A stretch of DNA of 64,000 bases from the NCBI RefSeq assembly GCF_015533855.1, contig NZ_AP024154.1, forward strand, positions 1,801,001-1,865,000, written 5' to 3'. Below are positions 1-64,000 of the stretch, in pieces. Positions within the stretch are counted from its first letter, which is position 1; every line of letters starts with the position of its first letter. The position numbers were made by a program, and so were the translations under genes. A model generated the notes under the pieces. The model did no database searches, was not told the origin of the DNA, and saw only the letters and a list, made by a program, of their open reading frames with translations. Origin of the DNA: Echinicola sp. 20G (lineage in GTDB: Bacteria; Bacteroidota; Bacteroidia; Cytophagales; Cyclobacteriaceae).

Positions 1-480
1 TCCTTTTCTTTTGATGATTTTCAGTTGGAAAAACTCATTGACAAAGCTTTTGCATCGGTTTTCTGCAAACTCAGCCCTGTTTTCGGTGTCAAAGAGCACC
101 GTCATCCGAAGCATGGTTTTGACATAGGATTCATGCATGCCCAGTTCTCTCAGCCAAAGAATAAAATGTGCTTTCCAGTCTTCTTGGTACTTGTCCAAGT
201 GACTGCGCCCGTCAAATAGAAATTCCAATTGATTGGATCCAAACTTAAAGCGGTAGATGCCCGAAAGCTGCTCATAGATTACCTTGATCCGGTCTTTGGG
301 GAATTCGGTAGTTTGGATAATCTGTTGGTAGGTATTGTCCACTAGACCCAGTGGATTATAAAGTAAGGTGTAAGATCTTTTTAGTTCGCTGACCATGATT
401 TCCACGAGTTCATCCTCCAAAATACTTTGGGCCTGTCTGAGGATGTAGTTCTTGTCTAATGGAAATAATTTTTGGATCAT
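1..480 (-). CDS. Hypothetical protein, C-terminus cut by window edge
   Basis: An open frame of 160 codons runs from an ATG at 480 leftward off the window without a stop. It begins MIQKLFPLDKNYILRQAQ and is rich in charged and aromatic residues. I see no signal peptide, membrane segment or recognisable catalytic motif. The codon use matches the neighbours and no competing frame is convincing, so it is probably a real cytoplasmic protein. It is followed on the other side of a ~200-bp gap by the tail of the peptidase gene on the same strand. I do not recognise the family. Confidence 0.6.
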   Translation of the reverse strand, partial: MIQKLFPLDKNYILRQAQSILEDELVEIMVSELKRSYTLLYNPLGLVDNTYQQIIQTTEFPKDRIKVIYEQLSGIYRFKFGSNQLEFLFDGRSHLDKYQEDWKAHFILWLRELGMHESYVKTMLRMTVLFDTENRAEFAENRCKSFVNEFFQLKIIKRKG

Positions 481-626
481 TGTCTAAATCGCGAAATATG
501 GCGCAAATTAACTTTTATTGATCAAAATGAAAAGGGAAAAATTGTACTTTTTTAGGAGAGCATCCTATTTAAAATGGGTCAAATTAAGCAGTGGAGGCAC
601 TTTAAAAGGGTAGCTTAAAAACAAAA

Positions 627-654
627 ATCCCCGCCAAGAGCTCTTGGCGAGGAT
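627..654 (-). terminator. Rho-independent terminator of the M14 peptidase gene
   Basis: A nearly perfect inverted repeat centred on CCAAGAGCTCTTGG has a ~13-bp stem with one C/A mismatch. Read on the minus strand it is followed by a T-rich tract (GGGGATTTTTGTTTTT). It lies just past the stop codon of the minus-strand gene ending at 678. Confidence 0.85.
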
Positions 655-677
655 TGATTTATGTGAGTAAGTTTTAT

Positions 678-3242
678 TTATCTGGCTGAACTGCCACTGA
701 TAGTTTGGCCAAAGAAGATTCCGTTGAGGAATAGCTTGTTGGTGCCAAACCAAAAGGCCCTGAAGTTAGGGTTGTCTACGAAGCCAATCACTTTTCCACG
801 GCCGTGAGCAGACACTCGGATCATAGCTGTATTTTTCATTTGCTCCAAGTTGAATGGATAGACATAGCCACTGGCCAAAGGTTTATCGGTATAGACCAGT
901 GGGTTGGCAAATGGATTGTCAGAAGGTTCCATAAATTGGTTACTGTTTCTGAAGGTATAAAGCTCTTGGTGGGTATAGCCATAGCCCAATGGGTGGGTAA
1001 GGTCAAGTTTGACATTGAAAATAGCACCACCGGTTACCTTGGCTCCTTGGTCGTTAGAAAGGTCTGCATAGCTTTTTTGGAGGGTGCTGTCTTCTTCTGT
1101 ATTGGTCTTGAAAGTAAACTTCCCGATCTTATTTTGATTGAGCCAACTGAGCGCCCTTCCTCTGGCGATTACCGTTCCTCCATCTCTTACCCAGTTGGAC
1201 AGGGCTTCCACTCCTGAAGCACTGATGTCGGAATAACTGCCATTTGGAAAGATGATCACATTATACCTTCCTAGGTCAGCATAGTTAAAGTTGTCTGTTG
1301 GAAGCAAGGTAATAGGCATTTCAAATCTCTGGTCCAGTAAGTGCCAGATTTCGCCAGCTTCACTGCTGGATACTCCATTGTCCACCAAAAGCGCCACTTC
1401 AGGGATTTCAAGGACATCAATGCTTGGTGAACCCATATTGATGCCACCGGTATAGCCGGTATCCACACTTTGAATGGTAATGCCCGTTTCTTGCGCAATG
1501 GCTTGTAAGTCCTCAAAGAACTCCTGATCGGAAGCCCCAGTTCTTCCTTGGTCCACCAGAATGGTTCCCCTGCTAAACTTCAACTCAGAATTGATCTCAA
1601 AAGGCTCATGGCTAACCCTGACATTATAGCCTTTTTTCATCAGCTCGTAAGCGGCTTTCGGGGCGTAATATTCACTCCACTCGAAAGCATACCCATAGGC
1701 ACCAGCAGCTCCATTGACTTTTCCTTTTGGTTTGCTCAATCCTTTTTGGACTTCTTCCACATTGGCGAGGTTAAGGATTTTGCTGTTCAGGGTCATGAAC
1801 TGCATGTCGAAGGCCATCGGCAGAGTCCAGGCTGAAACATCATAGAAAAGGCTGTCCTGAAATTCTGTTCTGGTTTCAAACATTCCTTTAATAAGCCGGT
1901 ATTGAGGTTGGTTGAGCGGGACAATAAAAGCTTTATTGGCTTTGAAGTTGGTTCCATTGATTGTGATATCTTCTTTTAGCCCATAAAGTTTGATTTCATG
2001 CTGGAGAATCATATCCGCCAAATGATAAGTTCTTCCAATATCTTCATTGACCCCAAAGATATAGGCCTTGTTGATATCGGCATCAGCATCCTTTTTAGCA
2101 TCCAGGTAGAAATCCCTCATGTAATTATTTAGCTCTTGCCTCATGGCCACGGCCGCTTCGAATGAGGATAAAGAGGCGGTGAACTGATTACGGATCGTGA
2201 AGGCAAAGCTCAAGGGGCCATTGACACTTTCTTGCAAGTGCCCCCTGGAAGATGCTTGCTCAAAAAGGATCCCTACTTGGCCTTGTACATCAGGGTAAGT
2301 AGAGCCTTTACCGTAATAAAAATCATCATAATTTTCTTGGGTGAAGTACAATGAACCTATTTCATCCAAGTATTTGGCATGGTACTGAGCAATTTTCTCC
2401 GTCAGCTCAAAATTCTTTCTTGGTGTCAATGGGTGGTTTCTACTTGGAATACCTGGTTGGAAGAAGAAAGTGCTGTTGGTACCCATTTCATGGAAATCAA
2501 GGACTAGGTTGGGTTTCCATTCCTGGATTTTGGTAATTCTGCTTCTGGATTCAGGGTGCTGAACGGGAAGCCAGTCACGGTTCAGGTCAAACCAATAATG
2601 GTTGGTTCTGCCTCGAGGCCAGGCTTCATTCAATTCCCTGTTCATCGGATCGCCATTCATATGGATGCTTCTATTGGAGTTTACCCAAGAGGCAAACCGG
2701 TTGATGCCATCCGGGTTGATACCCGGTTCCATGATGATCACAATGTTTTTGAGGTCATCCTCTACTTCATTGGCTGCGGCAAAATGGTAGGCGGCCAATA
2801 GAGAAGCATTTACGCCACTTGGTTCATTTCCATGGACAGAATACCCCATATAAACCACCGCAGGCATATTTTCTATATCTACATTTCTGGACTCTGCGGG
2901 GTCTCTCAGCTGAGACCTCTGGAATTTAATAGCATTGAGTTTGGCAAGATTATCTGGATGGCTAATGGTCAGCATCATCAATGGACGCTGCTCATAAGTT
3001 CGGCCGATTACCTCTAGTTTGACACGTTCAGAAGCTTCGGCCAGCTCCTTCATGTACATGTAAATTTGGTCATGGCTCACATGCCACTCTCCAATTTGAA
3101 AACCCAATACCGATTCCGGTGTTGGAATATCAGGATTGTAGGAATAGCCAGGTTTGAGGTAGTATTCAAGGTCAACATCCACTTGGGCAGTGCTGGTCAA
3201 TGATACCAGGACGAAGCAAAAGCTTAATATTCTTTTGATCAT
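678..3242 (-). CDS. Secreted M14-family zinc carboxypeptidase-like protein
   Basis: 854 residues. A Sec signal peptide (MIKRILSFCFVLVSLTSTAQ) leads into a peptidase M14 domain at about 45-400. Visible zinc ligands are H137 and E140 in SVHGNEPSG, and H251 in LVLDFHEMG. PGINPDG (174-180) and NRDW (221-224) are typical of the substrate-binding part of the fold, and the Glu in GILFEQASSRG is a plausible catalytic acid. The remaining ~400 residues hold a region resembling a class I glutamine amidotransferase-like fold, as in other large Bacteroidota M14 proteins. It probably acts on peptides in the periplasm or outside the cell. The gene is monocistronic, with its own terminator. Family assignment is firm; the substrate is unknown. 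Confidence 0.88.
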   Translation of the reverse strand: MIKRILSFCFVLVSLTSTAQVDVDLEYYLKPGYSYNPDIPTPESVLGFQIGEWHVSHDQIYMYMKELAEASERVKLEVIGRTYEQRPLMMLTISHPDNLAKLNAIKFQRSQLRDPAESRNVDIENMPAVVYMGYSVHGNEPSGVNASLLAAYHFAAANEVEDDLKNIVIIMEPGINPDGINRFASWVNSNRSIHMNGDPMNRELNEAWPRGRTNHYWFDLNRDWLPVQHPESRSRITKIQEWKPNLVLDFHEMGTNSTFFFQPGIPSRNHPLTPRKNFELTEKIAQYHAKYLDEIGSLYFTQENYDDFYYGKGSTYPDVQGQVGILFEQASSRGHLQESVNGPLSFAFTIRNQFTASLSSFEAAVAMRQELNNYMRDFYLDAKKDADADINKAYIFGVNEDIGRTYHLADMILQHEIKLYGLKEDITINGTNFKANKAFIVPLNQPQYRLIKGMFETRTEFQDSLFYDVSAWTLPMAFDMQFMTLNSKILNLANVEEVQKGLSKPKGKVNGAAGAYGYAFEWSEYYAPKAAYELMKKGYNVRVSHEPFEINSELKFSRGTILVDQGRTGASDQEFFEDLQAIAQETGITIQSVDTGYTGGINMGSPSIDVLEIPEVALLVDNGVSSSEAGEIWHLLDQRFEMPITLLPTDNFNYADLGRYNVIIFPNGSYSDISASGVEALSNWVRDGGTVIARGRALSWLNQNKIGKFTFKTNTEEDSTLQKSYADLSNDQGAKVTGGAIFNVKLDLTHPLGYGYTHQELYTFRNSNQFMEPSDNPFANPLVYTDKPLASGYVYPFNLEQMKNTAMIRVSAHGRGKVIGFVDNPNFRAFWFGTNKLFLNGIFFGQTISGSSAR

Positions 3243-3380
3243 AGGGTTTGATTTAGTGCGTTCTATCTATCTCTCCAAATCTCCTTAATAATTCTCATAA
3301 AAATTAAGTAAATTCATTTCGAAGGTAAAAAAAACTGATCGGATATCATTTTTTATACACTGAACACTTAAATATTGTAT

Positions 3381-3557
3381 ATGCTTGGATTAGGCTCAAT
3401 TGGAACCATTATCTATGTATTGACGATCATAGATGTGGTAAGAAGTAGTTTTCATACGGACACAGACAAGGTGATTTGGGTATTGATCGTGGTTGTGCTA
3501 CCACTATTGGGCACTTTGCTTTGGTTTTTGATTGGCCGGGGAAGAACTGTATTGTGA
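3381..3557 (+). CDS. Small PLDc_N-domain membrane protein
   Basis: 58 residues from the ATG at 3381; an upstream in-frame TTG at 3375 would add only two residues. It has two hydrophobic helices (GSIGTIIYVLTIIDVV and VIWVLIVVVLPLLGTLLWFLIGRG) joined by a short polar loop. The pattern ending in LLGTLLWFLIGR matches the phospholipase D N-terminal membrane domain (PLDc_N), often found alone in Bacteroidota. It contains no catalytic HKD motif and is not itself a lipase. It stands alone between two minus-strand genes. The role is unknown. Confidence 0.7.
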   Translation: MLGLGSIGTIIYVLTIIDVVRSSFHTDTDKVIWVLIVVVLPLLGTLLWFLIGRGRTVL

Positions 3558-3580
3558 TCTTTTTATTTGCACTTCTTTCT

Positions 3581-4477
3581 TTATGGCTTAAATAAATCCT
3601 TTAAAGCATGGTCTAAAGTGGTGAAGTCAAATTTATACCCCCCACTGATGATTTTATCACAAGAGATTTTACTTCCTCCCAAGATCATGTTGGCCATTTC
3701 TCCCAGCACAATTTTCAATAAAAAGCCAGGCACAGGCAAATTAATAAAAACTTTTCCCTTGTATTTAGCGGCTTGTTTCGTCAGCTCCCTGTTCGTAACG
3801 GGTTTCGGAGCTACAGCATTATAGCCGCCAGTGATGTTGGTGTTTTCCAATGCAAAGATGTACATGTTCACAAGGTCTTTCCAGTGGATCCAACTCATAT
3901 ACTGATGGCCAGAGCCCAAGGGGGCTGCCACCGGTGGCTGTAATAACTGAGGGAGCGCTCCTCCTTTTTTGGAGAGCACCACCCCGGTTCGTAAGCAAAC
4001 CGTTCTTATGCCCACGGATTCAAATTGCTGGACAGATTTTTCCCATTTTACCACCACCTGGGAGAGAAAGTCACTTCCTGCAGGGCTTTCTTCATTGATC
4101 CATTCGTCTCCATTATCCAAGCCATAAAGGTTAGCGCCACTGGCAGATATCACTACTGATGGCTTCTTTTCTAGTGCTCTCACCTGATCAAAGAGGAGCT
4201 GTGCAGATAAAGTACGACTTTCCAAAATCAACTTCTTTCGCTCAGGAGTCCAACGTTTTTCTGCCACTCCAGCACCTGCCAGATGGATAATGGCATCGGC
4301 CCAAGGTATGGCCTCAGGATCGATTTCTTGTTTTTTGACGTCCCATCCGAATGATTTTTGAGATTGCAGGGCAGGCTTTCTACTCAGCCAAGCGACTTGA
4401 TATCCGTTACTTTCAAGGGCTTTGGTCAGCTCCTTTCCTACAAGGCCTGAGCCACCTGTGATCAAAATGTTTTTCAT
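3581..4477 (-). CDS. TIGR01777-family NAD(P)-dependent epimerase (SDR39U1/YfcH-like)
   Basis: 298 residues, the normal length for the family. The N-terminal Rossmann nucleotide-binding motif is ITGGSGLVGKEL (residues 5-16). SASGANLYG and the C-terminal stretch SKISCDKIISGGYKFDF followed by DHALKDLF match the DUF1731-type tail of TIGR01777 proteins, which are extended short-chain dehydrogenases of unclear substrate. It has no signal peptide, so it is cytoplasmic. It is a single gene, convergent with the small PLDc_N gene and divergent from the fluoride exporter. The exact reaction is not known for the family. Confidence 0.88.
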   Translation of the reverse strand: MKNILITGGSGLVGKELTKALESNGYQVAWLSRKPALQSQKSFGWDVKKQEIDPEAIPWADAIIHLAGAGVAEKRWTPERKKLILESRTLSAQLLFDQVRALEKKPSVVISASGANLYGLDNGDEWINEESPAGSDFLSQVVVKWEKSVQQFESVGIRTVCLRTGVVLSKKGGALPQLLQPPVAAPLGSGHQYMSWIHWKDLVNMYIFALENTNITGGYNAVAPKPVTNRELTKQAAKYKGKVFINLPVPGFLLKIVLGEMANMILGGSKISCDKIISGGYKFDFTTLDHALKDLFKP

Positions 4478-4531
4478 AATGGTTTTTATTCAATAACTCT
4501 TGAGATCAATTTAAGTTAAGAAAAATTAGCA

Positions 4532-4539
4532 TATATTTG
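4532..4539 (+). promoter_or_regulatory. Bacteroidota-type -7 promoter box ahead of the fluoride riboswitch
   Basis: TATATTTG matches the Bacteroidota -7 consensus TAnnTTTG exactly. It lies 6-12 bases upstream of the first bases of the riboswitch aptamer, where transcription should start. I do not see a clear TTTG -33 element at normal spacing. Confidence 0.7.
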
Positions 4540-4542
4540 CCC

Positions 4543-4602
4543 AGAGGTGATGGGGTACCACCTTTAACCGCCCTGATTTTTTCAGCGCTGATGACTCCTG
4601 CT
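4543..4602 (+). promoter_or_regulatory. Fluoride riboswitch (crcB motif)
   Basis: The sequence GAGGTGATGGGGTACCACC, then TTTAACCGCCCTG, then CAGCGCTGATGACTCCTGC carries the hallmark parts of the crcB-motif fluoride aptamer. These are the GGnGATGG...CC first stem, the A-rich join with ACCGCC, a second hairpin, and the conserved 3' CTGATGACTCCT segment that forms the pseudoknot. It ends ~40 nt before the start of a CLC-type transporter, the expected partner. Fluoride binding should turn on the downstream exporter. An expression platform is not obvious by eye. Confidence 0.93.
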
Positions 4603-4640
4603 TCAACTTATGTATCACCATAAAATAGACTGTATTAGCT

Positions 4641-5942
4641 ATGTTGGAGAGGGCACGTGAATTAATACATTTCAAGCGTTTCGTTCAAACAGAATTTTAT
4701 CCAAGCTTCCTTTACACATTAAAATGGTTGGTTTTGGCCATCTTTATTGGCTTGCTTGTAGGTTCTGCTTCCGCCTTTTTTCTTTTTGGATTACAATGGG
4801 CAACTGATTTTCGCGAGGAACACCTTTATCTGATTGCCCTACTGCCTGTTGGCGGTTTTTTGATCGGCTGGGTATATTATAAGTTTGGCGCATCTGTGGT
4901 AAAAGGCAACAACCAGCTTTTGGAGGAGTTTTATAACCCGCTCAGGACAATTCCCCTTCGGATGGCACCTTTGGTGCTGTTTGGTACCATTGCGACCCAT
5001 TTATTTGGAGGCTCTGCGGGACGAGAGGGAACGGCTGTGCAGATGGGTGGCGCCATAGCTGACCAGTTTACCAAGTGGTTTAAATTAAAGCCGATTGACC
5101 GGAAGACCGTCATCACTTTGGGAGTGGCAGCAGGTTTTGCTTCTATCTTTGGGACACCTTTGGCCGGGGCCATCTTTGCTTTGGAGTGGCTGATGATTGG
5201 CCGCGTTCGTTATGAGTCTATTCTGCCGGCCTTTTTGGGCGCTTACGTGGCGGACTATGCTTGTGCGGACTTTTGGCATGCCCATCATACCCATTATCAT
5301 ATCCCTTTTATTCCTGACTTAAGTTTGGCCAATGTCCTTTGGATCATTCCTGCTGGAATCTGCTTTGGTTTGGCAGGCAGGCTCTTTGCCAAGGCAACCC
5401 ATATTTGGGCGGAGCTCTTCAAGCAGGGAATTAATTATCCTCCACTTCGACCTGTTGTGGGAGGTGCGATAGTTGCTATTTTGGTTTACTTGGTGGGGAC
5501 TACTAAGTACATCGGACTGGGCGTACCGACTATTATGGAGGCCTTTGATGCAGAGTTACCTTGGTATGATTTTTTGGCCAAAATAGGTTTCACTTCTTTG
5601 ACTTTGGGCGCAGGCTTTAAAGGGGGTGAAGTGACGCCACTCTTTTACACTGGAGCGACCTTGGGCAATATGTTATCGGGTGTGATTCCGTTGCCTATGG
5701 CATTGCTGGCCGGGATGGGATTTGTGGCGGTTTTCTCTGGAGCAACCAACACGCCGCTCTCTTGTACTTTGATGGGAATAGAACTATTTGGTGCCGAATC
5801 AGGGGTTTATGTAGGTTTGGCTTGTGTGGTAGCCTATTTGTTTAGTGGGCATTCGGGAATTTATGGTTCCCAAGTCATTGGCTCTCCGAAGCATTCTTCA
5901 CTGGATCATAGCAAAGGAAAGAACCTAGGGGATTTGGACTGA
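4641..5942 (+). CDS. CLC-F type fluoride/proton antiporter
   Basis: 433 residues, a CLC-family membrane protein without C-terminal CBS domains. It has about ten or more hydrophobic helices. The second anion-site motif reads GGSAGREGTAVQMG (residues 123-136), i.e. GREGT rather than the GREGP of chloride CLCs. The place where chloride exchangers carry GSGIP reads KGNNQ (88-92). GAGFKGGEVTPLF is the later conserved loop. Those substitutions, and above all the fluoride riboswitch directly upstream, point to the fluoride-exporting CLC-F branch rather than a chloride channel. It would expel F- from the cytoplasm in exchange for protons. The gene is single and controlled by the leader RNA. The name rests on family motifs plus the riboswitch; transport itself is inferred. 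Confidence 0.9.
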   Translation: MLERARELIHFKRFVQTEFYPSFLYTLKWLVLAIFIGLLVGSASAFFLFGLQWATDFREEHLYLIALLPVGGFLIGWVYYKFGASVVKGNNQLLEEFYNPLRTIPLRMAPLVLFGTIATHLFGGSAGREGTAVQMGGAIADQFTKWFKLKPIDRKTVITLGVAAGFASIFGTPLAGAIFALEWLMIGRVRYESILPAFLGAYVADYACADFWHAHHTHYHIPFIPDLSLANVLWIIPAGICFGLAGRLFAKATHIWAELFKQGINYPPLRPVVGGAIVAILVYLVGTTKYIGLGVPTIMEAFDAELPWYDFLAKIGFTSLTLGAGFKGGEVTPLFYTGATLGNMLSGVIPLPMALLAGMGFVAVFSGATNTPLSCTLMGIELFGAESGVYVGLACVVAYLFSGHSGIYGSQVIGSPKHSSLDHSKGKNLGDLD

Positions 5943-6085
5943 TGGGGATTTTTCTGGATTTATCCTCCAATTTCAAAGCAATTTTGCGTTGAAGCAATCC
6001 AAGAAGCGGAGTCATTAGGTATTTATATTGCTAGACTACAAAACGCTAACAACTCCGCAATGGTTTAGACCTCCCTTGTTGTACT

Positions 6086-7141
6086 TTACAAAGATCCTCT
6101 ATCTATAAAACTGAAGATGTTAGGGACAACCTCTTGTTTGTGTTTTTTGATCATATAAGCGGCTGATTCTGCCATCAATTCAAAATCTGTGGAAATCACC
6201 GTGATGTCAAAAAGCTCCTTTAGAGGAGTGTCATTATAAGACACAACCCCAATGTCTTTGCCGATTTCATAGCGCATATCACGGGTTTGCTTCACCAAGC
6301 TGACCAAGTCATTTTCATCGATGACGATGTAGGCATCTTTTTCCTGTAGCTCCATATCGGGGTAAATCTTATCCAATACTTCCGCATCAAATTTATGGGT
6401 GTTGCAGAAGTTTAGGAAGCCCTGCTTGATCTCTTTTGGATAGGGGTAGATAGGATTGTCAGGAAAAGCCAGAATTAGTTTTTTATATTTCTTCAGCTGA
6501 TCCATGGCCTCTTCCAAGGCATTGTAGATATCCATCTTGAAGTCTTGATAAATACAGGCAATGTCTTCTCCCAATTCCGGAAGGTAGTTGTCCATAATGA
6601 CCAACTTATCTTTAGGAAAACGTTGCAGGCATTTCAGTACATTTTCATCGTGATTGGTATGCCGTGATTTGTTGTCCTTGAAGTGAGGCATTACCACAAA
6701 GTGATCATAAGCGCCTATATTTTCTTCAAGGATATTCACCAACAGCTGCGAATCACAATGATAAATACGCAAATCTATTTGGTTGTCAGAGCCCATGCTG
6801 TTCACAAAGGCATTAAAAATCTCTAGCTTGTAATTGCTGAGTTTGTTGAGAATAAATAGGATCCGACTATTGGAACTGTTGACAGCTTTATTGACATAAA
6901 AGCCTTTGCTGACTACGGAAGTGATGATTTTTTTTTCACGGAGGAGGTTGTATGCCCGGACGACAGTATCTCTGCTGAGGTAATATTCTTCGCTGATGTC
7001 GTTAATGGAAGGTAGTTTTTCTCCGACTTTTAGATAGCCATTTTCAATGTTTTTGATAATGGAATCTACAATTTGCTGGTACTTTGGGATGCGGGACTCA
7101 CTGTCGATTTGTAAAAAAAGCCCATTTGCTACTAAATTCAT
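6086..7141 (-). CDS. GntR-family transcriptional regulator with periplasmic-binding-like sensor domain (copy 1)
   Basis: 351 residues. The N-terminal winged helix (about 15-80) carries ESRIPKYQQIVDSIIKNIE and EYYLSRDTVVRAYNLLREKK, the usual GntR helix-turn-helix. The C-terminal ~250 residues lack an aminotransferase or FadR/UTRA domain and instead look like a LacI-type sugar-binding fold (VVSYNDTPLKELFDITVISTDFELMAESAAYMI). It is a close paralogue of the regulator at 10230-11279 and is oriented the same way. It sits beside an esterase and a permease, so it probably senses a sugar from pectin breakdown. Its upstream region contains a CAATCGATT box, suggesting autoregulation. The effector is not determinable here. 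Confidence 0.85.
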   Translation of the reverse strand: MNLVANGLFLQIDSESRIPKYQQIVDSIIKNIENGYLKVGEKLPSINDISEEYYLSRDTVVRAYNLLREKKIITSVVSKGFYVNKAVNSSNSRILFILNKLSNYKLEIFNAFVNSMGSDNQIDLRIYHCDSQLLVNILEENIGAYDHFVVMPHFKDNKSRHTNHDENVLKCLQRFPKDKLVIMDNYLPELGEDIACIYQDFKMDIYNALEEAMDQLKKYKKLILAFPDNPIYPYPKEIKQGFLNFCNTHKFDAEVLDKIYPDMELQEKDAYIVIDENDLVSLVKQTRDMRYEIGKDIGVVSYNDTPLKELFDITVISTDFELMAESAAYMIKKHKQEVVPNIFSFIDRGSL

Positions 7142-7360
7142 AATCTTTGGAGTTGGTTAATACTAAGGGTTTAATTGTAAAATACACCAAATGTTAACAA
7201 GCCTAAATGGCTGTCAAAATGGAAATTAGTAAACTGAGCTTAGGGCTAACAACTCTCAGTATGGACATCAAATGTGTCTTCTACTTTAAGATCAAAAACT
7301 AATTGCAGTCTTTTAATCTAAGAATTATTTTTTGATTGAAAGAAGTACGGCATTGAATAT

Positions 7361-7370
7361 TCAATCGATT
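7361..7370. promoter_or_regulatory. Putative operator (CAATCGATT box) in the 7142-7490 gap
   Basis: TCAATCGATT lies in the otherwise gene-free AT-rich gap between the first GntR gene and the esterase. The same CAATCGATT core occurs upstream of the second GntR paralogue at 11304-11313 and, inverted, at 11582-11590. I see nothing else identifiable in this ~350-bp gap. Confidence 0.4.
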
Positions 7371-7490
7371 TCTCTCGTGTATTGCAATATAATTATCCAA
7401 GATTAAACAACACAATTAAAATGCATTTTTTTATAAATAAAGTGGTCGGTCATATTTATAAAAAACTGGCAAGAAACTTACATTGTAAAA

Positions 7491-8399
7491 TTATTCTTGG
7501 AATAAATCCTGGATCCATGCATCGCTTAGTTCCAGCCACTTGGAGGCATTGCCATGATCTTTGGAGTTACCTGCCCCGAAACCATGACCTCCCCTTTCAA
7601 ACAGGTGCAATTCAGTTTTTACGCCGTGTTCATGCAAGGCTTTTGAGTAACGGATGGAGTTTTCTGCCACCACACCTTTGTCATCCCATGCATGGGCCAA
7701 AAATGCCGGAGGAGTGTTTTCGTCAACCTGGGTTTCGTTGGAAAAGTAGGTTTCCAGATCGGTATGAAGTTTATCTCCAAGAAGGTTGTGTCTTGAGCCT
7801 TGATGAGTGATGGTGGTGTCCATGCTGATCACAGGATAAATCAGGATGCTGAAGTCTGGTTTGGAGCTTGGGTTTTTTCCTTCTGCAGGATGGTTATGAA
7901 CTGAGACCGATGATGCCAGATGTCCTCCAGCAGAAAAGCCCAATATACCTACCTTATTTTTATCAAAGTGCCATTTATTGGCATTTTTGCGCATAAACCT
8001 AATGCCCTCTTCTGCATCCATTAAAGGGACATTCCAAGATTCCGTCACTAAATCTTCTTGGGGAAGGCGGTATTTGAGGACACCAGCTGTATAACCTCTT
8101 TCACTGTACCAACGGGCAATTTGATGGCCCTCATGCTGGATGGCCAGGATGCCGTAGCCACCACCTGGACAAATCAGGATAGCTTTGCCATTATTGTTGT
8201 CCTTTTGAGGTTTATAAATGATTATTTGTGGAATGGCCACCTTTTCGACACGGCCACCATTGCCGATTTGATCCTTATCCAAAAGCATTTTGGTATGTGG
8301 TGCTCCTTTGGGATAAAGCGGAAAAGTCTCTTGTTGGGCTGAGGAAAATAAAGGCAGGGCTAGCAGGGCAGCAGCCATAAAGGTCTTGAGCTTAAACAT
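7491..8399 (-). CDS. Secreted alpha/beta-hydrolase, probable carbohydrate esterase
   Basis: 302 residues with a Sec signal peptide (MFKLKTFMAAALLALPLFSSAQ). The oxyanion-hole region is CPGGGYG (78-84). The nucleophile elbow is GFSAGG with S156. A later AHAWDDKGV supplies the acid and GGHGFG the histidine. This is the BD-FAE/xylan-esterase-like subgroup that removes acetyl or aryl groups from plant polysaccharides. It lies in a minus-strand cluster after the NCS1 permease and a 59-residue membrane protein and between the two GntR regulators, so it is probably part of the pectin response. The exact ester substrate is inferred from context only. Confidence 0.82.
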   Translation of the reverse strand: MFKLKTFMAAALLALPLFSSAQQETFPLYPKGAPHTKMLLDKDQIGNGGRVEKVAIPQIIIYKPQKDNNNGKAILICPGGGYGILAIQHEGHQIARWYSERGYTAGVLKYRLPQEDLVTESWNVPLMDAEEGIRFMRKNANKWHFDKNKVGILGFSAGGHLASSVSVHNHPAEGKNPSSKPDFSILIYPVISMDTTITHQGSRHNLLGDKLHTDLETYFSNETQVDENTPPAFLAHAWDDKGVVAENSIRYSKALHEHGVKTELHLFERGGHGFGAGNSKDHGNASKWLELSDAWIQDLFQE

Positions 8400-8495
8400 T
8401 GGGGTTTATTTTTGATAAGAATTCCGAAAATATACTGAATTTCTTTGAGTCATAGAAAGATTTTGGCTCATAGAAATGCTGGAGGAAGCTGCTGT

Positions 8496-8675
8496 TTAGG
8501 CTTCCTCAGTTTTTCGGTTCATCCATTTAGGGGCAGTTATAAACCATGCCACCGTGCCTATAAACATAAGTGTTTTGCAAAGGTCAGCATCGATGGCACC
8601 TGAAAATACCAGAAAAGAAGGGACAATGGTCAGGGCCAATGCCAGAAAGGAGATGAGCTTAATTATGTTGTTCAT
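8496..8675 (-). CDS. 59-residue membrane protein coupled to the NCS1 permease
   Basis: This short frame reads MNNIIKLISFLALALTIVPS... and ends ...WMNRKTEEA. It contains two hydrophobic segments: residues 4-24, then, after a short polar turn (SGAIDADLCK), LMFIGTVAWFITAPKW. Its ATG is 11 bases after the stop of the permease gene, so the two are almost certainly co-transcribed. It is followed 96 bases later by the esterase. I do not know a named family. A small accessory or stabilising subunit of the permease is a reasonable guess, not evidence. Confidence 0.7.
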   Translation of the reverse strand: MNNIIKLISFLALALTIVPSFLVFSGAIDADLCKTLMFIGTVAWFITAPKWMNRKTEEA

Positions 8676-8686
8676 TTTGGGTTGTT

Positions 8687-10135
8687 TTAGGAAATGGAAA
8701 CGGTCTTTTGAGATGATGATTCTGGAGCAGGTGTTACTACAGGGTTGCTGTTTTTCTGGACGAGCTTACTGCTTATAAGGTAAACAACCACCGCCACAAA
8801 CCATCCTGGAAGTCCCAAGAAGAAAATTTCGATATCACCATAGAAGTTTAATCCTACGCAAAATACCAAGGTGACCAGCCAAGTAATGCCCACCGCAGGG
8901 TTGAAGTTGCTTTTGTTGATTTCGGCATAGTTTGATCTCAATCCCATCTTAGGCAAAAGGAAGATGTCAATAAAGACAACGGCCCCTAATGGCATCAATA
9001 CCAATCCATATAGGGCTACAAAATCCAATAACTTCATCATCAAGGCAGGAAAGCAGGCTGCAATGGTGGTAATCATTCCCACAAAAAGGGTGACTTTCCA
9101 AGTCTTCCATTTGGGGTTGATAGACTGTATGGCCAGTCCTGCCCGGTACAAGGTAGGGTTAGCTGTAGTCCAGCCGGCAATGATCACACAGATGGCACCA
9201 GCAATCCCGACAGCCTCATAGGCGATAGGCCCTGGAGCAAAAGTCAAGCTGTTATCGGACTCCAATAGAAACAAGGAATAAAGAATGCCAGAAGCGATCC
9301 ATGCCACATAATGCCCTAAGAATACTCCTGTGGAAGTTGCAAATCCAGCCGTCCATTTTTTAGCATATCTCAAGATGGACATGTCGGCCATTCCGATATG
9401 CATGGCCATATTGCAGAACCAAGCAAAGAACATGACATGCCAAAAGGTAAATTTGGTATTTCCTTCCAATGGTACACCTGACCAAATGGTTTCTTGGGCT
9501 ACTGGCCAGAAATCACCAATAGAATTGATCCCCAATCGAGGCAATACTGTCACTGCAGCAGCAATAAAGATCATGATCATCCATGGGGCAGCGATATTGG
9601 CAAACTTCACCACTTGGTTAAAACCAAACATGGCGATTACCGTGGTGATGGCCCCAACTCCAAATACGGTCAGGACAAAACCCAAGCTGGTGGGCAAGGT
9701 ATCGTTCAAAGCAGGCATGGCCATGTCAAAAGGAATCCCTACAGCGGTGGCAGCTACTGTGATCATGGAGCCGGCCAAAAAGCAAAAGGCTACTGCATTG
9801 ACCAGGTTATAAATCATGGTAAACCGACTTCCTGCTATTTTTTCCAATTGGTAATACAAGGTCAGGCGGGTTTTGGTAGCCGCTTTTCCAGTGAAAAATG
9901 CCCAACTCAATACCGCAAGGATATTCCCGATCAAAAGTCCTGTAACAATGTCTACTGCGCTGGCACCGTGCGCCACAAACAAAGGCCCTAAAACAAATTC
10001 AGTCCCAGCAGTATGCTCTCCGGCATAGGTGCCCACAAAGCTCTTCCAGCTTTTCAATTTGCTTTTAGGGATAGGCTCTCTTTCGTATTCATTGACAGCC
10101 TCTAATTTTTTGACAAGATTGTTTTTTTGCGACAT
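8687..10135 (-). CDS. NCS1-family (purine-cytosine permease type) transporter
   Basis: 482 residues with about 12 hydrophobic helices. The N-terminal stretch SFVGTYAGEHTAGTEFVLGPLFVAHGAS followed by GLLIGNILAVLSWAFF is typical of NCS1 permeases such as CodB. It would be a cation-coupled inner-membrane importer. Family members carry nucleobases, hydantoins, allantoin or B-vitamin precursors. Its location between two GntR sensors and beside a polysaccharide esterase is unusual for a nucleobase transporter and suggests a sugar-derived or acidic ligand. It heads a three-gene minus-strand unit (permease, 59-residue protein, esterase). The substrate is unknown. Confidence 0.85.
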   Translation of the reverse strand: MSQKNNLVKKLEAVNEYEREPIPKSKLKSWKSFVGTYAGEHTAGTEFVLGPLFVAHGASAVDIVTGLLIGNILAVLSWAFFTGKAATKTRLTLYYQLEKIAGSRFTMIYNLVNAVAFCFLAGSMITVAATAVGIPFDMAMPALNDTLPTSLGFVLTVFGVGAITTVIAMFGFNQVVKFANIAAPWMIMIFIAAAVTVLPRLGINSIGDFWPVAQETIWSGVPLEGNTKFTFWHVMFFAWFCNMAMHIGMADMSILRYAKKWTAGFATSTGVFLGHYVAWIASGILYSLFLLESDNSLTFAPGPIAYEAVGIAGAICVIIAGWTTANPTLYRAGLAIQSINPKWKTWKVTLFVGMITTIAACFPALMMKLLDFVALYGLVLMPLGAVVFIDIFLLPKMGLRSNYAEINKSNFNPAVGITWLVTLVFCVGLNFYGDIEIFFLGLPGWFVAVVVYLISSKLVQKNSNPVVTPAPESSSQKTVSIS

Positions 10136-10229
10136 GATGACTTTAATCGTATTTTGGGTACGAGTGAAATTAAAAAAGTACAGGAAATATGCTGTCCTGT
10201 ACTGTTATGGATAATGCTGTGTGAGACTG

Positions 10230-11279
10230 CTAAATAGATCCTCTGTCAATAAAGTTGAAGACGTTCTTTACCACTTCTTTTTTACGCTTTTTGATCATGT
10301 AGGCGGCGGTTTCACCCATGACCTTGAAATCCGTTGACATCACCGTGATGCCCAGTAGTTCTTTAAGTGGCGTATCATTATAGGAAATTACCCCCACATC
10401 TTCCCCCAGCTCGTATTCTTCGTCCCGAATTTGACGCATCAGGTTGACCAGGTCATTTTCTTCAATGACAATATAAGCATCATTGGGGTTGAGCTCCATT
10501 TCCGGGTAGATGGTATTGATGATCTCAAAGTCGAGATCGTACTCCACACAAAATTTCTTAAACCCTTGTTTGATCTCTTTGGGATAAGGGTAGATCGTAT
10601 TGTCAGGGTAAACCAGGATCAGTGTATCGTATTTTTTCAACCTGGCAATGCCCTCTTTCAGTGCTTTATAAATGTCCATCTTAAAATCCTGGTAGATGGA
10701 AGCCACCTCATCTCCCAAATCGGGCAGGTAATTGTCCATGATGATGACCTTATCGGGAGAGATTTTTTTCAGGCACTGGATGACCTCATCATTGTAATTG
10801 TTATGATGAAGCTGTTCATCTTTGAAATGGGGCATGACTACATAATAGTCATAAGCGCCAGCATTTTCATTCAGTAGGTTGAGCAGGTTTTTCGGTTCGC
10901 AATGGTAGATGTTCAGGTCTACCTGGGTTTCCGGCCCAAGGCTGTTGACGAAGGAGTTGTAAATACGAAGTTTATAATTGGAGAGTTTGTTCAATAAAAA
11001 TAAAACCTTGATCTGGGATTGGGAGACATTGCGGGCTACATAATAGCCTTTCCCCTTGACGGATACAATGATTTTCTTCTTCTTCAACAAGTTGTATGCC
11101 TTTTCTACCGTATCACGGGAAAGGTAATATTCTTCGCTGATTTCATTGATGGAAGGGATTTTCTCTCCTACGGAAAGATTGCCCTTTTCGATGTCCTCAA
11201 TGATGGAGTTCACGATCTGCTGATATTTTGGAATCCGCGACTCCGAATCTATTCGGATGGATGTTGGAGCTTCGATCAT
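10230..11279 (-). CDS. GntR-family transcriptional regulator with periplasmic-binding-like sensor domain (copy 2)
   Basis: 349 residues, collinear with the copy at 6086-7141 and very similar along the whole length. Shared stretches include RIDSESRIPKYQQIV, EEYYLSRDTV, LLNKLSNYKL and VSYNDTPLKEL (here ISYNDTPLKEL). The architecture is the same, a winged helix plus a LacI-like effector domain. Upstream are two CAATCGATT-type boxes. It lies 94 bases beyond the start of the NCS1 permease on the same strand, so it could be co-transcribed with the permease or drive it separately. Two sensors with the same fold suggest related ligands, or one activating and one repressing input. Confidence 0.85.
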   Translation of the reverse strand: MIEAPTSIRIDSESRIPKYQQIVNSIIEDIEKGNLSVGEKIPSINEISEEYYLSRDTVEKAYNLLKKKKIIVSVKGKGYYVARNVSQSQIKVLFLLNKLSNYKLRIYNSFVNSLGPETQVDLNIYHCEPKNLLNLLNENAGAYDYYVVMPHFKDEQLHHNNYNDEVIQCLKKISPDKVIIMDNYLPDLGDEVASIYQDFKMDIYKALKEGIARLKKYDTLILVYPDNTIYPYPKEIKQGFKKFCVEYDLDFEIINTIYPEMELNPNDAYIVIEENDLVNLMRQIRDEEYELGEDVGVISYNDTPLKELLGITVMSTDFKVMGETAAYMIKKRKKEVVKNVFNFIDRGSI

Positions 11280-11300
11280 TTTTGGGGTTACAGGTTAATT

Positions 11301-11314
11301 GCGCAATCGATTGT
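11301..11314. promoter_or_regulatory. Putative operator GCGCAATCGATTGT upstream of GntR copy 2
   Basis: CAATCGATTG is a perfect 10-bp palindrome 22 bases upstream of the regulator start codon, flanked by GCG on one side. A near copy with the GCG flank on the opposite side is at 11581-11594. This placement suits autoregulation. Confidence 0.5.
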
Positions 11315-11580
11315 AATATAACTATAACTTGACATACCAAGCAAGTACCGAAAATTATTTTATATAGACGGACATTTTTAAGGTTAGAATTATTTGGTTA
11401 AATGTCATGTCTAAATTCTTATATAGCCATTAAAGACGGTTTTAGGTAAAATATTCTTTGGGAGAACTCTTAGAATAATTTAATGAAATAATATGGGATA
11501 ATAAAGCCTTGCTGATTTTTTGATTGACCCTTTAAAATTCATTAGTTTTTAATAAAACGTATGAAACATCATATATAGTG

Positions 11581-11594
11581 TAATCGATTGCGCA
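11581..11594. promoter_or_regulatory. Second CAATCGATT-type operator in the 11280-11795 gap
   Basis: TAATCGATTGCGCA is the reverse-complement arrangement of the site at 11301-11314 (core AATCGATTGCGC). The pair, about 280 bp apart and inverted, could support looping. The rest of this 516-bp gap is AT-rich and I see no gene in it. Confidence 0.45.
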
Positions 11595-11795
11595 TACTGG
11601 TATGCCTTTATATAATAGTCCGTTTTTGGGAGCAACACTATTATCGATCTCTCCGCAATAACAGCCATTGGAGCTAAAAGTCTTTTACTTAATAGCACAA
11701 CAAACAGGTTAAGCATAATTAGGTAATGGAATTAGATTGGTTAATTTAGATCGACAGAACTCCCAGACGGCTGGGGTAATCTAAATTAAAAGTAA

Positions 11796-12374
11796 ATGAA
11801 CAGTGAAATAGAATGCTTTGACCCTGCAAACAAAAAGGAATGGCGGGAATGGTTGGAAAAAAACCATAAACAAAAGGATGCTGTTTGGTTAATCATTCAC
11901 AAGAAGGGCTCTTCCAAGCCCAACCTTTCTTGGAGTGATGCTGTCGATGAGGCGCTGTGTTTTGGATGGATTGACAGTACCAAGCGACCGATTGATTCGG
12001 AAAAATATATCCAGTATTTTGGAAAACGTAAGCCGAACAGTATCTGGTCAAAAATAAACAAGGATAAAATCGAACAACTTACCTCATCAGGTCTGATGAC
12101 TGAATTGGGCTTGGAGAGTGTCAAGATTGCCAAGCAAAATGGTTCCTGGACCCTGTTGGATAGTGCAGAGAAGTTGGAAATACCAGCAGACTTGGAGGAA
12201 GCTTTTGGACAAAGACCAAAGGCCAAAGCTTATTTCTTAAGTTTAAGCAAGTCTGCCAGAAAGTCCCTACTGCAATGGATAGCCATGGCAAAAAGGCCGG
12301 CAACCAGAGAGAAAAGAATCAGTGAACTGATAGAGAGCGCAAGCAAAGAAGAGCGACCCAAGCAGTTCAGGTGA
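11796..12374 (+). CDS. YdeI/OmpD-associated (OmdA-like) family protein
   Basis: 192 residues, the usual length. The N-terminus carries the family pattern W..WL..NH...D.VWL, then KPNLSWSDAVDEALCFGWIDS and RKPNSIWSKINKDKIEQL. The C-terminal half (PADLEEAFGQRPKAKAYFLSLSKSARKSLLQWIAMAKRPATREKRISE) is the helical OmdA part. No signal peptide. The biochemical role of the family is poorly defined, with links reported to stress and antimicrobial-peptide tolerance. It stands alone, followed by a REP-like element. Confidence 0.88.
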   Translation: MNSEIECFDPANKKEWREWLEKNHKQKDAVWLIIHKKGSSKPNLSWSDAVDEALCFGWIDSTKRPIDSEKYIQYFGKRKPNSIWSKINKDKIEQLTSSGLMTELGLESVKIAKQNGSWTLLDSAEKLEIPADLEEAFGQRPKAKAYFLSLSKSARKSLLQWIAMAKRPATREKRISELIESASKEERPKQFR

Positions 12375-12427
12375 TGAAGAGGCGGCTTATGATTTGAGAG
12401 GATGGTTCCTGATGATGTGTCTTCATC

Positions 12428-12543
12428 TAAACCGCGTTTGCAACGCAGTTTGTTAAATCGGAGCATTTGCAATGCGGCTCATTGAATAATTATGGTGTTG
12501 ATAAACACAAGCCTCTAAGCAGACCCTCGTACATCATGAGGGC
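12428..12543. repeat. REP-like palindromic element, degenerate copy 1
   Basis: It begins with an ACCGCGTTTGCAACGC palindrome, then TTGTTAAATC, GCATTTGCAATGCGG and GTTGATAAAC, and ends with CCCTCGTACATCATGAGGG. It has the same module order as the better-preserved copies at 16491, 19815, 20091, 20369 and 28067. Confidence 0.75.
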
Positions 12544-12586
12544 CGTATTAGAGGCATGTGGCGAATAATTTATGGATGGCTCAGGC

Positions 12587-12973
12587 TTACTTCTTTTTAA
12601 CGGCGCTCCATTTCATTAGGGCAGCGATTTCTTCTTCGGACAATTTCCCTTCAGGTTTATTTTCCAAGAATCTTTTTGGTGGCATATCCCCTTTTGCGAG
12701 TACCTCATAGATTTTTGCTTTGGCATCTATCTGCTCAGACTTTTTGGTAGCTTCCAGCGCATCCCAGTCTAACTTGGACTTGGCCTTTTCGCTCTTTGCA
12801 TTGGCATTGTGGCAGCCATAGCATTTTTCATCAACGATGGCCTTGACCTTTTTGGGCATTTTCTTCATGACAGCATGGAGTTCTGGGCTGTCAGGAGTTT
12901 CAGATTTTTGAGTCCCTTGAAAGAACAAAAGGCCGATAATGGCGGCCATAGGAATTAAAAATAGCTTTTTCAT
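12587..12973 (-). CDS. Haem-binding-domain protein with one CxxCH motif
   Basis: 128 residues. It has an N-terminal signal or anchor (MKKLFLIPMAAIIGLLFFQG) and a single haem c attachment site CYGCH (C51, C54, H55). A downstream PPKRF motif in GDMPPKRFLENKPEGKLSEEEIAALMKW supplies the likely second axial region. This matches the small Haem_bd periplasmic proteins of Bacteroidota. It probably carries electrons or binds haem in the periplasm. The gene is single; no redox partner is adjacent. Confidence 0.85.
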   Translation of the reverse strand: MKKLFLIPMAAIIGLLFFQGTQKSETPDSPELHAVMKKMPKKVKAIVDEKCYGCHNANAKSEKAKSKLDWDALEATKKSEQIDAKAKIYEVLAKGDMPPKRFLENKPEGKLSEEEIAALMKWSAVKKK

Positions 12974-13205
12974 ATGGTGGTTGAAGGTTTGTATCAGGAA
13001 TAATAGATAATATTATGCATTAGTGCAATTGTACGATAATTTATTTTGACGCTTTTATATGTATTAATGCTCTTTAAAGAAGTGTGGTGATGATTTTGGG
13101 TTTATGTTTGGCGGATTTAATTGTTGTGCCATCCTTTTTAGACCACATTTATTTACTGTAGCAGTTGAGCAGAAATTAGCGTCATGGGAAAAACAATTTT
13201 TAATT

Positions 13206-13856
13206 ATGATGAAAAAGCTTCTTTTACTATCCTTTTTCCTGATCCAAACTAGCCTTTATGCCCAAGAAAAAGGCCAGTGGGGTTTTGGGATTGAATTTTC
13301 AGTGGATAAGATGGATTTGGCCATGGATCGTTTCCATAACAACTATTTGGTGACGGATGGAAATGTAAATGGGTATGGGGTTGATTTCGATCAGTTTAAT
13401 TTCAGTTTGGGCTTATCAAGTCAATATCATATTCAGAAAAAGTTAAGCCTGTCTTCCGGGATCCTTTTTTCCAATAAAGATTTTTCTGGGACTTATAGCT
13501 GTGCTTCATGCTTAACACAATTTAGACTTTTTTATCCTGAAGTAGTCTTGGTGAAACAACAGTTTTTGACCATTCCCTTGTCCATAAATTATAGTCTCTT
13601 AACAGGCAGGTTAAGGCCAGTATTGACAGGTGGGTTTAGAAATAATATTGAAGTCAAAAACGATCTGGACGAATTAAGTAATGGGTATTTTTTAGAAGGC
13701 TTCCTTGGCGCAGGAATTTATTATGCACTGGCAGAGAAGCTCGATGCAGGAATCGGCTATCGCTATCTAACCGCCCTATCAGACCTGTACAAGACCGATG
13801 ACTTTAATCTAAGAAGTAATAGCATCTTTTTGCAGGTGAATTATTCTTTAAGGTAG
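13206..13856 (+). CDS. Outer-membrane beta-barrel protein (PorT/OmpA-barrel-like)
   Basis: I place the start at the ATG at 13206 (MMKKLLLLSFFLIQTSLYAQ) because it gives a proper signal peptide; the frame is open further upstream but reads nothing signal-like. The mature ~195 residues alternate polar and hydrophobic in beta-strand fashion, with aromatic girdles (GQWGFGIEFSVDK, FNFSLGLSSQYHI, GAGIYYALAEKLDAGIGYRYLT) and a final strand SIFLQVNYSLR ending in an aromatic/charged pair. This is a generic small barrel. It contains CASC with two cysteines in an extracellular-loop position. Function unknown. Confidence 0.75.
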   Translation: MMKKLLLLSFFLIQTSLYAQEKGQWGFGIEFSVDKMDLAMDRFHNNYLVTDGNVNGYGVDFDQFNFSLGLSSQYHIQKKLSLSSGILFSNKDFSGTYSCASCLTQFRLFYPEVVLVKQQFLTIPLSINYSLLTGRLRPVLTGGFRNNIEVKNDLDELSNGYFLEGFLGAGIYYALAEKLDAGIGYRYLTALSDLYKTDDFNLRSNSIFLQVNYSLR

Positions 13857-14057
13857 GGAGTATTATTTAGGCTTTTTAAGCCATGTTTGTATCAGGGGAG
13901 GAATTCAGTGCTTTTGGAGTAGGGTAATTGAGGTGAACTTATGACCTTGAAAACGCTTGGATTTAATCATTCTCCTAGTAAAAGAGTAGAAAATTGAGAT
14001 AAATAACTATAGCTTACCATGCCCTGGATATTCACCGTTATTGTGTATTATAAATAG

Positions 14058-14795
14058 ATGAAGTACCAAGAAACAAAACCCTGTAATCAGTTAAAGGATC
14101 ATGTACATTCTTTTTGGGAGCTAAAGGGCGAAGAAAATGATAGTGCTTGGGAACGAATATTTCCAGATGGATGTCCAGGTCTAGTGGTCAATCTTGGAGA
14201 TAGTTGTATAACTGATAATGGTGAGCTTGCTATGGAGTATGGAAAAACCTATGCAGTGGGGGCAATGACAACTTTCAAAGAAAGTTTTGTGGATGAGAAT
14301 ACATGTCTAGCTGGCGTTTGTTTCAAGCCTTCTGCATTTTCATCTTTTTACACTTACGCATCTTTAAATGACCTGAAAAATCAAACGGTCCTATTTGACC
14401 AAAGCCTTTCTTTTGATAAAGATAAGCTTTATGATGAAAATCATTATGCTTATTTAAACCGATTCCTGCTTGAAAGAATGAACTGTAAATACAATAGAAT
14501 AAATCCTTTGTTAAAAGATATACATCAGTCAAAGGGCCGTTTAAACATTGAAGAATTATCCAAGAAAAACCATATCTCAATAAGGCAGGTAGAAAGGATA
14601 TTTAAAGAGTTTGTTGGGCTGACACCAAAGGAATATTCCAAAATCATCCGGTTTCAAAGTGCCTTAAGCCTAATTCAATCTTCAAGTGAGCGTCGAAGTA
14701 TATTGGATATTGCGTTTGAATGCGGATATTATGATCATTCCCATCTGAACCGTGAAATCAAGCGAATTACAGGGCTTGTACCATCACAGCTTTAA
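14058..14795 (+). CDS. AraC-family transcriptional regulator
   Basis: 245 residues. The N-terminal ~130 residues resemble the DUF6597-type cupin-like sensor (PCNQLKDHVHSFWELKG, FPDGCPGLVVNLGD, GVCFKPSAFSSFY). The C-terminal double helix-turn-helix is clear: LSKKNHISIRQVERIFKEFVGLTPKEYSKIIRF, then ILDIAFECGYYDHSHLNREIKRITG. It is encoded just upstream of a RibD-C reductase-like gene with its own likely promoter in between. Effector and targets are unknown. Confidence 0.9.
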   Translation: MKYQETKPCNQLKDHVHSFWELKGEENDSAWERIFPDGCPGLVVNLGDSCITDNGELAMEYGKTYAVGAMTTFKESFVDENTCLAGVCFKPSAFSSFYTYASLNDLKNQTVLFDQSLSFDKDKLYDENHYAYLNRFLLERMNCKYNRINPLLKDIHQSKGRLNIEELSKKNHISIRQVERIFKEFVGLTPKEYSKIIRFQSALSLIQSSSERRSILDIAFECGYYDHSHLNREIKRITGLVPSQL

Positions 14796-14835
14796 ATTGT
14801 CGTATTTTTACAAAGTACCATTAATACGCTAGTGC

Positions 14836-14843
14836 TAATTTTG
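14836..14843 (+). promoter_or_regulatory. Candidate -7 promoter box of the RibD-C domain gene
   Basis: TAATTTTG fits the TAnnTTTG consensus and lies 24 bases before the start codon at 14867, after the AraC gene has ended. A matching -33 element is not clear. Confidence 0.45.
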
Positions 14844-14866
14844 TAGTATCATTAAAAATAAGAGAC

Positions 14867-15400
14867 ATGCGTAAAGTATCACTTTTTATTGCCAGCAGTT
14901 TAGATGGTTATATAGCCAAGCCCAATGATGACCTCAGCTTCTTGAAGCAGGTAGAAAAGGAGGGCGAAGACTATGGATATGCCCAATTCACTGAGACCAT
15001 TGATACCTTGATTATCGGTAGAAAGACCTATGACTATGTACTTCGAGAAATAGGACCATCTCACTATGATAATGGACAGCGGGATGTATATGTCATCACC
15101 AGGACCCCAAAAGCAAAAACAGGTAGGACATCCTTTTACACCGGAAGCTTGGTGGATTTGGTCAAGCAATTAAAGTCCCTAGATGGTAAGCATATTTATT
15201 GTGACGGAGGTGCAGAGGTAATCAATGAACTGTTAAAAAATGATTTGGTTGATGAGTTGATCATTTCTGTTGTCCCTGTGTTACTAGGCGATGGAACGAG
15301 ATTATTTAAGGACGGAAGACCCGAGCAATTGCTTGAATTTGTAAAGGCAGAAACATTTGATACAGGACTGGTCCAGTTATGTTACAGACGAAAAAGGTAA
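14867..15400 (+). CDS. Dihydrofolate reductase family protein (RibD C-terminal domain)
   Basis: 177 residues. It opens with the family pattern KVSLFIASSLDGYIAKPNDDLSFL. DTLIIGRKTYDYV and KHIYCDGGAEVINELLKNDLVDELIISVVPVLLGDG correspond to the NADPH-binding and core strands of the RibD-C/DHFR fold. Proteins of this type are stand-alone reductases of unknown substrate, not true folate DHFRs. Cytoplasmic. It lies next to an AraC regulator but with a separate promoter. Confidence 0.88.
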   Translation: MRKVSLFIASSLDGYIAKPNDDLSFLKQVEKEGEDYGYAQFTETIDTLIIGRKTYDYVLREIGPSHYDNGQRDVYVITRTPKAKTGRTSFYTGSLVDLVKQLKSLDGKHIYCDGGAEVINELLKNDLVDELIISVVPVLLGDGTRLFKDGRPEQLLEFVKAETFDTGLVQLCYRRKR

Positions 15401-15410
15401 AGCCTTTTCT

Positions 15411-15493
15411 AAGCCGCATTTTCAATGCGGCTTTAGGGTAATTATGGCGTTGATAAACACAAAGATTTAGGAGGGCTCCTTGCAAACGAGGAC
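15411..15493. repeat. REP-like palindromic element, copy 2 (shortened)
   Basis: AAGCCGCATTTTCAATGCGGCTT is a perfect palindromic hairpin. It is followed by the family modules GGCGTTGATAAAC, GATTTAGGAG and TTGCAAACGAGGACTAG. The first GCGTTTGCAACGC module is missing. It begins 10 bases after the preceding stop codon and may also act as a terminator. Confidence 0.75.
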
Positions 15494-15621
15494 TAGAAGT
15501 GTGAATTGTGCCCCAGGTATATTTTAGTATTTTTTTGGTTCTATCATATTACCCCCAACTCTCTGATAGTCCTTACACTGTCTTTACTTCCATTTGGGGG
15601 AAAACAGAATATCCTTTGGAT

Positions 15622-15686
15622 CACTCGGGTATCTCCTTCGGATTACCTTCGGATCAAGCTCGGATATTACCGAGTGTAATCCGAAG
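15622..15686 (+). ncRNA. Candidate H-type pseudoknot RNA upstream of the DUF6266 gene
   Basis: Two helices interleave. CACTCGG (15622-15628) pairs with CCGAGTG (15670-15676), and CTTCGGATTA (15636-15645) pairs with TAATCCGAAG (15677-15686). The order A-B-A'-B' with contiguous A' and B' is the geometry of a pseudoknot rather than nested hairpins. The region is also internally repetitive (TTCGGAT units). A repeat-derived coincidence is possible. It lies ~120 bases before the DUF6266 start codon. Confidence 0.35.
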
Positions 15687-15809
15687 ATAATTTGGAATTG
15701 TTCCTTGATCAATCCTGAGGAAGGGTATGGTGAATGCTTGATTGGTGTAAGGTAATTGCTTAACTTATACAGATTTATTGTTAGCAAGTGTTACTTTTAA
15801 ACCTTTTTA

Positions 15810-16466
15810 ATGATGGCAAAAGCAGATGGAATATTCAGCAAACTCAGGGGGAAAGTAGGGGGAGTTGTTTTTTATGTAGTAGACGGAGAGACCTATGTCC
15901 GGGAGTATGTGGAGGAACCCAAGGTCGGTGAACCTTCCCCCATCCAACAACTTTACAGGAACAAATTCGGCATGGCCTCCCATTTTTTGAGGCCCTTGAA
16001 AATCCCAATTGAATTTGGTTTTCAGGCTTTCCGCAAAGGCATGCGCACGGGCTTGAACGCGGCCATGGGGCACACGGTAAGAAACGCCTTTTATGGTGGA
16101 GGTGTAGATCCCCTGCAGCTGGTTCCTGCCCAGGTAAAGCTAAGCATGGGCCCGCTGACAGGAGCAAAAAATGCTCAGGTGAGTTGGGCAGATGATGAGC
16201 ATGTCCGCTTTTCCTGGGAAAACAATATTGGCGAAGGCAGTGCCGGACATTTTGATCAGGCAATGCTAGTCCTCTACAATGCGGAAGACCAGCGGGTAGA
16301 ATATGTCCTGGAAGGGGATTTCCGGTCTGCGGGGCAGCAGGATGTCAAGGTCTTGAGGGGCAAGGAACATGAGGGAAAACTGCATGCCTATATCAGTTTC
16401 CATCACTATAGTAGCAGGAAGAAGAAGAGAACTTTTTCCGATAGCGAGTATTTGGGATTGGTGTAG
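15810..16466 (+). CDS. DUF6266 family protein
   Basis: 218 residues from tandem ATG codons at 15810/15813. The N-terminus MAKADGIFSKLRGKVGGVVFYVVDGETYVRE followed by PSPIQQLYRNKFGMASHFL matches the Bacteroidota DUF6266 signature. The C-terminal half looks like a fibronectin- or carbohydrate-type beta-sandwich (VSWADDEHVRFSWENN, QAMLVLYNAEDQRV). No signal peptide. Codon use is more GC-rich than the AT-rich genes downstream. Function unknown; such genes are often multicopy in a genome. It is flanked on both sides by REP-like elements. Confidence 0.8.
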   Translation: MMAKADGIFSKLRGKVGGVVFYVVDGETYVREYVEEPKVGEPSPIQQLYRNKFGMASHFLRPLKIPIEFGFQAFRKGMRTGLNAAMGHTVRNAFYGGGVDPLQLVPAQVKLSMGPLTGAKNAQVSWADDEHVRFSWENNIGEGSAGHFDQAMLVLYNAEDQRVEYVLEGDFRSAGQQDVKVLRGKEHEGKLHAYISFHHYSSRKKKRTFSDSEYLGLV

Positions 16467-16490
16467 AGGGGAGGCCTAATTAGCCCTAGC

Positions 16491-16603
16491 TAAACCGCAT
16501 TGGCAACGCGGGTTGTTAAATCATAGCATTTGCAATGCGGCACTAGAATAAATTATAGCGTTTAAAAAGCTTAGATTTAGGAGTCCTCGTTACAAACGAG
16601 GAC
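16491..16603. repeat. REP-like palindromic element, copy 3 (full length)
   Basis: Module order: AACCGCATTGGCAACGCGGGTT, GTTAAATC, GCATTTGCAATGCGG, TATAGCGTTTAAAAAGC, TTAGATTTAGGAGTCCTCG and TTACAAACGAGGAC. The last two form a hairpin, GTCCTCGTTACAAACGAGGAC. It marks the left side of the XRE/sigma/Cas12f-like cluster. Confidence 0.85.
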
Positions 16604-16617
16604 TAGGGTGTGGGAGA

Positions 16618-16926
16618 TTATTTTTTCTTTAGTTCTTTAATATACTTATCTACATTAATTTCTAATTCGAATAGGCTTATTGTTTTTAAATTTAATGCTT
16701 TGGCTAAAAAAATCAATTTATCTAAGGTGGGATTGGCTTCTCCTCTTTCTATTGTCCCAATTAAGAATTTGGTCAAACTAGTATTATTGTCAGCAAGTTC
16801 TTGTTGAGAAATATGTTCTTTATCATACTCTTTACTTGGTATTTTTTCCCTAAGTTTTAATAAATATTTTCCAAGTTTTTCCTTTTCAGTCACTTTTCTT
16901 CCATTTAGCAATCTTAAATTCCTCAC
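16618..16926 (-). CDS. XRE-family helix-turn-helix regulator (copy 1)
   Basis: 102 residues. A Cro/CI-type helix-turn-helix spans about residues 20-85: LGKYLLKLREKI, ISQQELADNNTSLTKFLIGTIERGEANPTLDKLIFLAKALNL. A short charged C-terminal tail follows. It is a paralogue of the protein at 17059-17367. Both are minus strand and divergent from the sigma/Cas12f-like operon, so they are candidate controllers of it. AT-rich codon use resembles the rest of this island. Confidence 0.85.
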   Translation of the reverse strand: MRNLRLLNGRKVTEKEKLGKYLLKLREKIPSKEYDKEHISQQELADNNTSLTKFLIGTIERGEANPTLDKLIFLAKALNLKTISLFELEINVDKYIKELKKK

Positions 16927-17058
16927 TTATCTCCCCTCAGAGCCATATAAAAATCGGTCGAAAAACTGTAAAAAATAGCGAAATAAGCGAATTGTCAATA
17001 GGGTATATTTGTCTTAATCTCAAATGAAGGCCTATTTAATAAATCACATAAAGTATTT

Positions 17059-17367
17059 CTATCTAATAATATTCTCTTTTTTATTCTTGGATTTTTTAGC
17101 TAAGGATATATACTTTTTCATGTCAAAGTTATAGAGCTCCTTTATAGACACTTTTACTTGTAACGATATTTTTAAGAGGGTTTCGTAGGTAGGGTTTGTA
17201 TTACCTCTCTCAATCTCTCCAATTGTTTTTTTGGCAAAACCGGTGCGATAACCCAATTCTTCTTGTGAAAGTGGTTTATTAGTTTCAGCGTCAATAACTT
17301 TCTCTCTAAGTTCTCTAATTCTATACCCTAATGCTTCTTTCTCTTCTTTGAAACTATTCTCTTTCAT
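17059..17367 (-). CDS. XRE-family helix-turn-helix regulator (copy 2)
   Basis: 102 residues. The helix-turn-helix is RIRELREKVIDAETNKPLSQEELGYRTGFAKKTIGEIERGNTNPTYETLLKISLQVKVSIKELYNF. The pattern is the same as in the neighbouring copy (ERGxxNPT). Its start codon lies 32 bases from a perfect 24-bp palindrome and ~90 bases from the promoter box that drives the opposite strand. It is thus placed to repress itself and the structured RNA/sigma/Cas12f-like unit. Confidence 0.85.
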   Translation of the reverse strand: MKENSFKEEKEALGYRIRELREKVIDAETNKPLSQEELGYRTGFAKKTIGEIERGNTNPTYETLLKISLQVKVSIKELYNFDMKKYISLAKKSKNKKENIIR

Positions 17368-17398
17368 GAGAATAAAATTCCTGCTTTAAAACCGAAAA

Positions 17399-17422
17399 AA
17401 AGGATACATATATGTATCCTTT
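17399..17422. promoter_or_regulatory. Perfect 24-bp palindrome, likely XRE operator
   Basis: AAAGGATACATATATGTATCCTTT reads the same on both strands, and the half-site ATACATATAT recurs at 17450-17459, overlapping the divergent -7 box. It lies between the XRE gene and the sigma/Cas12f-like unit. A T-rich stretch follows, so a terminator-like role is possible, but no gene ends here. Confidence 0.6.
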
Positions 17423-17453
17423 AAATATTTTTTTTATCTTTGGTATGAATACA

Positions 17454-17461
17454 TATATTTG
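17454..17461 (+). promoter_or_regulatory. -7 promoter box for the structured RNA and sigma/Cas12f-like operon
   Basis: TATATTTG is an exact TAnnTTTG match. Transcription would start near 17468, shortly before the first base-paired segment of the structured RNA at 17496. The box overlaps a half-site of the adjacent palindrome, consistent with repression by an XRE protein. Confidence 0.55.
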
Positions 17462-17495
17462 CGATTCTTCTAAAGACAGAAAATATTAGAAGCAA

Positions 17496-17692
17496 TTGCT
17501 TTGAGTCTCCAATCGGAAAACTGGCACTTTTCTTTTAGGAACGAGATGATAAGCAGATTTGCTCACGACCCGGGCGTGGGCTCTCTTATCGTTCCAATGG
17601 TATGCCAGTACCTCCGATTAGATAAGTGGAGTTCCACGCCCTCCTATTTTATATTCCATAGGTGTCCGGAATGTGCTTATCCTCCAAAGCAA
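17496..17692 (+). ncRNA. Structured ~200-nt RNA (three-way junction) ahead of the sigma factor gene
   Basis: Hand folding gives a closing helix TTGCTTTG (17496-17503) with CAAAGCAA (17685-17692). Arm I contains AATCGGA (17511-17517)/TCCGATT (17613-17619), ACTGGCA (17520-17526)/TGCCAGT (17603-17609), GGAAC (17538-17542)/GTTCC (17591-17595), GATAAG (17548-17553)/CTTATC (17585-17590), and GCTCACG (17561-17567)/CGTGGGC (17575-17581). Arm II contains GATAAG (17621-17626)/CTTATC (17676-17681) and CCTAT (17644-17648)/ATAGG (17658-17662). This many nested helices are unlikely by chance. Possible roles are a tracrRNA-like or guide-scaffold RNA for the Cas12f-like protein, or a regulatory leader of the operon. 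It does not resemble 6S, SRP, tmRNA or RNase P RNA. Confidence 0.65.
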
Positions 17693-17780
17693 AGGTTTCT
17701 GCATAGGATCATTATGAAGTCTTGCAAGGGAATTCTTTAACCTTAAGTATTCCAAAATCAAACGCTATCTGCAAAACTTT

Positions 17781-18584
17781 ATGCTTATGAAAAGTATGCA
17801 CAAGCCCATGGAAAAGTATTACGAATTATTAAAAAAAGGCGATCCTTCTGCTTTAGAATATATTCATACCCAATATCGTGGCATCATCTTTTGGATCGGT
17901 AGAAGAATACTGAATGATCAGTTTGCAATAGAAACTTTAGTTCAGGATACTTTTTTAAAATTATGGTTTTATAGGGACAGAATAGAAAGACCTGAGCATA
18001 TTCTCTATTTCTTAAAGTTTGTGATGAAAAAGGAATGCATCTCCTACTATTATAAACCCAGAAATAAGTTTTTAAGGGAAGTCAATTCATTAGAGGATTA
18101 TGATAATTACCAAGACTATATGGTGGGGTACGATCCGGAAAGTGTGTCTGAAAATCTGAAAGACCAGGAATCGGAACAAAAAGCCTTCGACCGAATCCAA
18201 ACTATATTGCCATTGCTCAATGCAGAAAGAAGGAATTTGATTGCACTCTGTTTAAAATATGGCTTTCAGTATAAAGCCATTGCCCAGGTTATGGGAAAGG
18301 GCATCACTGAAACCAGTAATGAGATAAAACGGGCTATTCAGGACATTAAAACCATCGTACATCATGGAAATACAAGCGCATATAAGCAAAAATCTCCTGG
18401 TAGTGATATAAAAGGTCCAGAGGAGATGACCGAGGAACAGGAAAGGATATTGGACCTCAGATGCCATATGAAGTATTCCTTTGCGCTAATTGCCGAAGCG
18501 CTGAACCTGTCTCAAAAGGAAGCTCACAAAGAATTTGTTACCGCATATAAACTATGGAAGGAAAAACAGTTCGAATCCGTTTAG
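17781..18584 (+). CDS. ECF-like RNA polymerase sigma factor with extra C-terminal HTH, partner of Cas12f-like protein
   Basis: 267 residues; in-frame ATGs at 17781, 17787, 17796 and 17808 leave the exact start open. Sigma region 2 lies at about 22-92 ([20 protein letters not shown], then [20 protein letters not shown]). Region 4 lies at about 138-192 ([28 protein letters not shown]). A further ~50-residue module (214-262) repeats a sigma-4-like pattern: [34 protein letters not shown]. Ordinary ECF factors of ~180-190 residues lack it. There is no anti-sigma gene. The gene ends one base before the nuclease-dead Cas12f-like gene, implying a fixed partnership. My inference is that the sigma factor is recruited to DNA by the RNA-guided protein, and the added domain may be the contact surface. 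Confidence 0.85.
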
Positions 18585-18585
18585 C

Positions 18586-19683
18586 ATGGAAAACCCTACA
18601 CTAAAATTAACAAGGAAGATCCAGTTATTGGTTGACCTGCCCACCAAAGAAGAAAAGAAGGAGGCATTGAGTACGCTTTACCGATGGCGGAATCGATGTT
18701 TTAGAGCAGCCAACCTTATCGTTTCCCATTTGTATGTACAAGAAATGATTAAGGATTTTTTTTATCTCACAGAAGGAGTCAGGTATAAACTGGCCGATGA
18801 AAAGAAAGATGCAGATGGCATCTTGGAACGTTCTCGTATCGGTAGCACCTATCGGGTGGTATCAAATCGCTTTAAAGGCGAAGTCCCTACCGATATTTTG
18901 TCATGTATGAATAACACCTTACTATCTACTTTCAATAAAAATAAATTGGAATATTGGAAAGGTTTACGTTCTCTGGAAAACTTAAGACGAGACATCGCTT
19001 TTCCATTTAGGCCAAGGAACATAAAAGGGCTATCCTATGAAGAAGATAAAAAAGCTTTTTGCTTTCATTTATTTAAAATTCCATTTAAGACCTATTTAGG
19101 TGGAGATTTTACCGACAAAAGACAACTATTAGTGCGTTTGCTAAATGATGATATTAAGCTATGCACTTCACATATTAAACTCGAAGATGGAAAAATCTTT
19201 TGGCTGGCAGTATTTGAAATTGAAAAGGAAGAGCACGGCCTGAAACCCGAGGTAATAGCAGAAGCATCACTCTCTCTGGAATACCCTATAGTGGTTAAAA
19301 CCGGTAAGAGAAAACTCAGTATTGGAACCAGAGAAGAGTTTCTTTACAGGAGGTTGGCCATACAAGCAGCCTGTAGAAGGGCACAGATGGGCGCTACCTA
19401 CTGCAAATCAGGAAAAGGACGTAAACGAAAACTTAAAGCTGTGAACAAGTTTCACCATATGGAAGCTGATTATATACGTGATCGTATACATCTATACAGC
19501 AGAAAACTCATTGATTTCTGTATTAAACATCAGGTCGGAACACTCATTTTATTAAATCAGGAGGATAAGATCGGAATAGCTAAGGAGGAAGAATTTGTGT
19601 TACGGAACTGGAGTTATTATGAACTCATGACAAAAATAAAGTACAAAGCCGAGAAAGCAGGGATTGAACTTATTGTAGATTAA
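18586..19683 (+). CDS. Nuclease-dead Cas12f/TnpB-family RNA-guided DNA-binding protein
   Basis: 365 residues from the ATG one base after the sigma stop. Residues 1-215 resemble the WED/REC half of Cas12f (LTRKIQLLVDLPTKEEKKEAL, WRNRCFRAANLIVSHLYVQE, IPFKTYL). The RuvC-like half follows. The first catalytic Asp (DLGIKYP-type motif) reads SLSLEYP, with S228 in the Asp place. GKGRKRKLKAVNKF and YIRDRIHLYSRKLIDFCIKHQVGTLILL precede the second site, where the expected Glu is N324. WSYYELMTKIKYKAEKAGIELIVD matches the conserved stretch before the zinc ribbon, but the protein stops there, so the zinc ribbon and third Asp are absent. It should bind a guide RNA and target DNA without cutting. The 3' end overlaps the first putative guide scaffold. 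A decayed TnpB is the alternative, but the frame is intact and operonic. Confidence 0.85.
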   Translation: MENPTLKLTRKIQLLVDLPTKEEKKEALSTLYRWRNRCFRAANLIVSHLYVQEMIKDFFYLTEGVRYKLADEKKDADGILERSRIGSTYRVVSNRFKGEVPTDILSCMNNTLLSTFNKNKLEYWKGLRSLENLRRDIAFPFRPRNIKGLSYEEDKKAFCFHLFKIPFKTYLGGDFTDKRQLLVRLLNDDIKLCTSHIKLEDGKIFWLAVFEIEKEEHGLKPEVIAEASLSLEYPIVVKTGKRKLSIGTREEFLYRRLAIQAACRRAQMGATYCKSGKGRKRKLKAVNKFHHMEADYIRDRIHLYSRKLIDFCIKHQVGTLILLNQEDKIGIAKEEEFVLRNWSYYELMTKIKYKAEKAGIELIVD

Positions 19684-19780
19684 CAAAATGTATCGAGGGT
19701 GCTTGTTCACCCGTAAAGTGAGGTCTAGGACACTCACTAAATGCAAACAGCATATACAACAAGAATCCGATTTAATTAAA
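19666..19780 (+). ncRNA. Putative guide-RNA unit 1 (scaffold 19666-19760, candidate guide 19761-19780)
   Basis: It starts inside the last codons of the Cas12f-like gene, as TnpB omega-RNAs do. The scaffold holds GGGTG-CTTGTT-CACCC and AGTG...CACT hairpins. CTTATTGTA near its 5' end can pair, with one mismatch, with TACAACAAG at the 3' boundary. It ends GCATATACAAC. The next 20 bases are AAGAATCCGATTTAATTAAA. The whole scaffold recurs twice downstream at near identity while this 20-base segment varies. The guide boundary is a guess. Confidence 0.6.
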
Positions 19781-19814
19781 TCAGCAGGGGCTTCGACTTA
19801 AGTTTATCCCTTGC

Positions 19815-19927
19815 TAACCCGTGTTTGCAACTCGGTTTGCTAAATCCAAGCATTTGCAATGCGGTTTTAATATGAATTGTAGCGTTTAAAACGCTTAGAT
19901 TTAGGAGTCCTCGTTACAAACGAGGAC
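19815..19927. repeat. REP-like palindromic element, copy 4
   Basis: It carries AACCCGTGTTTGCAACTCGGTTTGC, GCATTTGCAATGCGG, GTAGCGTTTAAAACGC and GTCCTCGTTACAAACGAGGAC. It is placed between putative guide units 1 and 2 and is part of the ~273-bp tandem period. Confidence 0.85.
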
Positions 19928-19938
19928 AAGATAGGATA

Positions 19939-20052
19939 GAACTTATTGTAGATTAATAAATGTATCGAGGGTGCTTGTTCACCCGTAAAGTGAGGTCTAG
20001 GACACTCTCCAAATGCAAACAGCATATACAACAAGAATCCAATTTAACTAAA
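19939..20052 (+). ncRNA. Putative guide-RNA unit 2 (scaffold 19939-20032, candidate guide 20033-20052)
   Basis: Second tandem copy, including a duplicate of the last codons of the Cas12f-like gene (GAACTTATTGTAGATTAA). The scaffold differs from unit 1 at only a few positions. The candidate guide is AAGAATCCAATTTAACTAAA, two changes from unit 1. It is not translated, so conservation of the scaffold points to RNA function or recent duplication. Confidence 0.6.
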
Positions 20053-20090
20053 TCAGCAGGGCTTCGACTCCACTCAGCCTGCCGCCTTGT

Positions 20091-20203
20091 TAACCCGCGT
20101 TTGCAACGCGGTTTGCTAAATCCAAGCATTTGCAATGCGGTTTTAATATGAATTGTAGCGTTTGAAACGCTTAGATTTAGGAGTCCTCGTTACAAACGAG
20201 GAC
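20091..20203. repeat. REP-like palindromic element, copy 5
   Basis: TAACCCGCGTTTGCAACGCG, TTTGCTAAATCC, GCATTTGCAATGCGG, GTAGCGTTTGAAACGC and GTCCTCGTTACAAACGAGGAC. Nearly identical to copy 4; lies between guide units 2 and 3. Confidence 0.85.
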
Positions 20204-20214
20204 AAGATAGGATA

Positions 20215-20328
20215 GAACTTATTGTAGATTAACAAATGTACCGAGGGTGCTTGTTCACCCGTAAAGTGAGGTTTACGACACTCACTAAATGCAAACAGCA
20301 TATACAACAAAAACCCGATCTAATTAAA
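20215..20328 (+). ncRNA. Putative guide-RNA unit 3 (scaffold 20215-20308, candidate guide 20309-20328)
   Basis: Third tandem copy, 276 bp after unit 2. The scaffold again ends GCATATACAAC. The candidate guide is AAAAACCCGATCTAATTAAA, three changes from unit 1 and five from unit 2. All three units continue TCAGCAGG before merging into dispersed repeat sequence, which limits the unit length. Confidence 0.6.
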
Positions 20329-20368
20329 TCAGCAGGGACTTCGACTTAAGTTTATCCTGAGCCCTTGC

Positions 20369-20481
20369 TAACCCGTGTTTGCAACGCGGGTTGTTAAATC
20401 AGTGCATTTACAATGCGGTTTTAATATGAATTGTAGCGTTTGAAACGCTTAGATTTAGGAGTCCTCGTCGCAAACGAGGAC
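20369..20481. repeat. REP-like palindromic element, copy 6
   Basis: TAACCCGTGTTTGCAACGCGGGTTGTTAAATC, then GCATTTACAATGCGG, GTAGCGTTTGAAACGC and GTCCTCGTCGCAAACGAGGAC. It closes the tandem array on the right. Confidence 0.85.
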
Positions 20482-21340
20482 TAGATTGGGTAATCTTGTT
20501 TCTACTTATCTACTTTTTTTCTATTGATGAAAAAAGTAGCAAAACCTGCCTGCCGGCAGGCAGGAAATCTAGGCCGGTGGTCTGGCCTTTAAATTGGGAA
20601 GAAAATGTATTCTTGCGATAAGTATTAGTTACCCAATTTAATTTTAATGGTATTGTTCCAGCCTAAAAGTGAGCGGAGGTAGTCCGATAGTGAAAGGGAA
20701 AGGTTCTTTAAACTGAGAAAACGATCTCATAAACGAGAGGACCTACCCTGCAAGCTGGCTACTCGCTAAAAACAGTCACTGACTATTTTCTTTACGCACG
20801 TCCCTCCACGACGCGAGCTAGCTCCCTTTTTTAACGGCCTATACAACAGCATTAAAATCTGCCATACCAAGGACCACTTCTTGATGTCAAAACGATTTTC
20901 TATTTGATGGGCTTACAAAGTGATTTTTAGGTTTTTGAAGAATTCCTTTCTAACACAAAGTGAATTGCTCAAGAACAGATCCTCTGTCCCCTCCTTTCTA
21001 CTCCCTGATTCAAAGTCCAACCACACTGAAAGACTAAAATTTTACCAATTATATCTAAAAATACCCCATCTGGGGTATTTTATGGTTATGTGGGATTTAG
21101 TAGGTTTAAGGGCTTGTTTTGTTTTTAATGATTGAGACAAAGAAAGAAGAAATAAATTCTAGAGTTCCATTTGGAATGTTTGGTTAGCATGATTAAGAAA
21201 TACATAAACTCTTACTTGCTTCTACACCATGGTTGAATGCTTTGAAACTAGCACTCCGCTTATATTGAAGTGGGGAAAACTTTATGGTGAACATACTGGA
21301 TGCAAAATATTTAGAATCGTAAAAACCTAACCCAGCCTAA
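20482..21340. other. Gene-poor stretch with a 20-bp palindrome and a terminator-like hairpin
   Basis: No convincing gene. It contains the perfect palindrome CCTGCCTGCCGGCAGGCAGG (20545-20564), a dispersed-repeat type. At 20660-20840 there is a sequence that may be a decayed mobile remnant: on the minus strand a frame interrupted by stops reads ELARRGG...KKIVSDCF. A strong hairpin lies at 21058-21081. Upstream signals for the following operon are probably within the last 250 bases, but I cannot identify a clear promoter. Confidence 0.4.
21058..21081 (+). terminator. Strong hairpin, possible bidirectional terminator
   Basis: AAAATACCCC-ATCT-GGGGTATTTT has a 10-bp perfect stem with a 4-base loop and A/T tracts on both sides. 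It insulates the Cas12f-like/guide region from the downstream membrane operon. Confidence 0.6.
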
Positions 21341-21883
21341 ATGACTTTCAAACCCAAACAGAAAATCCGTAAAGTATTTGTTCACTTACAGTGTTCTTTT
21401 CTGTTCGTGAGAAACTTGGTTTTCGCTAAAAAGTTCTCCCTTAAAAAGTTTTCTTACGTAAACAATTTGGTCGTTCAAGGAAACAAAGCCGAAATATTAT
21501 GGATAGTTTCGGGATGTTATAAAATTTTCATCAAAGGCTTTGGGATAATTCCAGGAAACACTTCCGGTATCACCTTTACTTATCAAACCCAGCAAAACCC
21601 AGTTGAAATCATTTTTTATGGGATAGGCGGACATAAAGAAACTAAAGAAATACGACTTGAGGCTGCTGAAATAAAATTGATCGACAAATTCATCCCTACG
21701 ACAACTACTCCACAACTAACATCGATCCCTCTTGCCCATCAAAAATTAAAATGTGCATTCGCCAATTCTTCTCAATTGACCGAGTTGGAAAATATTATTA
21801 TCGACATTCAAACCCCTAAAATAACCCCACTCAATTTGAGCATTCGGCACGTACCGTTTATAAAGTCTAACTATCCAACCTAA
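21341..21883 (+). CDS. Hypothetical protein with a predicted Ig-like beta-sandwich, first gene of the DUF4407 operon
   Basis: 180 residues. The middle (about 38-95) has the strand pattern of small bacterial Ig-like domains: NLVVQGNKAEILWIVSGCYKIFIKGFGIIPGN, then GITFTYQTQQNPVEIIFYGIG. It resembles the V-L-W-x-V-x-G-A-x-x-V-x-I motif of zinc-ribbon/Ig proteins. No membrane segment. The C-terminal half is not recognised. It ends 12 bases before the DUF4407 gene, so the genes are co-transcribed. The start codon is uncertain because a later ATG is not available until the domain is damaged. No function can be named. Confidence 0.6.
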   Translation: MTFKPKQKIRKVFVHLQCSFLFVRNLVFAKKFSLKKFSYVNNLVVQGNKAEILWIVSGCYKIFIKGFGIIPGNTSGITFTYQTQQNPVEIIFYGIGGHKETKEIRLEAAEIKLIDKFIPTTTTPQLTSIPLAHQKLKCAFANSSQLTELENIIIDIQTPKITPLNLSIRHVPFIKSNYPT

Positions 21884-21895
21884 ACACCTAAAACA

Positions 21896-23152
21896 ATGGA
21901 ACGAGATTTTTACAAAAGCCCCAAACCTTCAAGGATAATGCGTTTCTTTTGGAAAGCATCAGGTGGAGATCGCTACCTCTTAGAACGATCAACCTATTCT
22001 GATCAAGTGAAATATATGTGTCTAGGTGGTATCATTGTTGCGACTGGAATAATGGCAGCAATGGCAGGGGGATATGCCTTTTACACCATTTTTGAACCAA
22101 GAGGTTCAGCTATTGAAGCCGACACTCTGAGCTGGTCAACATCCATGCTATCAGTCGTATTTGGGGCTTTTTGGGGGTTGATGATTTTCAATCTTGATCG
22201 TTTTATCGTATCGAGTACAGGTGTAGGAGACGGAACCGAGGCTATTACTTGGGGAGAACTCAAAGGGGCAATTCCTAGGTTACTTATGGGGGCTATTATT
22301 GCTTTGACTATTTCAAAACCCGTTGAAATCAGGATGTTTAAATCGGAGATAGACGCCGCACTTCACGAAGAACAGCTTAAAACAAGAAAAGAATACGAAA
22401 AACGAACAAGAGCAAATTACGAAGAACGTTTGGCTTTTATTGACACTGAATTAGCAAAATTTGAAGAAAACAGAAAGGATTTGGTAGAAAGGATAAAGAA
22501 GGCCGAACAGGATTATACTGACCAGTTAAATGGAAAGGTTCCCGGAACAATACCAGGTAACGGCCCACTTGCTAAGGCACTAAAAGATAATGTAGATAGA
22601 CTTAATACTGAACTCAATATATTTGATGTGTCCAACAAGGAAAGGATCCAGGAATTGGCTGGCAATAAAAAGACCCTTATGCTGGAGATGGACCAAGAAT
22701 TGGCTAAAAACAGACAGGTAGCATCAGGACTCGACGGTCTATTAGAACGTATAAAACTCGCCCACGAAATTGCAGGTGTGTGGATATCGTTATTCATCAC
22801 ACTACTTTTCCTCGCAATTGAATTGACGCCTATATTCTTTAAATTGATGCTGATAAAATCGCCGTACGATTTTCTTAAACACAATGTAGAGGAACTAATT
22901 AAGGCAGAGCAAGGCATCCATATACAATACAACTACCATAAAGACAAAAACGGACAAGAACGTGATTTAATCAAACACTTGAAACCGGAAAAACTTTTGG
23001 TTGAAAAGAAAGCCTTACTTAAAACCCAAGAAGAATTGACCGAATATGCAATATCTAAATACAAACAGGAGATGATGAAAAAGATAGATACTAATCCTGA
23101 GGCTTTTATTAAAACCCAAGACCTGCAAAACGAGAATATAAATGCATCTTAA
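21896..23152 (+). CDS. DUF4407 domain membrane protein
   Basis: 418 residues. The N-terminus RIMRFFWKASGGDRYLLERSTYSDQVKYMCLGGIIVATGIMAAMAGGYAFY, then FGAFWGLMIFNLDRFIVS, is the DUF4407 signature. Hydrophobic helices lie near 40-65, 85-105, 125-145 and 290-315. A long charged coiled-coil (about 155-285) separates the first three from the last, and the C-terminal 90 residues are cytoplasmic and lysine-rich. The topology suggests a sensor or scaffold with a large soluble coil. The stop overlaps the start of the next gene, a similar but shorter protein, so the two may form a heteromeric complex. The molecular role of DUF4407 is not established. Confidence 0.88.
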   Translation: MERDFYKSPKPSRIMRFFWKASGGDRYLLERSTYSDQVKYMCLGGIIVATGIMAAMAGGYAFYTIFEPRGSAIEADTLSWSTSMLSVVFGAFWGLMIFNLDRFIVSSTGVGDGTEAITWGELKGAIPRLLMGAIIALTISKPVEIRMFKSEIDAALHEEQLKTRKEYEKRTRANYEERLAFIDTELAKFEENRKDLVERIKKAEQDYTDQLNGKVPGTIPGNGPLAKALKDNVDRLNTELNIFDVSNKERIQELAGNKKTLMLEMDQELAKNRQVASGLDGLLERIKLAHEIAGVWISLFITLLFLAIELTPIFFKLMLIKSPYDFLKHNVEELIKAEQGIHIQYNYHKDKNGQERDLIKHLKPEKLLVEKKALLKTQEELTEYAISKYKQEMMKKIDTNPEAFIKTQDLQNENINAS

Positions 23153-24119
23153 ACGGTTCTTTTGTATGCTATCCGGGGATGATTATAACGTGGTTGGTAA
23201 ATGCGACAAATCAACCCAACACCGTTTTACAGCTATTGGTGTATTAGTAGCCTGCATTTTTGTATTGTGCTTTATCAGTTGCTATTTCGCATTTACAAAG
23301 TTGTTTCAAAATTATTACACAGGTATTCCAATCGGGCTATTCTTTGCTTGGATGATAACAAATATCTACCTTTTTCTTCTTTATACCTTGTCAAAAACGG
23401 GGTTCCCTTACATACCTAACAAACCGGCGCGGTATGTTGCAACTACCATCAGGTTGGTTTTCATTGCCTTTATTGCCATTGTTGTATCCAAACCGATTGA
23501 AAGCCTTGTTTTTTCAAAACAATTAGCATTGGAAATGCAATCATTCAAACAAGATAAAATTGAACGATATGAAAAATCTACCAATGTTTTTTTTGCTGAT
23601 GAAATCAACATCATCAAAGATATAATTGCTCAGCAAAAAGTTTTAAACAATGTGATTGATGAAGAGCAATTGTCAAACTACAACGAACTGATTCGCTCTA
23701 AAGAAGAAGAAAGGGATAGGCTTATCAAATCAATGAGGATATTGGTGGGCAAATCGGATTACTACATTCAAGGAATGATCATATTGAACACCAAGTATCC
23801 GATTTGCTGGGCAATTACCCTATTCGGTATTATAATATTCATAATTCCAACTTATCTTAAAATTTTCATCCATAAGGACAGTATTTTTTATAAGACTAAA
23901 CACTACATAGAATCCTATTTGGTAAAATATGAGTACGAATTGTTTAAAGAAAAGTACAGCGAGATTTTTAGGTATAAGTATGGTATCGACATTCAATATA
24001 CTGAATGCTATACAGACCCTCCGTTCAACACCAAAAGAAAAATTGACAAAAGAGAGCGCGCTGAAAGAACAGTTTTAACTGAAGACGACTTACTAAATAG
24101 CCTCTATGCCAAAGTATGA
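23142..24119 (+). CDS. Second, shorter DUF4407-like membrane protein
   Basis: 325 residues, starting 11 bases inside the previous gene. It has the same layout as its neighbour: a short N-terminal segment FCMLSGDDYNVVGKCDKSTQHRFTAIGVLVACIFVLCFISCYFAF, two further helices, the shared VVSKPIESLVF (SKPVEIRMF in the neighbour), a coiled section (about 130-205), a last helix, and a basic tail. It is divergent enough to be a specialised partner, not a recent copy. The family call is by architecture and the SKPxE motif; confidence is lower than for the first gene. Confidence 0.75.
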   Translation: MHLKRFFCMLSGDDYNVVGKCDKSTQHRFTAIGVLVACIFVLCFISCYFAFTKLFQNYYTGIPIGLFFAWMITNIYLFLLYTLSKTGFPYIPNKPARYVATTIRLVFIAFIAIVVSKPIESLVFSKQLALEMQSFKQDKIERYEKSTNVFFADEINIIKDIIAQQKVLNNVIDEEQLSNYNELIRSKEEERDRLIKSMRILVGKSDYYIQGMIILNTKYPICWAITLFGIIIFIIPTYLKIFIHKDSIFYKTKHYIESYLVKYEYELFKEKYSEIFRYKYGIDIQYTECYTDPPFNTKRKIDKRERAERTVLTEDDLLNSLYAKV

Positions 24120-25746
24120 AACCATAGAAAAGCGTATTGAACGAAGAACTTACATTAAGGGTAAGTTCAAGGGAAAATTTATTGGCTATTTCGATCCGAG
24201 GAAATCGGATGTTCAACACGAGAACTTTTATGACCTTGAAGTAATAAGTGGAGAAATCACAACCACGAAAGATGAGTGCCACATAAGACACTGGGAAACA
24301 GGAGAACCGGAAGAATTCCAACCTGTTGAAAAGTTCTTGACCAATCTTCCGGAAAATTTGCCTTTGGAAGTTCATGAAGAAAATGGTAATGTTCAAACCT
24401 ACAATGTAAACCTGAACGAGAAAAAGTTAAGTAATTATAGTCTTTCAAATCAAATTTACGGAGACAACAAGGTTTTTGGCGACATTACCGGGGATATTTC
24501 AGGATATTTAAAACACTATGAGGTTGAGTATATCCAAGAAGAAATTGCTGAAAATATTCCTAAGGCAGCTATTCCGATTCCAGCCAAGGTCAAAACCTAT
24601 AAACAAACAGGAAATACCGAAACAAAAGGAAATTACAAACGGTGGGAATATTATTATTCAGACGGTTCAACATATTGGGGGGCTTGGGAAAAACAAAGCA
24701 GTTACAATTCCGGTTACTCGTTGTGGGAAACTTTAGGTTTGTTAATTCAAATTCTTTTGGCCGTGGTGTTCATCATCCCACTTTTGATTTACGGATGGCA
24801 AATCATCCTACCGATTGCCATCTTGATAGGGCTTGTCTATTTATTATCTACGTTTGGCGATGTCATAGTTAACCTTTTCTATTGGCTGTTCCGGCTTGCC
24901 GGAATTGCATTTTTGTTGTTTTTGGTTTTTGGAATCATTTCTCTCTTTACGAACACCAGAAAATCACCAGTCGTAAAAAGAGACGTCGTTACGGATACAG
25001 AAAAAGAAGTACAGGAAACAAGGCCCGACCCAATAACAGGGGACAGTATCATTTCTCACCACAGGATTTGGCAGGACTATTCCAATCAGGAATATGCTGC
25101 AGACATAGAAGTAAGGTTTTCCGACTATCGAAATGCAGTACGTTTAAGAAATGACCTTCCTATACCTTTACAAAGCACCTCCCAATACAACAGAATTGTG
25201 TCCACTATTTACGATTATGACAGAAACAAATTAGACTTGGTATACATAATGCTCGACAGTTTGCAAGCAGAAAATATATTAACCCAAGTCGAATTTGCAG
25301 AAGTTATCGTCACCTTGATTCAGGACATACCTTATACTCTTATTTTGAACGATGCTTGTGATGCCAGTAAGTACAATGATGACTTTATAAGGGAATATTT
25401 GAGGACAGGGGACAAATGCGAAGGGTACATCAAATATGGATTGCTTTCGCCCGTGGAGTTTATGGCAAGCTTGGCGGGAGATTGCGACACCCGGACACTT
25501 TTACTTTTTACCATTTTAAACCATTATGGATACGATGTGGCAATGTTGTCAAGCGAACTTTATAAACATTCAATCATTGGAATAAACCTGCCCTATGACG
25601 GATTGTCAAAAACTGTAAACGGTAAACAATACGTAGTGTGGGAAACCACTGCGCAAGGCATACCCCCTGGAGTTATTCCCCGTGAAATCTCAGATATGCG
25701 ATTTTGGAATGTATCATTAATATCGAACAATAACCTTTCATTATGA
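24106..25746 (+). CDS. Membrane-anchored transglutaminase/cysteine-protease-like protein
   Basis: 546 residues, overlapping the previous gene by 14 bases. The N-terminal ~205 residues are soluble and unfamiliar. Then come three to four hydrophobic helices (about 208-290: LGLLIQILLAVVFIIPLLIYGW, ILPIAILIGLVYLLS, IAFLLFLVFGIISLF). The C-terminal domain carries a transglutaminase-like core: LAGDCDTRTLLLFTILNHYGYDVAMLSS with C460, then YKHSIIGI with H488, and YVVWETT with E513 in the acid position usually filled by Asp. This arrangement suggests a peptidase or crosslinking activity tethered to the inner membrane. The partner genes are DUF4407 proteins. Function is unknown. Confidence 0.7.
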   Translation: MPKYETIEKRIERRTYIKGKFKGKFIGYFDPRKSDVQHENFYDLEVISGEITTTKDECHIRHWETGEPEEFQPVEKFLTNLPENLPLEVHEENGNVQTYNVNLNEKKLSNYSLSNQIYGDNKVFGDITGDISGYLKHYEVEYIQEEIAENIPKAAIPIPAKVKTYKQTGNTETKGNYKRWEYYYSDGSTYWGAWEKQSSYNSGYSLWETLGLLIQILLAVVFIIPLLIYGWQIILPIAILIGLVYLLSTFGDVIVNLFYWLFRLAGIAFLLFLVFGIISLFTNTRKSPVVKRDVVTDTEKEVQETRPDPITGDSIISHHRIWQDYSNQEYAADIEVRFSDYRNAVRLRNDLPIPLQSTSQYNRIVSTIYDYDRNKLDLVYIMLDSLQAENILTQVEFAEVIVTLIQDIPYTLILNDACDASKYNDDFIREYLRTGDKCEGYIKYGLLSPVEFMASLAGDCDTRTLLLFTILNHYGYDVAMLSSELYKHSIIGINLPYDGLSKTVNGKQYVVWETTAQGIPPGVIPREISDMRFWNVSLISNNNLSL

Positions 25747-26243
25747 CAAATATTATTATCTTACTTGCGGTTTTGGTAAGTGCAGCACTTACCATATTCC
25801 TTTTAAATGGGTTTGTCCGATTCAAATTGAAGAATAAGCTATCTGAAAATGAAAACCCAATTGCCATACCTATTTTTAAAGGTGTTTTGTTTATTTCGGG
25901 CGGCCTATTGCTGAGCGAACTCATCTCAACTTTTCAGACCCTCACTAAAATCCTACCGGGACAATTTGAGAGCAATGAATTGATGCTTAGGGAAATTTCG
26001 TTTTACTGTATTTTCTTAGCAATTGTATTGATTGTGTTGGCTGTGCTTTTATGGCTTTCTACATTACTTTATAGCCTGATAAGCAGAGGGGATAGTGTTT
26101 TTGTAGAAGTTGCCAATAACAATTTGCAATCACTTATACTTTTTTCGGCTATTCTTTTGGCATTAACATTTGCAATAAAAACAGGAATTACCCCTTTGTT
26201 GGACGAATTTATCCCCTACCCGACAATGCCGGTTTATCGATAA
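25743..26243 (+). CDS. Membrane protein of the DUF4407 operon, unknown
   Basis: 166 residues; its ATG overlaps the stop of the previous gene (ATGA). It has about four hydrophobic helices: residues 3-24, 45-65, 85-110 and 130-150. The arrangement is IIILLAVLVSAALTIFLL, PIFKGVLFISGGLLLSELI, ISFYCIFLAIVLIVLAVLLWL and LILFSAILLALTFAI. I recognise no domain. Tight coupling implies a role in the same complex or pathway. Confidence 0.8.
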   Translation: MTNIIILLAVLVSAALTIFLLNGFVRFKLKNKLSENENPIAIPIFKGVLFISGGLLLSELISTFQTLTKILPGQFESNELMLREISFYCIFLAIVLIVLAVLLWLSTLLYSLISRGDSVFVEVANNNLQSLILFSAILLALTFAIKTGITPLLDEFIPYPTMPVYR

Positions 26244-26250
26244 GAAGATT

Positions 26251-26550
26251 ATGGACAAAACAATCAAAATCATTCTCGCTATACTTTTTTTTCTATGCCT
26301 TATCGATATGCCCTACGGCTACTATCAGTTAGTCAGGTTTGTGGCTTTAGTGGGATTTACCGTCCTCGCTTACCAAGCTAACAAGCAGGGAAAACAAACT
26401 GAAATGGTTATTTATGGGGCTTTGGCCTTACTATTTCAACCGTTTTTCAAAATAGCACTTGGCAGAGAACTATGGAATATCGTTGACGTAATTGCAGGAA
26501 TAGGACTTTTAATATCATTATTTATGAATCCAAAGGAAGGCCGAAATTAA
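26251..26550 (+). CDS. DUF6804-like small membrane protein
   Basis: 99 residues with three to four short helices. The stretch MPYGYYQLVRFVALVGFTVLAYQANKQGKQTEMVIYGALALLFQPFFKIALGRELWNIVDVIAGIGLLIS matches the DUF6804 pattern as I remember it (LP.GYY...R......F..., PF.KI.LGR..WN..D). It starts 7 bases after the preceding gene and ends the operon. Family members are small integral membrane proteins of unknown role. Confidence 0.75.
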   Translation: MDKTIKIILAILFFLCLIDMPYGYYQLVRFVALVGFTVLAYQANKQGKQTEMVIYGALALLFQPFFKIALGRELWNIVDVIAGIGLLISLFMNPKEGRN

Positions 26551-26606
26551 AGCTATAATCATTGCTAAGCAGCATCCCCATCTGGGTGTAGAAAGAGCGT
26601 TGGCCT

Positions 26607-26629
26607 AGGTGTAATTTGCAATTACACCT
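26607..26629. repeat. REP-type hairpin next to the RAYT remnant
   Basis: AGGTGTAATT-TGC-AATTACACCT is a perfect 10-bp stem with a 3-base loop. A second GAATTTGCAATTC palindrome lies at 26642-26654. The xTTTGCAAx centre is shared with the large REP-like family. These lie directly upstream of the transposase fragment, as REP sequences usually do. Confidence 0.6.
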
Positions 26630-26678
26630 TTCTATCACTAAGAATTTGCAATTCAATTTTCACGGATTATCTTGAGCT

Positions 26679-26984
26679 ATGGGTGAAGCCTATCAGGTAA
26701 GAGATCAGGAAATGCCTTATTTTTTGACCTTCCAGGTGGTAGGTTGGGCAGATGTTTTTTCAAGAAAAGTCTATAGAGTCATCGTCTTGGAAAACCTGAC
26801 CTATAGCAGAAAAGAAAAAGGACTTTACCTTTTTGGATATGTCATCATGACAAACCATATTCATTTGGTGGTTCAGCAAAAGGACGGGAAATTGTCAGCA
26901 TGGGTACGTGATTTCAAAAAGTTTACAAGCAAGAAACTACTTGCCATGATTCTGGAGAATCAACAAGAAAGAAGGAAAGAATAA
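26679..26984 (+). pseudogene. Truncated REP-associated tyrosine transposase (RAYT, Y1/HUH)
   Basis: 101 residues. MPYFLTFQVVGWADVFSR, the HUH metal motif H60-I-H62 in YVIMTNHIHLVVQ, and WVRDFKKFTSKKLL are typical of Bacteroidota RAYTs. Full-length proteins are nearly twice as long and end with the YxxNP region carrying the catalytic tyrosine. Here the frame stops after QQERRKE, so the catalytic end is missing. It probably mobilised REP-like elements in the past and is now inactive. Confidence 0.82.
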
Positions 26985-27114
26985 TACCGCAGATTAGAAT
27001 AGCCCTCAAAGTTTAGACACTATATATTAGCGTTAATGCGAAAAAGCAAAATTTGGAAGTAAAGAATCAGACAATAATTCTAGGAGATTTAGAATTGAAA
27101 ATACAATACAAAAG

Positions 27115-28056
27115 ATGAACAAGACTTTTAGAATATTTAAAAGGGTGATTTTATATGCTTTCTCTTTATTTTTATTTCTTTCAGTTTCGGCTTACACCTA
27201 TCTTTATGTACTTCCTAAAGGGCCTGAAATCACAGCAACCAGCAAAATTAATGTCGGAATAGACTCATTTGTTATCTTCGCTTATAAAGATAGCGAGAGA
27301 AAATCGATTAAGGTATGGACTTATAAACCCAAAAGTTGGAATGACAAAGACAAAATAGTTTTCGTAATGCATGGCGGAGGACGTAATGCAGAAGACTATC
27401 TAAACACTTGGGTCGAATTAGCGGATAAGAATAACTTACTGATAATAGCTCCTGAATTTGAGAATAAGTTTTCAAAATATACTACGAACGATTATCAAGA
27501 GGGGAATCTATTTACCTTTTTTGGGACTAAAAATCCGAAAAGTGAATGGGCATACACAGTCGTTGAAAACATATTTGACCACATTAAATCTGCTAATAAT
27601 ATTACCAATGAGCGGTACGATATTTTTGGTCATTCCGCAGGTGGACAATTTGTACATAGAATGATAATGTTGATGCCAGAATCGAGAATTGGAACAGCTA
27701 TCGCTGCAAATGCTGGGTTTTATAGTTTTCCAAACGAGCACCTTGAATTTCCGTATGGTATCAAAAATACTGAAACAGATTTGAAAAAATCTTACAAGAA
27801 AAGATTGATTATACTTTTGGGAGAATTGGACAATGACCCAAATTTAGGGACTTTTAGAACAACGGATTTGGCAATGGAAGAAGGTGCAAATAGGTTGGAA
27901 CGTGGTACAAATTTTTACAATGCAAATAAGGGAATAATAGATAAAAACGATTGGGAATTTAATTGGACATTAGATACGGTAAGAAATGTCGGGCATAACT
28001 ATACAGAAATGTCCAAAGGTGCGATTAAGTGGATAAAACTTAATCCCAATAACTAA
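27115..28056 (+). CDS. Alpha/beta-hydrolase with N-terminal membrane anchor
   Basis: 313 residues. A hydrophobic N-terminus (VILYAFSLFLFLSVSAYTYLYVL) without a clear cleavage site suggests an anchor. VFVMHGGGRNAEDYLNTW gives the oxyanion hole and GHSAGG the nucleophile S174. D259 or nearby acids and a late histidine in VRNVGHNYTEM complete a plausible triad. It resembles PHB-depolymerase/esterase D-type hydrolases. Codon use is AT-rich like the other island genes. It is monocistronic, followed by a REP-like element. The substrate is unknown. Confidence 0.78.
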   Translation: MNKTFRIFKRVILYAFSLFLFLSVSAYTYLYVLPKGPEITATSKINVGIDSFVIFAYKDSERKSIKVWTYKPKSWNDKDKIVFVMHGGGRNAEDYLNTWVELADKNNLLIIAPEFENKFSKYTTNDYQEGNLFTFFGTKNPKSEWAYTVVENIFDHIKSANNITNERYDIFGHSAGGQFVHRMIMLMPESRIGTAIAANAGFYSFPNEHLEFPYGIKNTETDLKKSYKKRLIILLGELDNDPNLGTFRTTDLAMEEGANRLERGTNFYNANKGIIDKNDWEFNWTLDTVRNVGHNYTEMSKGAIKWIKLNPNN

Positions 28057-28066
28057 ATACCTCATC

Positions 28067-28186
28067 TAACCCGCGTTTGCAACGCGGGTTGTTAAATCCA
28101 AGCATTTGAAATGCGATAATTGATGGGATGGACTATGGCGTTAAAAACGCAAGAATTTACTCGTCCTCGTTGCAAACGAGGACGAG
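28067..28186. repeat. REP-like palindromic element, copy 7
   Basis: TAACCCGCGTTTGCAACGCGGGTT, GTTAAATCC, GCATTTGAAATGCG, GGCGTTAAAAACGC, then CTCGTCCTCGTTGCAAACGAGGACGAG. It marks the right edge of the accessory island before the GH106 gene. Confidence 0.85.
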
Positions 28187-28221
28187 GTACGGTCTAGCGT
28201 CTCAAATCTCACATCTCCCGT

Positions 28222-31020
28222 CTAATCTTCAAAAACCTCAATCGCCACTGGCCCCTCAATTCCCGAAGGCATCACTTCCCAGCCGGAAGCATCGAAAGGT
28301 TTATAGTTGATATTGACAAAGTTGATTTCGTGGTAATTACGCCATTCCAGGCCTTGCTGGTCCATATAGCGGATGCGGTTGGCCATCAGGTTGGCGACTT
28401 GGATCTTGATTTCGTTTTCGCCGTCTTTAAGGAATTCCCCGATCCTTAACTGATAAGGAAGACTCCAGGTATAGCCTGCTTCCTGGCCATTGATCCAGAC
28501 TTTGGCGCTTTCATGGACCTTGCCCAGTTTAAGCAAATAGTTCTTTCCTTTCTCTTTTTGGAGCTGGAAGCTGCTGGTATAGGTGGCCTGGCCGGAAAAA
28601 TGATCTGCCACTTCATCCCCAAAGGCTGTCCAAGGTTTGATGGTCTCCATCTTTTGGCCTTCAGGGATAACTGGGCCACCATGATCAAAATGCAATTCCC
28701 ATGGGCCTTCCAAGCTGATGCTGGCATCAAGGGTATGTTGGTAGGGCCAAGCCGGAATGGTTGCCGCTGTGCCTTGGCTTGTTTGCAAAAGGATGCTTTC
28801 ACCAGGGACCAATTGGAGGCGTACTTTGCTGGTGTTTCCTTCAACTGTGCTTTCTGCCAAACCTACCTTTCCGGAGAGTGGATCCATCAAACTAATGGTG
28901 ATTGCAGCGACATTTAAGGGCAATTCCTGATCAATCATCTGAGCGGTGTGGTTGACGATAAAGTAGTATTTGTCCTGACCCACTGCTCTTCTGATAAACT
29001 GTAGTCCCGTGTCGGTCAAGGTTTCACGGTTTATTTTCTGGGATTCCAAAGCAGTTTGGAAGTCCTTCTTCAAGATGATCTGGCCCTTGCCATGTTTGGC
29101 TATTTGTGTGTTGTCAAATTGGAGTTCTGACCATAACTGCGCCAATTGGGCTGTGCGCTCTTCGATGTGATCATGTCCAGGCACTTTGGTTGGTTTTTCC
29201 TGAAAGATCACGGTTGCTCCTTGATGGGCCAGTTGGAGAACGTTTTTGAGCGTTTTTACGGGCAGGAACTCCATGGAAGGCATCAACAAAGCTTTGGCTG
29301 GGGTAGCTTGCTCATTGGTTTGGATTTTTCCGTCTATTACCTGGGCTTCTTGGAGTAATTTGTCGGAAGCAAAATCCATGGAATAGCCTGTGTTCATCAA
29401 TGCGGTGGCCTGCTGATAAAATTGGGTTGGATGGAGCCAGTGGTCGATATGGTGGACAGAGATCATCTGGAACATATTGCCCTCATCTGCCCATACATCA
29501 TAAACCGGCCAGTACATGATCAGCTCATTGTCGGGTTTGCCAGCCTGCAATACGGACTGACAGCGGGTGATGTATTCATTAAAGCTCTTAAAGTGTGGCC
29601 AAAGGCTGTTTTGCTGGGTCAAGTTCAGGGAGGCATAAAACAACCAACCCGGGAATTCCACATCTTTAGGGGAATAGGTCACCCCATGATAGAACACATG
29701 GTTGATGCCCGCCAAAAAGGCCTGTTCCACCTCAGGCTTCATTTGGGAAAAGGAGCTTTTGAAATGCTCTCCCAGCCAAGTAAAGGTTTCACAGGAAATC
29801 AATGGCTTGCCGGAAAGGTGACCTGCAGAGGAAGCAAACTTCAACATAATGGGATCGGGGTCCACATTGCGGATATCGGCACTGTCCCTGCGCAATCCTG
29901 GAATAGGGAAATAGCTGGAGCCGAAGGTTTCGCATTCGGGAATGTCCACAGTGGCATAGAGGTCGATCAAATTACCGGGTGAACCATGAGCCTGGTTTTT
30001 GGTCTTCTTGCCTCTTTGGTGTGCCCAATCCGTCCAGTTTTCTGTAAAGTATTCGAGTAGCAATTCGTGCAATGTCTCTCTATAATCTGATTTGATTCTT
30101 CTACTTTCTTCAGAAGTCTCCTCGCCGATCAGTTGGGGAATAAAAGGTTTCAGGTCATAACCTCTCCGCTGTTGGAATTGATTAAGGAAATTGGCTGTAA
30201 AGTTGGAGCCATAAACTTCAAAACTATCATTGTACAAAGACCTGATGCCCGGAACCTGATTGCCAAATGCCTGATTAAATACCTCCAGATAGGCATTAAC
30301 GGCTTTTGGAGAGAAATGGTCCAAAGTATATCCTTGCCCCCCTGGTGCAGCCCTTTTTACCTTTTGGCCTGTTTTGCCATTATAGATGGCCAAGATCTTC
30401 CAATCTCCATTGGCTTCCCAGCGGAGCAATCCGTCCTCTGAAACCATTTCCGTAAGCTCTTCCACCTTTCCCTCTTTTCCGTAGGCCATTACCGCCAAGA
30501 GTTGAGGACTGAGTTCGGGATTTCTTTCATTGGTCCAGTTCAGGTCTTTCTCAAAAGCTCCCTGCCCCTGATATTCAAAATCCTGAATGGCCAGTCTGGA
30601 AGCCGCGTATTCGGGAATTACATCTGGTCCTCCAAAAGGCCAGCCGGTACCTTGTGTCAAGTCTACGCCCATATCCAAGCTGTCGGCGACATGGACGGTG
30701 TAGCGAAGCATATCCATCCATTCTTTGGAGAGAAAGTCCAGGTAGCGCTCCTCATATCCTTTGGCACCATAGATGGGTGCGATCTCCACACCCCCAAGCC
30801 CTGCATCGGCGTACTCTTGAAGGAGATAGCTCAGGTTTTCTCGGTCTACGGCATTGCCCATCCACCACCAGCGGGTCCAAGGCTTGGAGGTCTGGCTGAT
30901 TTCCGGCCAACTGCCTGTCTGGATTTGGGCATCAGTTTGGGTTTCGCCATTTTGCTGACAGGAAAAAGCAAATATTATCAAGCATAAATTGAGGAAGTAG
31001 AGGCTTATTTTGAGTTTCAT
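28222..31020 (-). CDS. GH106-family alpha-L-rhamnosidase, lipoprotein
   Basis: 932 residues. A lipoprotein signal (LCLIIFAFSC) is followed by the GH106 N-terminal pattern KPWTRWWWMGNAVDRENLSYLLQEYADAGLGGVEIAPIYG. VDLTQGTGWPFGGPDV, RSLYNDSFEVYG and SCETFTWLGEHFK are conserved core blocks, with acidic residues in the last two as candidate catalysts. The C-terminal ~170 residues form a jelly-roll carbohydrate-binding domain (LKLGKVHESAKVWINGQEAGYTW). Known family members cleave terminal alpha-L-rhamnose from rhamnogalacturonan. It is surface-exposed or periplasmic. The gene is followed upstream by rhaM on the same strand, consistent with rhamnose release and use. Confidence 0.9.
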   Translation of the reverse strand: MKLKISLYFLNLCLIIFAFSCQQNGETQTDAQIQTGSWPEISQTSKPWTRWWWMGNAVDRENLSYLLQEYADAGLGGVEIAPIYGAKGYEERYLDFLSKEWMDMLRYTVHVADSLDMGVDLTQGTGWPFGGPDVIPEYAASRLAIQDFEYQGQGAFEKDLNWTNERNPELSPQLLAVMAYGKEGKVEELTEMVSEDGLLRWEANGDWKILAIYNGKTGQKVKRAAPGGQGYTLDHFSPKAVNAYLEVFNQAFGNQVPGIRSLYNDSFEVYGSNFTANFLNQFQQRRGYDLKPFIPQLIGEETSEESRRIKSDYRETLHELLLEYFTENWTDWAHQRGKKTKNQAHGSPGNLIDLYATVDIPECETFGSSYFPIPGLRRDSADIRNVDPDPIMLKFASSAGHLSGKPLISCETFTWLGEHFKSSFSQMKPEVEQAFLAGINHVFYHGVTYSPKDVEFPGWLFYASLNLTQQNSLWPHFKSFNEYITRCQSVLQAGKPDNELIMYWPVYDVWADEGNMFQMISVHHIDHWLHPTQFYQQATALMNTGYSMDFASDKLLQEAQVIDGKIQTNEQATPAKALLMPSMEFLPVKTLKNVLQLAHQGATVIFQEKPTKVPGHDHIEERTAQLAQLWSELQFDNTQIAKHGKGQIILKKDFQTALESQKINRETLTDTGLQFIRRAVGQDKYYFIVNHTAQMIDQELPLNVAAITISLMDPLSGKVGLAESTVEGNTSKVRLQLVPGESILLQTSQGTAATIPAWPYQHTLDASISLEGPWELHFDHGGPVIPEGQKMETIKPWTAFGDEVADHFSGQATYTSSFQLQKEKGKNYLLKLGKVHESAKVWINGQEAGYTWSLPYQLRIGEFLKDGENEIKIQVANLMANRIRYMDQQGLEWRNYHEINFVNINYKPFDASGWEVMPSGIEGPVAIEVFED

Positions 31021-31194
31021 TTTGGGTTGTTTATGGTTGCAGGTTTTTCAATTAAAATAGACAATTTATTGTCCACACCCGCCTGTCGCAGGCAGGGATG
31101 AAAAGGGTAAACACAGATGTATACTGAAAGAACCACTCCATCGGTGTTTATCTATGGTTAATTTTTTTTTGTTGTGCTTATCCACCGCGGTGGA

Positions 31195-31590
31195 TAGGGA
31201 CGAGTAAAATTGAGCTTTCAGCTCTGTTTATTACCATAGAGCCTCAGGCTCAATTTTATCCGTGCCGGGGCGCAGGCCTCCGCACAATCAGATTATATAT
31301 GTTTGGTTCGCCGTTTGTCGATACTGCCACGGCCTCATTCTTCGGCCTCGCAGTGACGATTAGTAGAACGTCATTGCGAGGAAGTATGACGAAGCAATCT
31401 CATATTCCAGAATGCGGGATTGCTTCTCCCAGCTGAGCCTCAGGCTCAATTTTATCCGTGCCGGGGCGCAGCCCTCGGCACAACCAGGGACAACGATTTC
31501 CGCTTATCTCCCCCCTCCTAACCTCCCCCTTTAAGGGGAGGGATCGATTTCGTAACTTTTATCGAAAAGTCCCCCTTGAGGGGGATTTAG
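31195..31590. repeat. Cluster of dispersed repeats between the GH106 and rhaM genes
   Basis: A ~49-bp direct repeat beginning GAGCCTCAGGCTCAATTTTA and ending GCACAA occurs at 31239-31287 and 31435-31483. Between them lies an inverted pair of GTCATTGCGAGG/CCTCGCAGTGAC type with GACGAAGCAATCTC. Two further hairpin units (CCTCCCCCTTTAAGGGGAGG near 31522 and CCCCCTTGAGGGGG near 31571) follow. No gene is supported in this 575-bp gap. Confidence 0.7.
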
Positions 31591-31595
31591 GGGGC

Positions 31596-31910
31596 TTAAA
31601 GCGTAAACACCTCCTTCAAGGGCACACTTACCGGGGAATTGTCCGGGTGTGTCTCCATGATGTCGGCCATATAGGCCCACCATTTTTGGACGATCTCGGT
31701 ATTACCCAAATCCTGCGAGGAGCTGTCCCCTGAAATGGTCTGCACCGCAAATAGGCTGGAAGTTTCTTTGTCCAGGTAAATGGAATAATCGACCACTCCG
31801 CTATCCTTGAGCAGTTCCACCAGTTCCGGCCAGATTTCCCGGTGCCTTTTTTCATACTCTGCCTCATGGCCGGGCAGGAGCTTCATTCGAAAAGCGACTT
31901 GTTTAGTCAT
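31596..31910 (-). CDS. rhaM: L-rhamnose mutarotase
   Basis: 104 residues, the exact family length. FRMKLLPGHEAEYEKRHREIWPELVELLKDSGVVDYSIYLDKETSSLFA and WWAYMADIMETHPDNSPVSVPLKEVF match RhaM, including the active-site His (H24 in EKRHREIWPEL), the conserved WW and the H in ETHPDN. It interconverts alpha and beta anomers of L-rhamnose in the cytoplasm before isomerisation. It lies upstream of GH106 with a repeat-rich gap, so it may be transcribed separately. The other rhamnose catabolic genes are not in this window. Confidence 0.95.
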   Translation of the reverse strand: MTKQVAFRMKLLPGHEAEYEKRHREIWPELVELLKDSGVVDYSIYLDKETSSLFAVQTISGDSSSQDLGNTEIVQKWWAYMADIMETHPDNSPVSVPLKEVFTL

Positions 31911-32458
31911 ATTTTGATTACTTAATTTAAGTAAATAACAAGAAAATGATTTCTCCTCAAAAAACTGTTATGAACTGACAGGCTAATCAAAATAGCCCTC
32001 CATTAGACCGGACTAAATGAAGGTATACAAAAACAGGATAGTTCATCACAGTTAGGGTGATAAAAATAAGTCAATTAATACTTTTAAAAGTATAAATAAT
32101 GAGGTATTTTTAAAGTAATATAAATGATAAGGCATTATAAATTTTAATTTTTTGAGCTTTAATATTGAGATGTATTGGAAATGCAAACGTTTGAAAAGAG
32201 CGATTTCCATGATAGTACAGCACAAATATGAAAAACCTACTACCTAAATTGGCTTTGTCTTGAAACCGCTGTCCAGACATTGATCTACTACTACTCACGC
32301 TATTTTATTGGAAAACTTTATTGATCAATATGGATAATTGGTCTAAAGACGCCATAAGTGAACAGTGATCAGGTGGCTTAACAAGCTTCAACGAAAAGTG
32401 TAATTCGGAGCTGAAGTATACGATTTCAGTTTCCAAAACAAACCCTTAATAAATAACC
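31911..32458. other. Divergent control region between rhaM and the first SusC gene
   Basis: 548 bases, AT-rich, with no credible gene. It must carry the promoter of the SusCD operon and of rhaM. I found no exact TAnnTTTG box close to the SusC start and no CAATCGATT box. Confidence 0.4.
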
Positions 32459-35400
32459 ATGAAAAATCAATTTACCCTCAAAAACCATTGGGTCAGGGGA
32501 AGCCTATTCCTTTTGGCCATGGCTAGTGGTACGGTGGCTAGTGCAAGTAGTCAACCGTTTATTGTCAATGAGGACCCTTGGTCCATTTCATCTCAGAAAT
32601 TAGCAAAAGAAGTAACGGGAACTGTTATTTCGAGCGAAGACAATCAACCCCTCCCCGGGGTAAGTATCCTACTCAAAGGTACAGGCACTGGAACAGTAAC
32701 CGATATTGATGGCCAGTTTACCATTGAGGTGCCCGATGAAGGAGCAGTGCTGATCTTCAGTTCCATAGGCTTTGAGAAGCAGGAAATAGCTGTGGGCAAC
32801 CAAAGCACCCTTGATGTGACCATGCAGGTGGATATGCAGCAATTGGGCGAAGTGGTGGTTGTGGGTTATGGTACCCAAAAGAAAGCGAACATCACAGGTG
32901 CTATTGCGCAGATAGAGCCGGAAAACCTGACAGAGAGACCTATTCAGCGTGTCGACCAGGCCCTGATCGGACAGATGGCCGGTGTCCGCGTGAAGCAAAC
33001 TTCTGGGGTACCGGGAAGAGGCTTTGATATTCAAGTTAGGGGTGTGGGCTCCATTACTGCCAATAACCAACCCTTGTACGTTATAGATGGATTTCCTTTG
33101 GAAAGTGCGGGGGGTAACCCCATGGACAATTTGAGTCCAAATGATATTGAGTCCATTCAAGTGCTGAAAGATGCATCGGCAGCAGCCATTTATGGTTCCC
33201 GGGCATCCAATGGTGTCGTGATCATCAATACCAAAAGCGGTAAATCCGGCAAAGCCCAAATTAGTTTCAATGCCTATACAGGGTGGAATGAAACGGTGAA
33301 GAAGTTGGATGTGCTTAGTCCAACTGAATGGATCGACCGTGCTACTGAAATGATCAATACACAATGGGAAAATTCCGGTGAAGGAAGATCTGCCAGCCAG
33401 TCTCTGGCCGAACGAGAAGCCATCTTGGGTGGATTTGACCGAAACTATATGTATGATGAGCGCTGGATGCAGGAAGGTTATCCAGGCTTGATGCTGGTGG
33501 ATTGGCAAGACCACCTGTTCCGCAAAGGATTGGTGCAGAATTACCAATTGAATGCTTCCGGAGGAAATGATTTTGTGAAATATTTTATCTCTGGAGACTA
33601 CATGGATCAGGAGGGTATTGCTATTGGCGTTGATTATAAGCGTTACTCTGCCCGCGCCAATGTAGAAGTGCAGGCCAGTGACAAGCTGAAATTTGGTATG
33701 AACCTGAACCCATCTTATTCATCATTGGATGACCCAGGGGTGGAAGGAAAAGATGCGATTACCCACGTGACGGTTGGTATGGCTCCCGTGGTGGAGGCAG
33801 ATGCTGGGTTAAATACGGGTGTAGGTGATATTCCGCTCTACACTTGGGCAAGTTCTCGGATCAGCCCTATTGCTTACGCCAATGAAAGGTTGAACCAAAC
33901 CACCATATTCAGGAATTTGTCCACCATTTATGGACAATATGACTTTATTGAAGGTTTGGCCTTTAAGACCACGGTGAATGTGGATAATGTGGATCAGCAG
34001 AATAAGGATTATACCCCTGCTCCTGTCACTAGAAATAAGCAAACTACTGGTGGCTTTGATGGTTACCGTAAGCTGACTTTTGTGAATGAAAACACTTTGT
34101 CTTTTAACAGAACCTTTGATGAGGTGCACAATGTGAGCGCAGTTGCAGGGATGTCCTATAACTTCAACAAGCGCAATACCTATCAGATGAGCGGTAACTT
34201 TGACGTGGAAGGCATCACCACCCTCAATGCCGCGGTGATCAATGCGGGGAGCACCAACACCACTGAGACTCAAAGTACCCTTTTGTCTTATTTTGGTCGG
34301 GTGCAGTATGATTATAACGGCAAGTACCTGATCTCTGCCTCTGCTCGTCGGGATGGATCTTCACGTTTTGGACAGGATACCAAGTGGGGTTTCTTCCCAT
34401 CTGTTTCTGTTGGCTGGAGACTTTCAGACGAGGAATTTATGAAAGGCATCAATACATTGAGTGATTTGAAGCTGAGAGGTAGTTGGGGACTTTCCGGTAA
34501 CAATGGCATTGGAGATTATTCCCATATTGCCACCTTGGATTTTGCGAATTATTCCTATGGTGGAACTTTAGTAAACGGGTTGATCCCAGGAAACTTCCCA
34601 AATCCGGCATTAGGCTGGGAAGAATCTGAGATGATCAATGTGGGTTTGGATTTAGGATTATTGCAAAACAGGATCTACGCTTCCTTTGATTATTATACCA
34701 AGACCAATACCAACCTGTTATTGAATATCCCTGTGCCTTCAGCCACGGGCTTTAGCTCTGCCTTGACCAATATTGGAGAGGTGTTGAACAAAGGATGGGA
34801 ACTGGAGTTGACCACCCGCAATATGACGGGTCAGTTTACCTGGTCTACCAATTTCAATCTTAGCCATAACACCAATGAGGTGAAGCAATTGGGGCCTGAA
34901 AATACTCCGATTCTAGGAGGTAGTTTTGATATCAACCACAACATCACCATGGTCGGCGAACCTATGTACAGCTTGTACTTGGTGCAAAATATCGGTATCC
35001 TGACCCAAGAAGAGATCGATAATGGTGCGGCGCTTTATGGAAACCAAGCAGAAGGTGATCCCCAATATTTTGATGCCAATGGAGATGGCGTAATTGATCC
35101 TGATGATAGGATTCTTTCCGGACATCCCAACCCTGATTATGTGTGGGGGATTACCAATAACTTCTCCTATAAAGGTTTTGACTTGAATATCTTGATACAA
35201 GGCCAGTCGGGAGGTTTGATTTATTCCACCTTTGGTCGGGCCATGGACCGTCCAGGAATGGGATATGTGGAAAATACTTTGGGCAGACACCGTAACCGCT
35301 GGAGATCGCCAGAAAATCCCGGTGATGGAGAGACCGGTAAAGCTGTTTCGAGCTTTGGTAGAATTAAAAATACCGACTGGTTGTATTCATCTGACTACTG

Positions 35401-35620
35401 GAGAATCCGAAACATCACTTTAGGGTATGATTTGGGAAGGTTGATCAATGACGGAAGATTCCTTTCTGGTGCACGGGTCTATACGACTGCCGAGAATTTC
35501 TTTGGTGGTGACAAATACACCGGTGGGTTTAACCCAGAAGCCGTAAACAACGACGGAGATGACTATGGAGCCTTTCCATTATCGAGATCTATTGTATTTG
35601 GTGTAAACCTGAAGTTTTAA
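32459..35620 (+). CDS. SusC/RagA-type TonB-linked outer-membrane transporter
   Basis: 1053 residues. A signal peptide is followed by a carboxypeptidase-regulatory-like Ig domain (VTGTVISSEDNQPLPGVSILLKGTGTGTVTDIDGQF) and a plug with LGEVVVVGYGTQKKANITGAI. The SusC motifs are ADVLKDASAAAIYGSRASNGV-like (here IQVLKDASAAAIYGSRASNGVVIINTK). A 22-strand barrel ends in FGVNLKF. No STN domain is present, so it does not signal to a FecR. It pairs with the SusD gene 19 bases downstream. It should import oligosaccharides, probably pectic, given the neighbours. Confidence 0.95.
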   Translation: MKNQFTLKNHWVRGSLFLLAMASGTVASASSQPFIVNEDPWSISSQKLAKEVTGTVISSEDNQPLPGVSILLKGTGTGTVTDIDGQFTIEVPDEGAVLIFSSIGFEKQEIAVGNQSTLDVTMQVDMQQLGEVVVVGYGTQKKANITGAIAQIEPENLTERPIQRVDQALIGQMAGVRVKQTSGVPGRGFDIQVRGVGSITANNQPLYVIDGFPLESAGGNPMDNLSPNDIESIQVLKDASAAAIYGSRASNGVVIINTKSGKSGKAQISFNAYTGWNETVKKLDVLSPTEWIDRATEMINTQWENSGEGRSASQSLAEREAILGGFDRNYMYDERWMQEGYPGLMLVDWQDHLFRKGLVQNYQLNASGGNDFVKYFISGDYMDQEGIAIGVDYKRYSARANVEVQASDKLKFGMNLNPSYSSLDDPGVEGKDAITHVTVGMAPVVEADAGLNTGVGDIPLYTWASSRISPIAYANERLNQTTIFRNLSTIYGQYDFIEGLAFKTTVNVDNVDQQNKDYTPAPVTRNKQTTGGFDGYRKLTFVNENTLSFNRTFDEVHNVSAVAGMSYNFNKRNTYQMSGNFDVEGITTLNAAVINAGSTNTTETQSTLLSYFGRVQYDYNGKYLISASARRDGSSRFGQDTKWGFFPSVSVGWRLSDEEFMKGINTLSDLKLRGSWGLSGNNGIGDYSHIATLDFANYSYGGTLVNGLIPGNFPNPALGWEESEMINVGLDLGLLQNRIYASFDYYTKTNTNLLLNIPVPSATGFSSALTNIGEVLNKGWELELTTRNMTGQFTWSTNFNLSHNTNEVKQLGPENTPILGGSFDINHNITMVGEPMYSLYLVQNIGILTQEEIDNGAALYGNQAEGDPQYFDANGDGVIDPDDRILSGHPNPDYVWGITNNFSYKGFDLNILIQGQSGGLIYSTFGRAMDRPGMGYVENTLGRHRNRWRSPENPGDGETGKAVSSFGRIKNTDWLYSSDYWRIRNITLGYDLGRLINDGRFLSGARVYTTAENFFGGDKYTGGFNPEAVNNDGDDYGAFPLSRSIVFGVNLKF

Positions 35621-35639
35621 CTCCTAAACGACCAACATC

Positions 35640-37154
35640 ATGAAAAAGATAAAAAAATTATATATCGTCTTGATTGGCTTGGCAGCAGGTGTCATGACTT
35701 CCTGTGAAAGCAAGCTGGATCAATCTCCTATTTCTTCCTTAGGTTCCAATGGGTTCTATCAAAATGAGGCTGACTTTGTCAAAGCCCTGTCCGGGGTGTA
35801 CAATGGCTTGAACGCTTATCCCATTAACCATTTTGAGCTTAGTGAGGTGCGCTCTGATAATATCTATAGCCCAGGGACTGCTGGGGTACGGGACTACAAC
35901 CTGATCAATAATTTCAATACGAACCTGGCAACGGCAGGAATCATGAATTCCACTTGGAACGGTCTTTACAATAACATTATGCGGGCCAATACTATCGTGG
36001 ACAAACTTAGTGTGGATGTGATTGCAGATGACAATACGAGGACTAGAATCGAAGGTGAAACCAAATTCCTACGTGCCTTGTATTACTTTGATCTGGTCAG
36101 GTTCTATGGAAAAGTGCCATTATTTGATCGGCCCGTAACGCCTTTGGAGGCTTTGGAAATCCCAAGAAGTCCTGTAACGGATGTTTATGATTTGATCATT
36201 GCTGATTTACAGTTTGCCATTGCCAACCTACCCAGTGAATATACCAGCTCTTCAGACATTGGGCGAGCGACTTCCCATGCGGCCCGTGGACTTTTGGCCA
36301 GGGTATACATGACCCGTTCTGGTACCCAGCTTCACCCTGATGGCCCGGTTTTGGGAACGAATGAATGGAGCCAAGCGCTGACCTTATTGGATCAAATCAT
36401 CAATAGCGGTCAATTTGATTTGGTGGACAATTATGCCGATATCTTTGCCTATGACAATGAAAATAACGAAGAAATTGTTTTCGATATACAGTTTTTGAGT
36501 GGGGGCCAGGGTGTTGGTGGTGAATATGTGCAATACCACTACCCAGAGGCTTTTGCCCGCACCAATGGGATTCCTTTTGCTGGGGGGACTTTTCCTGATG
36601 CGCCTAAAACGGTAGCGGCAGACTTGATGGCTTCTTATGAAAGCGAAGATGTGCGAGATGATTTCTCCGTATGGATCAACTATGATGATGGAAATGGAAA
36701 CATCACGCAAGACCGCTTTATCAAGAAATACTTGGATTTGGATAATCTTGGGGTGGATCGTTTTGACTTTGAGCTGAACTTTCCTGTGATCCGATATGCG
36801 GATATCTTGCTGATGAAGGCTGAAGCTTTGAGTAAGAGTGGAGGCTCCCAATCGGAAATTGATGCTATTGTCAATGAAATCCGAAGTCGCGCAGGTTTAA
36901 CAGCTCCTGTTGCTAATGTTACTTATGATCAAATCATGGAGGAGCGCAGGAGGGAGTTTATCGGTGAGGGTCTGAGATGGCATGACTTAGTACGTTCAGG
37001 AATGGCGATAGACGTGATGTTAGACTGGATAGCCGATGAAGATGCTGCCAATAAAATCTCTACTGATATCACTTCGGATGACTTGATCTATGCTGTTCCG
37101 ATCAATCAATTGGATGTGAAGGAAGGTTTATATGAGCAAAATCCGGGATACTAA
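35640..37154 (+). CDS. SusD/RagB-type surface glycan-binding lipoprotein
   Basis: 504 residues with lipoprotein signal MKKIKKLYIVLIGLAAGVMTSC. The fold markers are present: FLRALYYFDLVRFYGKVPLFDRP, GRATSHAARGLLARVYM, RYADILLMKAEALSKSG and EERRREFIGEGLRWHDLVRSG. It forms the lid of the SusC transporter encoded immediately upstream and binds the oligomer at the cell surface. A terminator follows, so the pair makes a two-gene unit. Confidence 0.95.
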   Translation: MKKIKKLYIVLIGLAAGVMTSCESKLDQSPISSLGSNGFYQNEADFVKALSGVYNGLNAYPINHFELSEVRSDNIYSPGTAGVRDYNLINNFNTNLATAGIMNSTWNGLYNNIMRANTIVDKLSVDVIADDNTRTRIEGETKFLRALYYFDLVRFYGKVPLFDRPVTPLEALEIPRSPVTDVYDLIIADLQFAIANLPSEYTSSSDIGRATSHAARGLLARVYMTRSGTQLHPDGPVLGTNEWSQALTLLDQIINSGQFDLVDNYADIFAYDNENNEEIVFDIQFLSGGQGVGGEYVQYHYPEAFARTNGIPFAGGTFPDAPKTVAADLMASYESEDVRDDFSVWINYDDGNGNITQDRFIKKYLDLDNLGVDRFDFELNFPVIRYADILLMKAEALSKSGGSQSEIDAIVNEIRSRAGLTAPVANVTYDQIMEERRREFIGEGLRWHDLVRSGMAIDVMLDWIADEDAANKISTDITSDDLIYAVPINQLDVKEGLYEQNPGY

Positions 37155-37186
37155 ATGAGATATAGTTAAGGTTAATAAATCGGTTA

Positions 37187-37213
37187 AAACCATCCGTCCA
37201 AGACGGATGGTTT
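37187..37213 (+). terminator. Rho-independent terminator after SusD
   Basis: AAACCATCCGTC-CAA-GACGGATGGTTT followed by TTT; a 9-12 bp stem and T-run, 32 bases after the SusD stop. Confidence 0.9.
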
Positions 37214-37243
37214 TTTGACTTTTACAAATTTTGAATTTAAACA

Positions 37244-40200
37244 ATGATTATGATTACCTCTTCAAGCAGTCGCTTATTGTTTTTAACCATGAATATCTTG
37301 GTTTTACTTGGGATCGGGGGGCATATTCAAGCCCAGCAATATTGGCATGATATACCTAGAAAGGTTCGGTATGCTCCAGATGGAAGAGATTTTGTGATTG
37401 TCAACGGGGACCGAAGGTACAATCGAGCCCTTTATGGTTATCATTCCGATTTTAGGACTGAAGCAGGAGACCAGCCATTATTTTCTTTTTATTTACCGGG
37501 AATGGGAGGCCATATCAGGTTTGGCATCTTGAAGGGCCAGCAATCCAAGTGGTTGCATGAGGCAGAAATCGTGGAGGCAAGGTACCGGTCAGGGATGATG
37601 GTTTACCAAGTTAGGGATCCATTGTTCGGTAATGGAAATATAGAAGTGAAAGTAATGCCACTGAGAAAACAGGAAGGGGCTGTATTTAAGGTAGAAGGAA
37701 AAGGCCTGCCAGAGGACGTGGAGCTAACTATTCTGTATGGAGGGGTAACGGGCAAGAAATTCCGAAGGATGGGAGACCTTGGGGCTGATCCTCCTTCTGT
37801 ATTTGACCTCACGCCTGAAAAATGCCAGGATAACGACATCCAACTCCATTCACAAAATAAATGGGAGCTTTTTTATGGGGAAGTGAAAGAAGAAGGTTCT
37901 CGGTCAAAGATGCAAGGTGCTTTTCCGCCAGATGCGAAACTCCAATTGGCAGACCCTAAACAGCTTTATAATCCCCTTTCTCTTTTGTCGACGGAGAGCA
38001 AGGAGCACTCGGTATTGGCGGGAAGGATGAGATTGGAAGATCAGCCAGCTTATTTTGCTATTTACAGGCCGGGTTTTGGAGAATTAAGTTATGATCAACT
38101 TGAGAACACCTATCAAGAAGCCGACCGTGATCGAAAAGAATTGGCGGAAAGGATCCAAATCAACACTCCAGACCCTTATATCAATACCCTTGGAGGGGCT
38201 TTGGGTATCGCTGCAGATGCCATCTACGATGCCCCTTCTTATGTGCATGGTGCCGTCGCTTGGCGCATGCCATTGCCAGGTTGGCGGGGTGCTTACGTGG
38301 CCGATTGGATGGGCTGGCATGATCGGGCCAAGACCCATTTTGACGGTTATTTGGCTTCCCAATATTTGGAGCCGGAAGGATTTAGAAATGATCCCGATAC
38401 CGCTAAGCACCTGGCACGTCAGGTGGAAAAAACCGGTAAATCCATTTTTAACAAAGGCTATATCAGCCGCCGGCCAGGTGAACCTTCTTCTCCGCACCAT
38501 TATGACATGAACCAGGTGTTTTTTGATCAGTTGATCAGACACTTCGACTGGACGGGTGACCAGGAGTACCTGAAAGCAGTGTGGCCTTCCATCGTCAGGC
38601 ATTTGGATTGGGAAAAGCGGAACTTTGATCCGGATGGTGATGGGTTATACAATGCTTACGCCAGCATTTGGGCCAGCGACGCCCTGCAGTACAACAGCGG
38701 AGGGGTGGCACATGCATCTGCCTATAATTACTATGCGAACAAGAAAGCGGCAGCGTTGGCCTCCTTTGTGGGCGAAAGTGGAGCGGATTATGAGCAAGAG
38801 GCTGAAAAAATCCTTAGCGCGATGAACAAAGAACTCTGGTTGAAGACTGGTTGGTTTGCGGAATACAAGGATTTCCTGGGAGCACAGTTGCTTCACCCCC
38901 AGGCGGGTGTCTGGTCAGTATACCACACCATTGACAGTGAAGTGCCCAATCCTATTCAAGCTTATCAGATGACGCGTTATGTGGATAATTATATCCCCCA
39001 TATTCCTTTAGAAGCAGAGGGCTTGGCCTCGGGAGAATACCATACGCTCTCAACAACCAATTGGATGCCCTATACCTGGTCGGTCAATAATGTGGCCTTG
39101 GCGGAAGTGCTGCACACTAGTTTGGCGTATTGGCAGGCTGGACGCTCGGAGGAAGCTTTTAGGCTTTGGAAAAGTGCTTTGCTGGAAAGTATGTATTTGG
39201 GAGGAAGCCCGGGGAATTTTCAGCAATTATCTTTTCTGGATGCCATGAGAAGTGAGCTCTATCGGGATTTTGCAGATGCGGTAGGGATGGGAGCGCGTTC
39301 CTTGATTGAAGGATTGTTTGGCGTGAAGCCAAGTCTTTTACAGGGTGTTTTGGAGATTAAGCCCGGTTTTCCAGCTGAGTGGGAGCATGCTTCTTTATCC
39401 ACACCTGATGTCCATATCAGTTATAAAAGAAACGGAGACAAAGACCAGTATATCATCGAAAACCGCTTTGGAAGAAACCTACAGTTGAAATTGAATGTGC
39501 AGGCCAGAAAGGAGAATATCCATCAGGTAAGTGTAAACGGAAAACCGGTACCATGGCAGCTTATGGAAAACCAAGTTGGTTGGCCAAGGGTTTTGATCGA
39601 AGCAGAATTGGCCGCTTCTGCTTTGGTAGAAATAGACTGGCAAGGTCAGGGTTTGTTGACTTTTGCTTTCCCTGAAAAAGTGGTGACAGGGCAAGCAGTA
39701 GAAGTTGATGTCTCTGGCGTAACCGTACTGAAACTAAATGATCCTGAGAATGTCTTTTCAAAGTCTGTAACTGTTCAGGGACAAACAGGCCTCTCGGAAA
39801 AGGTAGGCGATCGCCCAGGGGAGAAGAGCTTTTTTGTACAATTGGCTCAGGGAGAAATGCGTTGGTGGCAAGCCATGGCAGTCAATGTTTTACCGGAATT
39901 TGACATAGTTCCTGAAGGAGGTGCGTCCGAAGAACGCTTGGAGTTTAGTCTAGTAAACAACACCCAGGACTCAGAAAACCTCCTGATCAATATTAATGGG
40001 AAGCAATGGAAAACGAACTTGTCCATAGGTGGAGGAGAAAAAATTGAGCTTGGTCTCTCTGATTTAGATTTGATACAGATGGGGTCCAATAAGGTTTCCG
40101 TTTATAAAAAGAAACAGTTGATTGCTCAGAAGAATGTGATCAATTGGAGCATTCCTGCTCAGGCCAAGTCGATGGAGGCTTTGGATATTTCAGGTTCATT

Positions 40201-40900
40201 GAACGAGCAGGTGACCCGGATTTTTAGGAATGAATATGTAAGTCCGCGTTCTCCTTACCCTACACTTCAAATCCCAATTCAAGGTATGGGGGATTGGGCA
40301 TCTTATGGTGCTTATATGGATATTGATGATGGAGGGTTGAGGGCATTGGCAGGAAAAGAGAATCACTTCACGATTCCACAAGGAGTTCCATTCCAGACTT
40401 CAGGAGACAGCAGTAAAAACAATATTCTCTTTGTCTCCCAATGGGACAATTATCCCAATAGTGCTCAGGTGCCTTTGTCAGGGAAGGCGAAGCATGCTTA
40501 TTTCTTGATGGCCGGATCCACCAATCACATGCAAAGCCGCATGGAAAATGGTCAAGTGCTCGTCCACTACAAAGATGGTAGCAAAGAAGTACTTTCATTG
40601 AGAAATCCCGAGACTTGGTGGCCGATTGAACAGGATTATTTTATCGATGGCCACGCTTTTGATATCGATGTTCCGAGGCCTATTCGTATCCATTTGAAGA
40701 CAGGAAAGATCAGCCAAAAAGCACACGACGATTACGTTGGGATTGATCACTTTACTAATTATGCGATTGAAGGAGGGGCGGCGACTGTTTTGGATTTGCC
40801 TTTGGACCCAGACAAGGAATTGGACTTTTTGGAACTTAAAGCTACCACCATCGAAGTGGTTATTGGTCTAATGGCAGTTACTTTGGAAAGAGGGGAATAA
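37244..40900 (+). CDS. DUF4450-domain secreted protein, probable (alpha/alpha)6 glycoside hydrolase-like
   Basis: 1218 residues. ATG codons at 37244 and 37250 precede a signal peptide ending near GGHIQAQQ. The N-terminal beta-sandwich (about 30-300) starts YWHDIPRKVRYAPDGRDFVIVNGDRRYNRALYG, the DUF4450 signature. An (alpha/alpha)6-type helical region follows (about 310-720): VHGAVAWRMPLPGWRGAYVADWMGWHDRAKTHF, HHYDMNQVFFDQLIRHFDWTGD, ASIWASDALQYNSGGVAHASAYNYY. The last ~500 residues are beta-rich. Homologues occur in pectin and rhamnogalacturonan loci; catalytic residues are not established to my knowledge. It follows the SusCD pair after a terminator. Confidence 0.8.
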   Translation: MIMITSSSSRLLFLTMNILVLLGIGGHIQAQQYWHDIPRKVRYAPDGRDFVIVNGDRRYNRALYGYHSDFRTEAGDQPLFSFYLPGMGGHIRFGILKGQQSKWLHEAEIVEARYRSGMMVYQVRDPLFGNGNIEVKVMPLRKQEGAVFKVEGKGLPEDVELTILYGGVTGKKFRRMGDLGADPPSVFDLTPEKCQDNDIQLHSQNKWELFYGEVKEEGSRSKMQGAFPPDAKLQLADPKQLYNPLSLLSTESKEHSVLAGRMRLEDQPAYFAIYRPGFGELSYDQLENTYQEADRDRKELAERIQINTPDPYINTLGGALGIAADAIYDAPSYVHGAVAWRMPLPGWRGAYVADWMGWHDRAKTHFDGYLASQYLEPEGFRNDPDTAKHLARQVEKTGKSIFNKGYISRRPGEPSSPHHYDMNQVFFDQLIRHFDWTGDQEYLKAVWPSIVRHLDWEKRNFDPDGDGLYNAYASIWASDALQYNSGGVAHASAYNYYANKKAAALASFVGESGADYEQEAEKILSAMNKELWLKTGWFAEYKDFLGAQLLHPQAGVWSVYHTIDSEVPNPIQAYQMTRYVDNYIPHIPLEAEGLASGEYHTLSTTNWMPYTWSVNNVALAEVLHTSLAYWQAGRSEEAFRLWKSALLESMYLGGSPGNFQQLSFLDAMRSELYRDFADAVGMGARSLIEGLFGVKPSLLQGVLEIKPGFPAEWEHASLSTPDVHISYKRNGDKDQYIIENRFGRNLQLKLNVQARKENIHQVSVNGKPVPWQLMENQVGWPRVLIEAELAASALVEIDWQGQGLLTFAFPEKVVTGQAVEVDVSGVTVLKLNDPENVFSKSVTVQGQTGLSEKVGDRPGEKSFFVQLAQGEMRWWQAMAVNVLPEFDIVPEGGASEERLEFSLVNNTQDSENLLININGKQWKTNLSIGGGEKIELGLSDLDLIQMGSNKVSVYKKKQLIAQKNVINWSIPAQAKSMEALDISGSLNEQVTRIFRNEYVSPRSPYPTLQIPIQGMGDWASYGAYMDIDDGGLRALAGKENHFTIPQGVPFQTSGDSSKNNILFVSQWDNYPNSAQVPLSGKAKHAYFLMAGSTNHMQSRMENGQVLVHYKDGSKEVLSLRNPETWWPIEQDYFIDGHAFDIDVPRPIRIHLKTGKISQKAHDDYVGIDHFTNYAIEGGAATVLDLPLDPDKELDFLELKATTIEVVIGLMAVTLERGE

Positions 40901-40948
40901 ACTCAAATCGATAGTAGAACCGTCACTGTGAGGTTTAGAGGAGGATTT

Positions 40949-40997
40949 GGGGGGTGGAAGCCTTGGCAATCTCTATCTTTAGGAATTGCCACCCCCC
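40949..40997 (+). terminator. Probable terminator after DUF4450 gene
   Basis: GGGGGGTGG (40949-40957) pairs with CCACCCCCC (40989-40997), with an inner GGCAAT/ATTGCC pair, followed by TTTTCC. The loop is long for a classic terminator but the stem is strong. Confidence 0.6.
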
Positions 40998-41124
40998 TTT
41001 TCCAACCTACACTTTCTTCAAAAAGGATTGCTATGACGCATTGATATTTATTTCATTAGCGAATTCAGGTAAGCAGTAAAAGTTTAAGAGCTGACTTGCA
41101 GTTCAGGGGAAGAAGGGGCATTGA

Positions 41125-42549
41125 TCAATAATGGACCAACTGATGTTGGAAAAGCAGGCCAAGCTTGGTGAGGGCATTGGCGGTGTTTTCATCCCAATCC
41201 AAGCCAAAGCTTAACCTTAGGCAGTTTTTATACTGATCCCTAAGGGTAAACATCCTACCTGGGGCATACTTGATACCCATGTTCAAGGCTGCTTCATAAA
41301 GCAAGGAGGTATCGATCCTGGGATCCAATTCCACCCAAAGCTGGAAGCCTCCTTTTGGAAAAGTAACCTTAGTATGGATGGGAAAATACTCCTGAATAAT
41401 TTGAAGGTACTTATGTAGGTTATGCTGAAGGCTGATTCTCAATTGTCGGAGGTGTTTATCATATCGTCCTTTATCCAAAAAACGGGCCACCACCTCGTGG
41501 GTGAGTGAAGGGCTGGAGACTTGGTGGTAAAGTTTGGTTTTGATGATTTTGTCCTTGTATTTTCCGGGAGAAATCCAACCCACCCGATAGCCAGGAGCCA
41601 GGGTTTTGGAAACAGAGCTGCACCAAATCACAATGCCTTCTTTATCAAAGCTTTTGCAGGATAATGGCCTTTCCGCACCAAAGTACACATCACCATAAAG
41701 GTCTTCCTCGATCAAGGGGACTTGGTGATTGGTACAGATCCTGACCAAAGTCCGCTTGCTTTGACTGGACATGCTATATCCCAGCGGATTGCTGAAATTG
41801 CTGACCACTATGATGGCAGCAATCTCCTGTTGTTTAAGCATCTTTTTGACTTCTTCCAGGTCCAAGCCAAGCTCACTGTGGGTAGGCATTTCGATAACTT
41901 TGAGCCCTAGGCTTCGGGCAAGTTGGAGGGTGCCAAAATAAACAGGCGTCTCAGTGATAATACTGTCACCCTTTTTGGTCAACGCCATCAGGGCAATGGC
42001 TAAGGAATTCATACAGCCACTGGTCGTGACCAGATCATCCGGGGATACTCCGTTTTCCCAGAGGGAGGTTCTTTTGGCAATTTGCCGCCTAAGCTTGAGG
42101 TTGCCTACAATTGGCTCATAGGACACTAGGGCATCTGAGGTGTCCAGCATGGTCTCTCTGACTATTTTCTTTAAGCGGGCCACAGGCAACATGTTGGCAG
42201 AAGGCACCCCGATTGCAAAATTAACCAGGCCTTGATCCTCACTGATTTGACTATACACCTTTTGGATAAAATCTTCCATATCTCCTCTTCCTGCCTTATC
42301 TGTAGGTTGGTAGATTCCTGGACGCGGTTGGTTTTTTGGGGAATGAAAGGTGATAAAGTAACCTCTTTTGGGCTGTGCTTCAATTAAGCCTTTGGCTTCT
42401 AATACATACATGGATTGCAGGACTGTGCTGATACTCAGTCCAGTTTGTTGGTGCAGGCTCCTCACTGAGGGAAGTTTGTCCCCTATCTGAAAGGCTCCAT
42501 TTCGGATTTGATTTTCCAGTTCCTCAGCCAGCTTTTCGTATAAATTCAT
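41125..42549 (-). CDS. MocR/PdxR-type regulator: GntR helix-turn-helix fused to aminotransferase-like domain
   Basis: 474 residues. The N-terminal winged helix is LAEELENQIRNGAFQIGDKLPSVRSLHQQTGLSISTVLQ. A fold-type I aminotransferase domain follows with TTSGCMNSLAIALMAL, VSNFSNPLGYSM, LIEEDLYGDVYFG and the PLP lysine motif CSSVSKTLAPGYRVGWI. MocR proteins sense PLP or an amino acid and control a divergent gene, here the branched-chain aminotransferase 165 bases away. Direct repeats in the intergenic region fit the head-to-tail operators of this family. Confidence 0.92.
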   Translation of the reverse strand: MNLYEKLAEELENQIRNGAFQIGDKLPSVRSLHQQTGLSISTVLQSMYVLEAKGLIEAQPKRGYFITFHSPKNQPRPGIYQPTDKAGRGDMEDFIQKVYSQISEDQGLVNFAIGVPSANMLPVARLKKIVRETMLDTSDALVSYEPIVGNLKLRRQIAKRTSLWENGVSPDDLVTTSGCMNSLAIALMALTKKGDSIITETPVYFGTLQLARSLGLKVIEMPTHSELGLDLEEVKKMLKQQEIAAIIVVSNFSNPLGYSMSSQSKRTLVRICTNHQVPLIEEDLYGDVYFGAERPLSCKSFDKEGIVIWCSSVSKTLAPGYRVGWISPGKYKDKIIKTKLYHQVSSPSLTHEVVARFLDKGRYDKHLRQLRISLQHNLHKYLQIIQEYFPIHTKVTFPKGGFQLWVELDPRIDTSLLYEAALNMGIKYAPGRMFTLRDQYKNCLRLSFGLDWDENTANALTKLGLLFQHQLVHY

Positions 42550-42616
42550 GTTGTGATTCAGTTTTGAGGTGCTAGAAGTCAGGCGACATCTCCATTTTCT
42601 ATCCTAATGTTTTTAA

Positions 42617-42656
42617 CTGTTATGGTCAAAAATACAAAAACTGTATCTGTAATGGT
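42617..42656. promoter_or_regulatory. Direct-repeat operator between mocR-type gene and ilvE
   Basis: CTGTTATGGT (42617-42626) and CTGTAATGGT (42647-42656) are direct repeats 30 bp apart start to start, about three helical turns. MocR regulators bind such repeats. An extra CTGTATC lies between them. Confidence 0.55.
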
Positions 42657-42714
42657 TGTTGACTGTTGTTTAATTTTGAGGAAAATCAAAACAATTACCT
42701 GAAATAAGAAGGTT

Positions 42715-43782
42715 ATGGAAATCAAATTGCAACTAAAACAGAATAATACGGTTGATCAATTCAATTTTGATCAATTTCAGTTTGGAGTGGAAGCCACCGA
42801 TCACATGTTAGTGGCGAAGTACAAGGACGGACAATGGCAATCAGCCTCGATACAGCCATTTGAATCACTTCAGATTTCGCCATTGGCAATGTGCTTACAT
42901 TATGGACAGACGGTGTTTGAAGGATTGAAGGCATATAAGCAGGTCAATGGAGATCTTAGCATTTTTCGCTTGGACCGACACCATGTGCGGATGAATGAGT
43001 CCTTGAGGCGGATGGCTATGCCAGAGCTTCCTGAAGCACTTTTTTGTGAAGGCATCAAACAATTGGTAGGCCTTGAGCAAGAATGGATCAGTGACCGTGA
43101 AGGTTATTCTTTATATATCCGACCCTTTGTGATTGCTACAGAAGAGCGCTTGGGAGTAAGTATTTCCAAGGAATACCTTTTTATGGTGGTTTGCACGCCC
43201 ATGGCCGCCTATTATTCAAAGCCCTTGAAGGTAAAGGTGGAGCGTCAGTATACGCGTGCGGCCAAAGGTGGTGTGGGAGCTGCTAAAAATGGAGGGAATT
43301 ATGGAGCTGCTTACTATCCTGCCAATTTGGCCCAACAAGAGGGCTTTGACCAAGTTATCTGGACTGATGGAAGAGATCATGAATATGTAGAGGAGTCAGG
43401 GACGATGAACTTGATGTTTATCATTGAAGGGAAGTTGATCACCCCACCAGTGGGAGAAACAGTGTTGGCGGGCGTGACAAGGGATGCACTTTTAAGTATA
43501 GCCAGAGATTTAGCCTGGAAGGTGGAAGAGAGGCCAATCAGTTTGAGTGAAATCAAAACGGCTTTTGAATTGGGCAAGCGAGTGGAGGCCTTTGGAGTGG
43601 GGACTGCAGCAGTTATAGCTCCCTTTGAGCAAATTCATATGGATGGTGTGGATTACTTTCCTAGCGTAGGGGAAGGTGCCCAAATGTTCCAATTAAAACA
43701 ACAGCTGACAGCCATTCGCTCCGGAGAGCAGGCGGATAAATTTGGCTGGAACACCCTTTTAAGTGCAGAGGTATTGGGTTGA
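42715..43782 (+). CDS. ilvE: Branched-chain amino acid aminotransferase
   Basis: 355 residues, class IV PLP aminotransferase of the long bacterial/eukaryotic BCAT type. Features: LHYGQTVFEGLKAYKQ, FRLDRHHVRMNESLRRM, the PLP lysine K191 in GGVGAAKNGGNYGAAYYP, and EYVEESGTMNLMF. It transfers the amino group between leucine, isoleucine or valine and 2-oxoglutarate in the cytoplasm. A D-amino acid variant is unlikely from these motifs. It is divergent from a MocR regulator and probably controlled by it. Confidence 0.93.
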   Translation: MEIKLQLKQNNTVDQFNFDQFQFGVEATDHMLVAKYKDGQWQSASIQPFESLQISPLAMCLHYGQTVFEGLKAYKQVNGDLSIFRLDRHHVRMNESLRRMAMPELPEALFCEGIKQLVGLEQEWISDREGYSLYIRPFVIATEERLGVSISKEYLFMVVCTPMAAYYSKPLKVKVERQYTRAAKGGVGAAKNGGNYGAAYYPANLAQQEGFDQVIWTDGRDHEYVEESGTMNLMFIIEGKLITPPVGETVLAGVTRDALLSIARDLAWKVEERPISLSEIKTAFELGKRVEAFGVGTAAVIAPFEQIHMDGVDYFPSVGEGAQMFQLKQQLTAIRSGEQADKFGWNTLLSAEVLG

Positions 43783-43821
43783 TTTGCTTGCCTTGCACTC
43801 ATTCCTTAAATTGGAAAAAAA

Positions 43822-44616
43822 GTGGCCATGAGTAATTCATCCAGTAGAAGAAATTTCATCAAGTCTGTCACCCTTACCGGGCTAGGGACGGGCATGATTC
43901 CATTTGAAGTACTGTCCATGGACACTTTGACCAAGCCCCACTTAAAAAGCGATAAATCAGGCATGAAAGTTTTATTTCAAGGAGACAGCATTACCGATGG
44001 CAACAGGGGGCGAACCGAAGACCTGAATCATATCATGGGGCATGGTTATGCCTTTTCTGTGGCCAGCAGAATCGGGGCTGATTTTCCAGAAAAGCATTGG
44101 GAGTTTTTCAATAGGGGGATTTCCGGAAATACGGTGGTGGATTTGCAAGAAAGGTGGACTAAAGATGCCCTAGCGTTGAAGCCTGACTTGCTCAGTGTCT
44201 TGGTCGGGATCAATGATGCAGGCCAGCATGTCAGAAACCCTGAAAAGGGGGCGCAATTGGCGTTGTTTGAAGAGACTTACCGGGATATCCTCCAGCAAAG
44301 TTGGGAACAAAACCCCGATTTAGTGATTGTTTTGGGTCTGCCTTTTGTCTATCCAGTGGGGAAAAGGGTAGAGCATTGGTCTATTTACGAAAAAGATGTC
44401 CTTCAAAGGCAGGAAATTGTCAAACAGTTGGCGGATGAATTTGGGACACTATTGGTGGATTATCCTGCCGCTTTTGACAAGGCCATGGAGAAGGCGCCAG
44501 CGGAATATTGGATTTGGGACGGGGTGCACCCCACAGTGGCTGGCCATGAAGTCATGACCAAAGCATGGTTGGATACTGTGGCGGATAAATTTTCCTTTTT
44601 GGAGGTTTACCGATAA
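43822..44616 (+). CDS. SGNH/GDSL hydrolase with Tat-type signal
   Basis: 264 residues. MAMSNSSSRRNFIKSVTLTGLG is a twin-arginine export signal (SRRNFIK). The blocks are FQGDSITDGN with catalytic S56, GISGNTVVDL, VLVGINDAG, and WDGVHPTVAGHEVM with the Asp-His pair. These match single-domain acetylesterases that act on plant polysaccharides. It follows ilvE by 39 bases, but the content suggests it belongs to the pectin region. The substrate is inferred. Confidence 0.88.
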   Translation: MAMSNSSSRRNFIKSVTLTGLGTGMIPFEVLSMDTLTKPHLKSDKSGMKVLFQGDSITDGNRGRTEDLNHIMGHGYAFSVASRIGADFPEKHWEFFNRGISGNTVVDLQERWTKDALALKPDLLSVLVGINDAGQHVRNPEKGAQLALFEETYRDILQQSWEQNPDLVIVLGLPFVYPVGKRVEHWSIYEKDVLQRQEIVKQLADEFGTLLVDYPAAFDKAMEKAPAEYWIWDGVHPTVAGHEVMTKAWLDTVADKFSFLEVYR

Positions 44617-44817
44617 GTTTCACAATTTTTTTATGGTGTTTATTTAAAGAAAAGCTATGGTGAAACCTGAGTTGGTTCAGCTATTAGTCCTATTCTAAAG
44701 GCTATTAAAGCAAATTTACTACCTTATCACAGCTAAGGTTAAAAAAAAAATCCTTGAGTAAAAGGTGATATCCTTTATCAAAAAGCCACATCTTAATAGA
44801 AGACCAACAATACAACC

Positions 44818-45360
44818 ATGAAAGATCAATTGACAAGTCCAGCTGGCCGGGAACAGCTTTTCCTGCGGCTTTATCGGGAATCCTTTCCGGATGTGGCCAA
44901 ATACATCCAAAAGAGAGGCGGAACATTGGCCGATGCCAAGGATGCTTTTCAGGACAGTTTGGTTATTTATTATGAACAACTGACAAAAGAAAAGCCTATC
45001 GCAAATCAGAAACAGCAAGCCTATTTGTTTGGCATTGCCCGGCACCTTTGGTTTAAACGCTACCAACAGCAAAGCCGGTTTCTAAATGAGGTTGATGGAG
45101 TGGGCGAAGGTTTGATAAGTGACCAAATACCACAGGAACCAGCTCATCGGGATGTTTGGCAGTTTTTGGAGCAGGCAGGCCAAAAATGTATGGAAATGCT
45201 CAAGGCGTTTTATTACGACCGACTGACCATGGAGCAATTGGCCGGACAATTTGGCTATCAAAGTACTCGTTCGGCAACGGTACAGAAATACAAATGCCTT
45301 GAAAAAGTAAGGGATCAGGTCAAACAAAAATCACTGACACATGAGGACTTCATTGGATGA
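44818..45360 (+). CDS. ECF-type RNA polymerase sigma factor (region 2/4)
   Basis: 180 residues. Region 2 contains YRESFPDVAKYIQKRGGTLADAKDAFQDSLVIYYEQL and KQQAYLFGIARHLWFKRYQQ. Region 4 is MEMLKAFYYDRLTMEQLAGQFGYQSTRSATVQKYKCLEKVR. No anti-sigma with a membrane segment follows. Instead a small soluble gene overlaps its 3' end by 20 bases and a ClpP gene follows 2 bases later. The operon suggests that sigma activity is controlled by proteolysis or drives clpP. Targets unknown. Confidence 0.82.
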   Translation: MKDQLTSPAGREQLFLRLYRESFPDVAKYIQKRGGTLADAKDAFQDSLVIYYEQLTKEKPIANQKQQAYLFGIARHLWFKRYQQQSRFLNEVDGVGEGLISDQIPQEPAHRDVWQFLEQAGQKCMEMLKAFYYDRLTMEQLAGQFGYQSTRSATVQKYKCLEKVRDQVKQKSLTHEDFIG

Positions 45361-45610
45361 AATCAAGCAGTTGGAAGCATATGTTTTCAAGCAGCAAAGC
45401 CCAGAAGAAAGCTTGCTGATGCAGGCCCAGTTACACTTGGATAAGGGCTTGGCAGAAAGGCTGGAGGACCAAAAAAAGGTCTATGGATTGGTACAGCAAT
45501 ATGGACGAAGGCGATTGAAGGAAGAAATCAGCCAAGTGGAAGCGCAGCTCTTTGGAGAAGCCAAGCACAGGAGTTTTAAAGAAAGGATTTTCAAAATATT
45601 TAACCTGTAG
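45341..45610 (+). CDS. Small helical protein between sigma factor and ClpP
   Basis: 89 residues, highly charged and helical ([71 protein letters not shown]). The first part resembles the short N-terminal segment of Bacteroidota anti-sigma proteins but there is no membrane helix. It overlaps the sigma gene and ends 2 bases before clpP. It could be a soluble anti-sigma or an adaptor for ClpP; neither is shown. Confidence 0.75.
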
Positions 45611-45612
45611 AC

Positions 45613-46269
45613 ATGTTTCAAGCGAATTCATCCCAAGTGATCCCGGTGGTCATTGACCAGCATGATTTCAATGGTCGGGCCTATGATATTTATAGTTTAT
45701 TGCTGAAGGAGCGAATCATTTTTTTGAGCAGTCCCATCGATGATCAAGTGGCCAATCTGGTGGTTGCGCAGTTACTTTTTCTAAACAGCCAAGATGCCAA
45801 AAAGCCTATCGATCTTTATATCCAAAGTCCTGGCGGAAGTGTCTATGCTGGGCTGGCCATTTATGATACCATCAAGATGATCTCTGCACCGGTGAGTACG
45901 GTGGCGGTAGGTTTTTCTGGGAGCATGGCCACAGCACTGTTGACTTCTGGTGAGAGAGGAAAAAGGCTGGCGTTGTCCCATGCCACCATCCATATGCACC
46001 CTACCAGTGGTGGGGCAAAAGGCTATACCGAAGATGTTCGGATTGCCACCAAAGAACAGGAGCGTTTACAGGTGCAGCTTTTCCATATCATCGGCAATAA
46101 TACGGGCCACTCTTGGCAAGAGATCGAGGAAATCTACCTTCGGGATCGTTTCATGAGTGCACCAGAAGCCAAGGATTTTGGCTTGGTGGATGAGGTACTG
46201 GGCAGCACGGATGATATCATCCAAATCCAGGATATGCCCTTTGGTGTAAAGCTTTTTGGGGAGAATTAA
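45613..46269 (+). CDS. clpP: ATP-dependent Clp protease proteolytic subunit (ClpP-like, possibly second copy)
   Basis: 218 residues. The serine-protease fold is clear: [44 protein letters not shown], the nucleophile S104 in [12 protein letters not shown]129 in IHMHPTSGG, and D193 in [13 protein letters not shown]. Aligned without gaps, H129 falls on the classical catalytic His even though the local sequence (HPTSGG instead of HQPLGG) is unusual. The protein is more divergent than housekeeping ClpP and is encoded with an ECF sigma factor, not with trigger factor or ClpX. A specialised paralogue is likely. Confidence 0.85.
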
Positions 46270-46364
46270 GGAAACTATCCTATTTGATCCAGCTTTGATT
46301 TTTTGTGTTAGCTGCTGATAATATCAATTATTGATATGGAGCATTCCAAATACTATGACTTAGC

Positions 46365-46387
46365 AACCCGCGTTGCAAACGCGGGTT
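46365..46387. terminator. Hairpin after clpP, REP-derived
   Basis: AACCCGCGT-TGCAA-ACGCGGGTT, a perfect 9-bp stem like the first module of the REP-like family. It lies between convergent genes and may end transcription, although no strong T-run follows. Confidence 0.5.
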
Positions 46388-46456
46388 AACGTTGGGTTGG
46401 TTGAAGTTGAATGTAAGCCGAGGGAGTCAAATAGTCTAAAACGGTATGATTTTGTC

Positions 46457-47029
46457 CTAATTGTCAAAGGGTGATTTTAACCCGTAACCCTGACTAAAAT
46501 ATATTGTATCTCCTTCATAGTGGCGAGCGTATCCTACTTCGTATCGGAAATTCAAGAGCTCATTGGTTTTATCAAGAAGTGATTTAAAAAAGTGAAATTC
46601 TGTTGAAGACTGTGATTTACTTTTATTTAGGAAGGATAATAATTGAGGAGAATTAAAAGTTTCTATCCTTAAATCAACGGTGCTTTTATCTTGACCAAAT
46701 TTTTCTTCATAGATGTTTATTGATTCGAATTTATATTTGGATGTAAGGTTGATTTTATCAGATAGATTAAAATATCTTCTCGAAGCTATGGTGTCTTTAT
46801 GATATATAATGTACCATATATTGGATGGTTTACCTTGATTATAATGGAATATTACAGTTGTGTCTTTTGTCCTACTAGAAATAATCCTTCCCGTTACTAA
46901 TGAACTATCAGCTTTGAAGTAAGTTAAATGCTCTTTTTGAAAGGTTGCAGCATTGTAATGAACCATTTTATTCTTATTGCATGAAAATAGAAGTGTTGCA
47001 ATCAGTGAAAAAAATAGATACTTTTTCAT
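46457..47029 (-). CDS. Hypothetical lipoprotein
   Basis: 190 residues from the ATG at 47029, chosen because it starts a clean lipoprotein signal, MKKYLFFSLIATLLFSC. The mature part is beta-rich with regular strands (VHYNAATFQKEHLTYFKADSSLVTGRIIS, YKFESINIYEEKFGQ) resembling MORN-like or toxin-immunity lipoproteins, but I recognise no family. It follows the serine hydrolase gene on the same strand with a 31-base gap and is likely co-transcribed. Confidence 0.7.
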   Translation of the reverse strand: MKKYLFFSLIATLLFSCNKNKMVHYNAATFQKEHLTYFKADSSLVTGRIISSRTKDTTVIFHYNQGKPSNIWYIIYHKDTIASRRYFNLSDKINLTSKYKFESINIYEEKFGQDKSTVDLRIETFNSPQLLSFLNKSKSQSSTEFHFFKSLLDKTNELLNFRYEVGYARHYEGDTIYFSQGYGLKSPFDN

Positions 47030-47060
47030 TTTAGTTTGAGTATATGAGATAAATTTCAAT

Positions 47061-48098
47061 TTAAGCCCCATGCCCATTTCTGACTATTTTGACAATGCGG
47101 CTGTAGATGATTTCGGATAGGTTCCAGTTGTATCCATCGAAATTGGTAGTGTTGGTAAACTGGATGATCACCGCATCCATGTCTTTGTGGTACTTAGCAA
47201 TGCTCTGGTAACCAGGGATCAGGCCCGTATGTTCATACCCATATATGGAGGAATAGATTTCCTGCTCCCCTTCTCTGAAAAGAGAGCCATCGTTCAAGGC
47301 CCTGATAAAGATGCCCACATCCTCAGCAGTTGCTAACATCCCCTGTTTGTCGGTCTTTAAGTCAGCATCATACCCCACATAGTAACCACTCATCACATCA
47401 TCAATATTGACTTCCTTAAGCGATCCGAAGGTGTTTTTAAGGCCCAAAGGCATCAAGATTTCTTCTCTGATGTATTGGAAATGGTCATAGCCCAAAACCC
47501 TGTCCATCAGCTCCGCGAGTAATAAATAATTTGTGTTGGAGTATTCATAGTCTTCCCCAGGCTCGAAATTGGCAGGCAGATCAAGTACCAGTTCAAGCCT
47601 TTCTTGATAGCTTTCCTTAGGTGCGGCCCAGTAGTTAAAGGTGTCTGTATAATTGGGGATACCACTTCGGTGTTGCACCATCATCCTGACAGTGATCTTA
47701 TGGGCATTTTCAACCCTTCCCACCAGTTCCGGGAAATAATCGGCCACCGTTTTATCCAAGGATAAGAGTTGGTCGTGCACCAATTTGGTAATGGCCACAG
47801 CATTGTAAAGTTTGCTGATACTGGCCAGCTTGAATAAGGCGTTTGGTTTGGCGGGTATTTTGTTTTCGCGGTCATGCCAACCTGCAGCATAAAATGCAGG
47901 GTCTTTGCCAGACTCATCCACATAAACAATAATGCCGTCAAAACCATAATCGAGGGCTTCATTGACCTGTTCTTGAACGGTGTCCGGCATCGGGATGATC
48001 CAGGCTTTTACCAGAATCCAAGGGACAAAAAACAAGGAGATGACTGTTCCCACGAATAAGGCTATTCGGATGATTAGTTTGGACTTTTGCTTGGTCAT
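47061..48098 (-). CDS. Serine hydrolase, class C beta-lactamase/PBP4-like
   Basis: 345 residues. An N-terminal membrane segment (LIIRIALFVGTVISLFFVPWILVKAW) anchors it to the periplasmic face. The SxxK motif SISK in FKLASISKLYNAVAITKLV and the YxN motif in YEYSNTNYLLLAELMDRVLG are present. A GYEHTGLIPG triad-like HTG completes the set. Such proteins are esterases or DD-peptidases; true beta-lactamase activity is not implied. A small lipoprotein follows. Confidence 0.88.
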   Translation of the reverse strand: MTKQKSKLIIRIALFVGTVISLFFVPWILVKAWIIPMPDTVQEQVNEALDYGFDGIIVYVDESGKDPAFYAAGWHDRENKIPAKPNALFKLASISKLYNAVAITKLVHDQLLSLDKTVADYFPELVGRVENAHKITVRMMVQHRSGIPNYTDTFNYWAAPKESYQERLELVLDLPANFEPGEDYEYSNTNYLLLAELMDRVLGYDHFQYIREEILMPLGLKNTFGSLKEVNIDDVMSGYYVGYDADLKTDKQGMLATAEDVGIFIRALNDGSLFREGEQEIYSSIYGYEHTGLIPGYQSIAKYHKDMDAVIIQFTNTTNFDGYNWNLSEIIYSRIVKIVRNGHGA

Positions 48099-48572
48099 GT
48101 TATTTCAGGTTGGAGCACTTTTGGAATTCAATTAGGGCTTGAAAAATACAATTTATTACTAAATGTTCCTCATGTACTTATATGCAATTAGATATAATGG
48201 CATAGCTTTTCGAGGAATTATATTCTTTTGCAGTTAAAATAGAGATGGGAAGCGCTGCGTCTACCTTTCCGATGAAGCAAGTCTAATTGCCTATTTATGG
48301 AAAAGGTGCAGGATTACTTGCCTGAACGGATAAGCAGGTTTAATGTAAATTAGCACTAAAAGGTAGTTGACGACTCAAAAGGAGGACTTTTAATACGTGA
48401 GAGTTAGCTTTTTCCAATGGCTATCAGCAGAAAAATGTTTCGCATTGATTTCACTGAAGGCAATTTGTTTTAATGATTAACTAAACATAGTTATCAAATA
48501 AATTGAAGAAAAATTAAGTTTAATGCTTTTATGAGGATATTTTTTTCGTATGATCGTGGTTAGTCGTAAGAT
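48099..48572. other. Gene-free AT-rich stretch
   Basis: About 470 bases between the serine hydrolase start and the terminator of the CE12-like gene. I see no gene, RNA fold or repeat worth calling. Confidence 0.4.
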
Positions 48573-48600
48573 AAAAAAAGCCGGAGGCGAAACCCCCGGC
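48573..48600 (-). terminator. Rho-independent terminator of the CE12-like gene
   Basis: On the minus strand GCCGGGGG-TTTCG-CCTCCGGC followed by TTTTTTT. The stem has one mismatch. It lies ~55 bases past the stop codon at 48655. Confidence 0.9.
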
Positions 48601-48654
48601 CTTTCAAACCTATTAAACCGTATTGTTTACCTTAAAATCATCTCATATCTTCAA

Positions 48655-50157
48655 CTATTTTAAATAGTTTTTCAAATCGCATTGGTTCAGTTCTTTGATG
48701 CCCTTGACCACTGCCTCCGCATTGTATTGGGCGCCTGCCTCGATGGTGTGGGTATGGTCTTTGTCATTGAAGTAGTGGGCTTTGACATAATCCTCTCCCA
48801 GCTGATCATAACCATCTGCGATGAGCTGGTTGAGGTCAATAAAATAAGCTTCTCTGGCCTCGGCGGCCTGCTTGGCCCAAAGTCCATAGCTTTCGTCCGC
48901 ACGGTTGACCTTGCCTTCTTTCCAGCTGTTGCGCGGAATCAGGGAACAGACAATGGGGGTAGCGCCCGCTGCTTTGATCTGTGTGATCATTTGCTTGAGG
49001 TATTGTCCGTAGGAATAAACCGTTTCATGTTGTTTGGTAATGGAATTGTAGATTTCTTCTGCTTCGGTGCCAGCACTTCTGATGGTGCCCCTGGCGCGGG
49101 CCTCATCGTCCAGTGGGCTGCTGTCATTGTGGCCAAATTGCATGATCACATAGTCACCTGGTTCCAGTTTTTGATGTACCTTCTCCCATAATCCATAAGT
49201 TTGGAAGGTACGGCTGCTGGTGCCGCCCAACGCATGGTTTTGTACCTTGATTTTGTCCAGATCAAAGAAAGGAGCCATGAAATCTCCCCAGCCCCAGAGT
49301 CCACCAGCCCCATCTCCTTGGCCATTTTTCACGGTGGAATCACCGATCAGATAGAGCGTTGGCTTGTCTTTTTTCAAATAAGCCTTGAGTTCACAATCCT
49401 CCAATTCTTTTATCCCTTGCACTACTGACCAAGCATTGATACGCGCGCCTGCCTCGTTGGTGTGGGTATGGTCTCTCTCAAACAAGGCCTTGACCACTTC
49501 AGGGCCCCACTGGTCATATTGGTCGGCTACGATATTGTTCAGGTCGATAAAATAAGCTCCCGTTCTGCGGGCAACAGCTTTGGCCCACTTGCCGTAATCT
49601 TGGTCAGCCCTTTCCACTTCTCCATTTGGAAATTTGTTTCTTGGAATCATGGAGCAGATAATGGGGGTGGCACCTTTTTTCTTGGCTTCGGTCACGAATT
49701 TCTTCAAGTACCAGCCATAGGTATGTACCGTTTCTGGCGTGCCATCCGGCCAGGTAAGTTCTACTGTTTCATCTCCTGTGCCACGAAGGACCCCTCGGTA
49801 TCCTCCCCGAGTAGTATCGGGCTTGCTGCCTTCATTGTGGCCAAATTGCATCATGACAAAATCTCCAGGTTTCAGCTCGTCCAGGACACGTTGCCAGCGA
49901 CCTTCTTTGACAAATGTCCGGGTACTCCTTCCGGCCATCGCCTGATTGCTGACTTCCAGCTGGGTGCTGTCAAAAAAATCATCTATAAAGGTGCCCCAGC
50001 CCCATTGTCCAGGGCCACCGTCCCCGCGACTGTTACGGACAGTACTGTCACCGATAATGAATAAGGTATGTTTTTCTTCTTTTTGAATAAAGGCCGTCAA
50101 GGCCAATGATGCCAAGCAAAAAAAGGCGAGTAGGCTATATTGGAACTTTTTAAACAT
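48655..50157 (-). CDS. Tandem two-domain SGNH esterase, CE12-type rhamnogalacturonan acetylesterase
   Basis: 500 residues from the ATG at 50157, chosen because it begins a signal peptide (MFKKFQYSLLAFFCLASLALTAF); an ATG at 50163 is nearly equivalent. Two homologous esterase modules follow. Module 1: FIIGDSTVRNSRGDGGPGQWGWG, FGHNEGSKPDT, DHTHTNEAGA. Module 2: YLIGDSTVKNGQGDGAGGLWGWG, FGHNDSSPLDD, DHTHTIEAGA. Each keeps the Ser, Asn and Asp/His blocks, so both should be active. CE12 enzymes remove acetyl groups from rhamnogalacturonan. Single-module enzymes are about half this length. The gene is monocistronic and opposite to GH105. Confidence 0.9.
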   Translation of the reverse strand: MFKKFQYSLLAFFCLASLALTAFIQKEEKHTLFIIGDSTVRNSRGDGGPGQWGWGTFIDDFFDSTQLEVSNQAMAGRSTRTFVKEGRWQRVLDELKPGDFVMMQFGHNEGSKPDTTRGGYRGVLRGTGDETVELTWPDGTPETVHTYGWYLKKFVTEAKKKGATPIICSMIPRNKFPNGEVERADQDYGKWAKAVARRTGAYFIDLNNIVADQYDQWGPEVVKALFERDHTHTNEAGARINAWSVVQGIKELEDCELKAYLKKDKPTLYLIGDSTVKNGQGDGAGGLWGWGDFMAPFFDLDKIKVQNHALGGTSSRTFQTYGLWEKVHQKLEPGDYVIMQFGHNDSSPLDDEARARGTIRSAGTEAEEIYNSITKQHETVYSYGQYLKQMITQIKAAGATPIVCSLIPRNSWKEGKVNRADESYGLWAKQAAEAREAYFIDLNQLIADGYDQLGEDYVKAHYFNDKDHTHTIEAGAQYNAEAVVKGIKELNQCDLKNYLK

Positions 50158-50368
50158 GATCATAATGGTGTTTATGGCATCGCTTTTTCTATTGAATAAT
50201 TTTAAGCGAAGATCATTTAAAGCTACATAGATCAATCAAAAAACCTGTGCTGTAGTATATGGTTGATTGGGTTTTGCCCCACACTACAGCACAGTAATTT
50301 CTTAAGGAAAACTAATTTTATGTTTTTAATTCAATAATTTAATAGATCAAAATTTTATTACTGATCCT

Positions 50369-51757
50369 ATGAACATCCAAAAGACCTTATGGAAACCTGG
50401 AATCTTGGGCATGATGAGCTTGGCCTTGGCCTGTTCTCCGCAAACCCCATCAGACCAAGCTGTTTCTGAAGCCCCTGAAGAAAAGATTACTGATACCAAT
50501 ACGCCTTTGCACTTATTGCAACCTGACTATCCCGTACCTTATGGGGTACCCGAAACCGCAGAAGTCAAAGCGGTCATTGACCGGGTAAGGGATTATTTGG
50601 CAGCTACTACTCCGACCGAAATCCTAACTGAAGCGGGGGAAACCATTACTGACTTTAGCCAAGTAGATGAGAAATCGGTGCTGAAACAAGGTGATTTCAG
50701 GTTGTTAAGCTATGAATGGGGGGTGACTTATTCGGCCATGCTCTTGGCAGGAGAAGTGACAGGTGATGAAAAATATACCAACTATACCAAAGAAAGGGTG
50801 AAGTTTATCGCCGACCTTTATCCATATTTCCAAGCGGTCGGGAGCAAGGAGCATGCTTTGCATTCGGTGCTCTACCCAGGAGCTTTGGATGATGCGGGGG
50901 CGCTGTGTGCTTCTTTTATCAAAACGGACAGAAGCGGTCTGGATGCCGATGTAAGGCCGGTGATTGAGAATTTTATGGACTATATCATGAATGGGCAGTT
51001 CCGCTTGGAGGATGGTACATTGGCCAGGAACAGGCCACTGAAAAACACCCTTTGGCTGGATGACCTGTACATGAGTGTGCCTGCTATTGTGCAGATGGGC
51101 AAATATACTGGCGAACAAAAATATTTTGATGAGGCTGTCAGGCAGATCAAGCTATTCTCTGAGCGTATGTTCAACGAAGAGAAAGGCCTCTATATGCATG
51201 GCTGGGTGCAGGGGATGGATGTTCACCCTCAGTTCCACTGGGGCCGTGCCAATGGTTGGGCGATCCTGACCAAGGTAGAAGTGTTGGATGCCCTTCCTGA
51301 AGATCATCCAGGAAGACCAATGGTGCTGGACTTGCTGAACAAGCATATCCGTGGTTTGGCCAAGTTGCAGTCTGGGTCTGGTTTTTGGCATCAGTTGCTG
51401 GATCAAAATGATTCCTATTTGGAAACTTCTGCCACAGCAATTTACACTTATTGCATCGCCAAGGCCATTAATGAAGGCTGGGTAGATGACCAAGCTCATG
51501 CTCCTATGACCCTATTGGCTTGGAATGCAGTGAGTACACAGGTCAATGACCAAGGTCAGGTGGAAGGTACTTGTGTCGGTACAGGTATGGGTTTTGACCC
51601 TGCATTTTACTACCACCGTCCGATTAATCCCTATGCGGCCCATGGCTATGGTCCTGTGTTAGCGGCTGGCGCTGAAGTGATCAGGATGTTGGAAATGCAC
51701 GACTTTGAGATCAACGACAGTTCGGTGCAGCTACTGGACGAATCTTCTAAGAACTGA
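50369..51757 (+). CDS. GH105 unsaturated rhamnogalacturonyl hydrolase, lipoprotein
   Basis: 462 residues with lipoprotein signal (GMMSLALACSPQ). The (alpha/alpha)6 barrel blocks of GH88/GH105 are present: WLDDLYMSVPAIVQMGKYTGEQKYFDEAVRQI, HFQFHWGRANGWAILTKVE-like (here HPQFHWGRANGWAILTKVEVLDALP), SGFWHQLLDQNDSYLETSATAIYTYCIAKAI. The Asp in WLDDLYM and the Asp/His blocks fit the YteR type. It removes the unsaturated uronic acid left by pectate or rhamnogalacturonan lyases. The first gene of the plus-strand pectin run; a terminator follows. Confidence 0.92.
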   Translation: MNIQKTLWKPGILGMMSLALACSPQTPSDQAVSEAPEEKITDTNTPLHLLQPDYPVPYGVPETAEVKAVIDRVRDYLAATTPTEILTEAGETITDFSQVDEKSVLKQGDFRLLSYEWGVTYSAMLLAGEVTGDEKYTNYTKERVKFIADLYPYFQAVGSKEHALHSVLYPGALDDAGALCASFIKTDRSGLDADVRPVIENFMDYIMNGQFRLEDGTLARNRPLKNTLWLDDLYMSVPAIVQMGKYTGEQKYFDEAVRQIKLFSERMFNEEKGLYMHGWVQGMDVHPQFHWGRANGWAILTKVEVLDALPEDHPGRPMVLDLLNKHIRGLAKLQSGSGFWHQLLDQNDSYLETSATAIYTYCIAKAINEGWVDDQAHAPMTLLAWNAVSTQVNDQGQVEGTCVGTGMGFDPAFYYHRPINPYAAHGYGPVLAAGAEVIRMLEMHDFEINDSSVQLLDESSKN

Positions 51758-51781
51758 TCACTATCGATATTCGATAAATAG

Positions 51782-51817
51782 AGAGAGGGCCTGTGAAAGC
51801 AGGGCCTCTCTTTTTTT
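51782..51817 (+). terminator. Rho-independent terminator after GH105 gene
   Basis: AGAGAGGGCCTG-TGAAAG-CAGGGCCTCTCT followed by TTTTTT; a 12-bp stem with one mismatch. Confidence 0.92.
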
Positions 51818-51931
51818 GTTTTAACTTGTCAATGCCGACTTACTTATCAAATACTACCCCCATTCCAAACATTAAAGCCCCCTATCCTATCCAACAGGTC
51901 CTTAAATTAGTGGTAAACCTAATAAACCTAA

Positions 51932-52903
51932 ATGACCATGTTGCGAGTAATATGTTTGGCAATATTTGCCCTTTTGGCCTGTAAGGCTGATGCCGTTAAA
52001 GAGTCCCCTGAAAAAAATGAAAGTGAAACCATCCAGTCTTTGTCCGTTGTGGGAACGCAATTGGTTGATGAAGGGGGAAGCCCATTGGTACTTCGTGGGG
52101 TGAGTTTTGGTTGGCATAATTGGTGGCCCCGTTTTTATAATGAGGAGGTGGTTAGCTGGCTCAAGGAAGACTGGGGTGTCAATGTGGTTCGGGCAGCCAT
52201 GGGCGTAGAACCAGCAGGTGCCTACCTGTCGCAGTCGGATTGGTCCAAAGAAAAAATAGAAGCAGTGGTAGAAGCAGCCATAGCAGCTGATATTTACGTG
52301 ATCATCGATTGGCATAGCCATCATATTTTTACAGAGGATGCCAAGGCCTTTTTTCAGGAAATGGCCCGTAAGTACGGTGAGCACCCTCATGTGATCTATG
52401 AAATATATAATGAGCCTGTGGATGATACTTGGGCAGAAGTGAAAGCCTACAGTGAAGAGGTAATCCGTGCCATTCGGGAAATAGACCCAGACAATCTTAT
52501 CCTGATAGGCTCGCCCCATTGGGATCAGGATATCCATTTGGCGGCTGATGACCCTATTGTCGGTTTTGATAATTTGATGTATACCTTGCATTTTTATGCT
52601 GCTACCCATAAGAAATTTTTAAGGGACAAGGCGGATTATGCCTTAGACAAAGGACTTCCGCTTTTTGTGTCGGAATGCGCAGCCATGGAGGCCACTGGTA
52701 ATGGTCCCATTGATCAGAAGTCTTGGACGGATTGGCATAGTTGGATGGAAAAGAATCAACTGAGCTGGTTGACTTGGTCGGTGTCAGACAAGGATGAAAC
52801 CTGCTCCATGTTGAAGCCCTCAGCCTCCTCGAAAGGGAACTGGAAAGCTACAGATTTAAAAGAATGGGCAATCTTGACCAAGTCTTACTTGAAAACGGAA
52901 TAG
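51932..52903 (+). CDS. GH5-family glycoside hydrolase (cellulase-like), lipoprotein
   Basis: 323 residues. ATGs at 51932 and 51938 precede a lipoprotein signal (LAIFALLAC). GH5 blocks: VLRGVSFGWHNWW, WGVNVVRAAMGVEP, VIIDWHSH, YEIYNEP with acid/base E161, LHFYAATH, and the nucleophile E248 in LFVSECAAM. Subfamily GH5_2 endoglucanase is the nearest by pattern. In this locus the target could be a beta-glucan or hemicellulose chain attached to pectin. It is a single gene. Confidence 0.9.
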   Translation: MTMLRVICLAIFALLACKADAVKESPEKNESETIQSLSVVGTQLVDEGGSPLVLRGVSFGWHNWWPRFYNEEVVSWLKEDWGVNVVRAAMGVEPAGAYLSQSDWSKEKIEAVVEAAIAADIYVIIDWHSHHIFTEDAKAFFQEMARKYGEHPHVIYEIYNEPVDDTWAEVKAYSEEVIRAIREIDPDNLILIGSPHWDQDIHLAADDPIVGFDNLMYTLHFYAATHKKFLRDKADYALDKGLPLFVSECAAMEATGNGPIDQKSWTDWHSWMEKNQLSWLTWSVSDKDETCSMLKPSASSKGNWKATDLKEWAILTKSYLKTE

Positions 52904-53035
52904 CATAGGACTTAGTAGAGCAACTGCATAGGAAAGTTTAAGTGTTTATTTTACATTTTAATTATTGATGGTTAAATTGTTCAAAATGACAGCCTTTACA
53001 TAAGGTGGTTTTACCCAATTTAACCCTACTATTCT

Positions 53036-54781
53036 ATGAAAAGACTATTCCTGTTCCTCTTCTTTGTAGTGACAAGCCTTCCCTTTTTGAATACTTTTTC
53101 TACCTACGGACAAAGTGATTTGCCTTTTACTCCAGCTGATACCGTTGTAATTCAAGTTAATTTTGATAAAACCGTTGGGGAGATGGATCCGGTTTGGGCC
53201 TGGTGGGGCTATGATGAACCCAACTACACCTACATGAAGGATGGCCAGAAACTTTTAACGGAAATCTCACAGCTCAGTCCGGTTCCGGTTAATGTACGGG
53301 CACATAGCCTATTGGTCACAGATGAAGGTACCCGGGCAGCCTTAAAGTGGGGTTCTACCAATGCCTACACGGAAGATGAGCAAGGTAATCCGGTATATGA
53401 CTGGACCATTGTGGATAAGATTTTTGATACTTATGTGGAAAGAGGTATGAAGCCATTTGCGCAGATTGGATTTATGCCCAAAGCACTTTCTTCCAAGCCG
53501 GAGCCCTATCGGCATCATTGGAAGCCGGGAGCGAAATACGAAGAAATTTATAGGGGTTGGGCTTATCCCCCTAAAGATTATGAAAAATGGGCTGAGTTGG
53601 TTTTTCAGTGGGTGAGGCATTCTGTGGAGCGCTATGGAAAGGAAGAAGTGGAAAGCTGGTATTGGGAGCTTTGGAATGAACCTAATATTGGTTATTGGCA
53701 AGGCACCACAGAGGAATATATCAAGTTATATGATTACACCGCTGACGCGGTAAAGCGGGCACTGCCCACTGCCAAAATCGGCGGCCCTGAAACTACCGGT
53801 CCGGGTCATCCTGATGCAGCCAAGGTCTTAAAACAGTTTTTGGATCATGTCACCCAAGGGACCAATTATGTGACAGGGAAACAAGGTTCTCCTTTAGACT
53901 TTATTACTTTTCATGCCAAGGGAAGTCCCCGATTGGAGGATGGTGTGGTAGTGATGGACATGGGAAGGCAGTTACGGGATATTGATAAAGGTTTTGAAAT
54001 TGTGGCTTCCTATCCTAGTTTAAAGAATTTGCCGATAATCATTGGAGAGTCCGATCCCGAGGGTTGTGCGGCCTGTTCTGAGGCGGATTACCCTCACAAT
54101 GCTTATAGAAACGGAACCATGTATTCCAGCTATACGGCAGCTTCTTTTGCGAGGAAGTACCAGTTGGCAGACCATTATGGGGTCAACTTTCTGGGTGCGG
54201 TGACTTGGGGATTTGAGTTTGAGGACCAAGCTTGGTTTGCCGGGTTCAGGGATATGGCCACCAACGGTGTAGATAAACCTGTTCTGAATGTATTCAGAAT
54301 GTTTGGTATGATGGATGGAAAGCGGGTACAGGTCCTCAATGGAGCGGGCAATAGTGATCAATTGGCATATGATGCCATGTCCATTAGAGATCATAGTGTC
54401 CGGGGGAATTTACCTGATATCAATGCATTGGCAGCGAAGTCTGAGGATCAAGTGACCATAATGGTTTGGAACTATCATGATAGAAATGAAACGGCTCCCG
54501 CTTCTCCTATCAGTTTGGATTTGAAAGGCTTGGAACCTGGGAAATACTTGCTAGAGCATTTTAGGGTAGACAAAGAAAACAGCAATGCCTATGAGCTTTG
54601 GAAAGCCATGGGATCCCCACAGTCTCCAAGTTCGGAACAAATCCGTCAATTGGAAAAAGCCGGTCAGCTGGATTTGTTAACCTCTCCCCAATGGATTTAC
54701 GCCAAAGAGGGAAGTTTCCAGTTGGATATGGTATTGCCTCGTCAAGGAGTGTCGCTGCTCAAGCTGATCAGAAAGCCTTGA
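53036..54781 (+). CDS. GH39-family glycoside hydrolase
   Basis: 581 residues with a Sec signal peptide (MKRLFLFLFFVVTSLPFLNTFSTYGQ). Fold and catalytic blocks: VWAWWGYDEPNYTYMKDGQKLL, PVPVNVRAHSLLV, acid/base E215 in YWELWNEPNIGYW, and the likely nucleophile E338 in PIIIGESDPEG. The end is a beta-sandwich domain. Known GH39 activities include beta-xylosidase and alpha-L-iduronidase; here a pectic or arabinogalactan side chain is a plausible substrate. The gene is single, with a terminator-like hairpin ~200 bases after the stop. Confidence 0.87.
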   Translation: MKRLFLFLFFVVTSLPFLNTFSTYGQSDLPFTPADTVVIQVNFDKTVGEMDPVWAWWGYDEPNYTYMKDGQKLLTEISQLSPVPVNVRAHSLLVTDEGTRAALKWGSTNAYTEDEQGNPVYDWTIVDKIFDTYVERGMKPFAQIGFMPKALSSKPEPYRHHWKPGAKYEEIYRGWAYPPKDYEKWAELVFQWVRHSVERYGKEEVESWYWELWNEPNIGYWQGTTEEYIKLYDYTADAVKRALPTAKIGGPETTGPGHPDAAKVLKQFLDHVTQGTNYVTGKQGSPLDFITFHAKGSPRLEDGVVVMDMGRQLRDIDKGFEIVASYPSLKNLPIIIGESDPEGCAACSEADYPHNAYRNGTMYSSYTAASFARKYQLADHYGVNFLGAVTWGFEFEDQAWFAGFRDMATNGVDKPVLNVFRMFGMMDGKRVQVLNGAGNSDQLAYDAMSIRDHSVRGNLPDINALAAKSEDQVTIMVWNYHDRNETAPASPISLDLKGLEPGKYLLEHFRVDKENSNAYELWKAMGSPQSPSSEQIRQLEKAGQLDLLTSPQWIYAKEGSFQLDMVLPRQGVSLLKLIRKP

Positions 54782-54980
54782 GGCCTTAAGTGAGTTGAAA
54801 GTTTGGGAGGAGCGTTGATAAGGTACAGTATGGAACAGTACACTTCCGGTTGAGATTGGCCTTATCTTAGTTTGGAAATAGGGGTTTACGGTAGGTTTAA
54901 CAGCCTACATATAATATTATTATTACGATAATTTGGGTTTATTTTAATGTTTTAGGCTTAGTTCCTAAACATTTTCTGAA

Positions 54981-55008
54981 GAACCCCGGAGCATTTTTTC
55001 CGGGGTTC
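54981..55008 (+). terminator. Rho-independent terminator upstream of GH28 gene
   Basis: GAACCCCGGA-GCATTTTT-TCCGGGGTTC followed by TTTC; a perfect 10-bp stem 200 bases after the GH39 stop. Confidence 0.85.
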
Positions 55009-55052
55009 TTTCAGTTTAGTGAAATTAATAACCACCGCAAATAACAATTCAA

Positions 55053-56423
55053 ATGAAACATCAGTTTTATGCCATTAGCGTTTTACTTGGGCTTTTGTGG
55101 AGCTCTTGTTCTGAAAAGAAAGTGACTCTCCGCATGGAAGAAGTACAAGTAGCTGCTCCTTTTGAAATGCCTGTCATCAAGGTGCCTGATTTTAGTGAGG
55201 CCGAGCGCTTTTTGATTACTGATTTTGGTGCTAAACAAGATGATCAAGAAGCTACTTCTAAAGCTATTGAACATGCCATCACTGCTGCTTTTGAGCATGG
55301 TGGAGGGAAGGTGGTTGTCCCAGCTGGAGAGTGGCCAACGGCAAAGATCCACTTCAAAAGTAATGTGAATCTCCACTTGGAGGAAGGGGCAGTATTGCTT
55401 TTTTCGGGAGATCCTCAGGACTATTTACCTGCGGTGCAGACTACTTGGGAAGGGATGGAGTGTTTTAATTATTCTCCCTTGATTTATGCTTTTGAGTGTG
55501 AGAATGTGGCCATTACTGGTACTGGCGAGCTTAGGGCCAAGATGGACACCTGGAAGGTGTGGTTTGCCCGGCCAAAGCCACATATGGAAAGTCTAAAAAG
55601 ACTCTATAACCAAGCGGCGAAAGATGTGCCGGTGGAGGAAAGGCAGTTTGTGAATGATACTTCTCACTTTCGACCACAATTTATCCAGTTTAACCGGTGT
55701 CAAAATGTGTTGTTGGAAGGAGTTAAAATCAGGAACAGCCCGTTTTGGGTGATCCATCCATTTATGTCCAAAGATGTGGTGATCCGAAAGGTAAATGTCT
55801 ATGCCCATGGGCACAATAATGACGGCGTGGATCCTGAAATGAGCCAAAATATGCTGATAGAGGACTGTGTGTTTGATCAAGGTGATGATGCCATCGCTGT
55901 AAAGTCCGGTAGAAACCAAGATGCATGGCGGTTGAATATGCCGACAAAAAATGTGGTGATTAGAAATTGTTTGGTGAAAAATGGCCATCAACTCCTTGCC
56001 ATAGGAAGTGAGCTTTCTGGAGGAGTGGAGAATGTTTATATGGAGAACTGTGAAGTGGAGGCTGGCGCTAAACTTAACCATCTTTTATTTATCAAAACCA
56101 ATGAAAGAAGAGGAGGCTATGTGTCCAATATCAGAATGAAAAACATCAAGTCAGGTAAAATTGATAAAGGCATTTTGGGAATAGAAACAGATGTGCTTTA
56201 TCAGTGGCGGGATTTGGTGCCTACCTATGAGCGTAGATTAACTCCGATCAAGGAAGTTTATATGGAAAATGTCGAAGCCACAGATGTGGCATTTGTTTCA
56301 CGGATTCAAGCCAATGTGGAAGAGCCTGTGGAAAATGTTCAGCTGAGAAATATTCAGGTAGATTCCATTAGAGGGGAAGCACTCATCAACGAAAATGTAA
56401 AAGGGTTTATGTTGGAAAATTGA
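55053..56423 (+). CDS. GH28 polygalacturonase-like, lipoprotein
   Basis: 456 residues. A lipoprotein signal (VLLGLLWSSC) precedes a right-handed parallel beta-helix. The GH28 motifs are NNDGVD (255-260, catalytic D257), QGDDAIAVKSG (D278, D279), GHQLLAIGSE (311-320; usually GHG) and a later basic pair in KTNERRGG (usually RIK). The GHQ variant and RRG are seen in exo-acting or rhamnogalacturonan-type members. It hydrolyses galacturonan or rhamnogalacturonan backbones on the cell surface. It precedes the ECF/FecR/SusCD group. Confidence 0.9.
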   Translation: MKHQFYAISVLLGLLWSSCSEKKVTLRMEEVQVAAPFEMPVIKVPDFSEAERFLITDFGAKQDDQEATSKAIEHAITAAFEHGGGKVVVPAGEWPTAKIHFKSNVNLHLEEGAVLLFSGDPQDYLPAVQTTWEGMECFNYSPLIYAFECENVAITGTGELRAKMDTWKVWFARPKPHMESLKRLYNQAAKDVPVEERQFVNDTSHFRPQFIQFNRCQNVLLEGVKIRNSPFWVIHPFMSKDVVIRKVNVYAHGHNNDGVDPEMSQNMLIEDCVFDQGDDAIAVKSGRNQDAWRLNMPTKNVVIRNCLVKNGHQLLAIGSELSGGVENVYMENCEVEAGAKLNHLLFIKTNERRGGYVSNIRMKNIKSGKIDKGILGIETDVLYQWRDLVPTYERRLTPIKEVYMENVEATDVAFVSRIQANVEEPVENVQLRNIQVDSIRGEALINENVKGFMLEN

Positions 56424-56572
56424 AAAGGGAAATGCTAATCCTTCTACCTGTAAAAAGAAGGGTTTACTTGTTTAAAAGGTAATTTATAGGAGTTGATTGG
56501 AAAGGGTGTATTTATTTTTAAGTTTTGATTTCTTATTTTGCATAGTAAATCACCCCTAAAATCACCTCCCAT

Positions 56573-57124
56573 TTGAGAATCGAGGATAAACTATTGGTCA
56601 ATGAGATTCAAAAACGAAATAAAGATGTTTTTGAAGCACTTTTTCATGACTATTACCCTCCCTTGATGAAGTTTGCTGAAGGTTTTGTTTTTGATGTGGA
56701 GGTTTGTGAGGACATTGTTCAAAATATTTTTGTACACATTTGGGAACAAGCAGAGTACTTGAATATCACCACCTCATTTAAATCTTACTTATATAAAGCC
56801 GTCAAGAACCGTTGTTTGAATCATTTGAGAAGCCTTAAAATTGAGGACAAGCATCAGTTACTTTATTTGGAAGCCTGCTTGAATGATTCGAATGTTGATC
56901 TTGATGATACAGAGCTCATTCGAAAAATAGAACAAGCCATCAATGAATTACCGCCAAAAATGGCAGATATTTTTAAACTTAAATATGTAGAGGAAAATTC
57001 GGTAAGAGACATTGCTACCCAACTCAATATTTCTGAGAACACCATTAAAACCCAACTTTTGAGAGCAAAGGACAAGCTGAGGGTAACATTACGAGAAAAC
57101 CTGAATTTAAATTTTATGCTTTAA
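56573..57124 (+). CDS. FecI-like ECF RNA polymerase sigma factor
   Basis: 183 residues from a TTG start at 56573 (MRIEDKLLVNEIQKRNKDVFEALFHDYYPPL); there is no earlier in-frame start and the next ATG would delete region 2. Region 2: FVFDVEVCEDIVQNIFVHIWEQAEYL, SFKSYLYKAVKNRCLNHLR. Region 4: LPPKMADIFKLKYVEENSVRDIATQLNISENTIKTQLLRAKDKLR. It is the standard PUL sigma factor and is followed by its FecR anti-sigma and an STN-containing SusC that signals to it. Confidence 0.92.
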   Translation: MRIEDKLLVNEIQKRNKDVFEALFHDYYPPLMKFAEGFVFDVEVCEDIVQNIFVHIWEQAEYLNITTSFKSYLYKAVKNRCLNHLRSLKIEDKHQLLYLEACLNDSNVDLDDTELIRKIEQAINELPPKMADIFKLKYVEENSVRDIATQLNISENTIKTQLLRAKDKLRVTLRENLNLNFML

Positions 57125-57301
57125 GCAAGTAGGTGCTTTACAGAAGTAGGTTTTTGTTTTGCTAAATCGAATTATGTAATTTTAATAGGGTGTTATGCTG
57201 TTGTTTTTAGTGTTATTATTTTGTGTAAATGAATAAATATGAAATAAAATAAATTTTTCTTGTCACCTATTTGACGTGTTCGTGTGTCATAAGGAAAAAG
57301 C

Positions 57302-58486
57302 GTGCAAAAGGTGAAGAATTATTCTGAAAATATAGACTTTTCAATTATTTGGAAAAAGATCCACTCTTCCTTGTCGGAAGAAGAAGAGCAGCTGTTGAGG
57401 GATTGGTTAGAGGCAAGTCAGGATCATCAAGCTTATTTCAATAAAGTAAGCGATTTTTATAAAAGAGGCTCTCAGTTTGAAGATGCTGTTGATATCAGTA
57501 AAAAGGATTGGCCTAAGGTTTCATCTGAAATCAACATTTTCCAGCCCAAAAGGAAAAATAAGTTCATGGTGTATGTGGCGTCATTGGCAGCGACTATAGC
57601 GTTGATTTTGGCAGTGTTAGCCATTTTAAAGCCTGCCTTGTTATTTCAGGAAGAGGCTCCTCTTCAAGCCAATTCTACGATAATTCCTGGAACTGAAAAG
57701 GCCATCCTATTGATGGATGATGGCAGTTCTTACGACCTTTCTTCTGGAAATGACTTTAAGACGGAAGAAGGGGGAGCAAAAATTTCTATCCACGGAAATA
57801 AACTGGAATACAGTTCGGAGGATGCTGAGAGAGGGCAAGTGAAGTACAATACGCTGGTAATTCCTAGAGGAGGGCACTTTAAACTTACGCTGTCGGATGG
57901 TACTCAAGTGTGGATGAACGCAGGTTCGACTTTAAAATATCCAACCGCCTTTGTTGGTGGAGAGAGAAAAGTAGAGCTTACCGGAGAAGCATTTTTTGAG
58001 GTAGCAAGGAATGAGGAGAAGCCATTTAAGGTCATCAGTGGAGGTCAGGTGGTCCAGGTCTTGGGAACTGCCTTTTGCATCTCTTCTTATCAGGATCAAC
58101 CAGCTATATACACCACCTTGGTAGAAGGGAAGGTAAATGTGTATTTGGAGGATCAACCTGAGGATTTACAAAGCCTATCTCCCAATGAACAAAGTGTTTG
58201 GGTAAAGGACGAGAAAGCCATTATGCGTCGAGAGGTTGATGTCATGGAATATGTTTCCTGGAAAGATGGTTGGTTTTATTTTAAGGACAAACAGTTGGAT
58301 GCCATCATGATGGATATGGCCAGATGGTATGATATATCATTTCAGTTTGAAAGTCAGGAAGCAAAGAAAATCCCTTTTACAGGAAAAATACGGAGGTACG
58401 AAAACTTAGAAGACCTTTTGAAATTATTAGAAAAAACAAGAGAAGTTGAATTCACAATAGAAAGGAGGAATGTTATCATAAAATAA
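57302..58486 (+). CDS. FecR-family anti-sigma factor
   Basis: 394 residues from a GTG start at 57302. The cytoplasmic N-terminus (FSIIWKKIHSSLSEEEEQLLRDWLEASQDHQAYFNKVSDFY) binds the sigma factor. A single helix (FMVYVASLAATIALILAVLAIL, about 96-117) crosses the membrane. The periplasmic FecR domain has LVIPRGGHFKLTLSDGTQVWMNAGSTLKYPTAF, VELTGEAFFEVARNEEKPF, and a C-terminal STN-like DUF4974 part with WKDGWFYFKDKQLDAIMMDMARWYDISFQF. It holds the sigma factor inactive until the downstream SusC transduces ligand binding. Confidence 0.95.
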   Translation: MQKVKNYSENIDFSIIWKKIHSSLSEEEEQLLRDWLEASQDHQAYFNKVSDFYKRGSQFEDAVDISKKDWPKVSSEINIFQPKRKNKFMVYVASLAATIALILAVLAILKPALLFQEEAPLQANSTIIPGTEKAILLMDDGSSYDLSSGNDFKTEEGGAKISIHGNKLEYSSEDAERGQVKYNTLVIPRGGHFKLTLSDGTQVWMNAGSTLKYPTAFVGGERKVELTGEAFFEVARNEEKPFKVISGGQVVQVLGTAFCISSYQDQPAIYTTLVEGKVNVYLEDQPEDLQSLSPNEQSVWVKDEKAIMRREVDVMEYVSWKDGWFYFKDKQLDAIMMDMARWYDISFQFESQEAKKIPFTGKIRRYENLEDLLKLLEKTREVEFTIERRNVIIK

Positions 58487-58563
58487 AAAAGGAGGATGTT
58501 GGTAGCATCCCCCCGAAAACGATTCGATTAAATCAAAATGTTTTACTTCAGCAACCCAAAATT

Positions 58564-61500
58564 ATGAAAAAAAAACCCAGTAACCTACCCTTAGGGATAA
58601 GGTGTAAAATGTTGTTAATCATGAAATTCACGCTAATTCTCATCTTGGTCGGAGTGATGAAAGTTTCAGCAAGTGCTTATTCACAAAATGTGAAATTGGC
58701 ACTGAATTTACACCAAGCGACCATCGAGCAAGTGTTTGAGGAAATCAAAAGACAAAGCGAATTTAATTTCCTCTATCGGTCAGATTTGATCAAGGAAGTC
58801 CCAAAAGTGGATGTCAATCTGAATAAAGTGAGTTTGGAAAAGGTGTTGGATCAGGTACTTGTACCCTATCAATTTACCTACGAAATCCACGACAAGACAG
58901 TAATCATCAGAAAAAAAGAAAGCAACTCAAAGTATGAAACACCATTACTCAAAAAGAAAAGTGCCATTGACATATCCGGAACTGTTGTAGATGAAAATGG
59001 ACAACCCATTCCTGGAGCTACCATTCAAGTGCAAGGAACCACTAGAGGTACTGTAACGGATATCGATGGAAAATTCAGTATTGATGTCGATGAGGGAGCT
59101 ACCCTAATTTTTAGTTTTATTGGCTATGAACAGCAAACGGTAGAAGTAGGAAACCAAACTGTCTTCAACATCTCATTATCCCCAGACCTGAAATCACTGG
59201 ATGAGGTGGTTGTGGTTGGTTACGGTACACAGAAAAAAGTGAATGTGATTGGGTCAGTATCCCAAATTTCCTCTGAAAGCATAGAGAACCGACCAGTTCC
59301 AAATGCAACCCAAGCCTTGACCGGTCAAATGCCGGGGGTCACCGTAATACAACGCTCAGGTCGCCCTGGGCAGAGTAGCGGATCCATACGTGTAAGAGGG
59401 GTAGGGTCTTTTGGAGCTACTCCCAATGCACTAGTGATCATTGATGGTATTCCGGGTACTTTGGATGATATTAACCCTAATGATATCAAGTCTGTTTCGG
59501 TACTAAAGGATGCTTCCTCGGCAGCAATTTATGGAGCTAGGGCCGCAAATGGGGTTATCTTGGTTACCACAAAAAGTGGCAGTGAAAGCAAGCTGACGGT
59601 TAATTATAATGGTTATGTGGGATTCAATGAAGCTACGGAACTGCCTGACTTGGCCAATTCTTGGGAATACGCGGAGCTGTACAATATCGCATCAGGAAGC
59701 AATAGCTACACTGAGGAGGATATTGAAACTTATCGGAATCAATCTGACCCCGATAATTATCCCAATACCCGTTTTTTGGAGGAGTTGTTTTCCAGAAAAG
59801 GCGTACAGACAGGTCATACGGTCAGCCTAAATGGTGGAGGGGATATCCATAAATACTTTCTTTCTGCGGGATACCTTGGACAGCAAGGAATCATAGAGCG
59901 AAACAATTATAATCGGTATAATATTCGGTTGAACTTAGAAAGTGATCTTGGCGAAAGCCTTACCATGACCACCCGGCTGTTTGGCGCCTTTGAAGAGCGT
60001 AATGAACCTCAGGCCACGGCCAATAAGGGGGGAGAGCTTTCTGATCAGTTGATCCAAAATGCGCTACGTTACCCGGCAGTATATTTAGGACAAGCCTCAA
60101 ATGGCGATTTTGGTATTGGCCCTGAAAGTGGCGGTACTCCGATTTCTTGGTTGCAATCTGCGTCCTACCTCAAAAATCCGGAGTCCAGAATGGGCGTAAA
60201 TGTCAGGTTAGCTTGGACACCCGTTAAGGGATTAGTGTTGACTGGAATAGGCGGTTATAATTTCACTTTGTTAGAGCAGCGTTCTTATTTGGCCTCCCAA
60301 AGGTTGAATGACGATGTGTACCTGGCCCAATCTTATTTGAACCAATACAGTAACAAGCAGGTCTATAAAACTACCCAACTGTTAGCAGAGTATACCAAGG
60401 AGATCAATAACAATACCTTGGATTTTCTGGTTGGCTACTCTTTTGAGAACCAAATTCTCAATTACTTTAATGGTTACCGACAGGATTTTCCGAGTAACGA
60501 CTATACCGTGCTAGGAATGGGAGGTGCGGACAACCAGCTTTCAGGAGGGTATGATGATGAGTGGGCGATCCAGTCCTTGTTTTCCCGATTGAAATACAAT
60601 CATAATGAAAAATACCTGTTGGAGGCTACCGTGCGTTATGATGGTTCTTCCCGATTTCCAGAAAGTAACAAGTATGCGCTCTTTCCCTCCATGGCTTTGG
60701 GCTGGAGGCTTTCAGAAGAAGACTTTTTCGAAAATGTGAATTGGATCTCCGACCTAAAAGTTAAGGCTTCATGGGGGGTATTGGGTAACCAGAATATAGG
60801 GAACTATCCATACCAAAGGGTTTTGCAATCTGAGAGAAACTATCCAATTGGTGGAGGTATTGCTACTGGCGCGGCCTATTCCACTTACAAAGATGCTGAC
60901 ATCAAATGGGAATCTACGACCACCACGGATGTAGGGTTTGAAGCAGGATTTTTTGAAGGCAAATTGACCTTGAATGCCACCTATTTCAACAGGGCCACCA
61001 CGGATATTCTGTTCCAGCCTTCTGCTAGTGTATCATCCGTTTTGGGTGTAAGCATGAGTGAAACCAATACCGGAGAGGCTAAAAACGCAGGTTTTGAATT
61101 TGATTTGGGATACCGAAATAGAAGCGGGGATTTTGAATATTCCTTTGCCGGAAATCTTTCCTTGATCAATAATGAAGTGGTCACTCTCGGATTAGGTAAC
61201 GTGGAGCAGCCAAATGGCTTCGTGGGCAATGGTTCCAATTTGTTTATTGGCTATCCCATGGAGATGTACTATGGGTATCAATCAGACGGGGTATTTCTTA
61301 GCCAAGAGGACATAGGTGATTGGCCCACTCAAACTGCTGTCAACCCTAACCCTCAGGCAGGGGATATTCGGTATAAGGACATCAGCGGTCCAAATGGTGT
61401 CCCTGACGGGCAGGTTGATCCTACCTATGACCGTACCTATTTGGGAAGCAGGATTCCCAAATATACCTTTGGATTTAACTTCGGTCTGAACTATAAAAGC

Positions 61501-61941
61501 TTTGACTTTTCAGTCTTGATGCAAGGTGCGGCTGGTGTCAATGGCTTGTTGAACAACTATGCAGGATGGGCATTTTTCAACTTGGGTAATATCCAGAGGT
61601 GGCAGATGGAAGGAAGGTTTGACCCGGATAATCCTGAGCGTTACCCCGATTATCCTCGCTTGGAAGTGATCACTAATAGTGGCACACCCAACACGGTACT
61701 TTCTGATTTTTGGGTGATGAATGCCGCTTACCTCAGGGTGAAAAACCTTCAGCTCGGCTATACCCTTCCGCAAGCAGCTGTAGAAAGAATAGGACTTCAA
61801 AAAGCAAGACTTTATTTGAGTGGAGAGAATCTTCTTTCCTTCAACTCCTACAGGCAAGGTTGGGATCCGGAAATCAATACTTCTGGGGCATATTATCCCA
61901 TCTTGGCCACATATACTTTAGGTGTAAATATTAAATTCTAA
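58564..61941 (+). CDS. SusC/RagA TonB-linked transporter with STN signalling domain
   Basis: 1125 residues. A long leader (start near MKKKPSNLPLG, hydrophobic MKFTLILILVGVMKVSASAYSQ) is followed by an STN domain (about 45-115: ATIEQVFEEIKRQSEFNFLYRSDLI, VSLEKVLDQVLVPYQFTYEIHDKTVIIR). Then come the CarboxypepD-like domain (SGTVVDENGQPIPGATIQVQGTTRGTVTDIDGKF) and the plug with VLKDASSAAIYGARAANGVILVTTKSG. The barrel ends LGVNIKF. The STN domain distinguishes it from the SusC at 32459 and makes it the transducer for the FecR upstream. It imports pectin-derived oligomers. Confidence 0.95.
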   Translation: MKKKPSNLPLGIRCKMLLIMKFTLILILVGVMKVSASAYSQNVKLALNLHQATIEQVFEEIKRQSEFNFLYRSDLIKEVPKVDVNLNKVSLEKVLDQVLVPYQFTYEIHDKTVIIRKKESNSKYETPLLKKKSAIDISGTVVDENGQPIPGATIQVQGTTRGTVTDIDGKFSIDVDEGATLIFSFIGYEQQTVEVGNQTVFNISLSPDLKSLDEVVVVGYGTQKKVNVIGSVSQISSESIENRPVPNATQALTGQMPGVTVIQRSGRPGQSSGSIRVRGVGSFGATPNALVIIDGIPGTLDDINPNDIKSVSVLKDASSAAIYGARAANGVILVTTKSGSESKLTVNYNGYVGFNEATELPDLANSWEYAELYNIASGSNSYTEEDIETYRNQSDPDNYPNTRFLEELFSRKGVQTGHTVSLNGGGDIHKYFLSAGYLGQQGIIERNNYNRYNIRLNLESDLGESLTMTTRLFGAFEERNEPQATANKGGELSDQLIQNALRYPAVYLGQASNGDFGIGPESGGTPISWLQSASYLKNPESRMGVNVRLAWTPVKGLVLTGIGGYNFTLLEQRSYLASQRLNDDVYLAQSYLNQYSNKQVYKTTQLLAEYTKEINNNTLDFLVGYSFENQILNYFNGYRQDFPSNDYTVLGMGGADNQLSGGYDDEWAIQSLFSRLKYNHNEKYLLEATVRYDGSSRFPESNKYALFPSMALGWRLSEEDFFENVNWISDLKVKASWGVLGNQNIGNYPYQRVLQSERNYPIGGGIATGAAYSTYKDADIKWESTTTTDVGFEAGFFEGKLTLNATYFNRATTDILFQPSASVSSVLGVSMSETNTGEAKNAGFEFDLGYRNRSGDFEYSFAGNLSLINNEVVTLGLGNVEQPNGFVGNGSNLFIGYPMEMYYGYQSDGVFLSQEDIGDWPTQTAVNPNPQAGDIRYKDISGPNGVPDGQVDPTYDRTYLGSRIPKYTFGFNFGLNYKSFDFSVLMQGAAGVNGLLNNYAGWAFFNLGNIQRWQMEGRFDPDNPERYPDYPRLEVITNSGTPNTVLSDFWVMNAAYLRVKNLQLGYTLPQAAVERIGLQKARLYLSGENLLSFNSYRQGWDPEINTSGAYYPILATYTLGVNIKF

Positions 61942-61945
61942 GACC

Positions 61946-63616
61946 ATGGCATTTCCCAAAATAATACATAAAAAATCAAGAAGTATTTTCAAGTCAAAAG
62001 TGATTTTAAGCTTTGCGCTGCTTTTGGTGTTTTCTTGTGAGGATAAGCTTTCCCAATATCCATCAGATGCATTTGCCCAGGAAAACTTTTGGAGAACTGA
62101 ATCGGACGCATTGATTGCATTGACTGGAATGTACCGTGGTGCTATTGAATTTGGTACCCAAGTCGTGCCCAGCGATTGGTGGACCTATTGTGGAATAGTT
62201 TTTTTGGAATTGGCGACAGACAATGGTTATGACCGTCGAGGAGATAATTCTACCATTAACAGGTTGACCAATGGTACCCTTTTGCCCAATAATAATGTCA
62301 TCAATGGTTATTGGCAAGGGTCTTATAAAAGGATCGCGATCTGTAACGATTTTCTGGAAAATATAGAATCCGTAAATATGCCAACCGAAAAAATCCAACG
62401 AATGGCCGCGGAGGCGAAGTTTTTACGAGCTACACAGTATTTCTACATGTCGCAATTTTGGGGGGCAGTCCCTTTGGTGACAGAAACTTTGACTCCAGAA
62501 GAGGCCAATAATGTGGTGAAAGCGGAGAAGTCTGTTATTGTACAGTTTGTGATAGATGAGCTTACTGCTGCTGCTCAGGACCTACCTGCTTATGGGGATC
62601 TTCAGGCATCAGAAACAGGAAGAGCCAGTAAGCAGGCCGCCTTGGCATTTTTGGGTAGAATATACCTTAGTGAAAAGAGGTTTACAGAAGCTGCTGCAGC
62701 CTATAAGCAAATCATTGATTTGGGAGATAATGAAATTGATCCGGATTACCAATCCTTGTTTAATCCCAATGGGGAAAATAGCTCAGAAAATATCTTCAGC
62801 TCTCAATTTGCTCCAGGCCAGGCACCGAATGCTTTGCCACAACATACCTATCCGGCCATTTCCGGTGGTTGGCATTTTGTGAATCCTTTGGGCAGCCTGA
62901 CTGATGCTTATGGGTTTGATGATGGAAGCCCTCTTTCCTATGACGACCCTAGGTTCAATTATGATGATATGGGTGAGAACAGGGATCCTCGGTTCAGGTA
63001 TAACTTCCTTTGGAACAACAGTACCTTTGGATCAAATGTCTATAACTGCCACCCGGACGCCACCAGTTCAGTGGATCAGCTGACTTACTCTAAGCAAGCC
63101 ACCAGAAGCGGCTACGGCCTTAGGAAGTTTTTTGATGAGTCTTTTTCTGGCAACTTAAGAAATGATTATGGGGGGAATATTCCAATTATCCGCTATGCAG
63201 AAGTACTGCTAAGTTACCTTGAAGCAGAATTGGAAGCAGGCAACCCGATTACCCAAGACTTGCTCGACCTGACGATCAACGCAGTTCGTGGACGGGCATC
63301 AGTGGGACTTCCTCCGATTCAAGAGACCAACGCCGAAGCTTTGCGTCCTATACTGAGAAATGAAAGAAGAATTGAATTGGCCTTCGAAGGTGTCCGACTT
63401 TGGGATATTTTTAGATGGGAAATCGGAGAAGAAGTGTTGGTGGGTGATTTTTGGGGAGCTCCTTTTCCTGACTCAGAGAAATATGCCACTACCTCCAAAA
63501 AACTTGATCCGGATTTTAGGTGGTTTGTGACTTCGAAAAACTTTAGGCCAGGGGTGGATGATCAATGGCCCATTCCAGAGTCTGAGGTAAATATCAATCC
63601 AAACCTTGGACAATAA
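61946..63616 (+). CDS. SusD/RagB-type lipoprotein (partner of the STN-SusC)
   Basis: 556 residues; the start is 4 bases after the SusC stop. Lipoprotein signal SKVILSFALLLVFSC. SusD blocks: AEAKFLRATQYFYMSQFWGAVPLVTE, GRASKQAALAFLGRIYLSEKR, RYAEVLLSYLEAELEAG and NERRIELAFEGVRLWDIFRW. It forms the surface lid of the adjacent transporter. A secreted enzyme gene begins 32 bases later, which may extend the operon. Confidence 0.95.
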   Translation: MAFPKIIHKKSRSIFKSKVILSFALLLVFSCEDKLSQYPSDAFAQENFWRTESDALIALTGMYRGAIEFGTQVVPSDWWTYCGIVFLELATDNGYDRRGDNSTINRLTNGTLLPNNNVINGYWQGSYKRIAICNDFLENIESVNMPTEKIQRMAAEAKFLRATQYFYMSQFWGAVPLVTETLTPEEANNVVKAEKSVIVQFVIDELTAAAQDLPAYGDLQASETGRASKQAALAFLGRIYLSEKRFTEAAAAYKQIIDLGDNEIDPDYQSLFNPNGENSSENIFSSQFAPGQAPNALPQHTYPAISGGWHFVNPLGSLTDAYGFDDGSPLSYDDPRFNYDDMGENRDPRFRYNFLWNNSTFGSNVYNCHPDATSSVDQLTYSKQATRSGYGLRKFFDESFSGNLRNDYGGNIPIIRYAEVLLSYLEAELEAGNPITQDLLDLTINAVRGRASVGLPPIQETNAEALRPILRNERRIELAFEGVRLWDIFRWEIGEEVLVGDFWGAPFPDSEKYATTSKKLDPDFRWFVTSKNFRPGVDDQWPIPESEVNINPNLGQ

Positions 63617-63648
63617 GTAGAATTTGGTCATTAAATAATTTTTGAAAT

Positions 63649-64000
63649 ATGAAAAGAAGACATGCTGTTAAAGCCATTGCCTTAAGTTCTGTTGTTCCAC
63701 ATGTTTTGCTAGGAGGAACACCTTTGAAAAAGGGGAAGGTGATTTCTTTAACACTAACAAATAATAAAAGCTATGAAAGCCCTTGGCATCTTTGGCCAGA
63801 CATGAAGTGGGTTGGTCCGGAGTTTTGGGGAAATAGGCTGCAAGATTGGGAAATCAGACAAGGCAAAGCCACCTGTGTGGTGCAAGGTAATAACAGGACC
63901 CTATATACATTGTCCCATGAATTAGGCGATCAAACGGGCGGTTTTGAGTTCAATGTTACCCTGGATTGGTTGGCAGAAAATGCAAGTTCAGATGTCTATG
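63649..64000 (+). CDS. Exported protein, N-terminus only; possibly alkaline phosphatase D-like
   Basis: 117 codons run off the right edge. It starts MKRRHAVKAIALSSVVPHVLLGG, with an arginine pair like a Tat or lipoprotein leader. The next block is a beta-sandwich: YESPWHLWPDMKWVGPEFWGNRLQDWEIRQGKATCVVQGNNRTLYTLSHEL. That arrangement recalls the N-terminal domain of PhoD-like or other secreted PUL-linked enzymes in Bacteroidota, but the catalytic part is outside the window. It is 32 bases after SusD and likely part of that operon. Confidence 0.45.
   Translation, partial: MKRRHAVKAIALSSVVPHVLLGGTPLKKGKVISLTLTNNKSYESPWHLWPDMKWVGPEFWGNRLQDWEIRQGKATCVVQGNNRTLYTLSHELGDQTGGFEFNVTLDWLAENASSDVY

Follow-up and report, generated by a model that had tools for sequence, protein, structure and literature searches.

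The window, a 64,000-nucleotide stretch of the Echinicola sp. 20G genome, carries on its forward strand an ECF-type sigma factor gene, the RpoE of a dCas12f pair (17781..18584, 267 aa; ORF, Pfam and PDB sequence match), followed by a gene for a nuclease-dead Cas12f homologue, dCas12f (18586..19683, 365 aa; Pfam, PDB match, alignment and structure prediction). The sigma ORF ends with TAG at 18582-18584, a single C follows, and dCas12f runs from the ATG at 18586 to a stop that ends at 19683. This agrees with a preliminary description of the region, which placed a sigma gene one base before a 365-residue Cas12f-family gene. On the opposite strand lies a divergent HTH regulator of the XRE/Cro type (17059..17367, 102 aa, minus strand; Pfam HTH_3, E 8.9e-8), and between it and the sigma gene we found a structured RNA element, R1 (17489..17640, plus strand). 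From the end of dCas12f onward, sequence repeats mark a tandem array of three units of ~275 bp (19660..20480, plus strand). Neither the structured RNA nor the HTH gene divergent from the sigma gene figures in the preliminary description.

The dCas12f protein and its sigma partner

Pfam recognized Sigma70_r2 in the sigma protein (E 1.2e-5), and in dCas12f it gave OrfB_IS605 and Cas12f1-like_TNB, both sub-threshold and the latter over 20 of 60 profile positions. Searches against PDB sequences matched residues 3-364 of dCas12f to 9n9c_A, 'Nuclease-deactivated Cas12f' (E 4.8e-187), and the sigma protein to 9n9q_C, 'RpoE' (E 7.7e-104). Because both proteins are, by homology, close orthologues of this solved dCas12f/RpoE pair (PDB 9n9c/9n9m/9n9q), the machine is of a known kind.

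The window thus holds a Cas12f homologue without a RuvC active site, adjoined by an ECF-type sigma homologous to the partner RpoE. Ser228 aligns with the RuvC-I Asp of Cas12f, as had been proposed, and all 19 proteins in the alignment have Ser there. The proposal that Asn324 fills the place of a second RuvC acid fared less well: Asn is mostly present (17 of 19, with Asp in L067 and Lys in L044), but the catalytic Glu of active Cas12f aligns opposite 323, 324 or 326 depending on the gap, so the assignment to the active site is insecure. The zinc ribbon and the third Asp are missing, since the chain ends where active Cas12f continues, again as described before. Thus, while fold and most of the chain are common to the window protein and active Cas12f (Al3Cas12f 9nzo/9nzr, CnCas12f1 8hr5, AsCas12f 7wju), it has Ser228 for the RuvC-I Asp, lacks the C-terminal zinc ribbon and third Asp, and does not hold the intact RuvC D-E-D of a Type V-F Cas12f nuclease. 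Structure prediction, suggested earlier as a check, gave a modest AlphaFold model (pLDDT 73, pTM 0.55); Foldseek ranked 9n9m and 9n9c first, though with a poor superposition (rmsd 11).

The protein has 1259 homologues at E<=1e-3, and the 120 listed span 351-378 aa. We studied the best 80 of 105 related loci, an uneven sample with a large share of Chryseobacterium and relatives. All 80 have a sigma match shortly before dCas12f, within 400 nt in 78; the spacing is ~455 nt in L055, and the genes overlap by 3 nt in L094.

Among the closest known systems is that of the dCas12f-gRNA (and RpoE) complexes 9n9c, 9n9m, 9n9o and 9n9q, whose dCas12f chain is identical, in the rows compared, to the Allomuricauda (Flagellimonas) taeanensis protein of locus L052. 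The window protein is 74% identical to it and of the same length and family. Common to both loci are the sigma partner, a gRNA scaffold after the gene and R1 upstream of the sigma gene (153.9 bits at L052). They differ in that L052 has one scaffold, with the guide TTGTGGGATATACGCTAACA, which is unlike any window guide, whereas the window's three units bear guides of the KNPI type.

The R1 RNA element

R1, recognized by covariation, comprises 36 modelled pairs, a pseudoknot-like helix and a 3′ tail. Directly before it stands the promoter-like TATATTTGCGATTC (17454..17467, plus strand), similar in most R1 elements; the promoter type assigned to it is our assumption. In the window, the covariance model gives R1 149.1 bits, the window sequence being itself part of the model, and the fold z is -3.28. 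Double changes were found in 15 pairs, a count that none of 500 shuffles reached and that lay far above the slid controls. Other measures are weaker: pair types were reached by 29 of 500 shuffles in one count and by 129 of 500 in another, and for the tail helix both pairs with double changes and pair types were reached by 94 of 500. We built the structure manually, using complementary stretches that covary in these same sequences, and counted afterwards, so that only two counting controls guard against a choice made with the sequences in view; an RNAalifold consensus on a MAFFT alignment was dropped in its favour. Rfam 15 gave no match at E<=1 over R1 of the window, and none at E<=0.1 over R1 in L222, L225, L195 and L052 or the R1-like element in L255. 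On comparative grounds, R1 is a covarying structured RNA element without an Rfam match, new here, while its function can only be inferred.

Two strands of R1 deserve attention. The 3′ strand of its hairpin D, GCGTGGGCTCTCTTAT (17574..17589, plus strand), is identical to the guide of several relatives and is the sole copy within 2 mismatches in this genome. The window retains this site, yet none of its three guides matches it. The tail GAGTTCCACGCC, followed by a T-containing tract (17629..17655, plus strand), is terminator-like and complementary to the hairpin D 3′ strand, with 100% of cells pairing in 25 sequences. At least 6 T occur in the 9 nt after the tail in 52 of 57 elements, compared with 44 of 741 background windows. 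R1 of the window has 5 T there, which places it among the 5 elements below 6 and makes its tract weaker than most.

R1 lies upstream in 62 of the 80 related loci (best 80 of 105), and 24 of these 62 helped build the model. A divergent ORF occupies the same place in 56 of 58 R1 elements; an HTH family was matched at E<=0.0065 in all 10 relatives tested, in six of them above the curated cut-off. Only 3 of 25 R1-bearing genomes tested, this one included, carry dCas12f, so R1 has its own role, and the guide does not account for its conservation.

Guide RNAs and their candidate sites

Each array unit carries a copy of the dCas12f gene end, a gRNA and an interspersed hairpin repeat. Scaffold alignment places the three guide RNA units, all on the plus strand, at 19694..19780 (scaffold 19694-19760, guide AAGAATCCGATTTAATTAAA from 19761), 19966..20052 (scaffold 19966-20032, guide AAGAATCCAATTTAACTAAA from 20033) and 20242..20328 (scaffold 20242-20308, guide AAAAACCCGATCTAATTAAA from 20309). 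We found no further scaffold copy within 3 mismatches elsewhere in the genome. The scaffold has three hairpins, conserved in 37 sequences with 99.0% of cells paired. Double changes occur in 18 cells, which none of 500 shuffles equalled, and in 3 pairs, which 78 of 500 did. A first helix register was dropped, as covariation supports a shifted one. As in other dCas12f-sigma systems, a gRNA with a conserved scaffold and a 3′ guide thus follows the gene. Three scaffold repeats had been noticed before and stand, but variation among their 20-nt tails is restricted to 5 of 20 positions, all of them transitions.

Within the first 15 nt, the window guides show 4 differences, all on third codon positions; by our arithmetic, the chance of 4 out of 4 is ~0.4%, or 1% if the frame is free. 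They look like the codons for '...KNPI-stop' at the end of a short ORF that precedes Trx-SusC-SusD operons. There are nine such KPKNPI loci in four Echinicola genomes, 2 in this genome and 7 in three sister species, which bears out the earlier guess of 'possibly SusCD' targets. Over 15 nt, guides match at 13 and 13 positions in this genome, 13, 13 and 12 in E. shivajiensis, 15 and 14 in E. salinicaeni, and 14 and 13 in E. arenosa; this genome thus holds no perfect target. An opposite-strand gene lies upstream in 9 of 9 loci, with an HTH by Pfam in 8, some below the cut-off, and none in L319. Downstream, all nine have three large same-strand genes with the sizes of Trx-SusC-SusD, which Pfam confirmed in the 3 loci tested (L285, L315, L286). 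Between these sites and the first gene of the operon lie 610-910 nt. E. salinicaeni L293, a tenth member of the family, ends in the codons KKPI-stop and matches its own-species guides at just 11 of 15; it has an HTH-like ORF upstream and a gene of the same kind downstream. These ten were read in context among 27 matches listed from a codon-pattern search, the other 17 having 3 mismatches each. R1-like elements at the Echinicola targets are weak and tentative (L217, E 0.23; L255, E 0.0035), and none convincing was seen in the right place at L238 and L239.

The genome search proposed earlier for the three guide candidates gave only chance-level counts: 45 matches versus 61 for the reversed control with 20-mers at <=3 mismatches, 115 versus 96 with 14-mers, and 136 versus 120 in this genome with 16-mers plus TAM at <=2 mismatches. 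No common context was found among 27 fetched guide-like sites, and a plain genome search was dropped as proof of targets. The target family becomes visible only via comparison with E. arenosa and E. salinicaeni and the codon pattern. Compared in this way, the guides are not arbitrary 20-mers but near-copies that mirror, over about 15 nt, the synonymous codon changes within a single target family. At all sites examined the guide equals the sense strand, so it could pair with the template DNA and not with that mRNA.

In the relatives, another type of guide prevails. In 65 of the 80 (best 80 of 105; 62 by a script with a 7-8 nt pattern, 3 by eye), the guide starts like one strand of the R1 hairpin D, and its first 7-9 nt are nearly constant across genera. 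In 8 such genomes searched with the 16-nt guide at <=1 mismatch, all 25 sites were gRNAs (8), R1 of the own operon (6) or R1 elsewhere (11), some gRNA and leader assignments being based on contig and spacing and not on sequence context. Nine of the 11 standalone sites are strong R1 model matches; the other two are 3′ halves cut by an IS110-like gene, of which L231 scores just E 0.044 and L165 went unreported by the model search. SusC-SusD or ECF sigma genes follow five of the 11 (L222, L225, L223 and L232 by Pfam, L231 by reading frame), and other genes or a contig end follow the remaining six. Among 8 matches at 2 mismatches, the 4 that were read (L224, L230, L234, L170) are R1 elements or a leader.

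In dCas12f-sigma systems, a 5′-G TAM lies beside the target. All 80 distinct hairpin-D sites found by pattern, 52 in leaders and 28 in standalone elements, have a G before them, though this G is also paired in R1. Before the nine Echinicola sites the base is G in 4 and A in 5, the perfect 15-nt match having A.

Guides were no closer to their own leader than to those of other species (42 pairs, on average 2.29 versus 2.24 mismatches over 12 nt, a value that 1530 of 2000 shuffles matched or undercut). Coevolution of guide and own leader, tried as evidence, was thus not seen within the hairpin-D class.

Proposed RNA-guided activation and its alternatives

RNA-guided activation has only recently joined the known modes of bacterial regulation. 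In dCas12f-sigma systems, transcription is promoter-independent: it uses no promoter motif, starts at a fixed distance from the R-loop and depends on sigma and guide. Our literature search returned nothing on natural targets or R1, and the dCas12f-sigma papers were not among what it returned.

We consider it likely that the window encodes an Echinicola-type dCas12f-sigma RNA-guided transcription module acting on SusC-SusD operons with a shared control layout. The gRNA would load into dCas12f, the ~15-nt guide would form an R-loop in the DNA upstream of an operon, and the partner sigma would recruit RNA polymerase, so that transcription begins downstream of the R-loop. The natural targets would be SusC-SusD nutrient-uptake operons, arranged as a divergent HTH regulator, a structured, self-terminating RNA (R1 or, tentatively, R1-like) and then the operon. 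In most relatives the guide matches hairpin D of R1 before other operons and before the sigma-dCas12f operon itself, so it would both start transcripts past the R1 terminator and regulate its own operon. The Echinicola array appears to have been redirected to the place where a short ORF (...RKPKNPI-stop) ends within the leaders of two or three Trx-SusC-SusD operons, its three guides differing at codon-wobble positions as if tracking family members. The protein and gRNA families, the R1 structure, the guide-site identities and the site positions are read from sequence. From them we infer R-loop binding and activation, the start sites, and roles for R1 in attenuation and for the HTH protein in repression, as well as activation of SusCD loci by the guide RNA and autoregulation in most relatives. 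The earlier suggestion of a candidate RNA-guided activator is supported by the orthology to dCas12f-RpoE and by the SusCD sites.

A further proposal, to which we give slightly less than even weight, is that R1 represents an undescribed class of HTH-controlled, self-terminating leaders silencing SusCD and sigma-dCas12f operons, with dCas12f-sigma as a dedicated RNA-guided bypass. As the guide aims at the R1 hairpin, transcription would begin past the strand needed for the terminator, and a conserved guide of this kind would define a regulon of interchangeable outer-membrane transporters, arrays following new members by wobble changes. What is probably new here is the naming of likely natural targets of dCas12f-sigma, candidate SusCD operons, together with an undescribed, covarying folded RNA element shared by many of them. 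Since targets and R1 occur in cultured marine strains, the question of natural targets should be directly testable. The Echinicola array offers a natural example of guides that apparently track the synonymous drift of a target family.

The same complex might instead act as a road-block, TldR- or CRISPRi-like, inside the R1 leader or the short ORF and block transcription from the HTH-controlled promoter. Hairpin-D sites do lie inside R1, downstream of the promoter-like element, and the TldR proteins described in PMC13418256, like the window protein nuclease-dead TnpB/Cas12 relatives in RNA-guided regulation, are phage-encoded repressors of flagellin genes, not activators. A repressor would need no dedicated sigma gene, though, and one adjoins dCas12f in 80 of 80 loci (best 80 of 105), homologous to the RpoE chain that shares a solved PDB entry with dCas12f. 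To our knowledge TldR has no sigma partner, whereas in the window the sigma gene lies one base upstream. We therefore regard repression as unlikely. Less likely still is an RNA-RNA switch, in which the gRNA 3′ end, by carrying the hairpin D strand, would pair with the R1 tail CCACGCC and cause anti-termination in trans: the tail is complementary to that strand in all cells, with some double changes, but such a switch has no need for dCas12f and does not account for the Echinicola guides: these equal the sense strand where a coding region ends, and that mRNA offers nothing complementary to them.

We find it equally improbable that the likeness to hairpin D reflects common origin or some other constraint, with the guide unused and its matches by-products of a conserved RNA. 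Guides fitting their own leaders no better than others', and R1 being common without dCas12f, would agree with this. The guide lies outside R1, however, after a differently structured scaffold, with its near-constant start across genera, and guides of a second, unrelated type likewise lead to SusCD loci of similar layout. A functionless, decayed transposon gene (a TnpB remnant) is hardly credible: some relatives are named 'transposase' in public records, but the many homologues, those listed spanning 351-378 aa, and the sigma gene upstream in every one of the best 80 of 105 loci speak against it, and the solved orthologue complexes refute it in practice.

The activator reading also has a counterpart in the ECF sigma-FecR control of SusCD loci in Bacteroidota, where SusC-SusD expression is likewise driven by a sigma factor. 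Site choice would differ, with a guide RNA in dCas12f-sigma in place of the promoter motif in ECF sigma-FecR control. One hairpin-D target locus, L223, has ECF and FecR genes of its own.

The sigma–dCas12f pair and its gRNA units

The genome from which the window was taken (C1:1801001-1865000) consists of a single contig of 5.79 Mb. As the preliminary description stated, the sigma gene (17781-18584) directly precedes the Cas12f-like gene (18586-19683), with one base between them. By sequence, the best solved match of dCas12f is 9n9c, 'Nuclease-deactivated Cas12f' (E 4.8e-187), and that of sigma is chain C, 'RpoE', of 9n9q (E 7.7e-104). The 9n9c chain matches, in the rows compared, the Allomuricauda taeanensis protein (locus L052), which is 74% identical to the window protein; the nearest named relatives, dCas12f proteins of named Echinicola species, are 97–99% identical. 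When the predicted structure of dCas12f (pLDDT 73) was used in a structure search, 9n9m and 9n9c ranked first. The machine composed of the protein, sigma and gRNA is already known from solved structures.

The expected replacement of the RuvC-I Asp by Ser228 was found in all 19 aligned proteins, and the window protein indeed misses the C-terminal part of active Cas12f. The second RuvC acid, said to be replaced by Asn324, could not be placed securely. A sigma match lies directly upstream of dCas12f at all 80 related loci and within 400 nt at 78; the exceptions in spacing are L055 (about 455 nt) and L094 (an overlap of 3 nt).

The scaffold-like repeats noted after dCas12f proved to be three tandem units with guides. 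Each combines the final stretch of dCas12f with a 67-nt scaffold, its guide and an interspersed hairpin repeat. Allowing up to 3 mismatches, a genome search gave no further scaffold copies; several scaffolds per locus were also seen among relatives. An alignment of 37 scaffold sequences supports three hairpins, with 99% of cells paired and double changes in the third. The array would yield three gRNAs of about 85–90 nt, with 3′ ends 15–20 nt past GCATATACAAC.

The hairpin repeats GCATTTGCAATGCGG, GCGTTTGAAACGC and CCTCGTTACAAACGAGG follow each unit (19804-20490). More copies occur near this locus and as a cluster elsewhere (G000:C1:4386756-4389599). A 101-aa ORF (26679-26984), which by its look we take to be a Y1/REP-associated transposase, may be tied to these repeats.

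A structured element ahead of the sigma gene

The element R1 (17489-17640) is located between the sigma gene and a divergent HTH gene (17059-17367), which lies on its other side and runs opposite to the sigma gene. A second HTH_3 gene (16618-16926, minus strand) was observed directly beyond the latter.

In 25 diverse sequences, 95.4% of the cells of the nested R1 fold are paired and 15 pairs show double changes, with slid controls reaching only 31–40% of cells paired. No shuffle attained the percentage paired, the doubly changed pairs or cells, or the covariation score, and the number of pair types was reached by 29 of 500. A pseudoknot-like helix is more weakly supported: four of five measures were reached by at most 8 of 500 shuffles, and pair types by 129. 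Between the tail CCACGCC and the 3′ hairpin-D strand every cell is paired, five of them with double changes (0 of 500 shuffles); the two doubly changed pairs of this helix were matched by 94 of 500. Past the tail, a T-rich tract (at least 6 T in 9 nt) is present in 52 of 57 elements, as compared with 44 of 741 background windows; the R1 copy of the window has 5 T in 9 nt. Judged from sequence, the tail and T tract look like an intrinsic terminator competing with hairpin D.

R1 has no family match in Rfam. Its model matches at 62 of 80 dCas12f loci, including 24 that contributed to the model. Across the phylum, R1 was detected in 33 of 296 genomes, and dCas12f is present in 3 of 25 R1-bearing genomes tested (the window genome is included in both counts). 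Of 58 elements, 56 have a divergent ORF ahead of them, and all ten such ORFs tested matched HTH families, six above the curated cut-off. Among 22 loci of about 3 kb each (L189-L210, including L195, itself a seed of the model), a SusC-like gene was found in 15, a FecR-like gene in 1 and neither in 6.

In the genome of Flavivirga algicola (L060), R1 at L165, L231 and L234 lacks its 5′ half, while the 3′ strand of hairpin D and the tail remain. The stretch in its place contains a 331-aa gene, presumably for an IS110-like transposase, and the R1 hairpin possibly offers a preferred insertion point. Small proteins of about 103–112 aa, in two families (L227 and L228; L165, L231, L232 and L234), are encoded directly 3′ of standalone R1.

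Guides resembling hairpin D in relatives

By script, 62 of 80 loci carry a guide of the hairpin-D type, beginning G[C/T]GTGG[G/A]. Three more were recognized by eye, namely L077, missed by the pattern, and L043 and L044, with GGCATGGG. The remaining 15 loci have none (L039-L042, L052, L056, L057, L061, L068, L069, L071, L073, L091, L094 and L118). Where extra guides accompany one of this type (L043, L044, L055 and L062), it is the last one detected within 420 nt. The Allomuricauda/Flagellimonas guides (L052, L056, L057 and L061) read TTGTGGGATA[T/C]ACGCTAACA and do not match hairpin D of their own R1 (GCGTGAGCTTAC).

In eight genomes with hairpin-D-type guides, all 25 sites within one mismatch of GCGTGGGCTCTCTTAT fall into three classes: 8 are gRNAs, 6 are R1 leaders of the own operon and 11 are R1 elements elsewhere (two of them 3′ halves). 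Downstream of five of these 11, on the same strand, are SusC-SusD genes (L222, L225), a run of ECF, FecR and SusC genes (L223) or genes for ECF sigma factors (L232 by Pfam, L231 by reading frame); six precede other genes or a contig end. The base before the hairpin-D site, also paired in R1, is G at every site that a pattern retrieved, 52 of them in leaders and 28 in distinct standalone elements. In 42 guide–leader pairs, guides showed no better fit to their own leader than to others. Identity is 0.88–1.0 at positions 1–7, 1.0 at 9, 0.67–0.69 at 8 and 10, and falls to about 0.3 at positions 11 and 12.

Guide-like sites upstream of Echinicola SusC-SusD operons

None of the window's three guides matches hairpin D, and direct searches with them gave matches at chance level. 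E. arenosa, with one exact site, and E. salinicaeni, with two, revealed a common context: guide-like sites terminate a short ORF whose 3′ end encodes ...KPKNPI-stop. In this frame the window guides read Lys-Asn-Pro-Ile-stop, and within the first 15 nt they differ only at third codon positions (3, 6, 9 and 12).

A codon-pattern search retrieved the family, including nine such loci across four genomes, two of them in the window genome (C1:3071448-3071471 and C1:4205360-4205383). Each has an opposite-strand gene upstream, an HTH gene by Pfam in eight of nine (some below cut-off), with no such match for L319. Downstream lie three large genes with the order and size of a secreted/Trx protein, SusC and SusD; Pfam confirmed all three at each of three loci tested (both of the window genome and one of E. 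salinicaeni). Guides match these sites at 12–15 of 15 nt (13 and 13 in the window genome). The match drops to 11 of 15 at L293, a tenth member ending in KKPI-stop. R1, the putative hairpin-D regulon and this candidate target family were not found in Rfam or in the literature searched, the dCas12f–sigma papers themselves being outside its scope.

Proteins of the dCas12f–sigma family form an R-loop, recruit sigma and start transcription downstream. With hairpin-D guides, a transcript starting beyond the R-loop would lack the strand required by the R1 terminator, so that bypass of R1 would be built in. The Echinicola guides would direct dCas12f to a site past a tentative R1-like element. In both classes the guide equals the sense strand, an orientation that speaks for DNA targeting rather than antisense action. 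Binding by dCas12f, the start sites, attenuation by R1 and the part played by the HTH protein are our inferences.

Guide 1 of the Joostella locus L043, AAAAAACCTGTTTAAATAAA, reads Lys-Lys-Pro-Val-stop and resembles the Echinicola guides. Small secreted DUF6520-like proteins are encoded beside the Echinicola SusCD targets (L285, at 799-1869, L286, L288 and L315-L319), and MauE-like genes occur at several; by Pfam, L285 matches MauE above and DUF6520 below the cut-off.
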